64,000 bases of DNA from Apostichopus japonicus (taxonomy: Eukaryota; Echinodermata; Holothuroidea; Aspidochirotida; Stichopodidae), in assembly GCF_037975245.1 (NCBI RefSeq), contig NC_092563.1:14806001-14870000 (forward strand), in the 5' to 3' direction. The first letter of the stretch is position 1. Each line of letters begins with the position of its first letter. Below are positions 1 through 64,000 of the stretch, one piece after another. The notes under the pieces were generated by a model. It searched no databases. It was given only the letters and a program-made list of their open reading frames with translations, and was not told the DNA's origin. A program made the translations under genes and the position numbers.

Positions 1-575
1 TTCAGCTTGATCGTGGCCTTCTTGTACTGTTTTATACCACTGGAATGGTGTTTGGCCGGTCTGATGTCCATGGCTTGGTTTGTTCGGCATCCGCATATAG
101 GGTGGGAAGCCCCGATCAACTCCCTCGGAGGATTGGTGCGGGAGGCTCCCTTTTAATTCCCTTGGAGGATTAAGCCGTGAGGACCCCGATCAAATGCTTA
201 GAATATATTCTATATATCTTTATAGAAATTTGTATTCAGTTCCTACGTTCCGATATTTCAGTTACGAATATTAGAAGTTTGACACGTGTTGTGCTAAATG
301 TGATTTTTTGAAAACAAAGGGAATGGCACTGAGGTCGATAAACCGACTTTAATGTAGTGTGGTACGGGATCCGGATCCTCAAGATTATTTTTAAAATATT
401 TTAGACGTGAAATAATACATTCCCATACACGGTTAGGCTATAAATTATAGTTGTATAAATAAGTTAACAAGCAATTTTGTGCTGGTAACTTAGTTCTTCC
501 ATGCACATACACCACCTCACCCTCCCCCATCCCCCCGGGATCGGGGGATGATTAAATTGTGTACTATATTCTTAC
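1..575. other. Left flank, intron or downstream part of the EF-hand gene
   Basis: No exon could be supported here. Positions about 95-180 hold two imperfect copies of a roughly 45-bp segment, each with a CCCCGATCAA-like block and a TTGGAGGATT- or CGGAGGATT-type block. The rest is AT-rich. The EF-hand gene on the minus strand must continue left of base 1, so this is probably intron. Confidence 0.4.
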
Positions 576-3500
576 CATTAATTCGGTCTGATCGATATAG
601 CCACTTTTATCATGGTCGTAGTGATTCCATATCTGGAAAAGATCATGAAAATATAACTCTGTATTCATAGCAGTATTATAATATTGTAAGAAAGATATGA
701 TGATCAATTATCAGGGGTGAAGGAAGCTGAATCAGTGGATTGGGGAGGGATGGGTGGGGGGGGGGCTCAAAGGGTATATGGTCATTTGAGAGGGCAAACA
801 ATAGTAATGGATGCTCAGTACATTCCGATGCAACAAATTGTAGTATTTATTCGGACTCTCTGTTTTTTTGTTCCTTAAATGGTACCGTTCTGTTACAGAA
901 TGAATTTTTTTAACAACAGGGTACTTTTAAATGACACTTTTTATTAATTTGAATTCATTTTACAACAAAAAGGGTAACTTGTAAACAACAAACGTGCTAT
1001 ATTCAAGTTTTAAAAGTGAAAATAATTTCTTCTCTTTTTAAAAAAAGGGGCACTTCTCAAGTTGTGAAAAGGACACGTTTTCCCAGAACTGGATGGGGAC
1101 GATTGCCAACTGTCCCCCCCCCCCCAACACACGCACACAAGCCTTGGGTCCGACGCCCCTGTCACCTAATTTAACACACATCAATGTCTGGGATCAATTT
1201 TGGAGCGGATTTTCCAAACTGTACGCAACTTTATGCTTATTTAATTTGGAGCCAATACAGAGCAATGTATAGCAGCAGCGGATCGAGGATTTCTCGAAAG
1301 AGGGGGAGGGGGGGGGGAGGGAGTATCGGTCCATACCGAATATTACTCCCGAAACGACGGTACAACGTATGTAAGAATTTAAAATGTCGCCACTGTGTAC
1401 CTTGTCAAAATTTACGTTTGCCAACTTTTATTTTTTAGGGACGAAAACATCTTAGAATCCCCGGTCCCCCTCCTTGGAACCGCCCCTGCATATAAATTTA
1501 CATTATACAAACAAAGTTATGAAACAAAGTTAATTTAAGTATCTTTCTAAGTTAGTCTTAAGAAATGCGTACCACTCCCCCCCCCCCACCATCCTCCAGG
1601 GTCCGCACCTGTACATGAGTACATGGGTTTTTTAACCTCCTCCCCCAAACCCTTCGCTTTCTTTAGAATATTAGCAGTAGTCTAAAGATATTTCGAGACA
1701 AGGTTAAACAGATATCCGAGAAATCAGGATACAAAGACTAAGGGCGTGGTTAGGGGTAAATCATTTGATTACGTTTCTCGCAACTATTGACCTTTAAAAT
1801 TAAACAGTTAGACCCTTTAAAGTCTGCACAATAATTGCTGGGGAGGGTAGCAGGTGTTGTGGGTAAGAGTAAAATGGGGGCATAATTTTGTAGTTTCATT
1901 CGTTTGATCATCCCAACCTATTGTGTTCTACAGACCCTTACAACGTACATATATATGCATGCATGAATATGCATTCACACTAATGAGAGTTTATTTATAC
2001 CTTCATGACGTCCACACTTTTATGATAGCCCAAATGTTGGTACTTCAAAAGTATGTTTTCTTTTGGCACCAGGATGTTGGCCAGCTAAAATAAGAACAAA
2101 TATTAGAAATTTAGAATGCATTATATTACACTGCTGACTGCATTAGTAAAAAACGCGTGTAGATATTCAGGGATATCATTCAATATTTGGTATGCAGTGT
2201 CAAAGGTCATTTGCGAATTAACACTCCCTCAGTCATCTCAATTTCAGTCATAGTCCAGGTCATCCCAAGTATAGGTTAGACTCGACTCTTGTAGTTCTGG
2301 GTTCGGTTCTGTACATAAACCGCAATAGCACTCCTGCTCAAATTATACCAAGCGCCATGCATGACACACTATATGTATAACACCTAAGGGTGATACAAGC
2401 AACTTTCTGATATTTTCTATCCTTGTCCCCATATTTTTGCATCAGGTTATAGAATCAGTGTTGTTCATATTGCAAAAGATACTGATAAATTTCTTATTTT
2501 CACTTATCCAGTGTCCCTTTGAGGAGTGCTTAAATTACCGAACAAAACAAGTAACAACGACATATTTTATGATCCACAAACACCTTCGCGTTCCTGCAAT
2601 TTATTAGGAGTAGTGTTAATATATTTCAAGACAGGGTATAAAGAAATCCGAAGAAACAGGAAACAAAGCCCCGAAGGGCGTGGTCATCGTAAAACCATGT
2701 GACCCCGTTAGACGGCCGTTACAGTCTGCACAATAATTCCTGGCGAGGGTAGCAGGTGTTTTGGTTCGGTAATAGGGAGGGGTGCATTGGGTAGTGCTTC
2801 AAGGGGGAGAAGATTTTCATTCGTTTGATTATCCGACCCCCCCCCTCGTGTGATCTACTGACAAGCCCTTACAATATGCATATGCATACATGAATATGCA
2901 TACCAACTATGGTGTATCACAGCATTTACAGTTTGACCAGTTACTACTTTTACTCACCTCTCCCAGTTGCAGTTTCCCATCGGAATTTATGTCTGCCTCA
3001 GCCATAATCTCGTCTTTCATTTTTTGCATTTCGTCCCGTGAGGGACCAGATTTCTGAGGTCACAAAAATTAAAACGAGGAAAAGAACGTATAAAAACAAC
3101 CAAATATGTGTGATTATCAAAGATAATTCGGTAACGAGTTGTTTATGCTTTGATAGACTATTGAGTATATATACCTTTGGTGGAAATCGAAAGTTATTTT
3201 TTGGTGGGTAGATCGTTTAGAGGTGGACCTGTTTTATAGAACATCGTCCCTGGGGTCTATTTATGTCTATATAAGGATTTTTAGATACAAAATGGTGCAA
3301 TATTTGCAACCATATCGGTTTTTTTTTTAACATTTGAAACAGATAGTATGAATGTCTTCCACTTAGGACCCATGAAAATTTAGACCTATCCGAGAGCCGG
3401 TATAGGTATCAGTGCATATAGTCAAGAGGCTGAAATTGGTTGCTTAGTACAAGCTAACTGCTGGAAATCAGCGTCATCTTTAGGTCAAAACCACAATTTC

Positions 3501-6500
3501 CTAGCATTTTGGATGGCGAAGATATGATTTTTTGCGATAGCATCTCGCCACAGCATGGTGAAATGTATTTTGCATTCATAATATTTAATTCACTTGTTCA
3601 TAAAATTAATATGATATATATATATATATTTAAATAAATAAATATAAATATATATATAAAAAAATATATATATATATGTATGTATATATGACTGTATGTG
3701 GTAGAATCTCACCAATTGAGTGAATATCGTGAGAGGTTAAGTATGGATATTACAGTCAATCAACATCTAGGTACACCATATTGCTTAATGTACATCGTAA
3801 GAACACAACAGGTACACCGTATGTATACTCGGTAATTACATTAAAGGAGTACCGCGGGTACACCATATGTACAATGTACACCTTAAATATCATATTTACC
3901 ATAGACACCGCCAAGTCTCTGAAGAGCCTGATCAGTTCTCTAGACTCTATGTATCCATTACCTGAATACAAAATACACAAAAAAGAGTTGCAAATTTTGC
4001 ATAAAAAAATGTGGAACTTCATAAACTTAATAGATGAATTAAATTTAAACTTGGAACAGAATAAGAACGTATTGATTGCATTATGGAAGATTACAGTTGT
4101 TTGCGTTTCACAGATAACATGGAAATAGTAAAATGTTTGAGTGACCCTTTAATACTTGCTTCAAGTTTCATATATTATATCTTGTATTGTGACAGCATTC
4201 TGCGGCCCACCTTTGTATAGAAAATTTATAAGCGACAATAATGAGATAAACATTACACCTCCACTCTTGCTTGCTTGCTTGCTTGCTTGCTCCCTACCTT
4301 CCTCCTTTCCATCTCGCCTTTTCTCTCTTTCTCTCTGTACGAACGTACACATAAATGGCCACAAGCAACAACTGCTGCCATCTAGTAGGAATAACTTCAT
4401 TACAAATGCACACCCCCTCCCCTCCCCCCCCATTCTTACCCCCTTCTCCCTCCCATCACAAACAATTATGTGCAAAGTGACGTCCTCAAGCGAGAGCCTA
4501 TTCGCGAGAACGTCGTTGGACTTTAAGTCGGTTCTCGCACTTAATTCTAAACAGATATTTATAGGCTGCTTATGACAATATAGTTTCAGCACGTAAAGTA
4601 GCTATTTCAATACGTCAGTCATATACATCATTGAACACAGTTACATTTCTTTAAAAGATCCATGGCTTTATTAAGAAAACCAAATATGTCAACGAAACCG
4701 GAAGACATTATACTCAAACCAGGGAGTTGTCCATAACAACTCCCTGCTCAAACGCTGTACCAAACAGTGTTGTGTAATGGTCTTGAGGGGGCTGGTAGTA
4801 CATACATCCTCACGACAGCTTGAATTGAAAACCCCTGCATAAGCTAATAAGGCCAAAGCCCTAGGCCATCCCTTGTTTTATGCCTTAGAGTAAATGTTAA
4901 GAATATTTCTATATATTTTCAAATTTCCTTTTCATTTTAATGTTAAATAGAGTATCAAAACAATATTATTTTTAATAAAAATATATCTGAGAGGTCCCGT
5001 GCCTAAAATAATGAAGATGCACCCTTTAGAGGGGCTAAATTCTGCCAAAACAGCCCTAAAATATAATTTCAAACTTTGAATACATGTGAATAGACTCTAG
5101 TCGCACTAGACAGTCTTGCATAATTCAATCAATCGACAAAAATCAAGAAACTACAAAATTGCCGTGGTCTCTTCAAAATGTAGGCCAACAAAAATGATGT
5201 TGCCGTCCTTTGGCCATATGTTGTCAATCCCGTTGTGCTCTTGGGTTGACTTCAATAGCTGCTGGTATCGATGTGTTAAGTCTTCCTTTGCAACTATTTA
5301 TAAACTTTCTACGGTTCTGTATACATTTACCTCCGATTTTGTTGCTCTTGAATTTAATAAAACCACGATGTCTGGATTCAGCAGGTCGCCCCGCCATGTG
5401 TGTACCCTCAATATTGTCGGCGGTAATGCTCGTTATACCCAGGTTTTCCTGGCTATGTTGATGATGATCCCCCCCCCCTCTTTCCCCTACTCCACACCAA
5501 ACACTCTGATTCAACTACGACTGGAGAATTGTTCAAGCTCATTAATGTCGTCGAGATTATCTTTGAGTGTGGATTCGATTTCATTCATGTCCTCATGCTA
5601 ATCGTTAAAGTTCACTTTGATTCTAACTTCAGTTTCTCGAGATCAAAACATTCTTGCTGCCTGTCTTTCCTGCTCCTCTGTGAGATTCTGTTAATTTTCT
5701 ATCGATGGATTTCTCGATGGAAGCTTGGATACATTGATGCAAGTTCGATAATAAATCGATCAATAAATAACCAGTACCGGTAACGTAATGTTACGTTGGG
5801 GTGCTCCGACTCAATTAGTTCAGGGCTCCGTTATTAAATAAGTAGAATGAACAGCAGATAAAGAGAAACTCCAGACATAGATATAATTGTAGAATATAAG
5901 TTTTATTTATTCTGTGTGGCGATATTGTGGCTGGAGTGTATTTGATCTATACACTCTCTGAAGTCTGGAATCCATGGTCTTTCTTCATATACTAAAAATC
6001 TACAGTATTTAAATCATTACAACTTCCTGTGAATGGGCAAGAACCTCTCTGTGACATCATCTTTTGGTCACAGAGTATTTTATGTCTAATTACCAAGGCA
6101 CATATAGAAGATGGCTATAACTTACCACATTCGTACACACATGAGATGCAACAGGTTGTCATATGTAGTTAAGCATGAATATTTCATGGAATTAAGACAT
6201 AAGGGGGCTTCTACGACTATGCTGTGGGCGAAGGGTGAATAAACTCGGAAACAGGAAGTAAGTAGTTTCTCTTAAGACAAAGAGGCATGGAAGCAGGGGC
6301 GGCGATCTGTTTCAAATATTGGGGGGGGGGACATTTGCTTGGGTGCAGGCGAATTACTATCAAAGCGGAGCGCCACCATTGGTTGGCGCGCAGCGTACAA
6401 GAAAATTTCTGGTTTTGATAGCCCCCCAGATCACCGGAAATGGCACTTATCGGGCTTGAAAATGACCAACCAGATGTACACTTTTGCCTGAGAACCAAGT

Positions 6501-7691
6501 TTTTCCTAATTTTTTTTTTTTCATTCATAACCTTTTTTCAAGATTGTCACCATTCACATATCATGTTCGACCTCATTGCATCTCCTGTGGATCATTGCTT
6601 TTGTAGGTAATTCTACGTAACGTCCCACAATACCCGTCAGCCCCACTTTTCAAGGTTTTAAGCCCATTATTTGTTCAGAATTTGAATAATAAATTCACTT
6701 CAAAACATACCCATAATGTTGCACAAAATTTCATCTATGGACAACCAATATAGAAAAAAAAACCTCAACCCCTAACAGACCGGTCGAAATTGAACAAGTA
6801 GAGGGAAGTATGATGAAGAATGTTGGTCAAGGAATTTTCGAAAATTCAGACACAGTTAAATTATTGGTGTACAAATATTAAAACCTCTTATAACGGCTAC
6901 TATAAAACTTCGATATCATAGAAAATACCAAAAAAATATGCTTGAGGGGGAGGGGCGGTCTCCACCCTTCGCCCCCCCCCCTACCTTGGCTACGCACCTG
7001 CGGTTAGAAATCTAGAAGGAAACAGGCTAAATCGAAACCCAGTGAACCCATATCGATGTGGATCATATATATGATTGTACGTACTTATTTCATTACGGAT
7101 GCGGTCCGTCTAGCTATTCATTTCGAAAAAAAAAACTACTTTCGGTCATATATAGTAACAAATTGTGACAAATTAGACAGGCGCCTTGCGAGGAATTTGC
7201 CAAGGGAGGGGCAAAGCTTGTACCCAGACTTTCTAAGCGTAGCGCCACCATAAGTTGGCGCGAAGCGCAAAAGAAAATTTTGGCCGAAATTGCCTCCCAG
7301 ATCGATGGAAATGGCACTTCCCAGGCCTTGTAAGTTGCATCTAAGCATTTTCTATTTTGAAATTACTAGCGATATCATAAAAAAATACAAAACATATGCT
7401 TAAAAAAACTATGCCACCAAATATTGGGGGGGATATTAGATACTATATCCCCCCACTTAAAATATTGGGGGGACATGTCCCCCCCCCCGTCCCCCCCCCC
7501 CCATGATCGCCGCCCATGCATGGAAGCACTTGTATAAAGTAATATGATGGGGATATAACTACATACTACAATACAGTACATAAAGTGGCAACTTATGATG
7601 TAAATGACTTACCATCTGCATCGTACTTCTTAAAGATCTCGTAGAACTCACTCGCAGGAATATCAACTTTGCAAGCACAGGACGTATCCAT
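576..7691 (-). CDS. Calbindin/secretagogin-like EF-hand calcium-binding protein, 5' part (five exons)
   Basis: Minus-strand coding exons, in transcript order, are 7691-7613, 3961-3900, 3053-2958, 2084-2001 and 656-576. Every junction is GT-AG and the phases agree (1, 0, 0, 0). The ATG at 7691 opens with MDTSCACK, and exon 1 ends inside the first EF-hand loop (KKYDADG). Exon 2 completes it with NGYIESRELI. Exon 3 carries a second canonical loop (DINSDGKLQLGE). Exon 4 is the helix-rich linker typical of the family (VPKENILLKYQ). Exon 5 carries a third loop (DHDKSGYIDQTE). Calbindin, calretinin and secretagogin have six EF hands, so about half the protein lies beyond the left edge. The family buffers or senses cytosolic calcium, often in neurons or endocrine cells. 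The exon 5 acceptor could be either of two adjacent AGs; the one used here keeps the frame. Intron 1 (3962-7612) is filled with mobile-element debris. The exact paralogue is not resolved. Confidence 0.85.
1665..2910. repeat. Diverged direct duplication in introns of the EF-hand gene
   Basis: Segments 1665-1980 and 2603-2910 resemble each other in order and orientation. Shared blocks include AGTCTGCACAATAATT, GAGGGTAGCAGGTGTT, TTTCATTCGTTTGAT and the ending with ATGAATATGCAT. Each copy lies just downstream, in the gene's sense, of an exon (2001-2084 and 2958-3053). It could be an ancient intronic tandem duplication or two insertions of one repeat. Confidence 0.65.
3610..3690. repeat. AT-rich (TA)n/(TAAA)n low-complexity tract
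   Basis: Alternating TA runs interrupted by AAATAAAT blocks, in intron 2 of the EF-hand gene. No function can be read from it. Confidence 0.85.
4264..4292. repeat. (CTTG)n microsatellite
   Basis: Five to six CTTG units followed by C/T-rich DNA to about 4345. Long open frames on both strands here (about 4156-4592) are low-complexity and are not supported as genes. Confidence 0.8.
5140..5790 (-). mobile_element. L1-type LINE ORF1 remnant
   Basis: Read on the minus strand, 5514-5224 encodes the block LGITSITADNIEGTHMAGRP followed by SRHRGFIKFKSNK and NRRKF. This is the RNA-binding (RRM/CTD) pattern of L1-type ORF1 proteins, usually of the form LGI..I..DIERAHRVGRP...R.IIVKF..YK. Upstream, 5790-5515 reads as a broken coiled-coil stretch (LTEEQERQAARMF, then MNEIESTLKDNLDDINELEQ) with stops. 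Downstream, around 5205-5140, PKDGNIIFVGLHF resembles the usual RDGxIFV ending. Frameshifts and stops show it is dead. It lies in intron 1 of the EF-hand gene in the same orientation. Confidence 0.7.
6294..7518. mobile_element. Non-autonomous hAT-like element with 8-bp target-site duplication
   Basis: The left end CAGGGGCGGCGATC is mirrored by the right end GATCGCCGCCCATG. The element is flanked on both sides by the 8-bp repeat CATGGAAG (6286-6293 and 7519-7526). An 8-bp duplication and CAGGGGCGG termini are hallmarks of hAT. Inside are two blocks with the GCGCCACCA...GTTGGCGCG motif (about 6368-6480 and 7239-7330) and long G and C runs. No transposase frame is visible. It lies in intron 1 of the EF-hand gene. 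Confidence 0.85.
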
Positions 7692-7962
7692 CTTCAGGTT
7701 GGCTTAAGTTAAGTTTCTTTTCTTTTTTGTAATGTGAATCCTTTGATAAAGCTTAGTTATAGATTTGTTGGAAATACTACGTGTTATGCAGATAAACCCT
7801 ATTGCTTCATCAGAGCGATATTTGAAATGGATTAATTGTCACATAGTCCGTTTTGATCTACAAGTATTCTAGTCTCTATTTGTTGGAAATATCACACGAT
7901 ATGCTGAAATAACAATTTCACAGAATAGCTCGATGCTGGATGCAAACGCCACCTCACGCTAA

Positions 7963-7971
7963 CTATATATA
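7963..7971 (-). promoter_or_regulatory. TATA-like box upstream of the EF-hand gene
   Basis: The minus strand reads TATATATAG, about 270 bp upstream of the ATG at 7691. Initiation would be expected roughly 30 bp downstream, near 7935. Placement fits, but no transcript evidence is available, and an upstream non-coding exon cannot be excluded. Confidence 0.45.
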
Positions 7972-8754
7972 CCAGAGCGTTACACGCATGGTTACACCCC
8001 ACTGCCTAGTATTAAGACGTCTTCATCCAATGAGGTAGTTTAAATTGTTATCTATTTGTCTTTTAATTCTAAGCCGAATATAACCTTGATTTGCGTTATA
8101 GAGTACTTGTATACATTAGGCGATATATCCAGGGACGATGTTGTCTATGAATCGGTAATCTAGGTCACTTGTATTATACTTGTTTTGGCTAAACGAGTCA
8201 GAACTTCAAAACACTATAGACCAAACTAAAATATAACCTCTATTGGTCAGGTTGTAGGAAAGTAATTCTCTGCATGACTAAATTCTATCAAAATTCGTCC
8301 TTCTTTAAGTATTGTGTAAAAGTAAGTTGGCATGACGTTTCGATCCTAGCAGGATCTTCTTCGAAGGCTAAATGACAAGTAACAGAAGAGACAAAAACAC
8401 GCACAGAATACAGACAGGTTAATGAGCATGGTGAACACAAAAACAGAGATGTATAAGAGGATTGGTAGACAGGGAGTGGAGAGACAAAAGAAAGAAACCA
8501 ACAGTGGAAGAGGAGAGGTCGGAGATAAACAGTGGAGGGACAAAGAGAGGAGTAAGGGAATGGGGTAGGGACTATAGACTGGAGAAGGACAAAGACGGAA
8601 AGGTGTGGAGAAAAAAGGGTGGAAGAGAACTATGAGAAGAGGAGTGATCGGTATTTTGAGAATGTAGTCTGATGATGAGATACACTTTGGTCCGCGGGAG
8701 TATAGGAATGGGTGTGACATTTACATGACCTGCAATATAAAATTCTGACCTGCA

Positions 8755-9235
8755 ATGATTGCAACAGAGAAAGCTTGGGATATGTCGGTCTTTATCAACT
8801 CATATCATCTTCACCTTCAAAGTAAACTTGCTGGGGTTCTCAACAACAGTAGCCACCCTCTAAACATTAATTTGGAAAGTGCAATAATACCCCGCAGTGG
8901 GCGGATGAGACTACCCCGTGCCGTTACAAACCGTTACAAATCCTCCTTTATCCCTCCTTGTATTAAACTTCATAATGAATCTTTTACTCGTTATAGGTCA
9001 GTAATCTTGCTCATTGTGCAATCCAATGTTTCACAAGTATCTCTGGTGCTGTTTTACTGTATTTTGTATTTTACCGTTTTAACGTATCATGCCAGCTTTG
9101 TTTTAAGTCTTATGTCTTAGTAGTTGTGAGTCTGTTATATTTTGTGTGTATTTTATGTACTGTACGTATGTTTTATATTGTGAGCAATCAATTGCCCAGC
9201 TTGGGATGCAATAAAGAGAATCTGAATCTGAATTA
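8755..9235 (+). mobile_element. LINE 3' end (CR1-like), truncated
   Basis: The reading frame from 8755 contains SHPLNINLESAIIPRSGRMR, then LPRAVTNRYKSSFIPPCIKLHN. This matches the usual C-terminus of CR1/Jockey-type ORF2 proteins (basic-rich, then SFIP..I.L.N). The stop at 9118 is followed by an untranslated tail that ends in AATAAAGAGAATCTGAATCTGAAT at about 9210-9232, a short tandem tail typical of these elements. The upstream reverse transcriptase is missing, so this is a 5'-truncated copy. Confidence 0.7.
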
Positions 9236-10384
9236 TCCGTCGGTACCTTACATGGATACGGTTCCGAATTAACATCTGTTGGCTTCCTACAATATCCTTG
9301 AAAAACTAGTGCAAGTAAATATGTCAAATATGTTAATCCAAACTTGCCATCTTATCGATTTGTGTGTGGCAATTCCGTATCATGATTCTTGCGCAATAAG
9401 CAAAAGAACTCTCTATAGAGCGTACTATGCATATATGAGTTGCTACACCATAGATATACGTAGTTAGTTAAGCCCACTTTAACTGACTTATAGGAAACTT
9501 GTTTCACGGATTTCGAATTACAATCTTTACGCATAGGGATCCTCGAAGCGGAAGACGAAAAATGCCATAGACAACATAGGTGACAACAAGTATACGGTAA
9601 TTTATTCATAACATTACATTCATTTCCGAAGAAATATTGCATGTGTCATCTATACCCCGTTGATAATTTTTGACTCCTGTGCTTTTCCACCAAGTTAATA
9701 CTATCTGATTTTATGGTTTATTTTGTTATTCTGCATTCCATTTCCTTGATCTACTCAATGATAGCTATAGTGATATTTTGCTAAAACGTGATATTTGTCA
9801 CTAATTTGGTACTGTCAACACTTGTGAGGCTTTTTTTTCAAGCAATTTACTTCAGATTGTAATTGACTTATTCATTTAAGCGAATCATTCACGCGACGCA
9901 CCTATTCACTGACTGCGAGCACACACGTTCAGCCAGATTTTACAATTGTTATTTTGCCGATTCGAAGTAAGCTTTCACATTCACATGGTACGGATTCTAA
10001 AGTCAGGCCAGAATATGCATGGCTGGTTAGTGATATTTTACACTTTGTCTGAAGCTGTTTTTCTGTAAAGTTAGCCTATGCCTAGTTTGTGCCTATAGTC
10101 TAGGGTTATACGTTGCTATAACGTGATTAGAGGTTAACCGTCGTGAAAATGTGCCAATTAAAAAGTGTAGTGCATGGGGAAGCAAATGCACTCAATGCCA
10201 CACCGTTTACTATGAGTCGGCTGAGTGGCACTATGGAGCTTTAACCAGTTTAAAGCTCAATGGTGACACGTAGGTCTGAGGGGTGGGGTGTCTAAACATA
10301 GTTTCGTATTCCTGTCTATGCAATGGTAAATTCCACCTGAATCGTGCAACCATTTCAATCAGATTCCCATGCATGCTCGTCATA

Positions 10385-11130
10385 GGCGTATGAGCCTAAT
10401 TTGATTTGGGAGGGCTGTAAAGACTTGCCCGAAAAATATAATCAAAAATTTTTCGTGCGCTCAACATCTTCATGTGCATATCATATAGACATTCATCGGT
10501 TATTACATCACATGCAAATAATTGATAAATGCCTATATGATATGCACATTAAGGTGATGAATGCGCACTGAGCGCGCGAAAAAGTTTGGTTATATTTTCC
10601 GTGTTATTACCCTTCCATATTGGTTATAATTATTGGGGAGGTCGTTACAATAATAACGATAATAATAATATCAGTTTAACCATTGAAAAACACATTGCAA
10701 ATTTTTCTTCTTTCAGTAGGTGCCCGAAAAATTCTCAGCATATTGCCCGAATTTTAACCCCCAAAAAATTGAAAAACACATTGCAAATTATTCTGCTTTC
10801 AGTAGGTGCCCGAAAAATTCTCAGCATATTGCCCGAATTTTCACCAAAAAAGAAAAGAAAAACATACTGCGAATTTTTCTTCTTTCAGTAGGTGCCCGAA
10901 AAATGCTCAGCATGTTGCCCGAATTTTAACCCAAACAAATTGAAAAACACATTGCAAATTATTCTTCTCTTAGTAGGTGCCCGAAAAGTTCTCAGCATAT
11001 TGCCGAATATCATGTCACAAAAAAAAATTGAAAAACACACTGCAAATTTTTCTTCTTTCAGTAGGTGCCCGAAAAATTCTCAGTATATTGCCGAATTTTC
11101 ACAAAAAAATTTGGTTGGGGGCTGCACCTC
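10385..11130 (+). repeat. G-run dispersed repeat with internally amplified monomer
   Basis: The left end (CATAGGCGTATGAGCC...) is followed by a GAAAAATATAA block. About six tandem copies of a roughly 80-90-bp monomer then run from 10680 to 11110. The monomer core is GTAGGTGCCCGAAAAATTCT followed by CAGCATATTGCCCGAATTTT and AAAAACACATTGCAAATT. Single-monomer relatives occur at 20640-21130 (minus) and 22905-23270 (plus). The tandem open frames here are by-products of the repeat. Confidence 0.85.
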
Positions 11131-11943
11131 AAAATCAAGTTAACCACTGAGCCTGAGGTCTTCAACAAAATATTGCAATGACTTACTCTGTTTGTGTGAA
11201 ATCACCTCCCCACCCCTGCTGCTACCATTTTCGTCATAATGCAATTTTCGAACATTTTTTTGTGAAAGTCGACGAGTGAGACAGAAATCAAGTAAAACAC
11301 TCAGGTATTTTATAAAATATTGTAATGAATTACTGTCTTTGTGTGAAATCACACACCCCTCCCCATCCCCCACTCCCCCGAAAAACAACTAATAACGAAA
11401 AAATTAATTAACCAACCTGCAAAGACATACATATATTTACCCGACCACCATAACATATTAAACTCAGTCTGTTTAACATGAGCATTTCAGTTAGATTTAT
11501 GAAAATTACTGAGATATTTTGTACACAAAATTTAAACTGATACATGCTTATCTTCTTTTTGTGTCGCAATTTTACCGACCTGTTAAACATTTTCTTACTA
11601 TACTATACCAAAATAATCTGTATCATGACATGTACCATCTGCTGTCAGTGCACAACCGCATGAGTCTTGAAAACTTAAGACTAAGTTAATGCCAATGCAT
11701 TTCTTCTGCTTTATCCTATAAAGGCGAGACAAAACTTCAATATTGGGGCTCCTGTAATTACACCTCTCCACCTTTGCCACCCCACCACAACCCTCCTGAT
11801 TTCGAAATCTGGCTTTCTTGACTACTGTAAGCGGGGAAATTGCTTCTTCGTTTGTTTATTTTTTTTTTTTTTGCATTTTTCTTTGGCTGATGCTGTTTCC
11901 CTTTCTGTTTCTTCCTCTGTCTGTAATTACCCAAATTTGGTAT

Positions 11944-12595
11944 TGATTATTTTTTCTTCTTGCTTTGATATGTTAGTCGGTTTAGTTTTACTTGATGTTT
12001 TACTTGATACTCTTCCGACACTTCCAACTTTTTTCTTTCTTTCTTTTTTATTATGATTATTATTTTTTTTCCTGTTTATTTTTTGTTTATTCGAGTTTTC
12101 CTCGTTAATAGGTGAGGACAGTTGGATGGATGTTTTCTAATTTGAATAGGCTATTTAATCTCCGTTGAAGAAGGTGACCTAACTAAGCTGCCATATGCAC
12201 ATTCAGCTACTAATGTTTAGACAAGTTTATTCTTTCTATTGTGATTATTCACACACCTAAATTGCTATTTGTCCGACAATGCATGGCGCTACCAATACAG
12301 TCTTTTTCTTTACACCATTAGGTATAGGTTCAATTTATAGCTAGCGCGTAATAATCTGACCTTCGTCCTCCCTGCGTGCGCATACATACGGTGATACAAG
12401 AGCGCGCGCTCACTGCAGTATCTGTATGCATGTTGTACGTACATAATACCTCCCTGCGTGCGCGTTTATCTATATGTGAGTGCTGACTATACCGTCATAC
12501 ACAATGATGTTTCAATGGGAATTTGTTGTTGTTTTTTTTATAGGCGTCCATATCAACACGTACTGGGGAGTTCTCAACATTGTATGCAGTGCAGT
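11944..12595 (+). repeat. Left arm of a large inverted repeat
   Basis: This arm is the reverse complement of 18214-18893 with small differences, which I estimate by eye at over 90 percent identity. Shared landmarks are a T-rich TTTCTTTCTTTTTTATTATG tract, CTCCGTTGAAGAAGGTGACC, CCATATGCACATTCAGCTAC and GGCGTCCATATCAACACG. The inner boundary is sharp, at the end of ATGCAGTGCAGT. The two arms enclose 5.6 kb that includes the BEN-domain exons. Confidence 0.9.
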
Positions 12596-13701
12596 CTACG
12601 CGTTGGATATATCTTACCTTCGTTCTTCGTCTCAATTGTTTTGACGCCTCTATGATATGTTTGCAGAGAAGAAGAGGACGACATTTGAAGACATAAACAG
12701 AATGCGCATATGCTGGTTAGTGATATTTTACACCTTGTCGAAAGCTGTTTGTCCGTCTGTAAAGTTAGCCTATATGCCTAGCCTGTGCCTATAGTCCAGG
12801 GCCTTGCTTCTGAATTGATATTCTTATGTATGAGGTAATAACAGGTTAGTTAACCATCGTGAAAAGTGCCAATGAAATATAGAAGTAGGTCTATATAGCT
12901 ACAACTGGCAAACGGTAGGCTATAAAGTGTTGACATTAGAGAGATTAATTCGACAAAGAGTAGAGTTTGCCAGTAGAAGTTCTAAACGTGTCATAAATAG
13001 AAACAGCAATTAAGCTGATAGTTTTATTCTCGGTGGTATATGTTAACACTGTTAACTTAGTGACCTACTGTATCGACTTCTTGGTTTTTGCACATTTCTG
13101 GCATTCAATCAAAAATTTGGGCACTTAGTAGAAAATGGGCAATCTTTTCACTTTTAGTTCATCTTTGCCAGAATTTCACCTATTCTGTTTCCGAATTTTC
13201 GTCATTTCCTGCATTTTCGATCGCATAATTTTTTGAGGGGGGGGAGGGAGGGGGCAGTCTGCCCGCACCGCTCAGGATGTGCACTCTCGATGGTTCTGGG
13301 TACAGTACTTTGAATCATGAATACGCATTGGATTCTCACACCGACTACAACTACGCAGTTATGAAGAAAAACAAAACGATGCCAAGGACTTATATTCGCG
13401 CGTAGCGAGAGAATTTTCAGAAAATGAAGATAAAATATAACGATATGGCGGATTTATATTTTTGTTCCGTTTTTCCGTGGTATTCTACAAAATAATTGAC
13501 ATGCCCTCCATATCAGAGAAAGCTCCCATTACTTTCTTTGAATAATGGTCATGCCCCCAACCCCCATATATTGATCAGGTTGAGTCGCCGCTCATGCGCC
13601 GTTGTACATTCACGATATCACGGTCGGTGTTGCGATAAGCCTACAGGTTCCCCATAGCATTCAAATTTAATTCTAACATTGTCATTTTCTTTTTCCATAA
13701 G

Positions 13702-17267
<3,566 letters not shown>

Positions 17268-17328
17268 CATGGTGCCGAATTTGAATAATTTATTTTATTT
17301 TATTTTATTCATTGATAAATGTTTTCCC

Positions 17329-17334
17329 AATAAA
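17329..17334 (+). terminator. Polyadenylation signal AATAAA for the BEN gene
   Basis: AATAAA lies 62 bp after the stop codon of the BEN gene, within an AT-rich 3' UTR. It is a plausible cleavage signal. Confidence 0.6.
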
Positions 17335-17819
17335 GGTTTTCCTGAAATCACAGTTGACGATATTCTACTTTATTTATGTGTGATATGTAGTAGACCTAGA
17401 TGTTACACACTAATTATAGGGCCTACGCCAAGGGTGGCGGAACCAGGGGGCACGTGCCCCCCCCCCCACTTTTCCTCAGGGTTAAAAATGTGCCCTTTTT
17501 CTACGCAAGGCATGTGTTCAGAGTTGTTTCTTCTCTCTTTGAAATATATAAATCAACTTTCTCGTGCTTCCAGTTCCACATACCCGCCGTGTTATTCTGT
17601 TCGAAGCAATTCACAGATCTATACCGTTGTGACTCTTGCATGAGCATGGAGATGAAATGGCTCCAGCTAAATCATCCAGTTGCATTTGTTATGGTTTCAT
17701 AAGGTATTCTCTGATTGGCTGTTGCTATTATTAGGGTTAGCGTCAGTCTGTCATTTTTCCGATTTGGTCAATTGAATTGGTAAACAAATGGCATTTGAGA
17801 ATTTTGTATGATAGATAGT

Positions 17820-18206
17820 ATTGTAAGGTGTGGTGAAAGCATGGTAACTCTGATGTAATGTGTGGTGAATGCACAGTATTCCTTATGGAGCTAAATAATC
17901 ACTGCGGTGAAAAACTTGCTGAAATAAAAACCATGGTAAATACATGATAATTTTGATGTTAAGTGTGGTGAATGTTGGGCCTTTTACCGCGGTAAATTTG
18001 AGGTGAACGTGTGGTAAAAGCATGGTAAATGCAGGGTAAATTTGATATAAAAATACCATGGTATACCATGGTAATACCATGGTGTACCATGTCCATAGGG
18101 CCAAAATACCATGGTATACCATGGTAACTTACCACACATTTACCATGCTTTTACCATGGATCTAAAAGTGTGGTAAGTGACCATGGTAAAAGTATGGTAA
18201 TTTTTT
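17820..18206. repeat. CCATGGTA palindrome cluster (fold-back MITE-like)
   Basis: ACCATGGTA and its variants occur many times at 18050-18205, for example ATACCATGGTATACCATGGT. They are preceded by repeated GGTAAA, TGTGGTGAA and GCATGGTAA words from 17820. The segment can fold on itself extensively. It abuts the inner end of the right inverted-repeat arm. Confidence 0.8.
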
Positions 18207-18208
18207 AC

Positions 18209-18265
18209 CTGGAACTGCACTGCATACAATGTTGAGAACTCCCCAGTACGTGTTGATATGGACGC
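18209..18265 (-). other. Possible duplicated exon in the inverted-repeat arm
   Basis: On the minus strand, a T-rich tract ending TTTTTTTACAG precedes 57 open bases reading ASISTRTGEFSTLYAVQFQ. These are followed by a GTAAAA donor-like site. The left arm has the same sequence on the plus strand at 12544-12595 after TTTTATAG, but diverges four bases before the donor. Both copies point inward. It may be an exon of a BEN-type gene, or chance. Confidence 0.25.
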
Positions 18266-18893
18266 CTGTAAAAAAACAACAAATTCCCATTGAAACACCA
18301 CTGTGTATGACGGTATGGTCAGCACTCGCTTATAAATAAACGCGCACGCACGGAGATATTATGTACGTACAACATGCATACAGATATTGCAGTGAGCGCG
18401 CGCTCTTGTATCACCGTATGTATGCGCGCGCGGGGAGGACGAAGGTCAGATTATTTCGCGCTAGCTATAAATTGAGCCTATATCTAATGGTGTAAAGCAG
18501 AAGACTGTTTTGGTAGCGCCATGCATTGTCGGACAAATAGCAATTAAGGTGTGTGAATAATCACAATAGAAAGAATAAACTTGTCTAAACATTAGTAGCT
18601 GAATGTGCATATGGCAGCTTAGTTTGGTCACCTTCTTCAACGGAGATTAAATAGCCTATTCAAATTAGAAAACATCCAACTGTCTTCACCTATAAACGAG
18701 GAAAACTCGAATAAACAAAAAATAAACAGAAAAAAAAATAATAATCATAATAAAAAAGAAAGAAAGAAAAAAGTTGGAACTGTCGAAATAGTATTCTAAA
18801 AGAAGACAGTTCGGAGTTTAAAACAAAAGCAAAGAGAATTAACATCAAGTAAAACAGAAAACTGACTAAGAAAATCAAAGCAAGTAAATAATA
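18214..18893 (-). repeat. Right arm of a large inverted repeat
   Basis: Reverse complement of 11944-12595. It contains the same CCATATGCAC/GTGCATATGG block, the ATTGTCGGACAAATAGCAATT block and the GCGCGCGCTCTTGTATCACC block. Its inner end meets the CCATGGTA palindrome cluster. Confidence 0.9.
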
Positions 18894-19746
18894 AGCCTCT
18901 CAACAACCTTCAAGGTTTGATAGTGGATTTATATATGTTGAACAACCTATATTTGTTTCTGGATGAGGTGTTCTAACCTAAGGCATTTGAAAACCAAGAA
19001 CCACGAAAACACTGTGAGACCTTCAGAATGTTCTGGTATAGTGTATATGTTCTAACCCTTGACGTCAACATGGGGGTCACGGGGGTGGGTGGCACGATCT
19101 TTTGGGAGGTCATGTGCCCCCCCCCCCATATCATCCCTCGGTGACGCCACTGGGGGGTGCAACATCAATATCATGTCCACGGATTTCCTTGGGAGAACAT
19201 ATGGTCACCTTAACCTATATGGTATTCGTAGTATGCTAAATATTGAGGTATAATATACTGATATTTTAGAGTAACATATCGACCTCAACCATAATATACT
19301 GATGTTCAATTGTTTTTTTCCCGTAATGTAGATGTTTGATATAAATTCTAACATTGGGAAACCAATGGCAACTAACAAGTTGAACGCCGATAGAATCGGA
19401 CAAACATTTTAAGTTGCTCAAGTTGAAAATCTGTAGATATATGTTTTATTTTAAATGCTGTTATTGAGTTGTAAAATGTTGTTACTATTTCTGATGCACT
19501 GATATTGGAACTTAACATATTGATTTCAATGTTGTCATGTTGATATTAACTTGTAATGTGCTGATATTTTTCCAGACATACCTGATATCATTTCATAATA
19601 TTGTGAAACATAGAGTTCCACACTTGGGAATACTAGGGAGCTCATATTTGAGAACGTAATTTCAAAGACTTCAACGTATTCATCGGCCAATAACCAATCG
19701 AGCAGTACCGTTCAGGAAGGACTTCTGTCTGAGTAACAGTTACGAC

Positions 19747-20018
<272 letters not shown>

Positions 20019-20639
20019 GTAAGAGGGTAACTCGTATAGCCGGAGCTAATCTTCCACGAGGCCCTCAAATAATAGAAATATATTTAATAAAAATCAAATA
20101 CATAGAATAACAAACTTTTTTATGAAATACATGAAAGTTTAAACTAAGATGTTGTAAACTGGAATTCAACTGAATTATAGATGTATAAGAATGTTCGAAG
20201 TCATTAAAGAGTGCTCCGATTCTAAAATCATAAAATATAAGAGGTACATGAACAAAAAATGGTGTGCGACTTTCTAATGACGTAAATCGTAACAAAAAAA
20301 TAACTAAAACATGTTAAAAGTTAAATATAACTTTGTAGTTGTTCTTTTGAAACTACTGGAGTTGTTTGCATTTTTTACTTTATTTAGTAGTTCATTCAAT
20401 TGTTTCTCTGCAATGTAGGAAATCTTTCCGTTGTGCAATTCAGTTTTACATTTAGAAAGAGCCCCGATGACGTAGTTGACCGTAACCATGGTAATGTTAA
20501 TCATATGTATCAACAAACATTCCTTTCATGTATGGTGGGACAAGTCCGTGGATGGATATACACACCATAACATGTTCATATTAAGACATTGACTGACAGT
20601 ATGCCATCGAAGTCGTTCAAATAGGTCACTTGACCATTC

Positions 20640-20850
20640 GTCATAACCATAGCCGGGGGGGGGGGGGGGGCCTGAGGGGATGCAACCAAATATTTTTGTG
20701 AAAATTTGGGCAATATGCTGAGAATTTTTCGGGCACCTACTGAAAGAAAAATAAATTGCAATGATGAAGCTAAAGGAAACCAATAGTTTTCACCAGCACT
20801 TATATATTCGGTAATTCACCAGTGTTTTTTTTTTTTAATGGTTAAACTTC

Positions 20851-20898
<48 letters not shown>

Positions 20899-21130
20899 CA
20901 TTATGATTGTAACGACTTCCCTCAAGGTTATAACCAATATGGGGTTAATGGGTTAAGGGTTAATGATTTTATGTAATTGGCATGCGATGTAATAACCAAT
21001 GCATGACTATATGATGTGTAAATTAACATGTTGAACGTGCGCGGGGCGCGCGAAAAAAAACTTTTGGTTATATTCTTCGGGCTAGTCGTTATATAGCCCC
21101 CCCTCCCCAATCAAATTGGGCTCCTACGCC
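20640..21130 (-). repeat. G-run dispersed repeat, single-monomer copy, reversed
   Basis: Reverse orientation of the family at 10385 and 22905. It has TTCGGGCACCTACTGAAAG, an internal (ATT)n stretch at 20850-20899, a CGCGCGAAAAAAAA block, a C run and the end GGGCTCCTACGCCTG. It is non-coding. Confidence 0.8.
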
Positions 21131-21173
21131 TGTAGTCATAAGTAGCACCTAGGATTAATGGGGACACACATTT

Positions 21174-22155
21174 TTAGAGCTTTCCGATTCGATTTCGGTC
21201 AGTGTTTCTTTTCTGGTTGCATGAACCCCATGTAAGTTTACAGTAATCCATTAATGGCATAATGTAGCCTTTATATATAGTATAAGACGAAAGTATAGGA
21301 ATGTCGATATCTCTTTTAATTTTTTTTAACAGTGCCATTCTATTAGTACTTATGGTGATACATACAAAATCAATTTGGACATTCCAAGTCAGATGGGCAT
21401 CAAAGTTAATACATATAGAAGCTTTGCTGACGTATAGTTTTGCATTTATCGTCACAATTAGATTGCTGCGATCTATATGCTTGTTTGTCTTTGTTTGGAA
21501 CATATGAATATGCTTTTATTTTTTTTATTTTTTGCAGCGTTAATTGTAATGATTACAACTAATGCGAAGGATTGATTTATCATCTTTAGTTTATTCGGTT
21601 TCTACTTTTAGATGGCATGTATGGACAGAGAGCGCTGGTGAAGGCGCTAATACAAAACAACATAAGACATACTCATTACATTAATGACCATTTTGCTTGC
21701 CGCTGAGACAATATGAGTTGTAAAATGAGTTGTATATGTCTGGCATCTTCATTTTAATTTAATACCAAGCCTATCAAAACTCTCATCACTAATACGAAAT
21801 GTTGTAACGTCTGCATACATTGCAGCTGAATAGTGTTCAAGGCATAAATCAAGATCATATGTTAATAAGTATAGATATAAGAGTGGCACCAATTAAGAAT
21901 TTAATCTTGCGGTACACCAACTTTAACATACATTGCGGTTGATTTTACCCCGTTTAGAAATACACTGTGTGTTCTATTATACATTAATCGTTTCTTCAGA
22001 TCTGCCACAGTTCTTTTTGCATTTCCACAGTTTTTGGCAATAGCACTTTTAAAGTATACTACCCTGCTGAGATAGTCGAATGAGGGATGTTGCTTTGTTC
22101 CCGAGCAGAGACGAGATAGGGATGTGTTCATTATATTTTTGCTTTCATGTTTCAT
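21174..22155 (-). mobile_element. Degenerate LINE reverse-transcriptase fragment
   Basis: On the minus strand, 22155-21901 reads LNGVKSTAMYVKVGVPQ, the motif just before the catalytic centre in LINE reverse transcriptases. Around 21830 it reads AAMYADVTTF, where active elements have the YADD or FADD box. Then 21503-21174 reads DAHLTWNVQIDFVCITIS and IPILSSYTIYKGYIMPLMDY with LTWGSC, the usual thumb and C-terminal segment. The broken DD motif, frame shifts and missing ends show it is dead. Resemblance is to the CR1/Jockey group. Confidence 0.8.
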
Positions 22156-22317
22156 GGCAGATTTTTATTTGTTCGTTTAATCCAAGCAGGTTGATACTTT
22201 CGTTTGATCCTGTTTAGTTTCTGCGGGGCGTGAATGTTCACGATACCAATCAACACATCTTCCCACGTTTGAAGTGCCTTTTCTAAGTTCATGTCAGAGA
22301 TTATATCATGCCATGTA

Positions 22318-22701
22318 CAGGGGCGTCGGAAGCGTTTTTGAATTGGTACGGAAGATCAGAGTGTGGCCATCTATCATTATTATCGGAGGACGTTTGGTAG
22401 GTCAAACTATACGCTTCGCGCCACCATGGTTGGCGCGTAGCGTAATGGAGAAAATTTTGAAAAACTTCCTCCCAGATTGCAGGAAATGACACTTCCCGAG
22501 CATGAAAACAAGATCCCTGCCATGCCAGAGTATAGTCACATTTAGCCTACTTGCCGTCATCATTATTAAAAATTATACCTCCTAGATTATTTTTTGCCAT
22601 TTTTTGTTTTCTTGGTCCTACTTCTTTTTTTTTTCTTTTTCTGCGCCGTGAAGATTGGTCCGGCGTCCGCCGGACCTGCCGTACCGGCTCCGACGCCCCT
22701 G
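22318..22701. mobile_element. hAT-like MITE
   Basis: The left end CAGGGGCGTCGGAAGC mirrors the right end GGCTCCGACGCCCCTG. Length is 384 bp, almost equal to the related copy at 46258-46642. The internal GCGCCACCATGGTTGGCGCG motif is shared with the copies at 6294, 45953 and 46258. The flanks share only ATGTA, so the 8-bp duplication is decayed or the end is off by a few bases. Confidence 0.75.
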
Positions 22702-22904
22702 ATGTATAATCGTAAGTCTTGCAAGAATGCATTGTCGTCCATAATTTTACTGCCATCTACATTATCGAAGTTTACATTACATTCTCTATATGTTTCTCTT
22801 TGAGACACAGAGAAAATATACCAGATGACGATCTTTCAATCTAATAATATGCGGTACTTGAACATTTTTCACAATTTCACTATTTGTAGCATATAAAAAT
22901 AGGC

Positions 22905-23270
22905 GTAGGAGCCCAGTTTGATTGGGGGGGGGGGGGGCTGTAACGATCTGACCGAAAAATATAACCAAAATTGTTCGCGTTCAACATCTTAATCTGCATA
23001 TCATATAGGCATACATCGGTTATTGCATCGCATGCCAATTACATACATATGCCGTGTTATTACCGTTCCATATCGGTTAGAAATTTTCGTGATGTCGTTT
23101 CAATAATAATGATAATATTAATATAAATTTAACCATTGAAAATCACATTGCAATTTATTTTTCTTTCAGTGGGTGCCCGAAAAATTCTCCTCATATTGCC
23201 CGAATTTTCACAAAATTATTTGCTTGGGGGCTGCAGACCCCAGCCCCCTCCCCCGCCTCCTACGCCTATG
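22905..23270 (+). repeat. G-run dispersed repeat, near-complete copy
   Basis: It begins TAGGCGTAGGAGCCCAG, followed by a run of Gs. It ends in CTCCTACGCCTA, so the ends form a short inverted repeat (TAGGCGTAGGAG). One monomer with GGGTGCCCGAAAAATTCT lies at 23168. This copy defines the family boundaries and suggests a MITE. Confidence 0.8.
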
Positions 23271-26200
23271 TATATACATGATCGATCAGGGAGCAGGTGT
23301 TTTCTGTAACTCTGGTTGGGTCTTTTACCGTTAGTTCTAGGTTAAAACGACATAAAGTTAGTGACCATGTCTTATTGTTACTTTCATTTAAGATTTAAAA
23401 ATATAAAGTCTCCTATGAGGCTATGACAACGATCTCTTGGCAGGTATCGTATATGGTGAAGTAAGCATGTTATGAAATACGTTTATCCATTCTACTCTAT
23501 AGCATTTATGGGTCTATAAGTTAGGCATAAAAACATGTTTCTATTAAAAGGTAACTTGATCTCTAACCATGTAGCTTCAATGCTGTATATTTTTCAAACA
23601 TTTACGTTTAATAAATGGCGTGTCATAATAACTAACATCAATTAAAATCCCGCCGCCTTCTTTCGCACTATTTTGTAATATATCGGGGTTCCATTAGGAC
23701 AAATATATGAGAGTAATGCAAGTACAAGTAGCATCGCCATACTTGAAGAAAGAATGGCAAATAAGTCCTCTAGATGAAGCCGGTTGTAACCCGTCAAATC
23801 CTATCAGTCCGTGCGAGTAGTAAGTATATTGCATGCTGATAAGGAATGTTTACATTGCACTTTCATTTGCTGTGACGTTACAAGACGAGCCTTTACAGGC
23901 ACCAATCACATCGCAGAATTTAGACCGAGCCCTCGACGTCAAAACGTGCTAGTAATTACTATGAAAAACACGTTCGGTTCTGTGACAGTGAGAGAGTAAC
24001 GGATGTGACTGTGTGCGTGTGTGTACTTACAGTCGATGTCAAATTAGTAATAACTTTACCACATCGACGGTAGACATTTTGTTCACGCGGTTATCGACGT
24101 AGTAACTTCTGGACGTAGAACTGAAATAAAATTTGATCAAAACTTGTTTTTCCAACGAGTTGAAGTAGTCTAGCCGAAAGATCTCCAACCTACTATTCGG
24201 TAAGTTAACGTAAGGCATTGGTCTGGCAGTGACGTACACTAGGCCTAGTTGTAATGTATACTAGTGAAACTGATGCGAAAGATCGATAAGCCTAAGTCTG
24301 CTTACTTTGGCCCATTCTAATTTGTAGGCACAACTATCCAGTATGAGTACATTTGTGTGCAGAAGTATGCTGACAACACGGAAGTATTCCCACTCAAAAG
24401 TAAACTTATCGTAGGTAGGACAACTCTCTGTGGGAAATTTAAAATCTAAGGGTCTAATATATTTATATATCTCATGTTTATTTTTCTCTACTCTTAATTG
24501 TTACCTTCTTTCATTGTTATTTGTTATATTTTGGTCGCTAGCTCGATAAACTACTATTGTTTTTCTAGTGTCCTGTTTATACTATACCACTTTGTTCTAT
24601 TGTTCTTATGTATAGACGAAATAAATGAAATGAAATATATATATATATATTTTCTAAAACAATAGCCTACCCCGTATTTGTCAATTATGAGTCATATCTA
24701 ATTTCTCTACTTTTGTCTAATAATAGTTTCATATTTTCTTTTGGAGTACACATAGAATTTCTTTATAATATAAGTCTGCCTCCATCCAAACTAAAGCAGT
24801 AAAACAATGATTTACTGTAGGAATGCTAGTGAGACAAAGCAGCCGTATACCTCTATGAAACAAGATTCAAGCAGACGCATAAATTAGCCAGTGATTCTTA
24901 GTGAATCAACTTTTTAAAAATTTATATATAACATTAAAAATACCAGTGCATTTTGAAAAACAATACACGAAGAACAAACAAGCTGATATGGACTTCTCAA
25001 ATACTGTAGCTGATATGAACGTGCTATTGATATATATATAGTAGATCACTTTGAACAATCAAGTAAAATTTGGTCAACCTCTGTTCCAATGTTACTCTGT
25101 AAAGCCCAATTGCTTGTGTACTGTTGTGTTATAGCACAGTATGTACAATATGACAACCTGCAAGTGTTGTAATCAAATATCAGCAGTTCTACCAATCTTG
25201 TCACCTGTGATATATGGACAAGTTCATAACATCTGCATTTATTGATCAACATATATCGTTACACTCAATATATACAGTATATTGCAAACTATAAATGATA
25301 ATGATGCCTTTATTTAGTTGTTATAAAAAATTCAGTGATGGTTGATAATATAATTGTGTAGGGTTGTGTAATGGGTTCCAATTGGAGGACATTGATCTAC
25401 TTGACATACTGTAGCCAACATTCCTGCAATTCCTAATACTCTGGGTAAATTTGTTTAATTTTTTCAAGCAAAATGGAGTCGATTGACTCGATTCATAATT
25501 CCACCTGCTGTACAGTACTGTAGGTTGTCACCTTGGCGATAGTCTGCTATCTATGAGGTGTGACCTAAAAGTGGATCACCTGTAAACATTTTCCCTGGGT
25601 TCATCCTGATTTTCAGATGTCAAAAGAAATTACAGTTTATGAAGGTGCCAACCGAGATCAATTAGGTTATTTTAATCATCAAGTCCATAGTCTAAGCTAC
25701 GTAGCTTTCGAGCCCCCCCCTGAAAAGGGATCCTGAGGGGGGAAGGGGTGTAGTGGGTCATCACTTCAGTCCTCATGGACTTCGATCCTAGGTAGTGGAA
25801 AGTGTAAGAACAGCTGGCCAACAGTATCCCAGAGAGTACAGTATTATTAATGTGCTGCTAGAAATAATGTTGGAATAAACTGAATTCTACCGACTGTATC
25901 CAGTACTTCACTTGAAAGGACAGTATGGTAAAGTTCACAAAGTATAACTGTCAGTAGGTTCATGAGGTAACTAAGTATATATGTTTGGGGTAATAAACTA
26001 CCCATCATTTATGATAAGTTGTATATATTCCATGTGAAGTATTGTTTACATTACCGTACATCTAGTCATTCGTCATACCTGTGAATCAGTACTGTTTATT
26101 TGCTTCTGCTACTATTCATAAAAATAGATGAATTTTATTTCTCTTTTCAACTCTCCCTAACCTATCCCTGTCTCATTTTTTCACCTTAGTATCACCCTCC

Positions 26201-27795
26201 TCTCTTACCCATTTAGAGTACTGTAGGTCCTATTCTGTTTCCCCTCTCCGAAATTATACCCTTCCTGAAGGAGTTGTGCATAGTTGTGCAAATAATATAC
26301 CAAGATATAATAGCATGGCTTGAACCGGCTATCTCATTGACAGTACCCTCCAGCCCCTGAGCCCCATTTAAAGTCTCTAAGTAGGAAAACAAATTCTTCA
26401 CTTACTCTAGGATTTAATTTTTCCAGTATAGTATCAAAATATGCCTTGCAAATTCTTAAATAATTACTGTCAAAGTCCAAGATGTATAGCAGTTTTTGTA
26501 CACAGGAGGAAAGAAAGAGTACTTTTTATAAGAGACAAAAATTTCAGAGCCTAGATGTACAAATGTATGGATGCTGTACACACAGCTTGACTCTGCACGG
26601 ACATACACTGTACAGTACTGTACAGGAAATTCCTGCATCACATGTATTCACAGCTATAGAGCTGCAAATTTATGATTTAAACAATTTGACATATTAACAT
26701 GCAGTACTGTGTGATTGGGATTACAGTGTGAAACCTTTGCGTAAAGGGAAGGTTTACGTTACGGTAATGATGTCCAAGTTTGCCAGAATTAACCTAGATG
26801 CTCGTAGCATCTTTAATGAGCATACAAACCTGCATAATGCAAATTTGATTTTGTGATGTTGATATGATTTGTTTTGTCTTTTCATATAAACCCACAAGAA
26901 TTCACAACATTTGTTATTTCATATCAGAGTAATTTGTATTCGAATTGCAGTGCGTTCTGCTTATATTTTAGCAAGCTTTACTTGCGTTACTCTGTTTGCC
27001 TCCTTCAAATAATTATAAACATTTAACACACTTTAGAAAATTAGGGTCATTATATAAATTAAGATGTCTTATTGGGTCATAAAAAATGAAGTTCCTGAAA
27101 AAACAGTTTCGAAGAGAGAAATGTTTCCTCTTTGTTACCGAGAAACAAACATGAAACCAACTTAATGAAAGTAATAACATGTGGAAAGTGCAGTACAGTA
27201 CAGTACCCACAGTGCAGTAGTTGCAACTTTGGTCTTGAAACATAACAGATAATATGTACGTACAGTAAACAGTACTTTGCATTTAAACTAACATACATTA
27301 CCAACTGACAGACTAATGTTAAAACAGTTGTACGGTAGGCTTACTGTTTGTTACTGGTGTACAGTACTCTACATGTAAATTACATGTAAATTTGGTTTTG
27401 CTTATAAATAATTTACAAGTACAGTATGTTGTTACATGAGTTACAGTACTTAGTAGCATACAGTAGTCCCAACACACTGTCACTAACATACATGTATCAA
27501 AACTAAACAAGGAGGTTTCTCAACAATAATCATTAATAACATTGCCGTAACTGGGTGTTCCTTTTTTCTTTTTCTTTTTTTCTTTTTTTTTGAATGAGAG
27601 TATTCAGTTGAAGAAGTCATTCCCACAGATGGTTGCAACAATCACAATTTATCAGTATCATCTGGTTTTTACTGGGTTTTCCCCCAGTTTTTCTTGGCTA
27701 CTTACCAGGTTTTTCCCACCTAAAAGATCAACCCTGCATAGAAATGTAAATTGTCAAGTGTATATAACATAGGTTAAACAAGTATATAATTAATC

Positions 27796-27830
27796 ACCGA
27801 CCGACCGACCGACCGACCGACTGACCGACG
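27796..27830. repeat. (ACCG)n microsatellite
   Basis: About eight ACCG/GACC units, one interrupted, upstream of the TAT gene. Confidence 0.9.
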
Positions 27831-28363
27831 ATAGATGATTTATTCATGATTTATTCAGCCACATGCATAAAAATACAATGGAAATTGTTCAAACACAAGA
27901 GCTCTAAAACAGACATGAAATTGAAAACGCATAACGTTGAAACACATGTAAAAGTGATATTGCATGAGTATAAATACCGGTAGGCTATCGACAATGGTAT
28001 AAAATCATTGCGATAAAAGTGTATAACACTAGGATGCTACAATACATGTACAGTACACCTAGGTACAGTATATATATAAGTTTTCTAGAATGGAACAGTG
28101 TAATTGAAAACAGTCAATAACTCAATCCACAGTTTTTCTTTCATCGTCAATTTTCATTGTAGATTGAGTGTGTACTGTAGCCAGGTCCTGGAATTGTAGT
28201 ACCCTTTTAACCCTTAAAACCCCATGGTATATATATACCCTGTTTTTGAAGCACTGAAAACTGATTGTAGGTTTGTGTTCAGTACCATAAATAACATGTC
28301 TCTCCATTTCCTGGTTTTTGTTTTCAGATAAAACTTGAAAAGTGGGTTTATAGAATTAGTATA

Positions 28364-31300
28364 ATGGAAAACAACGGGCAGCCAAACAAGAAATCCAAAT
28401 GGACAATAGCTTCGTCGCACATGGCTAGACGCACCTACAATCCCATCAGGGCTGTCGTGGACGGAATGAAATTGGAACCTAACCCCGAAAAAGAATTGAT
28501 CTCCCTGTCTATTGGTAAAGTATCAATAAAACACATTAGTATTACAAGCAGTTTCACAGGATTTTAATTAGAAATTAAAAATTACTTAAATATTCGGCAT
28601 TCACAAATATTGGGGTATTTACTCGGTATGGTACGACTGTTCTGTTTATAGTCGTAATGAAATTGAAACTTTTGTGACATTTACGGTAGTCATGAGTGAG
28701 AATTGACTACTGTACTTACTGTACATGTACAGTAGGTGTGCCTAAGTTTTTGAGACTGCCAAATCATTTAAAGTTCGAAATTTGGTCTCTTTAAATGTTT
28801 GTGTATGTCCAGAGTGCTGATCTAGAGAGCCTAACCTGCTGAAGACACACACTGTAGTGTACCAGCAAGAAGCCCAGCAGAAGCTTTGATATCAACTGTT
28901 ATGTAGTCACAGCCGCTTTCTGGTCACTTCGCCCAATAACCATTTCGCCCAACTGCCATTTCATCCAACCAGCCTTGTCAATTTGCCCAACCAGCCTGGT
29001 CATTTCGCCCAACCAGCACATGTGGTCATTTCGCCCAACCTTGTTGGTCATTTCGCCCAACCTTTTTATTACTAATATTCAGTCAGAATAATATTACTTT
29101 TTCTATTTCACTAGTTCAATTTGATTTATTTTGGGTTATGTTACTTGGTGGTAGGTAAATAAAGTGAGGTCCGCTCGATATCGATCGGAGTTTGAACAGT
29201 TATTTCAGGTATAATGGGAGGATTACACTACTTACACAAGGCGGTTACGCTTGCAATGGAAGTTATATTATTATACAAACAAAGGGGAATCGGTGTGGAA
29301 TAATATCACAGTTTCTATTTCACTAGTTCAATTTGATTTATTTTGGGTTATATTCCTTAATAATCGAACGTTTTCTATCAAACCTCTCAAACCTAACCCC
29401 TAAAACACTGATCCATCCTCAAGTTTCCTTAATATTCGGTTCGTATCCTGTAACCTTAACAATTCCCGAACATTTCCTTTTGAAGTATAATATTTAATCA
29501 AGGTTGGGCGAAATGACCAGGCTGGTTGGGCGAAATGGTACGGTTGGGCGAAATGACCAGGCTGGTTGGGCGAAATGGTTGTTAGGCGAAGTGACCTGCT
29601 TCCGTCACAGCCTACCAGAGTACCTTCAACTTTCTAAATCCATCTCCACTTGACATTTGAAGAGCAGCCCTCAATATTCTCTACGGAAGTGGAAGATCAA
29701 TTGAGTGTTAATTATTGTATATCTCCAGACCTGTGATTTAAACATAATTTACAGCATTGTCCCCAAATCTGTTAAGACTTCCCAGAAAGATACCCAGCTA
29801 GCTCAAGTCATAGCTATAATGCCCTGGTCTTCATTTTCTTTTCTTTTTTTTCTTTTTTCCCATGCATACTTGGTGACCCTTCAAAATGTAACCTCTGGCA
29901 AGCCCAAAAAAGGGGTGCAATGATCCCGATTTAATGCATTTTTTAAATTCTGTGAAAGCATCTTACTGTACTTGAATGGGAACTCTTTTGAATATTCTCA
30001 AACTGGGGGGGGGGGGGAAATAATATCAATCATAAGAAATAGTTAAAGGAATGAAATCTTATCTTAAAATTGTTATTCTTTTATTTGGTGACACAACTTT
30101 GTTTATTACTTCACAATAACAGAAATTAGTGAAAAATGTGTGTGTTCTTTGGATAAAAATTGTTGAAATCCAGTGTTTCTACAAACTGACTGCAGTGATT
30201 TCCAGAAATGGTTGAGGTTGAGGTTGAATGCTGTGTTGTGTTCATCAAACTCAATCACCACCTCAAATATATATTGACTCAGTAAATCACCAAAGGCTCC
30301 TCTAAACTGCTTTTCAACTCAAGCTATCTATTGTACAGTATATAGAAATGAAACTTGAAGTAAATCTAGAGCATTGCTTGGATAGTTTATCTTGGTATTG
30401 AAATAATTTTAGCCTTTAATAAGTCAAAATATAACTTGGCCATATTCCCTTCCCCAACTCACCCCAACCCTCTCGTTAATTCTCCAAGGTTACGAGTCTT
30501 TGCTAAATAGTGCATTTTAATTTCTGCTGTTTTTCCAATGTGACTGATTTTGTTTTAATATATTATTCTTCAGGTGACCCAACCGTTTTTGGAAACCTCG
30601 GCCCGTCGCAAGAAATGAAAGATGCAGTGAAGAAGGCTTTAGATTCCGGGAAAAGTAACGGCTACGCTCCCTCTGTCGGTAAGTGACGAGAGAGGCAGTA
30701 CAGTATGCTCCCTCTGCTGGTTGGTTTGCTGTGCCAGTACTCTGAATCCACTTCCCCTCCCACCTTCCCCCATCCCAACATAACCTGTAAATCTTTTCTG
30801 TGGGTAAGGTTGAGGCTCCCTACAGTACCTTTTATCCTCCAGAACTGCTCCATCTGTGTGTGTGCATGTAAGTCTCATCCATGGTGTCTACTCTGGTTTT
30901 CATAATCAATTTTGGAAGTCTGATTAAGGAGAGTGAGTCTCTTAATTTGGGGGTATGATGAATATTTTGTACATGTACAGTACATGTTGACTCCCGCCAC
31001 CACCCCCCCCCCCCCCCGCATCAATGCAGACCGTAAAATTGTTAAGAAGTACTTTAAATTTGTAGGGTTTTGGTATGTTAGCAAACTGATATATAGCATA
31101 CAGTAGCTGCACAGCTGGCCTTGTGTGAAGGCAGATAAACTTGTAATTAAAGTTATCCTACTGTATTGATGACTTTTGTTTAATCTTTCTGGACAGGTTA
31201 TGAAGCAGGTAGGGCTGCTGTTGCTAAGAGGTTTTCGCTGCCTGATTTGCCATTGGACTCCAAGGTGAGTAGCGTCTATGTTACAGTAGGTACGTATAAA

Positions 31301-34300
31301 GCCAGTACATGGCCCTTGTATACAGGCCTTTCAAGATGGGGGAAAAGCTAGGGTCACCAGGGATTGGGGGGGGGCTATAGTCCCAGAGGCAGGGTCAAGT
31401 AGGAGAATATGGGTTGGAAAAAAAATTCTCAATTTTTTTCTTCAAAAATAGGTCAACAAATAGTGTGAACACTTGTATAGTAGGCATGTATATAAAATAC
31501 TGCAGCTGCATGTATACCCATAGAAACTGTTCTGTTCTAGTACGTTCCGCAGAAAATGGACGAATTCTATGTTTGCTTACAGTTAACTAATGCAATCATA
31601 CCCAGTGCTGTACCTCTTACCCAAGAATTCGTCCACATTATATTTTCTATAAAACATGCAGGCCTCAACTACTGAATACCATGCATTCCAGAATCAAAAT
31701 ATATATGACAAGGTTTTTGTTTGCTTTTGTTTTGCGACTGTTAAGCTACAACAGTCACCAACTTGTGAAATCAGTGATGTATAGTCCCTGTATTTTAAAA
31801 CAATTCTGTGTGATTTATGTATGGAATCATGAATTATCAATTTACTTGTTCCTTGTAAGGCATATTGTACAGTAGGTTAAACATATGTGTGTGAACTGGT
31901 GAATTTTTGTGCACCACGGGTCATGCCAGGCAGTGTATATGGCCTTAGGGAGTGTGTCAAGAGCTAGGTTTGGCCTCAGGAGGGGGGTGGTTTAACCCCC
32001 CTTACATTTTAAAGTCTTCTTTTATCCTTAATTGTATTTTGGATATGACAATACATTCATTATGCCTGTTCACGAAGACCCTCATTTTGACCAATGGCCC
32101 CATTCTTGCCATGCCTGCTTTGACAGTGGGGGGGGGGGGGAAGGGGGAGGTATGTGTAACAACACAACTTACAGTGGTATAAATTCTTATACAAAAAAAT
32201 ATAGAATATCTCTCAGGTCTTTTGTCAGTAGTATCTGATTAAAAGTTGGTAGACAAAAGCCCCTTTAACACAAAACATGACAAAGTAACTGGTGTGTGCT
32301 ACCATTGGCCTCAGCCTCCCTCATTAACCAATCTCCTTGATTTAAAAGGTATTGGCAGTACAGTGATTCAAAGGAGGATATTTGTTAACATGTCGAAATG
32401 AATGTTTCATATTCTTTGCTCATGTTGCGAATAGAGTCTGGCTAAGTTTTTTGCTTCTCATATCATTGGCGAGCTCAATCACAAACTCAGTGCACTATCT
32501 TTGACAAGGAGAAGAAAAAAATTCAGGAATTTTTGTAGAGAATTATTGCCCTAGTAACAAAATGAATTTATCTCGTAGACAGTGGCAAAATGGTTCCATA
32601 TGCCCTAGCTGGATAATTCATTCATGGTTTACATGTACAGTACAATTGCTTTAATGGTAATCACCTACTCCGGATTTATAAGCAGACATTTAATAAAAAA
32701 ACTCAGAAAAAAACTTATCCATTGGTTTGGATCAATACCAAGTTTTGTGTTCTGTAAATTGTCTGTTATCATATATCTGATACCATTTCAAGAGTTTTGC
32801 CAAACAAAATGTTTACCTAAATATGGTCTTGAGTTATATGAACTGTGTGAGCTATTCATAAACATTGCCGATATGCTTTCTGGATCTGGAGATAACAATC
32901 GTTGCTTTTTATATCTAGTTGACTTTACTAGCTGGGGTTTAATGGTTTGTTTAGCTGATCTTTTCTGTATCTTAATTTAATCTCAAAATCCTCCAATGAC
33001 TTTGGCAAATATTTAGTCCACAAACATTAATTGCAGACCATAAAAAGATTTGTCGACCTACAGTAAATTACTCATTTCTACTGACAGGCAAACAGTTACC
33101 AAGATATTTTTTTCAGTATTCCCACATGATATCTGCATGTAATAATTTCAACAGAGGCAAGAAAGATGTTGGCATCTCTCCTACAACAAGGTTGTTTTGA
33201 CCCTTCATTTTTGGAAAGTTGCATTTCCCATCATAAAGATATTTGCATGATTATTTCATTAAGCAAATCTGTCAACTCTCTCGGTATTACCGGAAATGTC
33301 CCACTAGTTAAAACAACCTTGCGCTCTTCCAATTTTATGAGCAAATCTCTTGGCCAAATCTCTTGGCCAAATTTGATTTCTAAACTTTTCTTAGAATTAG
33401 ATCATTCTTGCATTACTGTGCCAAAATTTTTAGCCTAGATGTTAACACCCTTATTAACCAAGTTAACAATGCAGCCATGGGAGATTTTAAAAGGATTTCT
33501 CTTAAAATTGATAGAGACGAGAAACATCCGCTTCGTAAGGCCAACTGAAGTCACTTCTTTAACAGACTAATTATAATTTGAGAAATAGGATAATCACGCC
33601 AAAATTTCAAACTGTACGTTTTAAAAATTCTTTTGCTTATATGGCTGCCATATTTAGTCAGGGTGTTGTTCCACAAAACCTACTTTAATTCATTTATTAA
33701 CTTTGGATATATTATTTGTACATACAGTACATGCTATTTTAAGCTTTATAACTCCTAACTGTTTTTCATATCCTATTTATAAATATGTACTTTCATGTAC
33801 TTATACTGGGTTTTTAATAAACTTGAAACTCATAAAAAAGATCAAATCATGAAACCACATGATCTTTTTTGTTATCAACGTTGAATCAGGTGTACGTGAC
33901 ACGGTTGGTTTGACCTTATCATCACATATCTAAAAGATAGAACTATGAATAGCAAAATAAATACCAACAGTCAATATTGTAATCAAAATTCTTCCTTATC
34001 AAATCATTTTAGAGATATAGTTATCAGTTAATAAGTGTTTGTGATAAACCCACTAGTTTGCCTTAACCTCTGTTGTAATGTTACAGTATATTAGAAGTCC
34101 CCCCCCCCCTCTCTCCATCCCACGCATCCACCATCAGTCTGGAGAAAATGTTCAGTCACAGGATTTTTTGAAAATTCAAAAGTATTTCTCAGCACAACCT
34201 TATGTTTAAGACCTACTGTAAGTATAAAAATAATATATAGTCTAAATAAATGTCTCAGAATGCACCATTCAATGTCTAAACTGAAATTTTCTTCTGTGGA

Positions 34301-37300
34301 CCATGAGAACTTCTACATGGGAGTCACATTCAACCAACACATACAGTAGCTACACACCTTATTTGTAAAGTTTTTGATCCCCCTACAGCCAGACCATAAA
34401 GGTTCCTGCCCAAACCAAAATCTGTTGTGGGGTAATGGGAGACATTTTTTTTTATTTTGGTACCTTGTTATTCTTACAACAGTTAGTATCCAGAAGAAGC
34501 ACTGTACAGCAGTACTGGAAGAGGCAAACAAACACAGATACACAATTATCATATTCATAAACCAGATAGAACCATTTTTGTATGCTGTGGAATTTATTGC
34601 AATTCTTTCTTACCTGTCTTCTCCATAACAAATGCACCATCTCATGTCAGAAGCCCAGCACAAGGGGCACATGCCTACCCAGTTTTGTGAAAAACCCCAA
34701 GGGTACCCATTCATACTAAAGAAGGTGCCCTTGTTTTAGAAAACATTCAAATACTGCAGTTTGTGGGATGGAATGCACAGAGGATTAATTAGGTTAGAAA
34801 GTTTAAAGGTAACTTTGCTTCCTGAAATCAAGGTCTCATGTCCCACTGCCCATCGAGGACAATACACCTTCCCTGTTCCCCCTCCCCCCCCCTCCCCATT
34901 GAACCACTTCTGCTGCCTCTGCATACCATCAAAAGTCACTGGAAATAACAAATTCAATGTCTCTGATAACATTTAGAAGAAACATATGTGTATTTTAACT
35001 TCTGTACCATTTGTTAGTTCCAGTATCATTCTTTAACATTATTAAAGTACAAAACAAATTTACTTTCAGGATGTAGTGTTTGCGTGTGGCTGTTCAGAGG
35101 CTCTTGAAATGGCGATCCTCGTGATGGCTAATCCCGGGCAGAATGTTCTTATACCTAAGCCAGGTTTCTCTCTGTATTGGACCATCTGTACAGCGTACAA
35201 CGTTGATACAAAGTATTACCGACTATTGGTAAGTATACCCATGTGTGCATATTCTTCTGGATATAATGGGGGAGGGGGGTGGGTTGGTGGAGAAGGGAAG
35301 GGGTAGTGCAGTTCAATTTGCCACAAAGGTTCAACAAACATTACACCTGATAAGCCTGATATAACTCTTTCAAGCTTGCTAATATATCATTGAATTTACA
35401 AGATATATTGTCTGTGATTTTTGTATTCCATTGGTACAATTTTCAAGGCAAAAACATTGTCAATTGCATGAAGCTATCCTGGACTATGGACTCGGTGTTA
35501 TAAAGAATAACTCAATCAATCTTGGTATGCACACTCCAAAAACTGGAAACGGAGTTTGTGACGTCTGGAAGAAATTGACGCTCCCTGCCGAAAAATTGTT
35601 TCCAACCCACTTTTATGATCTGGCTCCATAACTTGCAGACTGTCGTTTTAAAGTATATCAATCAAGTGACCAAACTTGTTGCAAGGCTTGTTTAGTCACT
35701 GTGTGAAGAGTAGGACACTGAGAAGGCTGCAGCATACTGCATCCAAGCTGCATAGGACATGCTGTATGTATGTGCGGTGTAGTGTCACATGATGTATGTA
35801 TGTGTATATGTATGTATGTATATTAGATCCTCCTGCAAGCAGGAACTCGGGAAGAAGCCTCATTTGCTTATCAAAGCCCCAAGCTGACCGAAGTCACTCT
35901 TATTTAACGTCCATGATTATGAATTGTTAATTGTCAACAACTCTGTAACTGGACGACATACATTAATCTGGGAGTGACTCGAACCGGGGATGGGCACTGC
36001 TGAGATATTATCTTTATTGTGTGATCTTGATTCAGCCTTGATTGGTTTATTTCCCTTATTACAGCCTGAGAGATCTTGGGAGGTAGATTTGGAACATCTG
36101 GAATCGTTGATTGATGAAAACACCAACTCTATCGTAATAACCAACCCCTCCAATCCATGTGGATCTGTATACTCGAAGGAACATTTACTAGATATTTGTG
36201 AAGGTAAGCAGCAATGAAATGAGGATTTATCAGAATCTGTATCTTCAAAGGAACAAAGAATTTATATTTGTGATGGTAGACAAAAGTGAAATGAGAATCC
36301 ATACAGATTGGTGTAAAGTTAGGAAAGTATACTAGAAATGGGTTTTTTTAATGGTGAAAAGTAGTGAAATAATTGATACTTGAAGTAGCAAGAAGTAATG
36401 AAGTGTGGATCCATGCATATCTGTATGATCTGATCAACGCATGGCATATGTTTGTAGTATTAAGCAATAATGGAATGAAGGATCCAAGCGGATCTGTTCA
36501 GAGAAGTCAACCCATGCTTGAGATTAGTTGTGGTGAGGAGTTAATGGAATGAAGGATCCAAGGGGATCTGTTCAGAGAAGTCAACCCATGCTTGAGATTA
36601 GTTGTGGTGAGGAGTAATGGAATGAGGATCCAACTGGATCTGTATCATCAAATCAGGAAATACTTCATATTTTGTTTGTGAATGTTACCACTTTGTAACC
36701 AGGGTGCTGTGATTGGTCGGTTTTAGACTCCATCTGTCAGACATTGTCTTTCAGCTCTGTTCAAATTATACCGTTATAACAGGAAAATAAAAGCATCAAG
36801 ACTTGTATATTATACAATTGGATTTTGTCTGTGAAAAAGCATGAAAATGTTCATATCTCGATGCCTTTGACAAATGTAAACTCAACGTGATTATCGTATT
36901 GGGCGATACATCATCAAATCAAGTCGATGCTTTTCAAATTGTATTAAAAACAGAGTGAATTTGCAGAGTAAGATGTTATTCATGCTACCTTTAAATATAT
37001 AACTGACATGTTCAAAGGTTATATGTCCTTTGCTATGCTTTACTGCCTTAAACCATAGGCAAATAGACTCGATGCTGTATGGTATTCGACAAATAGAGTG
37101 AATGTGTAGGTCTGAACATGTGCATAATGAAGTACAGTTAGATATTCAGCCTAGGCGTTCCTACCCAGGTAATCGATGTATCAAATTTGATAATAAAGGC
37201 AGCATGTACTGTAATTAATTAGAAAGTACTGGTTTATAAATATGGTTTCAGGATAACACTGGTATAAAAGTATTTAAACATAATTAAACCTGTAATATTT

Positions 37301-40300
37301 AAATCATATCTCTTTCTCTCTCTCTCTCTCTCTCTCTCATTTCGGTGCAGTTGCTAGGCGACACCGACTTCCAATCATTGCGGATGAGGTCTATGCGAAC
37401 ATGGTCTTTTCCAATACTAAATTTTATTCAGTCGCTTCTCTAGCTGATGAAATACCCGTCCTGACATGTGGAGGGCTTGCCAAGAGGTAGACATTGAAAC
37501 AAAAATCTGAACTATCAATATGTTAAAACAATAGTCCAGGTCAAAATTTCATTTTGATATGTTAAAAAGGAACATAATCTAAGCATTCTGGTGAAATTTG
37601 CATTCAATTCCTATGTACCGTTTTTGAGATGTTGACAGTTGAAGTTGCCACCTTTCGTACCAAAAGAGAACTTGGATCAAACAGGTGTGCCGTCCTTGTT
37701 GCACACTGATAAATAATGTTTTGTGTTCCTTTAAAATTGACGTCTAATTTTGTTCTCTACAATTGGATGCATCCATAATGTAAATGTACCATAGGTATTG
37801 GTATTTTATAAACTTCAAATACCCTTTACACAAACTAGTAACCCTATCCAATTCAAGGTCAAAGCAATAGACTGAAAAATAAAGAAAAAACAAAACATTA
37901 TTTGTCAGTGTGCAAGTATGACATCACACCTGTTTGCTTCAAGTTCACTTTTGGTAGAATATCAGATAACTTCAACTATCAATATCTTAAAACGGTACAT
38001 AGGAATTGAATGCAAATTTCACTAGAATGCTTAGAGTATGTTCCTCTGTAACATATCAAAAAGAAATTTTTACCTGGACTATTCATTTAATATACTTCTA
38101 TTGTTCATAGAGTCCAGAAATTATCAGGGTAGGATTTAAGCTTGTTGGTATGGGATAGAAGGAGGGAGAATAAGGGGGGGGGGGCAGGTGCTTGTGGGCA
38201 CCATTCCAGCAAAACATGTTTATTTAATGACATGATTTGTTAGTTAAGCTAACATTAAGTCACATGTAAAATTCAGCAGTGATGTGATATAAGCTGCTAG
38301 GCATAGCTACATTGTTATTGCACAAATGTTTGGTATTTCTTTACAGTATCAATGAATATCATGTAAGCACTCAGGTGGCATTGAGACTGCCGTTGTGACT
38401 ATAATGTACAATATATATATATCGTACTGCCGTGTTTATAAGGCTGTCATTTTTAATGTTGAAATATGTGGGGTGGGGAGGCATTCCAAGGATGATGTGT
38501 AGCACAGATAATATTTTGACAAATTTTACAAAACATATGTTTCCAACTTTCATGGTAGGTCCATGCCTCTTGTAAGGAGTTTATATTGTGTTTGTTGGAT
38601 TTGGCGAGCAAGTATAATGATGACTTATAAGTCTTTCCATTTGTAGAGAGCAGTGCAGTTTGTGATAATATTTGCAGAATTGATTCAGAATGTTTTATTA
38701 TTTGTGTTCGTTTAAGAAATAGTAGCAATAGCTAGATAGAAAGTTTTTAGTTTTCTTAGTTTATATCTTCACATTGGCTCTCAATTTTCTCTCTTCAGGT
38801 TCCTCTGTCCCGGCTGGAGGATGGGTTGGGTACTAATGCAGAGTCGTACGGGAGCCTTCCACGAGGAAGTTCGCAAGGGGCTTTTCAACTTATCCACCCG
38901 AATACTGGGACCGTGCACCCTCATACAAGCGGCTTTACCAGCCATATTTGACAACACTCAACCAGAGTTTTACAGCCATGCAATGGAAGTGTTTGAGGTG
39001 ATTGGGACTTAATTCACTATGTTATATTGAGTAAATTCCATCTTGGACTTTCCTCTCATTAATCACAAAAACATACTTGACCCTGTTCAGCTAAATCAAA
39101 TGCATCATTAAGGGATGTTAGTGTCTGATAATAATGAAAATAGAAAAAAAAAAAGTGTTGTTTTAGAGAATCTAGCTGGCTAGCCTTGCCAAGTAAAATG
39201 CCTTGAATTGATTCTTAATTTGCTTCAGTTTGCCTGGCTGTAGTGTCTCTTTTCTATTTAACAAGCATTTGTTGCATATAGCTTACAGTCACACTGTACG
39301 AAGTAAGGTAAAATAAATTGCCATCCACCATACGTTTCAAGTGATACCAGCAATTTTAAGTGAGATCAACTTAAAATAGCATCTTCAAACATTTATAGCA
39401 TCTGGTTACAATTCTTCACTGAGTGGTACGTTTGCAATATAATGACTAATGCTACAGTATGTAAGGAATAAGTTGCTTAGATAGGCCTGTTTATTGGTGA
39501 ATGAACCATCAAGGCCCTAAATGTTTGGGGAATAAATAATCGACAGGGGAGTAAATAGTGGCAGCTGAGTCCATTATTGTCAGTATTTCTTCCTTGTACA
39601 GGAAATTAACTATCCAGTTGGTGTTTGTTTTTCACCAGTTGCTAGATTGATATACTTTATGAACCTTTTAGTTTCTGGATATTGTTTGCTGTTTAGGCTT
39701 ACAGATAACCATTGGCTGAACCACGTCTAAGATTTTAAAAACATCAACCTTGTCATGGATGGGACTTTGTGTCAAAGGGTGATACCTTCAGCATGATGGA
39801 AGCTAGTTTACATTGCCCAATTATGTCTGTATGGACTTTAAGGTTTGCTAACTGCCCGAGTTGGGAGGAAAGGGGTTGGGAGGGAGGGTTGGATATGATC
39901 TTTGTTCCAGTTAAGAGCAGTTTGCATGAGCACTTAGTCAGGCTGTCCTGTGGGTAGCAATTGCTTGGAGCTGGTTAATTTTTACTCCTTATTTGCAAAA
40001 ATAACATACCCACCACCACTGTGAAATATCATAAGTAATTTTTTAGATTTCATAGAAATCTTTTCTGTGCATAAATATTTTCAGTGTATGTGCCTAAGGA
40101 CAGTCTCCAAGAATTAAAAGTAATATTAATAAGACTAGGCTGAAGAGACTATCACAGCAGTACAATGGATCTAAGACTAGTCTAGATATTGTCAATATAT
40201 CAAAATTCCTGAGTGCAATCTCTACGCAATTTCATCCAATCTTTTAGTATGCTAAAATTGCTGAAAAGAAATTCAGGAGTTATTAATGTTTTCAATCTGC

Positions 40301-42695
40301 TGGTTCATCAATGAAACATACACTTCTTTTTCTGCTTTTCAACATTTATTTTTTCAGACCTACAAAGTTACTTTGTAATAGGTTTCCATGTATTTTAATA
40401 AAACTAACTTCATTTCAAACCACTTTCTTAGATAGTTAACAATAGGAAATAATAATACAAAAATTTGCTAATTTCCTTTTATTTTCTCATATTTTTTTTT
40501 TAGGAAAATGCCAAATTAGCTTACAAGACTTTACATGAAGTAGATGGTTTGACACCTGTCATGCCACAAGGTGCAATGTATTTAATGGTAAGTATCACAT
40601 TTTGGTCCTACATATGTACATATGTCCATAGCTTATATATGTCCAGTCCAGTATGTCCAGTCCATATGAATATGTCCAGTCCAGAACTTAGTATTCAACA
40701 CTTTTTTTACTCTGTTTCATCAGACTACACCGGAGCAAAGTTAAATTGTAAAGTGGAAACATTTCAAGAACAATATTGGAATGAACTTGAACTTTAATTA
40801 ATGAAATGTACAGCTTAACATGAAATTAGAACATCTTCAATAAAGATATTTACAATGTGTTATAACAAACCATGTTTTGGTTTTTCTGTTTTCTTTTGGC
40901 AAAGTTTTGTAGAAATACAATTTTTACATTCTTCTTTAAGTCTCTAAGTATTAGTTTGAGATTGCTTTCTTAATCTCGATCACTTCACGTGCAGATTTCA
41001 CACCTTTATAGTGTGATCTGTATCAATCATATAGAAGCCTACACTCCTAGCCTCACATCTCCCCCCCCTCCCCCATACCCTATTCTTCTGCCCTGAGTAT
41101 GAATCAACGTGATTACAATTATTACTTTGGGACCGATTTTAGCCATCTACGGGTGGATGAATATAGTTCTGTGTGTCCTACTGTATCTCCTCTTTAGTGT
41201 GGCTTGGATTTGTCAAATTCAAGCCGCCTCCTAACTCCCACATGACTACCATAGATCATTGTGGTGCTATGCTAAGAGTATGATATAATTGATGAAGTTT
41301 AATTCCATTGGTCTTTCTTTCTTCTCTCATCCTCAGTGTGGGTTGGATTCAGAATATTTCAGGGACATTAAAGATGACCAAGATTTTGTTGAGAAACTCA
41401 TGTGTGAAGAGTCTGTCTTTTGTCTCCCTGCCAAGGTAAGTCTATGTGATATCCAAAGCGAGAATCCAAGCCTCTGTAAATAACTTAAATCAAGGACAGG
41501 TAACATCCTCACAAGTAACTGTGATGGTAGGAATGGCCCAAGTTGTTTCTCCTTAAAGCAGTATTTTGCGTCCTTTTCTATGGTTTTCTCAACCTCACTG
41601 ATTCCACGATGCCATAACGGTATACATTACTAGCTTATCTATTCAAATCTTACTTCAAATGGTGGCATAAAAGTCGAAAAATTTACAACTTTCAACTTTG
41701 TTTTTCTCAAAGATATTTTCCGTTGGTATCCAAATAAACCTCGCCCATAATATACATATTTAAAAGCTACGAACGTCATTGACCAATACGTAATACAACA
41801 CCATGCTTGATTTGTGTAGATTGTCTATGGCAGTTGTACCAGAGAGCTGTTAGAGTGCCAGCTCGCTGGTTGTACCAAGTTACCAACTTGACATTTTGAA
41901 TCTATTTTTAGCAACGGCTCATAACTAAACCTGCATCTCTGATTGGTTGAATTCAAACTAGTGGGTTGGGGGGAACTGTATGCGATTAATATGACATGTG
42001 TATTTGTCGGAGGACACTTTTCTCATCATCTGCACATGTCCTTAATTACTGGCCGATTAACACTTTTGGCAGGGAAAAATCTTGGCTAATATCTTAGTTT
42101 GCTGTTTTGTGATTGATATATGTAAAAAAAGTGACAAAACGCAAAATGCTGCTTTAAGCTGCATAAGAAATACCAACTTCGGGAAGAGGATTCCTTTCAG
42201 CATCCTCACACTTTAAATGTTGAGAAATGACCCTTTAAACATCTTAGGGTCATAAATGAAAGTGACTGGATTACTAAGTCTAACACACAGAACACTGTAG
42301 CTCATGTCCTCAGATGCAACACAAAACTCAAGACTTTTATGACCTCACAATAACTTGTTTCCAATGTGTTACCTCATTATGCTCATTATGTAGATATCTA
42401 AGTAAAACTTTTAAGATAAATAAGATACATATTGTGCAAAATACTTCTCAAAGTGAAATATGTTAATACTTTACAATCCAAACCAGTTAAAACACATTTA
42501 TTATGTTTTCACTGGTCTTCGTGTCTGAATGCAATTTTTCTGATATCACAACTGCTTTTTTTTTTGCTCCATTCCCTACAGGTGTTTGAATATCCAAATT
42601 TCTTTCGCATAGTTCTTTCAGTTCCGCCAGAGAAAGTGAAGATTGCTTGCCAGAGAATCAAGGAATTTTGCATAAGACACAAAAAGAATCTTTGA
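28364..42695 (+). CDS. TAT: Tyrosine aminotransferase, complete, ten coding exons
   Basis: Exons: 28364-28514, 30574-30678, 31197-31264, 35070-35228, 36065-36203, 37351-37486, 38799-38997, 40504-40587, 41337-41435 and 42582-42695. They total 1254 nt (417 aa plus stop), all GT-AG and in phase. The product is a fold-type I PLP enzyme that transaminates tyrosine with 2-oxoglutarate to 4-hydroxyphenylpyruvate, the first step of tyrosine breakdown. The N-terminus has the TAT signature [17 protein letters not shown] and [19 protein letters not shown] holds the substrate-carboxylate Asn (about N191). ADEVY holds the cofactor-nitrogen Asp (about D219). CGGLAKR holds the Schiff-base Lys (about K252), and GWRMGW the substrate Arg (about R260). 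It is slightly shorter than the 454-aa human enzyme, mostly at the N-terminus. A TTTTCAG acceptor at 28321-28327 suggests an upstream non-coding exon. Introns carry MULE-like, SINE, LINE, fold-back and TTAA elements. The exon 6 acceptor follows a long CT tract. Confidence 0.95.
28915..29603. mobile_element. TIR element with 9-bp target-site duplication (Mutator-like MITE)
   Basis: GTCACAGCC flanks both ends (28906-28914 and 29604-29612). The ends are imperfect inverted repeats: GCTTTCTGGTCACTTCGCC on the left and GGCGAAGTGACCTGCTTCC on the right. Near each end the words CATTTCGCCCAACC and GGTTGGGCGAAATG repeat four to six times in opposite orientation. A direct repeat of about 35 bp (ATTTCACTAGTTCAATTTGA core) occurs at 29104 and 29313. 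A 9-bp duplication is typical of Mutator-like elements. It lies in the first coding intron of TAT. Confidence 0.8.
33564..33688 (+). mobile_element. LINE ORF2 C-terminal remnant
   Basis: The plus strand reads [20 protein letters not shown], then [18 protein letters not shown] and a stop. NYNLRN followed by a basic segment and SF.Y is the usual end of CR1/Jockey-type ORF2. A TTTTTAATAAACTTGAAACT tail near 33812 may be its 3' end. Open stretches at 32624-33438 may be upstream debris but could not be assigned. In TAT intron 3. Confidence 0.55.
35755..35990 (-). mobile_element. tRNA-derived SINE, 5'-truncated
   Basis: On the minus strand a tRNA-like B box, GGTTCGAGTCACTCC (35970-35985), begins the element. 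A body with GCTTCTTCCCGAGTTCCTGC and TTGCAGGAGGATCTAA follows, then a (CATA)n-type tail. A second copy of the 3' part lies at 49071-49146 on the plus strand. In TAT intron 4, just upstream of exon 5. Confidence 0.65.
36161..36690 (+). repeat. Tandem array of about 72-bp units seeded from TAT exon 5 and its donor
   Basis: The first unit begins inside exon 5 at GGATCTGTATACTCGAAGGA, runs through the real donor (GTAAGC at 36204) and ends in ATGAAATGAGGATTTATCA. The next unit starts at 36233 with GAATCTGTATCTTCAAAGGA and keeps a GATGGTAGAC in the donor position. Later units are more diverged. Two near-identical ones occupy about 36471-36613, and another starts near 36627 with GGATCTGTATCATCAAA. 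Confidence 0.8.
37531..38083. mobile_element. Fold-back element with about 200-bp inverted arms
   Basis: The left arm from ATAGTCCAGGTCAAAATTTC is mirrored by the right arm ending GAAATTTTTACCTGGACTAT. Shared inner blocks are GCATTC..GTGAAATTTGCATT, CCTATGTACCGTTTT and AAACAGGTGTG. No target duplication was resolved. It fills most of the first half of TAT intron 6. Confidence 0.85.
41557..42153. mobile_element. TTAA-flanked MITE
   Basis: TTAA lies at 41553-41556 and 42154-42157. The ends AGCAGTATTTTGCG and CGCAAAATGCTGCT are inverted repeats with one mismatch. A TTAA duplication is characteristic of piggyBac-type insertion, but the TIR is not a piggyBac consensus, so the superfamily is open. 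In TAT intron 9. Confidence 0.75.
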
Positions 42696-43448
42696 GGCAT
42701 GATATAAAAAATAAAAAGTATAAAAAGTACAAGAGTGAGAAAGAAGAATTAATTATTTTGAAAAGAGAGATATTCTATCAGCCAATATATTCTGTGTTTG
42801 TTTGAAAGAGGCCTGTTCTTTTTTTTTTGAAAGGGGGGAGGATAATTACTTCTTCTTAAGTTAAATTGCTACTTCATGAATCAATTTTTTTTATCAAGTA
42901 TGTAAATTGGTTGTGAAATTATAGACGTACTCTAAGAATTGTTGTTGAAATGATAAGGTTTGGCAGTTCTACTTGACGCTGTAGATTTCTACCGTTCCAT
43001 TGTCCCATTACAACATGTGTTACTTAATAGCTTAAAATGTTCAAAATACTTCATTTCCAATGAGGAATAGAGTTTGTTGCATGGCATATCATATATTACA
43101 AACAGAGGTCCAAGTGTACCACATCACTATTATGAGGACATTTGAGGCAAAACCAAGTTTTAAAAAAAATATACATATATTTTGGATGCTATACATTGCA
43201 TTAATAACATGGTATTAACAGCACTAAGGAAACACTTTCGGGTGAGTTTTCACCTTTTCCATAGTAAGTATGAGGGTAAATTTGTGAGAATAATATTTCT
43301 GTCTGATTTCTGAATGATTGCTAAGAAATAGGGATGTAAAAATCTGTGCAGTCTTTCATTTTGTCAGGAACTTTTCTTGAAACATCTGATGTGTCATTTT
43401 TGTATGGTATTTCCTGCGAGACATTGTCCTTTATGTATTAAAAATTGT

Positions 43449-43454
43449 AATAAA
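43449..43454 (+). terminator. Polyadenylation signal candidate for TAT
   Basis: AATAAA about 750 bp after the stop codon. A nearer AATAAA lies at 42710, only 15 bp after the stop. Either could be used. Confidence 0.4.
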
Positions 43455-45385
43455 AGGATAAGTAATTGATTTGTGAAGCTGTAACAATTGTTTTGTTGTT
43501 CAGCGCCATTGAGTGTTTTTACAGTAATGTGCGCTTTACCAAGTGTTTCCACCTTAACCTTAACCTTTGTATGGTGTCCACAGGTACATCATCAGACCCT
43601 GTGTTACTTGGACTAAACAGAAGTTTTATTACACACACTCAAAAAAGGAAAAAAAACTCACTTTTTCTAAATGGTATTATGACCCGGCCCTTTCCTCCCC
43701 CTGAAGTAATTACATTTTTCACAACATCTTTGTTTTCTCATAATGAAAGTATTCTGTGGCCACTTTCCCTCCAACAGGTTTTAATTTTTTTTTATTAAAT
43801 TCATTTACTTAGTTCATAATTTATTTTATTGTCATTGATTTATTTGTTGCTATTATTATAAGTAGTAGTAGTATTATTGCAATCATCTGCAGTGCAGTGT
43901 GTAGTAAGGATAGATTAATCCACAAAGTACAGTTTTTTGTGGGGGGTGGGGTGGGGGTGTTCTGTTGTGTGTAGATATTGTTGTGATAAAGCATCTGATG
44001 TTATCAGCTGCGAGCTGGGATTGACATGTAACCTGTGTAATGAACTCTGGTAGAGATTGTCATCCGCTGTTGACAAAGATGGAAAAGTTGCAATAAAAAC
44101 CAACCGTCTTCTTAAGAAAATAATAAGATCTTATCTAACATATTCACCTTACTTTACTTACTCTCATTTTTGATTGTAGGTCTGAAATGCAGTTGTCTGT
44201 CAGCTGTGTGTTGTTTTTTTTTTTGTTTTTTTTGGGGGGGGGGGAAGGGGGTTTGGTATTCATTTATTGTTTGTTTTCTTCACAACTGAAATACAAAGCA
44301 AAGATCATACAGCTTAAATAGTTATACTGATATGAATATGAAGAATGCTACCTGAGGAATTAAAGAGACAGATAAAAAATGTAACATAAATGAAAAAGGC
44401 AAAAAGTAATTCATAGAAAGTTAGGAATACAACTAGTACAACCTACCCCTTCCGAAAGTGATAACCCTTCCCCCTCACAAAGACATTTGGATGATACTCA
44501 GAATAAACATTCTTTGTTTCTACATCGATGGATGGATCAAACTGTTGGATGGGTTGATCAACCCTTTCCCCTAAAATCGATCCTTTCAGGTGATGGGTTT
44601 GCAGAGAGAGATTTTGTTGAATCAGAAACTTTTCAAGTAATCTAATGAAAAGGTTAATTTCTTTCAAGTATTGTTACTGCACTGGTGGGTTTTTTTTGGG
44701 GGGTGGGCGCTTAGTTGTAGGCCTAATTGCTGTTGTTAACTTCCACTTTCGTAACATTTAAGCTACTTTTTGAATTGAAAGATGTTTATTGAAATTTGCT
44801 TCACTTGAAATGTAGTTGACCAATTTTGTTTTTACTTTTTATTCCTTTTTTTTCTGTAAATCCAATTAGTTTGGGAATGCTTTTCGGATCAATTACAGTA
44901 AAAAAAAAAATTGTAAAAAAAAAACATATATGCTGGCCAAGAAGAAACATTGGAAACAATGTTAAACTATTCACTATCTCAGAGTTTCAGCTTTTCATGA
45001 AATCAAGTTTTCAAAGTTTATAATAAGTAGCAAATGAACACAAAACTAGGTTTGGAAAATCATCTAGTTTATAAATGTTATCAATAAGCAGGCTATCAAT
45101 AGCATCAAAAGCTGGCTATCAATAGCCTGCTTTTTAATGAGAGGACCTGAAAATTGAGTAGCATCAGTGCATTCTCCATATTGTTATTCTTTATGGCATT
45201 TCAAAAGATACTTAATTGGTCTATGAAGTCAGACGAATAAGCAGAAATAAAAGCTGAGATATGAAATGGAACAACTATTTTCTTTCTTGTTTTTTTTTTT
45301 TCGTGGTTATGATATACCTTACATGTAGATGTGTCAGGCAAAGTAAATTACAGATTCTTCCATGCAGATATATCTGAACATTTTG
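43455..45385. other. Intergenic region downstream of TAT
   Basis: No gene recognised. It holds G runs near 43940, 44234 and 44700 and a hairpin at 45088-45132 (AGCAGGCTATCAATAGC against GCTATCAATAGCCTGCT). Confidence 0.5.
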
Positions 45386-45952
45386 CTGTCACACATCTCT
45401 GATCCTTTCGTGAATCGATATTATGTTCTTGTCAGATTTATATTTTCAACATCCTCAAAATGTCAAAGCAATACCTGGGTGTTTTCCTTGGACCCTTCAT
45501 GAAATGATCACCTTCACCAAACTTTGGCCATTGGTTTCTTGTCTCGAGAGACACACTTGACTTTCCCCAGTCCCCTCCCCCACTAACCTCCTCCCCCTAC
45601 ACCCGCTAAATGGGTGTCGAGAAGGGGGATTAGGGGTATAAAGTCTCAAGGCCAGGAGCCCATATAAGGACCAGAAAAAAGTATGTGGTGAAGAATAACA
45701 TTATCTCAATCTAGGCTAATTAATGATTGTGAAAGGGGGACCCGGGACATAATTTTGCATTTTAGATCCATATTTTTGTTAACGTGCAGCGGAGATTCAC
45801 AATTTAAATTTATATATATTATATTTTGCTACCGTTATGATCGTTATCATCAGAACATGACATGCGAGCCTCCGCCGTAGTTGCATTATTTCCAATGTTA
45901 AGCTAAATCGTTTCGAGGTCAACTAAATGATCAGCCAAGTTGCTGTTGTCCG
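45386..45952 (+). repeat. Direct segmental duplication, copy A
   Basis: It matches 47016-47894 from GCTGTCACACATCTCTGATC to GCTGTTGTCCG. Shared blocks include TTTGGCCATTGGTTTCTTGT or its one-base variant, AATGGGTGTC.AGAAGGGGGA and TTAGGGGTATAAAGTCTCAA. Copy A lacks the MITE present in copy B and so shows the pre-insertion site GACATGCGAGCC. Confidence 0.9.
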
Positions 45953-47015
45953 CAGGCGCGGCGGAACGGAAAAATTATTGGGGGGGGGCTAATGTGTGGA
46001 GACTATCTAAGCGGTTGGCGCGGAGCGTACAAGAAAATTTTGGGTTTTTTCAAACCCCCAGATGGCCGGAACCGGCACTTTCCGAGTGTTTTATGCTGCG
46101 AATACCTAGCCCTAAAATATGGGTCTCAAGCCTGCAATTTCTCAGATTGCACGTAAAAGTCTGTAAAAACATTGTAATGTGTATATTCGATGGTTTCTTA
46201 AGAGAGTAGCTATTACTCGTAGTGTACTCGCAAAGATGTTTTTGAGTGTAGTAAGGGCAGTGGCGGAGCTAGAGTATTGGTCAGGGAGGGCAAGAATGGT
46301 CTGTAGGGGCGCTTTCGACACTATCTAAGCGGAGCGCCACCACAGGTTGGCGCGGAGCGTACAGAAAATTTTTGAGTAAAGATACTCCCTAGATTGCAGG
46401 AAATAACCCTTTCCGGGCCTTGCTAATTTGCAGATAAACGGAGAATAAATAGGTGTCGTCGCCATTTTGTCGGAAAATTACACCAACAGAATATGACAAA
46501 TGTCAATAGGTATATGAGAGCGCAATAAAATAGTCAAAAATCGCGAATAAGTAAAAAGTAGTGAAAAGCTGAAAAGGGCGCCAGCAGTCCATTTGAGTCC
46601 GTCATCCGCCCCCTGACTGTATATATGGACGCTCCGCCACTAAGTAAGGGGATGTTGGAGAACTGGCTGAAATGAGGCAAGTCATTGGCCTAAGATGAAG
46701 TTGTGTTAAGCTTACCGGTACTCACACTCACTGCTTCCACTTTTCACAGGGCGTGAAGACGCGGTTGGGGTGACAATGTGGTCTATAGCCAGGGGACGGG
46801 CCGAGGGTCCCCTAGCAATTACTAAAATTATTACACCTATAGAGTATACGTGTGCATCGGACAGATCGACAAGTATGCATTGAAAAATGGGCAGATGCAC
46901 GTTTCGGAGCCTTGGTAAATATTGGGGGGGGGGGGCTTATCATGCATTTGCCCCCTCAACTATTTTATTGGGGGGCTGAGCCCCCCCCCCAAGCCCCCCG
47001 GTTCCGCCGCCACTG
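45953..47015. mobile_element. hAT-like element between the two duplicated segments
   Basis: The left end CAGGCGCGGCGGAAC and the right end GTTCCGCCGCCACTG form an inverted repeat. The interior has the GCG.AGCGTACAAGAAAATTTT block of the family and long G and C runs. It carries a nested copy at 46258-46642. The flanks do not match as an 8-bp duplication, which fits a rearrangement at one junction. Confidence 0.65.
46258..46642. mobile_element. Nested hAT-like MITE with perfect 8-bp target-site duplication
   Basis: It starts CAGTGGCGGAGC and ends GCTCCGCCACTA. AGTAAGGG is present at 46250-46257 and 46643-46650. It is 385 bp and contains GGAGCGCCACC and GTTGGCGCGGAGCGTAC. It inserted into the older element 45953-47015. 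Confidence 0.9.
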
Positions 47016-47894
47016 GCTGTCACACATCTCTGATCCTTTTGCGAATCCATATTCTGTTTTTGTCAGATTTATATTTTCAACATCCTCAAAAAGTCAAAGC
47101 AAAACCTGGGTTTTTTCCTTGAACCCTTGATGAAATTATCACCTTCACCAAACTTCGGCCATTGGTTTCTTGTCTCAAGAGACACACTTGACTTTCCCTA
47201 GTCCTCTCCCCAAGTAACCTCCTCCCCTACACCCACTAAATGGGTGTCAAGAAGGGGGATTAGGGGTATAAAGTCTCAAGGCCAGGAGCCCATATAAGGA
47301 CCAGAATAAAGTACTGTATGTGGTCTAGAATAATAATTCCCATTATCTCAATCTAGGCTAATTAATGATTGTGAAAGGGGGACCAGGGAACATAATTTTG
47401 CATTTTAGATCCAAATCTTTGATAACGTGCAGCGGAGATTCACAGTTTAAATTTATATATATTATATTATGCTACCGTTATGATCGTTATCATCAGAACA
47501 TGACATGTGTACGGAAGCTTAGAAAAGACATTGCATTGACGCGTTACCAACTTGACAAAACGACAATTATCTGCAAATTGACGAGTTGACGAGATGGTAA
47601 CGTGACAAAATTCAGAAAATTTGACGAGATAACGGATCTCGTCAATGCATCAATTTTCTGCAAATTGACGATTTGCACAGTTACTACCATCTCGACAAGT
47701 TGACAAAATTCAGAAAATTGACGTTTGACCCGTCAATTTGCAGAAAATTGTCGTTTTGTCAAGTTGGTAACTCGTCAATGCAATGTCCCTTCTACGCTTC
47801 CGTACATGCGAGCCTTCCGCCGTAGTTGCATTATTACCAATGTTAAGCTAAATCATTTCGAGTTCAATTAAATGATCAGCCAAGCTGCTGTTGT
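47016..47894 (+). repeat. Direct segmental duplication, copy B
   Basis: Same segment as 45386-45952, interrupted by the MITE at 47508-47804 and its target duplication. Without the insert the lengths are nearly equal, and divergence is a few percent by eye. Confidence 0.9.
47508..47804. mobile_element. Long-TIR MITE, insertion proved by an empty site
   Basis: The two ends mirror each other for about 59 bp with roughly four mismatches: TACGGAAGC, then GACATTGCATTGACG, then GTTACCAACTTGACAAAACG. The sister copy A has an uninterrupted GACATGCGAGCC, so the insertion site is known to the base. The target duplication is CATG, or ATG if the outer C is counted in the element. The interior repeats GACAAAATTCAGAAAATTGA and its complement. 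No coding capacity. Confidence 0.9.
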
Positions 47895-48684
47895 CCGGAC
47901 ATGACGGGGACAGTATACCTTCTCATCAAGGATTTAATTCGTACATATATATTTGATCTCATTGATAGTTAAAGTGGTATTCGAAAGTTAAAGTGTAATC
48001 AAACCATGCATTAAAATATCAATTCCCCCGCTAAAAAATAAATAAAAGAGAAAGTATTAGCGAGGGAGAGACAAATGAGAGATTTAAACTTTAAGAAGCT
48101 CCCAAAACTTGAATATGAATAGTTTCAACACTGTACTACTAAATTAAGAACTAATGAAAAGTAAAAAACATTTAAAATAGAAGCATAATTACTGGGACAT
48201 GGCCATATCTACAATGATAAATTCGGCCAAAATATATAGAAATGCGAGGAAGTTTAACATTGCACCACACTGCATGAGTAGACTTTTTAAAGTTCTTCCT
48301 AACCTTAAACCGGTCACCCGTGAACGTGCTGCAACTTATTAGATGATGCAATTGGAAAATTGCCTTTAGCCCAGTACTGTTCTTCAATTAAAAAACTTGA
48401 GGAATGATTCAGTTGAACAACAAGTTATTAACCAGCCGGATCATTCGGTTCCAATGAATACGGTACTTCACGTGATGTACCACTGTCATGATCAAATGTC
48501 TCACTGTAAAGGGACTTATGTTGAGAATGGATCAAGTTGTTTGGCACGTTCGTTCCCACTGCGTCTCTGTCGTGGGCGATTTTTCTTTTTAAAAAAGTAT
48601 CTTATTCAAACCAGACCCATTGCAAGTTGATCATCTTAGTTTGTTTAAGACTGCACATATTGAGAAGTCGTAGGCTTTCATTAA

Positions 48685-49066
48685 AGGCATTGAAGACTCG
48701 CCCCAAACCGCGTGCGGCCATCTGAAAAATGTTAACTTTCCGTTGCTTGCAAGTGACGTTTTGTTCGTGTCGCTACAAAATGCAGACAGTACAGTAATGA
48801 AACGTGATACCTTGTTATCTTAAGCTGAACCTGAGATGTCCATCGCTGTATTGTTTGTGTTTAGAGCTACATGGTACACTGTGCTGTGCCACCACAGCTG
48901 TATGTACTGACTGTACACTAGTGTATAATTACCGATGGTAGCAAGCTATGTGTGTGTATTTTCTGGGATCGATGGTAGTGTCTAACACTTCTGTTATACA
49001 CCTCATTCGAAACTAGGTCAGATTACCGGCATTAGACGTTTCTTTTTGCGCGAGTCTTCACACCCT
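48685..49066. mobile_element. TTAA-flanked MITE
   Basis: TTAA lies at 48681-48684 and 49067-49070. The ends AGGCATTGAAGACTCGC and GCGAGTCTTCACACCCT are inverted repeats with a few mismatches. No coding capacity. The TIR differs from that of the TTAA element at 41557. Confidence 0.75.
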
Positions 49067-49070
49067 TTAA

Positions 49071-49146
49071 GCCAATGATGGCTTCTTCGCGAGTTCCTGC
49101 TTGCAGGAGCATCTAAAATACATACAAACATACATACATACATACA
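49071..49146 (+). mobile_element. SINE 3' fragment with (CATA)n tail
   Basis: GGCTTCTTCGCGAGTTCCTG and CTTGCAGGAGCATCTAAAAT followed by (CATA)n match the 3' part of the SINE at 35755-35990. Confidence 0.65.
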
Positions 49147-49919
49147 TTAAAATAACCTCTCACATGGAAAGTGAAAAAGCGAAACGGCACAGTTTATTAT
49201 GAGCATATCTAAAATGGTGTTTACGTTACACGCCGAAAATTGAATTAAAAGTTCCGGCAAAACCACAGAGTTACGTGAGTTAAGAAAATGATATTGGTGA
49301 ACCTGGTCGTGAAACAATATTGCATATAAAATGTTATAAACTGTACCCCGGGTGATCATAGGTTAGTCACATCCGTTAAGAGGGGAAGCTGTAGAACTGC
49401 TTGACCCCTTACTGAGTTCAGCTATTATACTAGTAACTCCTTTCCGCTTCAACAATAGCTTTTGCTGCGAACAATCACACGAGATCTAGCTATTCACTTC
49501 AACTAAACTTACAGATTCGTACGGCGAAGCAAAATAACAATTGTATAACGGTTCACTGCATGTGAATATATAGTATTAGACACTTTTCGTGGTCCCTCAG
49601 TGTGTGTCATAATCTCATTCAATAGTCCAAAGCTTAGTAAACGTTTTCGCATTGACAATAGGCATGATACATCATTCTCAACTGCTGGAAAGATATGGGT
49701 GAAGTTTTCTTTACTTTGAAAATTATTCTTCGACCAAACTTTCCTCCGGTTTGACCGTGGCCTCCCTCAGGCTGGTATGTGTGACGTTATAACAGTCGAA
49801 TGTTGAAACATGTTTTTACCTCCATGGTTGAAATAACCCTTTGGGACGTTTGAAGAGGTTACCTTACAACCTTGATTAATTTCTGTGTGACCGTATCGCG
49901 TACCATAGACCGAATCGAA

Positions 49920-50015
49920 ATGGATTACTTACACATTCGATACACAAAGTTACAACCAGAAGGTACTGCTACATGTAATCAAAATGGCAAGTACTCAAAA
50001 AAATCAAGTTCGTAA
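49920..50015 (+). other. Upstream ORF overlapping the FITM start
   Basis: An ATG at 49920 (G at -3, G at +4) opens a 31-codon frame that ends TAA at 50013, 29 bases past the FITM ATG and in another frame. If the transcript begins upstream of 49920, it would suppress initiation at 49984. An in-frame FITM ATG at 50038 (codon 19) follows the uORF stop by 22 bases. Confidence 0.5.
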
Positions 50016-50955
50016 CCGAAGAACCGGTCGTAAAGTAATGGCCGAAGACAATACTGCATTAACTCGAGGAAACGAAGGAAGGAAGTTTCTCGACAAACGC
50101 CGTCTTTTGAATACGTACGTGGTTATCATATTGTTGGTACTCGTCGTTTTGGTTGGTTCGGCTATTCGTGCTCTGTCATTAATACCTGCGAACGTAGTAC
50201 CAGATTCGCGAAATGTTTGGAACCAAGTGTTCAACAAGTGGGCATGGCTGTGGACACTTGTCGTTACTACACCAAACTGCATTATGGAATGTTTTATCCG
50301 GTCATCCAGAAGAATTCAGTACCTTTTTCTAAGCATCATTCGTGTTTACGTTTTAGGTACAGCAACATGGTCATTTTGGACGAATTTCATCATGCCAAAA
50401 GTTCAGTATGCAACATCAGAGTTTACGACAAACACTACAGACGGCCAGCCAGAAGCAATTGACGGTACCGGATTTGATATTTCTGGACATGCCTTCCTAC
50501 TCCTTTTGAGTTTCTTAATTATACAAGAAGAAGTTGCAATATTAGTTCTCAGACATTTCTATAGGGTGAAACACGGTTTCCCATTTTTAGAGTTGAATCG
50601 GCAGCCAATTGAAGCACCTAGTCAAGGAAATCAATCAGATGCATCTACTGCCACCCGTAACGGAATCGACCTTGCGGAAGATGAGCAACAGACAAGTACT
50701 ATAATGTCGTCTGGATACTTTAACCTTAGTTATGTAATCCTGTATACGTTGGTTATCATCTTTGCTGGTTTTATACAATTACTGTGGGTCGTAATGGTTT
50801 TTCAAACTAGCATATTTTTTCATACATTTCTAGAGACTATCTCCGGAAGTCTAATAGCTTTCACAATGTGGTTTATTATCTATAAATGTTTACATCCGTT
50901 GGTGCTGAATATCATATCAAGAATAAGAAAGGAAGATATGAATGATTTGATGTGA
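49984..50955 (+). CDS. FITM2: FITM (fat storage-inducing transmembrane) protein, single exon
   Basis: A 323-aa frame with an in-frame TAG upstream at 49906 and a good start context. The family is an ER multi-pass enzyme (FIT1/FIT2) that hydrolyses acyl-CoA and supports lipid-droplet budding and ER shape. The two catalytic-histidine motifs are present: FDISGHAFLL (H169) and TSIFFHTF (H280). Other family marks are RNVWNQVFNKWAWLWT near residue 77, GTATW near 125, and six or so hydrophobic segments (about 44-65, 84-99, 113-133, 168-188, 248-274, 286-303). The N-terminal 40 residues are basic and unconserved, and a Gln/Ser-rich loop spans 208-240. It is longer than human FITM2 (262 aa), mainly through this loop and the N-terminus. 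No intron interrupts it. FITM1 versus FITM2 cannot be settled; invertebrates usually have a FIT2-type gene. Confidence 0.9.
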   Translation: MASTQKNQVRNRRTGRKVMAEDNTALTRGNEGRKFLDKRRLLNTYVVIILLVLVVLVGSAIRALSLIPANVVPDSRNVWNQVFNKWAWLWTLVVTTPNCIMECFIRSSRRIQYLFLSIIRVYVLGTATWSFWTNFIMPKVQYATSEFTTNTTDGQPEAIDGTGFDISGHAFLLLLSFLIIQEEVAILVLRHFYRVKHGFPFLELNRQPIEAPSQGNQSDASTATRNGIDLAEDEQQTSTIMSSGYFNLSYVILYTLVIIFAGFIQLLWVVMVFQTSIFFHTFLETISGSLIAFTMWFIIYKCLHPLVLNIISRIRKEDMNDLM

Positions 50956-51942
50956 AAGTAGTCAATACCCTGAAAAATAATTCCTTTAGCATTTAAGAGA
51001 AATACTATACCAAGCAGCTCTATCCTTCAGTGTAAATTGTGAACATGCATTAATTTGGAATGCACCACGTTGCAAGCCTTACATATCGTAGGGCTATTAT
51101 TGTTATATTTGTCAACCAGTGACCTGCTACTGTACTTGATTTAATCACAGTAAATTTTCTTGAAGATACAAGTGAAGAGCAAGATTATAGTTGTAAAGAT
51201 GATTGGCAAATACATATTGAATTATTTATTTTGTTCAAAGAAAAGCAAATTAAGTTGATTTAAATATAAAAAATTGAGTGAAAGTTTTATATATATATAT
51301 ATTGTTTTATCAGATTTTATGAACAGAACTACCTTTTAAGTTTAACTGTCAAAAATAGTTACTGTACTTATTGTCCTGCTAATTTTCAACTCAACATTCA
51401 CTACATTAACAACCAGTAGTATAGTCTAATTACGACCCACTGCGTTCAGTTCGAAAATATATATGCAAACCTTGTACATTTTAGCAATGCTTGCATTTCA
51501 CTACTGAAATTATTTTATCGTCTTATTCCATGTATTGTACCTTGACCACAAGATTTATGACTCAAGAAAACAGTTTCAAGGAACTGTACATTTGCAACAT
51601 TTTGTGAAGTGTTTCTCACTAGAATAGGTCTAAGTACTATGTACTGTACATGGGTACATCTTTGACAAATGTTTGTATCAATTGACAAGTGACTTACTAC
51701 TTTCTCAGAATATGTAGCCTAACATTTGTTTTAACATTAACAATGTCATTAAAAATTTACCACAAGTAGTTGTGCTTAAAGGTAGTCAGTATAGGCCCCA
51801 AATTATAGCATGCTATAATTGCTATAATTTTTCAAAAAGTTCTTTCCTGGAGGTCTTTACACACCAAATTGTTCTCAGACATTTTTAAGGAACACACAAG
51901 ATGACTGAATGTCCCAGTGAGGAAAAGTTCCTCAAAGGCTGT

Positions 51943-51948
51943 AATAAA
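51943..51948 (+). terminator. Polyadenylation signal candidate for FITM
   Basis: AATAAA 988 bp after the stop codon. No nearer canonical signal was seen. Confidence 0.35.
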
Positions 51949-52415
51949 AACAGTCCAAGAATTTGACCAAAGGTGACCATATTTGAATATCTAGCATACT
52001 TGGGGCCAATACAGCATACCTTTAAGCTTTTGTTATTCCTGTCTGCAGTATTGTCTTCATGTACTACAGTACATACCAGGACCACCACACCTATTTTTCT
52101 TTAATGAATTACCTCTAAGTGGCTTTAGTACCTTGTTGAAGTAAAAGTTGTTGGTCAAACTAAATAAGTATTGTCCATAGTTCTGAATTTGTCTTTGTTG
52201 CAGTACTCTACAAACTTTTATCAGACAGCCAACTGAACATTCATTTGCAAATGTTGTGAAGTGTGCAGGACAGTATATAAATGTTGCAATGTAGGGACTT
52301 TACACAGTCATTGAGAGAGTAGGGAATACTTCACCCAGAAAGTACCTCACTGAATCAGTTGTCCAGATCGTAGAAAACAAATACCACAAGGACCACAATG
52401 ATCTTCCTTTTTGTC

Positions 52416-52925
52416 TAAATTTTGCTTTAGTAATATTTGCTTTTCTTTTCTTCATCTTCAGCTAAGTATAGTAGGTGTTCTTTCATATTTACTGTTTCAA
52501 ATTTGGTTTGAACTTATTTCATAATAAAACACAGCCAGATGGCTATGATAGAGCAAAACAAAACAAAAACAGATTGTCTGTAATAATACACAGTTGAGTC
52601 GACTAATTTCTATTTTTAATGCAGTACCATTACCAAAAGTATGAATGATTGCCGATGTTTTATATGAGTCTTTGAACTGGTTCATATCTGTTGCATTACA
52701 GTATTGTCTAAATTTGGCTTTTGTAATATTTGCTCTTCTTTTCTTTCTTCTTGATCTTCAACTAAGTATAATAGGTGTTCTTTCATATTTACTGTTTCAA
52801 ATTTGATTTGAACTTATTTCATTATAAAAAAACAGCCAGATGGCTATTGATAGAGCAAAAGAAAAAAAAAACAGATTTGATATGAGCCTTTGAACTGGTT
52901 TATATCTGTTGCATTAGTGTATTCT
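52416..52925 (+). repeat. Tandem duplication, about 290-bp period
   Basis: TCTAAATTTTGCTTTAGTAA at 52416 and TCTAAATTTGGCTTTTGTAA at 52708 start two copies. Both contain GGTGTTCTTTCATATTTACT, ACAGCCAGATGGCTAT and CTTTGAACTGGTT.ATATCTG. Copies are about 90 percent alike with an indel. Confidence 0.85.
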
Positions 52926-55799
52926 GCCATATTCTTTCAACAGAATTTCACATATTTGTCAATGTGGGTATGAATGACATTTACCTTTGTCAAGTGTAAA
53001 GAAAATGTCTAAAACATTACATTGTGCATTGATCCTGTCATTAATGTTATATGTGAGTGTGTCAAGTGCTACAGTATGTTTATGAGGGTTCTTTTTTATC
53101 ACCTTTGTCCACCATAATGCCATGTTTATTTCCTGACTGCTGGGGTTTTCTTGAAAGGATATTGTAGTAGTAAATTAGGGAAAAGAAATATTAATTGAAT
53201 TTTATATGCCATTGAACATTTTATGTAAACATATGCAGGGTTTGAACTTGAAATATGCTGTGCAATGTGATAGTATTGGTGCTTCTTGTATTTTATGCCT
53301 GGTGGGAGGGCAAGGATGATGAGGGGGGTGGGAAGTGTTGCGGGGAGGTGGGTGGTTTCCAGAATGGGTGGTGAAAGTGATGCCTCATCATGATAGTAGA
53401 TTCCTTGCATAAGTCTGGAGCACGACCCAAAAGTGGGCTAAAAGAATTTTTCTGTGCCACGCTAGATTTTTGCAGATATTAAAACTTTATCCAGATAGTT
53501 TTAAGGCTTGTCGACAGAGATCGATTTAGAAATACTTTTAGCATCAAGTATAGTACATAGTAGAAGCTATGTAGCTTTCATGCATGTGAGCATTGTTTTT
53601 GAGGGGTTGGGGGATGGGGGGTTGGTGGGTCATGGCTCAGTCCTCATGAAACTGGGTCATGGGTTTCAGACACCTGGTTTAGAGAGAACTAAGCTCTGTA
53701 CATATGATTTATACTTTTGATGTGAAGAATTATCATTTGGAATTGAGTTCTATGGAACCAGCTCGAGGAGTATCAACCAATTAAAAGAAGATAAAACTTG
53801 CTAATTACCATTTTGACAACAATGACGTATTGTCATTATGTTTCATATTTTGTTTTTGAATACAATTAGCAATGCAAAGTGTAATACTATATCTGTAACA
53901 ATTTCATGGGGTTACATAGAATGAGGAATGATTAATTGGTGGATTGCTTTGTTGTAATTATAGAGATATATTGGGACACTGATTACTTTGAAATAATATA
54001 TACCATGTTTTTGTTTGTCTTTTGAATTGAATCTTATATTAATATAGTACGCAAAATCACAAATACTGATCAAGACTTTGTCCCTTTCTCTCTCTCTATG
54101 AGTGCTCTTTAAATTTCCCAACAGAAATCAAGATTTAAACTCCCTTTATCACATCATTACGATGCTGTTCTGTGGCTCCATAATGTTTGATTTCACATTT
54201 AGGCCTACCATAGTGGAGCAGCCAGTGGGACTGAGGGGAGAACAAACCCTGCCCGGGAAATTTTCGGATATGAAACGGGGATCGGCAAATGTGGCAAAAT
54301 ACAAAACAAACTTTAAAATCCTTTAAATAAGTGATATTTTATACTCAATAGTATACTTGCTGCCGCATAGCAGGATGTGATCTGTTTCTCCTTATTTGAT
54401 GCATGGTTGTAAACTGGTGATGGCGCCGACATTATCAGCTTGGAGTGAGTTTCGTAAGCTTTATTCATGCACTCTCATAGAAATTGTTATGTGCACTCTC
54501 CAGTTTAGGTTGTTAGAGTACTTTTGAGGAAGGGGGGGGGGAGGGACATTCACTGACGTGGTTGAACCCCTTCCCACAACGATCGAACGAAGTTAAACTT
54601 GGAGTTGAAAATTAAATTCTGAGGGCATCGCTCAATAACAATTCTCAACCTAAGGGTATTGTTTACACTGAAGAACGCAAATTCAAGTTTCTTGACGAAA
54701 ATTGAAAAAGGGTTAGTCCTATACGTGTATTTATGAAAGTTAGGTTTCTTTTCACAAAAATACAACGGTCCCGTCGGCCCTACCCAAAATGTTAAAACGA
54801 CCCTGTCAAAATGTTAAAATCGAGTTAATAACGATGATTGTTGCTATCGGTTTATCTGATAATTCACCGTTTTTTTCCTAATTTTTAAACATTTGGCTTG
54901 CCATAAATTTTCCGAACGTGTGTACAGCACAGAATTAATTTCTGGATTCAGCTGGTGGTTTCAGCTGATCTCTCTCATTTGACCTTGCTTAGCTGTATAC
55001 TACTACTACTATATATAGTTATTACAGCTAGCTGTCTTCGAAAAAGTGCCCATAAATAAAGCAATGTAGTATAGTGCATGCCCGCTGCATGTCTATGCGT
55101 TGATAATTTCCCAGAAGAAAGCAATTGGTCATTCAGATGGACTTGAGCATTTTGTGTTAGTGATCCTGTATTGGTGCTGGTCAGTGTTTTCCTGCATAAT
55201 GTAAGAAACCATAGCCTAAAGTTACCATTCAAAACAGAAACATAGGCCTAGGCTACCTTAACTTAGACTAGGCTGTTGTACTGCAGTGTAACTTACTGTA
55301 CACTGTTAGTGTGACCTAGTCTGTACCGAGAGAAGGCCTTCAGTAGGCTAAAGTTAGTGTACACAGTACAGAAGGTTCCATGGATATAATTGTAAATTTT
55401 TAACAAACACCAGGTGTCTGTGGGCCAGTTCACTAGTTAAGCTTTCAACACATGATAGAAACTTAAGTAGCCTGGATGGCAAACTACATTTCTTGAACTG
55501 TGAAAGTTGGATTAATCATATTTCACAGATTAGTTACCTAGGCTAGGCTAATAATACTTAGAACAGGGACCAGGTGAGATTGATAAGTAATAGGCCAATA
55601 CAGTTACACTTACAGAATATAGGAAAAATAGGCTTAAATTCATGATAGTCAGAGCTGTACATTTTGACGTAGCATAAGCTAGGCCTACAAGATTTGACAA
55701 CATTAAGATTAAAGCTTACTGTAGCCTCGGGGCTAAGTAAAGTACAAAGTTCACTAGCCCTTGCAGGAATCGCATCTACAGCCTATATAGTCAAAACTT

Positions 55800-56667
55800 C
55801 ATAATTGACGTACCCCCGTAATTGACGCACCTTCAATTTTTACTAGCAACAATACAGCAGGCCACCTAAACTTTTTGCAGTCAAGCAGAATGACATATTT
55901 CATGAGTTTGAATCCATTTCAGCTTTTTGCTGACTAAATTGTGGTATTGTTTAACAAAGTGGCTATTCTTACGACTGTTCGTAAGAATAATTTCTGATTA
56001 CGCATGCGCAGTTGCTATTTTTATGACAGTAGTACTATTTTTCACGACCAGGAGTAACAATAATTTCCGGTTAGGGTTAGTGTTAGTGTTAGGATTGGGG
56101 TTTAGGGTTAAAGTTAGGGTTAGGGTCACCCTTACTACATGCGCAGTTGCTTTATTTACTTTACTGCGTTTGAATTCGCCTTTGTCGTAAGAATAGTTTA
56201 TAAATAATTGTTACGACTAGTCGTAAGAATAGCCACGGCCATTGTTCAAGCTTTTAACACCCTCCACCCAGTTTTACACGTTTTTTAGGCATTTGGAAAT
56301 CTTAAATCCTAAAAATAACCAACATTACCTCAATATGATAACACTATTCTCTGGGACCTGACCTGTCTGAGGCTCAGGGCACATAGCAAGCAGCATCTAA
56401 AGTCAATGGATGTATACTAAGGCCTACACTAAAGTTAGCTTATCGACGAATGTGTCAATTTAGGGAATTGACATTGAAATTGACACGGCAGACATTTTGT
56501 GGTCAAATTCTGCTCAATTGTACGGTGCATAAGCACAGAACCTTAAATATTTTGAGATCATAACATTTCTGAGGAATTACACATATGAAAAACACATACA
56601 GTTGAGTGATTTGGATTTTTTCCTTGATAGAAATCGTTGATCAAATCCTTAAGTGCGTCAATTATGA
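55800..56667. mobile_element. Possible TIR element ending in ATAATTGACG
   Basis: CATAATTGACG and AATTGACGCACCTT on the left face AAGTGCGTCAATTATGA on the right. No target duplication was identified. It encloses the MITE at 55959. Confidence 0.4.
55959..56236. mobile_element. MITE carrying telomere-like TTAGGG repeats
   Basis: The ends GTGGCTATTCTTACGAC and GTCGTAAGAATAGCCAC are perfect 17-bp inverted repeats. The interior at about 56070-56128 has GGTTAGGGTTAGTGTTAG and GGGTTAGGGTCACC, a degenerate (TTAGGG)n. CGCATGCGCAGTTGCT and ATGCGCAGTTGCT flank it. Confidence 0.8.
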
Positions 56668-56878
56668 GCCCACCATGCTACAGTATGTACTGTATAGTAT
56701 GCTACTCTCCTCATTTTGGTGTACCATTGACTACAAATGTTGTAACATGTACTGTATGTTAACAGCTGCTGCTTAAAATTGTTTCTTGATCCACTGTTTC
56801 TTCGCCAGCGTTGGCATTACAGCCTTGCCTTGAGTACGGTAGTCACAGCATAAGCAACGTTTCTGAAGTACCCCCAAA

Positions 56879-59800
56879 ATGGCATTTGTGCAAGAATTCA
56901 AGGACCACAGAGATAGGTAAGCAAGATAAACTCTGAATAGTTGGGCACTACCCCTCCCTCCAGCCTCCACCCCACCCCATCCCATCCCACCGTTACTAGT
57001 TATTTAACTGTTAATATTATTGCCAAATAATGAACACTGTGAGTATTGCCAGAGGCCCTCTTCATTAGGTGAGTTACAGCAGCTTCTGTTGATATGCGAC
57101 TCAGTCGTGGAATGCTGTCAGATTTGTGATGAGTTTCTAAACCTTGGTCTTCAAAAGTCAATTTTGATGCCACCTTTCACAGACCTTAAGTTAATAACGG
57201 TTTCTAAATTGGGTTGAACTGCACATTTTTGCACAGTGATATTTCTTGTAGTACTCTATTTATCATCCATTGCATGTTCAAGAAATTATGAACCACTTGT
57301 AATCTGATCCTCTAGAAAATCTAGTCTTTCAGTTTCTTCTTTTCAAAATTTACTGAATAAAAGATCTCTGTTGTTACTTTATTTGCGTGAACTTTGTTAT
57401 TCAAGACCTGTACAAGAAAATAGACAAGTTTACACATCTGAACATGTAGGTAAAATTTAATGCTTCATATCTTTTGATCGATTCCAAGATTTAGGGATCT
57501 CTCCAAAGGGAGATCATTATTGCACAGGGATGGGAATTTTTCCAGGTGAGAGGGGAGGGGAAGTTGGTTTGGTGTATGGTTTCATTAGTTGGCATAATTT
57601 TTCTTCATGACAGTAATTTTTTTTTTTTTTTGCTTTTGAGGTGTTTTTGGTCTGTTACGGTTGAATTAATTTGTGACCTTCATTTAATTCTTGACAGGTT
57701 TTCACTCTTAATGTTAGACCCTGGTGAGATTTACTTTGAAGATTTCAGTGTTAATCTAATACCAACTGATGTATCACCACCAGAAACTGAGGAAAGGTAA
57801 AGGAATTGATTATTAAACTATTATAGTATGGAATTTAGTGAATTAGCTAGGTTACAGTGCAATTCCAATATTTCAGTGTTAACCTAATACCAACTGATGT
57901 ATCACCACCAGAAACTGAGGAAAGGTAAAGAAACTAATAATTAAACTATTAAAGTATGGAATTAAGTGAATTAGCTAGTTTACAGTGCAATTCCAATATT
58001 TCTGTAATGGATGTGGATCATAAGATCAGATCCAAAGTCCAGTAAACAATAAGACAAAGATTGATGTGTATTGCAGCACAGACATACCAAAGTAGATTTG
58101 CAAGTAAGATGATATCCCTTTGTAAATAAGATGGTATCCCTTTGTAAATAAGATGGTATTGTTTTCTGTAACTGAGACACAGATTTATAGTCATATGCCT
58201 CACAGTACAAGTGGATGTGGAGGCTATTCCACATGACATCAGTTTGATTTAGTACAGTGCTCCAAGGTACTTCAGGGGTTAATGGAGGCAGCGATGTACA
58301 GAACATATCATTCCCTCTCATCTTCGCGCACCCATGTGGCCCAGGCAGTAAAAGACACCATTATTCCGTAAATTTTGAGCTACAGTATGTTGGTAACCCT
58401 GTTGGTATCATTACCTGTTCATATATACAAAATAATTTTGCTACTGTATATACAGCACCCCTTTGATTGAACTCTTGCTACACCACTCATTATAGTATTT
58501 ATGTAGCAACTTCTTACCTAAAGGTAAATCTGTTCCAGAGGGGCAGGGATGCTGGGAGGGAGGGGATTTCATTGACAGTTACATTGTTAATTCAAGGTTG
58601 CAACCTGTGACTATAGTGTATCTCTTAACTAGCATAAATTTACAACAAAGAATTCCAAAAGCCACTTTGCAACATATCTAGATAATATTTATTGTGGATC
58701 TTTTTACTTTTGTTGGTTTGCCAGAGGGGTGCAAAAGTTGCAAAATTAATACAAGTACAGAATTCACTTCAGCTGCAGCTTGGGGACAACTTATCTACAG
58801 TGACATCACAAACTGCTATATAAATGCACAAATTGCCATGCAACAGCATTTGTTGTACACGGAACTGATGCATTTTCATTGTCTTATTAAGTTATTACAA
58901 AATTCGTATATCTCAGAAAGTTCTGCTAATCAAAGTGTTAACATGACAGTTTTGTCCCTCCTGCTTTTGCAATGTTGGTTTAGCTTGCCTAGTCTCATAA
59001 TAAAAAATAAAAACAAACGACAGACAGAAAGGAAGAAGTAACGAAAAATGCATAAAATTGTGACTAGTTTGCAGAGAGTATATCATGGACCTGAAATTGT
59101 AAATTTTTCAACTTTGTTCAACAGGAAGTCAAGAGGCAGGTTAAAAGTTTGCTCCAAGAGTTTAGTTTTTGATCCTCAAGATACTTCCCAACCACTCATA
59201 AAGGTGAGAAAAGAAATGACCTTAGTCTGTTCATTGACATTTACATTATATATATGAGAGAATCATGAGTCATGCACATCGTGTGATGTGATATTTGCAA
59301 ACATTGAACACTGAAGTTGCCTTCACAGCTCTTCAACTGTTGAGTTTAGATTTTTCAAGGACCTTCATAAAAGTAGTTGAAATTTCTATGCTAGTGTTTA
59401 ACTAAAACATGGAGCTTTTATATGTGTTGCAGGTTTTCAACTAGTTGTGTGATAGACTGGATACATATTCAACATTAACTGAAACTAGTTGTATGATAGG
59501 CTTGATGCATATTCAACACTAACTGAAACAAGTTGGGTGATAGGCTTGATACATATTCAACATTAACTAAAATCCACATTCTTCTGTGATCCATCTTCCT
59601 ACTCCTCGGTTTTGCTAATTAATTCCTTGTGTGTGTAATTCCTGACCTTCAAGGATAAAAATAAAATCCAATTTTTACAGTGTTATGTTCTCAAAACATT
59701 ATGATTACAGGAATGTAGCGATGTAGTAAAGGGATTATTTCACATTCTCTGCTGATGTGTAGTATGAGAAAAAGCTACAGATCAGGTATTCTCCTGAGTG

Positions 59801-62800
59801 TAATGTAGTGAAACACAAAATATGCTATGCTATAGCGGGGCTTCTCAAGTGGCTGCAATCTGGCCTGCAAAAGATATATTGAATTTGCACTCATCTGTAA
59901 TGCAGGCCCTAAAGGCATACTGTATTTATGTAATAGGCTAGAACACCCTACTGTCCTAACCTGCAGTCCTGCACATTGCACAATGTAGGTAAAGTAAAAT
60001 TTTGGTTCTCTCTGCCCTTTGCTCCAACCAGTGTTTCTGTCTGGTCCAGGTTAGTAAGTTAATGGAGAACCCATTCCTTAGAGGTACTGTATGCATTGTA
60101 TTACCTAAACATGGTGCCTTTGCATGGCTGCCGTACAAAGTCAGTGAAACGTGCTGTATGTTTTTTTAAGCTGTCTGTCATTGAGGAATTGGATAATTTT
60201 CAATCAGCAATCTCAAGAAAGTTAAGTTTGTTTCATTTCCTCGTAGTTTCCCTTTCAACGATGTGACAAGATCATCGAACATGAACAAGCCCTCATTGCC
60301 AGGTAAGCTGTAGAGAAATGAAAGAAACTTATACAAGACCTTATTCATCAACTGACAATCAAAACAATTAAGAAGAATTGGAGAATGTATGAAGAAAGAA
60401 AAGATCTGCTTGAAATAGCAATTGTAACTAATCTTATTTTAAAAACAAGGAAATATAAAAAAAAGTTGAAGAGACTAACAAATGCTGTTCTTGCAGTAAA
60501 ATGTAATGAAATGAAAGGAAGTAGTGATTGGATAGCTTAATATGTCAAACTAATTTAAAACTGTCCTGTTAATTCCAAAGATTCGTTGAGCCTTGCCTTT
60601 GTTTATCTGTCACATTGAATAATCGGTCCATAAACTCAATGTAGCATCATCCCCCCCTTCTCAATTCTCCCCCCCCCCCATTTTTTATCCCTTTCTGAAG
60701 GCTAAAGGGATCTGTGTTTTCATTATTGGTTGGAGGTCAAAGGTCATTTTAGGTCCTGGTGGAGGAAATGTCACTATAGCTTGTAAACAAGCTCACCCAA
60801 CAGCTAACATTTGGTGAATCTGATAGATGGGTCATAGTTGCTCCTCCAACATATGTCTTTTTAGTAGAACTTTAATGGAGGTCAAAAGCATTATATGAGG
60901 TCATCAGGGGCAGAAACCAAGAAAAACCCTTGTAAACATGATAACTCTAGCTTTGATCAATATCATACTTGCAATGTGGGTGCCTCTGTTATTGGTGGAT
61001 GTCAAAGGTTATTCGTGGTCAGTGGTTGTCAAATGTTGAAAACCTTTTTAAGCCTACAAATGCAGTGGATAAAAGCTGAAACACATTTCAACAGGCTATA
61101 TCAGGTGGTTAAAATTTGATGAATCTTACACACTTGGTGTGTACTGCAGATGTTAAGAAATAGTAATACTGCCTCTTTGATGTTCCCGAAAAACTCCATC
61201 GAGACACCGTACAGGCCCCTTATATATTTATCTAGGTCGACGATTCAGTTTTCCCACGAGAAGTTTTAACTATCTTATTGAATCATGTCACAGGGCCTTT
61301 TCTAAAAATAGATTCGATGTGTCTGTAGAACATTCGAGAAGGTTCTTCTCACGTGGTATAGAAGTTTCCATAAAAAATACTGCATCAAGATAACCCCAGT
61401 ACATCTCTCTCACGAGTCCCGATATAATATTACATGTCGGAGGAGCCGGGCTTGTCATAATACTACACTAACTGAACTCTGCTGTTGGTAAATTCCTTTA
61501 ATTGGACAGATATTGGTCAGCTTCAGTGTTTTATAAAGCTATATGTAGTGCTGTATTAAAGGTCTGACATATCATCTTGAGGAGTATATATTCCAATATA
61601 GTTAAACCATGAATTCTGTTTTATAATATTGCACAAACCTACAGTATCGGTATCATAGAATAGATGCTCTCATAGCAGGGGACTTTAACACACCTAGTCC
61701 TTTTCGATGCCTCAGTTTGAAGTGGAAAGGTGAAAGGTTATCTTTGGCAATCTCTAGTCTGAGACATTTGTCAGTGATTGCCCATTTAATCAAACGTTTT
61801 ATGGGAAAGTGGCGATCTAACTAAACAGCACACTTAGCAAGATGAAAAGTTAGATGTTATTATGTACAATGGCTCTCTACAGATCTGTGTACATGGAAAG
61901 CCCATGATCTTTACAGCGTCACATAGATTCGTCTTCATAGATTCGTAAATTAGCTGTTACTTGCCAATGAACTAAACTAGTCAGAGGTAATGTTATAACG
62001 ATACTCCTATGGCTGAAACTGATCGTGGGACAAAATTCTCCAAACTGAAGATAATGTTCACAACTAAGCAAACATTCCAAATTTATCACATTACAAGAAC
62101 AACTTAAGATCGATATTAGAATAGGATAGTTAAAGCTCTTGAAAACATCTGCCCGGTTCTTTCCTGTTCTGTAAACAATCCCCATTATGCTTTTCCTTAC
62201 CAGTAGATTTATGGATATGAAAATAGACAAAGGAAAGCAGATAATATTAATTATCTCTGATTTTTTTTCTCTGTTCTTTCTTTCTCTTTGGCAGGCAGAC
62301 CACCAACGCTATCGCAATACATTGCAAACAGATCGTCGAAATGAAAGCCGATAATATGATCAGCCCTTTCAAGTTTAAACAGGTTTGTTTGTTTATTTTA
62401 GCCAACTTTTTTTTTGTGCATTACAAGGATTAAATGCTTAAAGTAGTACGCATAATTATGTGCTTCAAAATAGACATGAAGCACTCCCATAGAATATGCA
62501 ATAAGAGGTCTAGACATTAGTCATGTGTTTGTGTGTGTGTCTGCTGTCACATGTCGTTACTCATAAATACTGTATAAACAATATGATGGTATTATGGGGC
62601 GCCGTTATGGCAACAAGTTATATACATAACACATACCACGAGGCTTCAATGAAAGTATTTGCCGTGCAAATGCAGTCTTTCTGATCAAATTCGGTTTTTC
62701 GTGAAAGAGCAAAGAAATTGCAGACTAGATTGGGATTTGAACCAGCGAACGTAGGACTGCATGACTAGCTCCGGGTACAAGTGGTGTAGTGGTCCTCTTG

Positions 62801-63842
62801 CCGTAAGTACCAGAATGGGTACAAAGCTCTTGTCTGGCTAAAGTTTGAGTACTAATCTTGTTCTAGTAATATATTAGATTTCCAAAAATGAGTACAAATC
62901 CACAAGGTGGAGTACAAGCACAGCTATGAGTACCAGTACAAACTTGCTTCAAGTCTCCCTCAAGCATACAGTTCCTGTCCTCTGATGATCGCCAAGTAAC
63001 CATCTCACTGATTTGTTTACATTTATTGCCGGTCATTTTTCAGCTGTAAATATTGACGTTAAATTTTTTTTATTTGGCTTGCAGAACAGGACAAATTTTA
63101 TATTTGAGCTGAACTACTGTAAGTCAGAAGATTTTCTTGCCACCGCCTGCCAGCTTCTTCGAGCCTCAACCTTGCCTACACTCGATCATGATTCAATGGT
63201 ACGGTCCTTCTCCTTCTTTTTCATGTTTAGTCCAAAAGTTTGAAATGAGTGGAGTATTTAAAAGATGAACGTGGCGAAGATTTAGTACCAAGCTGTCAGG
63301 GTGAATAACGCTCGAATTGGCTTCCGATTTGTAGCTGATTAGCCAAAAAAATGTGCAAATGTAACATTAAGGGGTTCTTTTGCTCTGAAGAAAATTGAAT
63401 TCACATGTTTGAGAAATAGTAAAACATTTGCTTTTAAGCTGTACATCTCTGATATCTCTGTAATTATGAAAGTTCTCATTTGTTTTTACAAAACTTTGAA
63501 TGAACATACAGTATCTCACAGGTCCCATGTTGGAATTGAACACACACAAACAAATTACAGTAGGATGCTTAAATTATTGTCCTCTTTTGTTTGTCAAAAG
63601 TAACTTGACCTATAAACTACCCTTTAAAATTTGATCTTTTAATTTGTATTTTGCAGATAGCAGCTATAGTGTTTTCCAGACAGAACAGAGTGCCGTTTGA
63701 CACAAGCCGTCTGGACAACTTGTTTGAGAAAATCGTCTTGGAAACCACGGCTGAGAGAATCATGCCGTTGGTGGTGAATCCCGGTCGCATTCTGTTAACC
63801 TCAGATAGGCTGTATTTTCAACCATTTAACAATGTAGAAAAC
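56879..63842 (+). CDS. NSMAF: NSMAF/FAN N-terminal part, seven exons, gene continues right
   Basis: Coding exons: 56879-56916, 57698-57796, 59125-59203, 60247-60302, 62295-62382, 63085-63198 and 63657-63842. They total 660 nt (220 codons), all GT-AG and in phase. FAN is the adaptor that links the TNF receptor to neutral sphingomyelinase. The start MAFVQEF and the blocks RFSLLMLDPGEIYFED, GRLKVCSKSLVFDP, TSQPLIK and NRTNFIFELNY match the N-terminus of the vertebrate protein. ERIMPLVVNPG and LTSDRLYFQPFNNVEN match its GRAM/PH-like domain start. The vertebrate protein is about 917 aa; the BEACH domain and WD40 repeats must lie beyond the window. The frame after 63842 runs into an intron (donor GTAAGT). 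Exon 2 is followed by a partial tandem copy of itself, listed separately. No promoter was identified. Confidence 0.93.
57743..58000 (+). repeat. 128-bp tandem duplication creating a second copy of the NSMAF exon 2 end
   Basis: Copy 1 starts inside exon 2 at TTTCAGTG (57743) and runs through the donor into the intron. Copy 2 starts at 57871 and ends near 57997. Identity is about 94 percent by eye. In copy 2 the TTTCAG serves as an acceptor-like site and GTAAAG as donor, giving a potential 48-nt exon at 57877-57924 (16 codons, phase-neutral) that repeats VNLIPTDVSPPETEE. Confidence 0.9.
58105..58160 (+). repeat. 22-bp tandem repeat
   Basis: About 2.5 copies of CCCTTTGTAAATAAGATGGT plus AT, in NSMAF intron 2. 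Confidence 0.8.
59439..59571 (+). repeat. 44-bp minisatellite, three copies
   Basis: Three units of the form ACTAGTTGTATGATAGGCTT, then GATACATATTCAACATTAAC, TGAA. A few differences separate units. In NSMAF intron 3. Confidence 0.9.
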
Positions 63843-64000
63843 GTAAGTTTGACATTTAAGTATTATGTCAAATTCTTACTGCGAATAAACACCATTGATG
63901 ATGTCACCCGAGATAAGGTTACAAGACTAATCAATACATTTTCATATTTTCATTTTCATATTGTTATACTCAATTTATGTTTGACATCATAGATCCAACA

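Follow-up and report, generated by a model that had tools for sequence, protein, structure and literature searches.

A 128-nt unit is present in two head-to-tail copies inside the gene NSMAF of the sea cucumber Apostichopus japonicus, and the copies, which differ by 8 substitutions and no indels, cross the boundary between exon 2 and intron 2. The second copy holds a potential 48-nt mini-exon that would keep the reading frame, preceded by a weak acceptor. The most likely reading, with an estimated probability of about 0.6, is that this copy is a proto-exon that is mostly skipped during splicing, and hence probably an ordinary remnant of duplication. Positions are those of the 64,000-nt stretch of DNA that was analysed (the window), and all features of the gene are on the + strand.

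The NSMAF gene model

The host gene is NSMAF, which encodes FAN, as identified from a Pfam match to PH_FAN and from BEACH and WD40 homology detected by tblastn only. PH_FAN is matched by the open frame holding exon 2 (8.5e-9) and, with 186.8 bits, by the spliced exons 2–7, a score that bears out the gene identity proposed in an earlier note on this DNA. Exons 2–7 measure 99, 79, 56, 88, 114, and 186 nt; the intervening introns are 1,328, 1,043, 1,992, 702, and 458 nt long. Exon 2 (57698..57796, +; 99 nt, phase 2-2) was placed by its PH_FAN match and by protein continuity with exon 3 (59125..59203, +), which begins with GAAGTCAAG, reads RKSRGRLK in translation, and was itself placed by protein continuity and the PH_FAN match of the spliced exons. 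The coding part of exon 1 (MAFVQEFKDHRD plus AG at the donor border; 56879..56916, +) is one of three candidates from a scan for phase-2 segments of the form ATG...AG/GT and is absent from the earlier note. Its addition raised the score from 186.8 to 195.3 bits and filled profile positions 1-160.

A tblastn search of window positions 50001-64000 plus 50 kb downstream, with human FAN as the probe, returned 18 rows at E ≤ 1. Fifteen of these follow the order of the gene as far as residue 890, with one row spuriously extended upstream; the other three are out of place. The downstream rows show that the gene continues past the end of the window. No PDB chain matched exons 2–7 at E 0.1, and the predicted insert was therefore positioned by the profile alone. 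A literature search found no paper naming both ‘sea cucumber’ and ‘NSMAF’. Elsewhere in the window, a 348-aa open frame at 49909-50952 (+) matches FIT, the fat storage-inducing transmembrane protein, with 70.3 bits, and a 200-aa open frame at 13881-14480 (+) gives a BEN-domain match of 22.1 bits, just below the Pfam cut-off of 23.2.

The tandem duplication and its breakpoints

The 128-bp tandem duplication described in the earlier note was recovered by two methods. A repeat search paired 57739-57866 with 57867-57994 at 93% identity, and TRF reported a period of 128 over 57742-58002, with 93% matches, no indels, and a score of 466. A match 128 nt long is far beyond chance. In the left flank, 8 of 30 positions match in the same register, and on the right side TRF stops at 58002. 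The word ATTTC (+ strand) marks the left breakpoint with its occurrence at 57742-57746, the junction between the copies with that at 57870-57874, and the right breakpoint with that at 57998-58002. On account of these three occurrences, the unit is best placed as copy 1 at 57742..57869 (+) and copy 2 at 57870..57997 (+). The overlap between the copies at the junction is 5 nt only, and the recurrence of ATTTC at both breakpoints and the junction is the pattern expected of duplication between two short matching words.

Placed in this way, copy 1 takes in 55 nt from the end of exon 2 and a total of 73 intronic nt, including the native donor GTAAAG. The unit is therefore composed as the earlier note had it, of the last part of exon 2, the donor, and adjoining intron, with its count of 54 exonic bases corrected to 55 when the shared ATTTC is included. 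The duplicated segment has one place in the assembly (671,581,487 bases in 35 contigs; best-scoring candidates examined), and neither a second gene copy nor a second haplotype of the locus was found among the best-scoring candidates of the assembly search.

The candidate mini-exon and its splice signals

Copy 2 can be read as a potential mini-exon of 48 nt (57877..57924, +; phase 2-2, GC 39.6%), open throughout, preceded by a potential new intron of 80 nt (57797..57876, +; GTAAAG...TTTCAG, GC 27.5%) and followed by the copied donor (57925..57930, +). Pairing the GT at 57797 with the AG at 57876 removes 80 nt and leaves an in-frame product. Inclusion is predicted to add 16 residues, SVNLIPTDVSPPETEE, in frame and inside the PH_FAN domain, so that ETEE at the end of exon 2 is followed by the insert and then by RKSRGRLK. 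With the insert, PH_FAN is still matched end to end at 179.9 bits, a cost of 6.9 of 186.8 bits. Retention of the 80 nt would make TAA the first new codon, a stop directly after exon 2. The copy sequence and its translation thus agree with two proposals made earlier, that an exonic TTTCAG had been moved into an intronic context and that the frame would be kept with a gain of 16 residues. A genome search with the insert-bearing spliced protein detected no mRNA retrocopy among its best-scoring candidates, the 7 matches at E ≤ 1 being the locus itself.

Splice sites were scored with generic matrices that are not trained on echinoderms. The donor AAG/gtaaag of the copy is identical to the native exon-2 donor and scores 7.32 bits, at the 98th percentile of 3,944 GTs in the window; its hexamer and both splice dinucleotides of the copy are intact. 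It had been called good, which suits its rank and its identity with the native site, with the reservation that the native donor itself is without G at +5.

The acceptor, gtgcaattccaatatttcag/T, is weak. With the generic matrix it scores 1.46 bits and stands at the 73.7th percentile of the 3,542 AGs in the window; with four matrix variants it ranks between the 59th and 86th percentiles. At its original position in the exon, the same TTTCAG scores 1.24 bits, hardly less. The acceptors of exons 2–7 (n = 6) range from 7.6 to 15.4 bits, and all six exceed the mini-exon acceptor in all five matrix versions. Among 18 assigned native NSMAF acceptors (6 assigned by protein continuity, 2 by eye, and 10 as the best-scoring AG near the start of homology, a choice that is perhaps flattering), one is lower (-0.9) and the next stands at 2.9, which puts the mini-exon acceptor close to the bottom of the native scores. 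One native NSMAF acceptor, at L003:2103 (G000:C3:14882103), appears to be aaatgttaaag/T, in which position -3 is A and the pyrimidine tract lies far off; it is unusually weak for this gene.

No perfect yTnAy branch word occurs 14-45 nt upstream of 57877, the best placed word being GTTAC, with 4 of 5 positions. A perfect word is also absent from two of six native introns (those before exons 3 and 4), and for this reason its absence was dropped as evidence against use. The AGs within the new intron (57803, 57827, 57839, 57847, 57851, and 57858) all score under that of 57877. The AG at 57912 scores slightly higher (1.71 bits) but was rejected as an acceptor, leaving 13 nt out of frame. Across the window, 14 acceptor–donor pairs on the + strand and 6 on the - strand pass the same thresholds at a spacing of 30-200 nt with an open phase-2 frame, counts that take in the mini-exon unit and any real exons, and the signals alone therefore fail to single out the mini-exon.

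Divergence between the copies

The copies differ at 1 of 55 exonic and 7 of 73 intronic positions, a contrast that is not significant (Fisher p = 0.14). The sole exonic difference, T57755C (AAT/AAC), is synonymous, and no amino acid is changed. Under a neutral model in which copy 2 is free and copy 1 changes at synonymous sites only, the probability that at most one of the eight differences is exonic is 0.22, and that of no amino-acid change in copy 2 is 0.14. In neutral simulations the frame and splice dinucleotides stayed intact in approximately 76% of cases, with the peptide also unchanged in approximately 15%. Two candidate signs of function were rejected on these grounds: the suggestive exonic–intronic contrast as a mark of selection, given the Fisher value and the neutral chance of 0.22, and the intact frame and splice sites, for which 76% is expected under neutrality. 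Weak constraint on the copy is possible. The assertion that a mini-exon had been born found no support, with no significant selective signal and no retrocopy among the best-scoring candidates, and the exon-gain interpretation is plausible but unproven. Tandem duplication as a route to intron or exon gain is already published, in the cases treated in PMC3443670. Intronic divergence is approximately 4.8% per copy, which would date the duplication to roughly 5 to 50 million years ago at assumed rates of 1e-9 to 1e-8 substitutions per site per year.

Frequency of similar duplications

TRF returned 115 rows for 20 loci of 10 kb each, which were not drawn at random but taken at the same 5-Mb position on contigs C1-C20. 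Seven rows, in 5 of the 20 loci (three in a single locus), are similar to the NSMAF duplication, defined by a period of at least 50, no more than 3 copies, and matches of 85% or above. Extrapolation suggests about one similar tandem duplication per 30 kb, or about 23,000 genome-wide. Values given for A. japonicus are 19,828 genes, with exons averaging 194 nt, introns 1,286 nt, and transcripts 7,737 nt (PMC10344927). This gene count and these lengths imply an estimated 100,000 or so donors; chance alone, with selection left aside, would place such a unit over a few hundred of them. The window contains a second short tandem duplication (36468-36671; period 74, 2.4-2.8 copies, 87-95% matches) and a TCATCG hexanucleotide array of approximately 46 copies (19747-20017) that lies within open frames on both strands. 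A separate 31,219-bp contig of the assembly (G000:C29) carries COX1 pieces at two places approximately 15 kb apart and resembles a mitochondrial concatemer or copy, beside a 16,099-bp contig (C35). On C35 the COX1 frame is open with mitochondrial tables 5 and 9 but closed with table 2, and table 9, the code of echinoderms and flatworms, yields asparagine at the places expected in COX1.

Fate of the copy and alternative explanations

Two ATTTC words may have given rise to the duplication through slippage or template switching, which would make it a microhomology-associated tandem duplication. These words would have been 128 bp apart before the event, provided that one unit lay between the words now seen at the left and right breakpoints. 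The copied stretch would have been the second half of exon 2 with its donor and the first part of intron 2, and the new acceptor at 57876 would have formed where intronic AATTCCAAT was joined to exonic ATTTCAG. Because this acceptor is weak, the native donor at 57797 would still be joined mainly to exon 3 at 59125, leaving the copy as a proto-exon or pseudo-exon in intron 2. The effects of leaky splicing would be mild, with inclusion adding 16 in-frame residues and retention of the 80 nt leading to a stop and a likely target of nonsense-mediated decay, and the duplication could therefore drift. A later, stronger acceptor could convert the copy into a real cassette exon.

This reading is favoured by the duplication with its microhomology, the frame and predicted products, the weak acceptor, the absence of significant constraint, and the commonness of similar duplications. 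The unchanged peptide, the intact dinucleotides and donor hexamer, and the one native acceptor that is weaker still (-0.9) argue the other way, as does the transcription of the mini-exon acceptor approximately 1.2 kb ahead of that of exon 3. The copy also carries GAGGAA, a hexamer listed as a putative exonic enhancer (PMC4974935). The estimate for the skipped proto-exon was lowered from 0.62 to 0.60, and that for a working cassette exon raised slightly, because the branch-word argument had been dropped and because the primate-specific exons with an average inclusion below 10% come from a set without tandem duplications (PMC2592719). In the proto-exon as proposed, every source of the would-be exon and intron is still readable, before a strong acceptor has evolved. 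If low inclusion is true, the locus would be a natural test of the minimal strength at which an acceptor recruited from an exon can create a new exon; if inclusion is absent, the copy is an ordinary silent duplication.

Second in likelihood, and tentative, is a copy that already works as an alternative cassette exon in at least 10% of NSMAF transcripts, perhaps in a tissue-specific manner. Splicing from 57796 to 57877 and from 57924 to 59125 would then yield a FAN isoform in which 16 residues of PH_FAN occur twice. The symmetric phase, open frame, native-type donor, unchanged peptide, step in GC content from intron to exon, and small cost to the profile are all consistent with such use, but the acceptor is weak, the constraint is not significant, and a 48-nt exon behind an 80-nt intron departs from the 458-1,992 nt of NSMAF introns 2-6 and from the mean intron length of 1,286 nt given for this genome (PMC10344927). 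Precedents exist in the mirror-image duplication of potato, described as spliced (PMC4974935), and in the latent sites of duplicates, described as often used (PMC3443670). A bolder version, in which the copy is a recently born and translated alternative exon, the mirror of the potato RdRp case, with an exonic CAG made into a working acceptor by a single duplication and a doubled FAN segment under purifying selection, is doubtful.

Constitutive inclusion in nearly all NSMAF mRNAs is unlikely. It would draw on the same signals as a cassette exon, and the nearest acceptor may win co-transcriptionally, but the exon-3 acceptor is far stronger (9.15 vs. 1.46 bits) and splicing of exon 2 straight to exon 3 yields the mRNA that the unduplicated gene is expected to have made. 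Heterozygosity can be very high in marine invertebrates, and the 8 of 128 positions that differ between the copies might reflect two diverged haplotypes set in tandem by the assembly. Such an artefact is very unlikely given the 5-nt junction overlap, the single place of the segment in the assembly, and the length of the tandem: at 256 bp it is far shorter than one HiFi read, and reads with a mean of 14.7 kb, assembled with Hifiasm in the published A. japonicus assembly that the present one resembles, would span it (PMC10344927). Hardly to be expected, finally, is recursive splicing through a zero-length exon, from the donor at 57797 to the AG of the copied AG/GT at 57924/57925, which would remove exactly 128 nt and regenerate the donor, the result that the AGGT duplication model terms ‘precise’; AAAG/GTAAAG is present in both copies, but the acceptor score at 57924 (-4.07 bits, 29th percentile of window AGs) led to its rejection.

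Comparison with known systems

Tandem exon duplication gives rise to cassette or mutually exclusive exons. The NSMAF copy, here read as a mostly skipped proto-exon, likewise involves coding sequence beside its duplicate, with symmetric phases, but only 55 of the 99 exonic nt were copied and the parental acceptor was left out, which sets it apart from a whole-exon duplication. It also departs from the strict Rogers AGGT model, in that its AGGT already marks an exon–intron border and a 48-nt gain would change the protein. Closer is ‘imprecise’ intron gain, the form of many known tandem-duplication cases, in which latent splice sites in the duplicate add coding nucleotides (PMC3443670). As in those cases, the duplication is intragenic and tandem, with latent sites in the copy that would add coding nucleotides; unlike them, splicing in NSMAF is predicted only, and the unit covers an existing donor rather than exonic sequence alone (PMC3443670).

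In Drosophila, weak novel introns are argued to be sheltered by nonsense-mediated decay, with phase-2 GT(A/G)A donors that read through to a stop (PMC2809761). By its sequence, the NSMAF copy would share this combination, with weak new sites, a phase-2 GTAA donor, and an immediate read-through TAA (PMC2809761).

The nearest counterpart is the potato RdRp gene PGSC0003DMG402000361, whose splicing is backed by 106 junction reads and by outgroups, while the NSMAF copy is known from the genome assembly (PMC4974935). In both genes the duplication crosses one exon–intron boundary, so that one splice site was inherited and the other recruited from the exon, and the copies have diverged to a similar extent, with ten nucleotide differences in potato and eight in NSMAF (PMC4974935). 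The two are mirror images: the potato gene inherited its acceptor and recruited an exonic donor, whereas NSMAF inherited its donor and would take its acceptor from the exon (PMC4974935).
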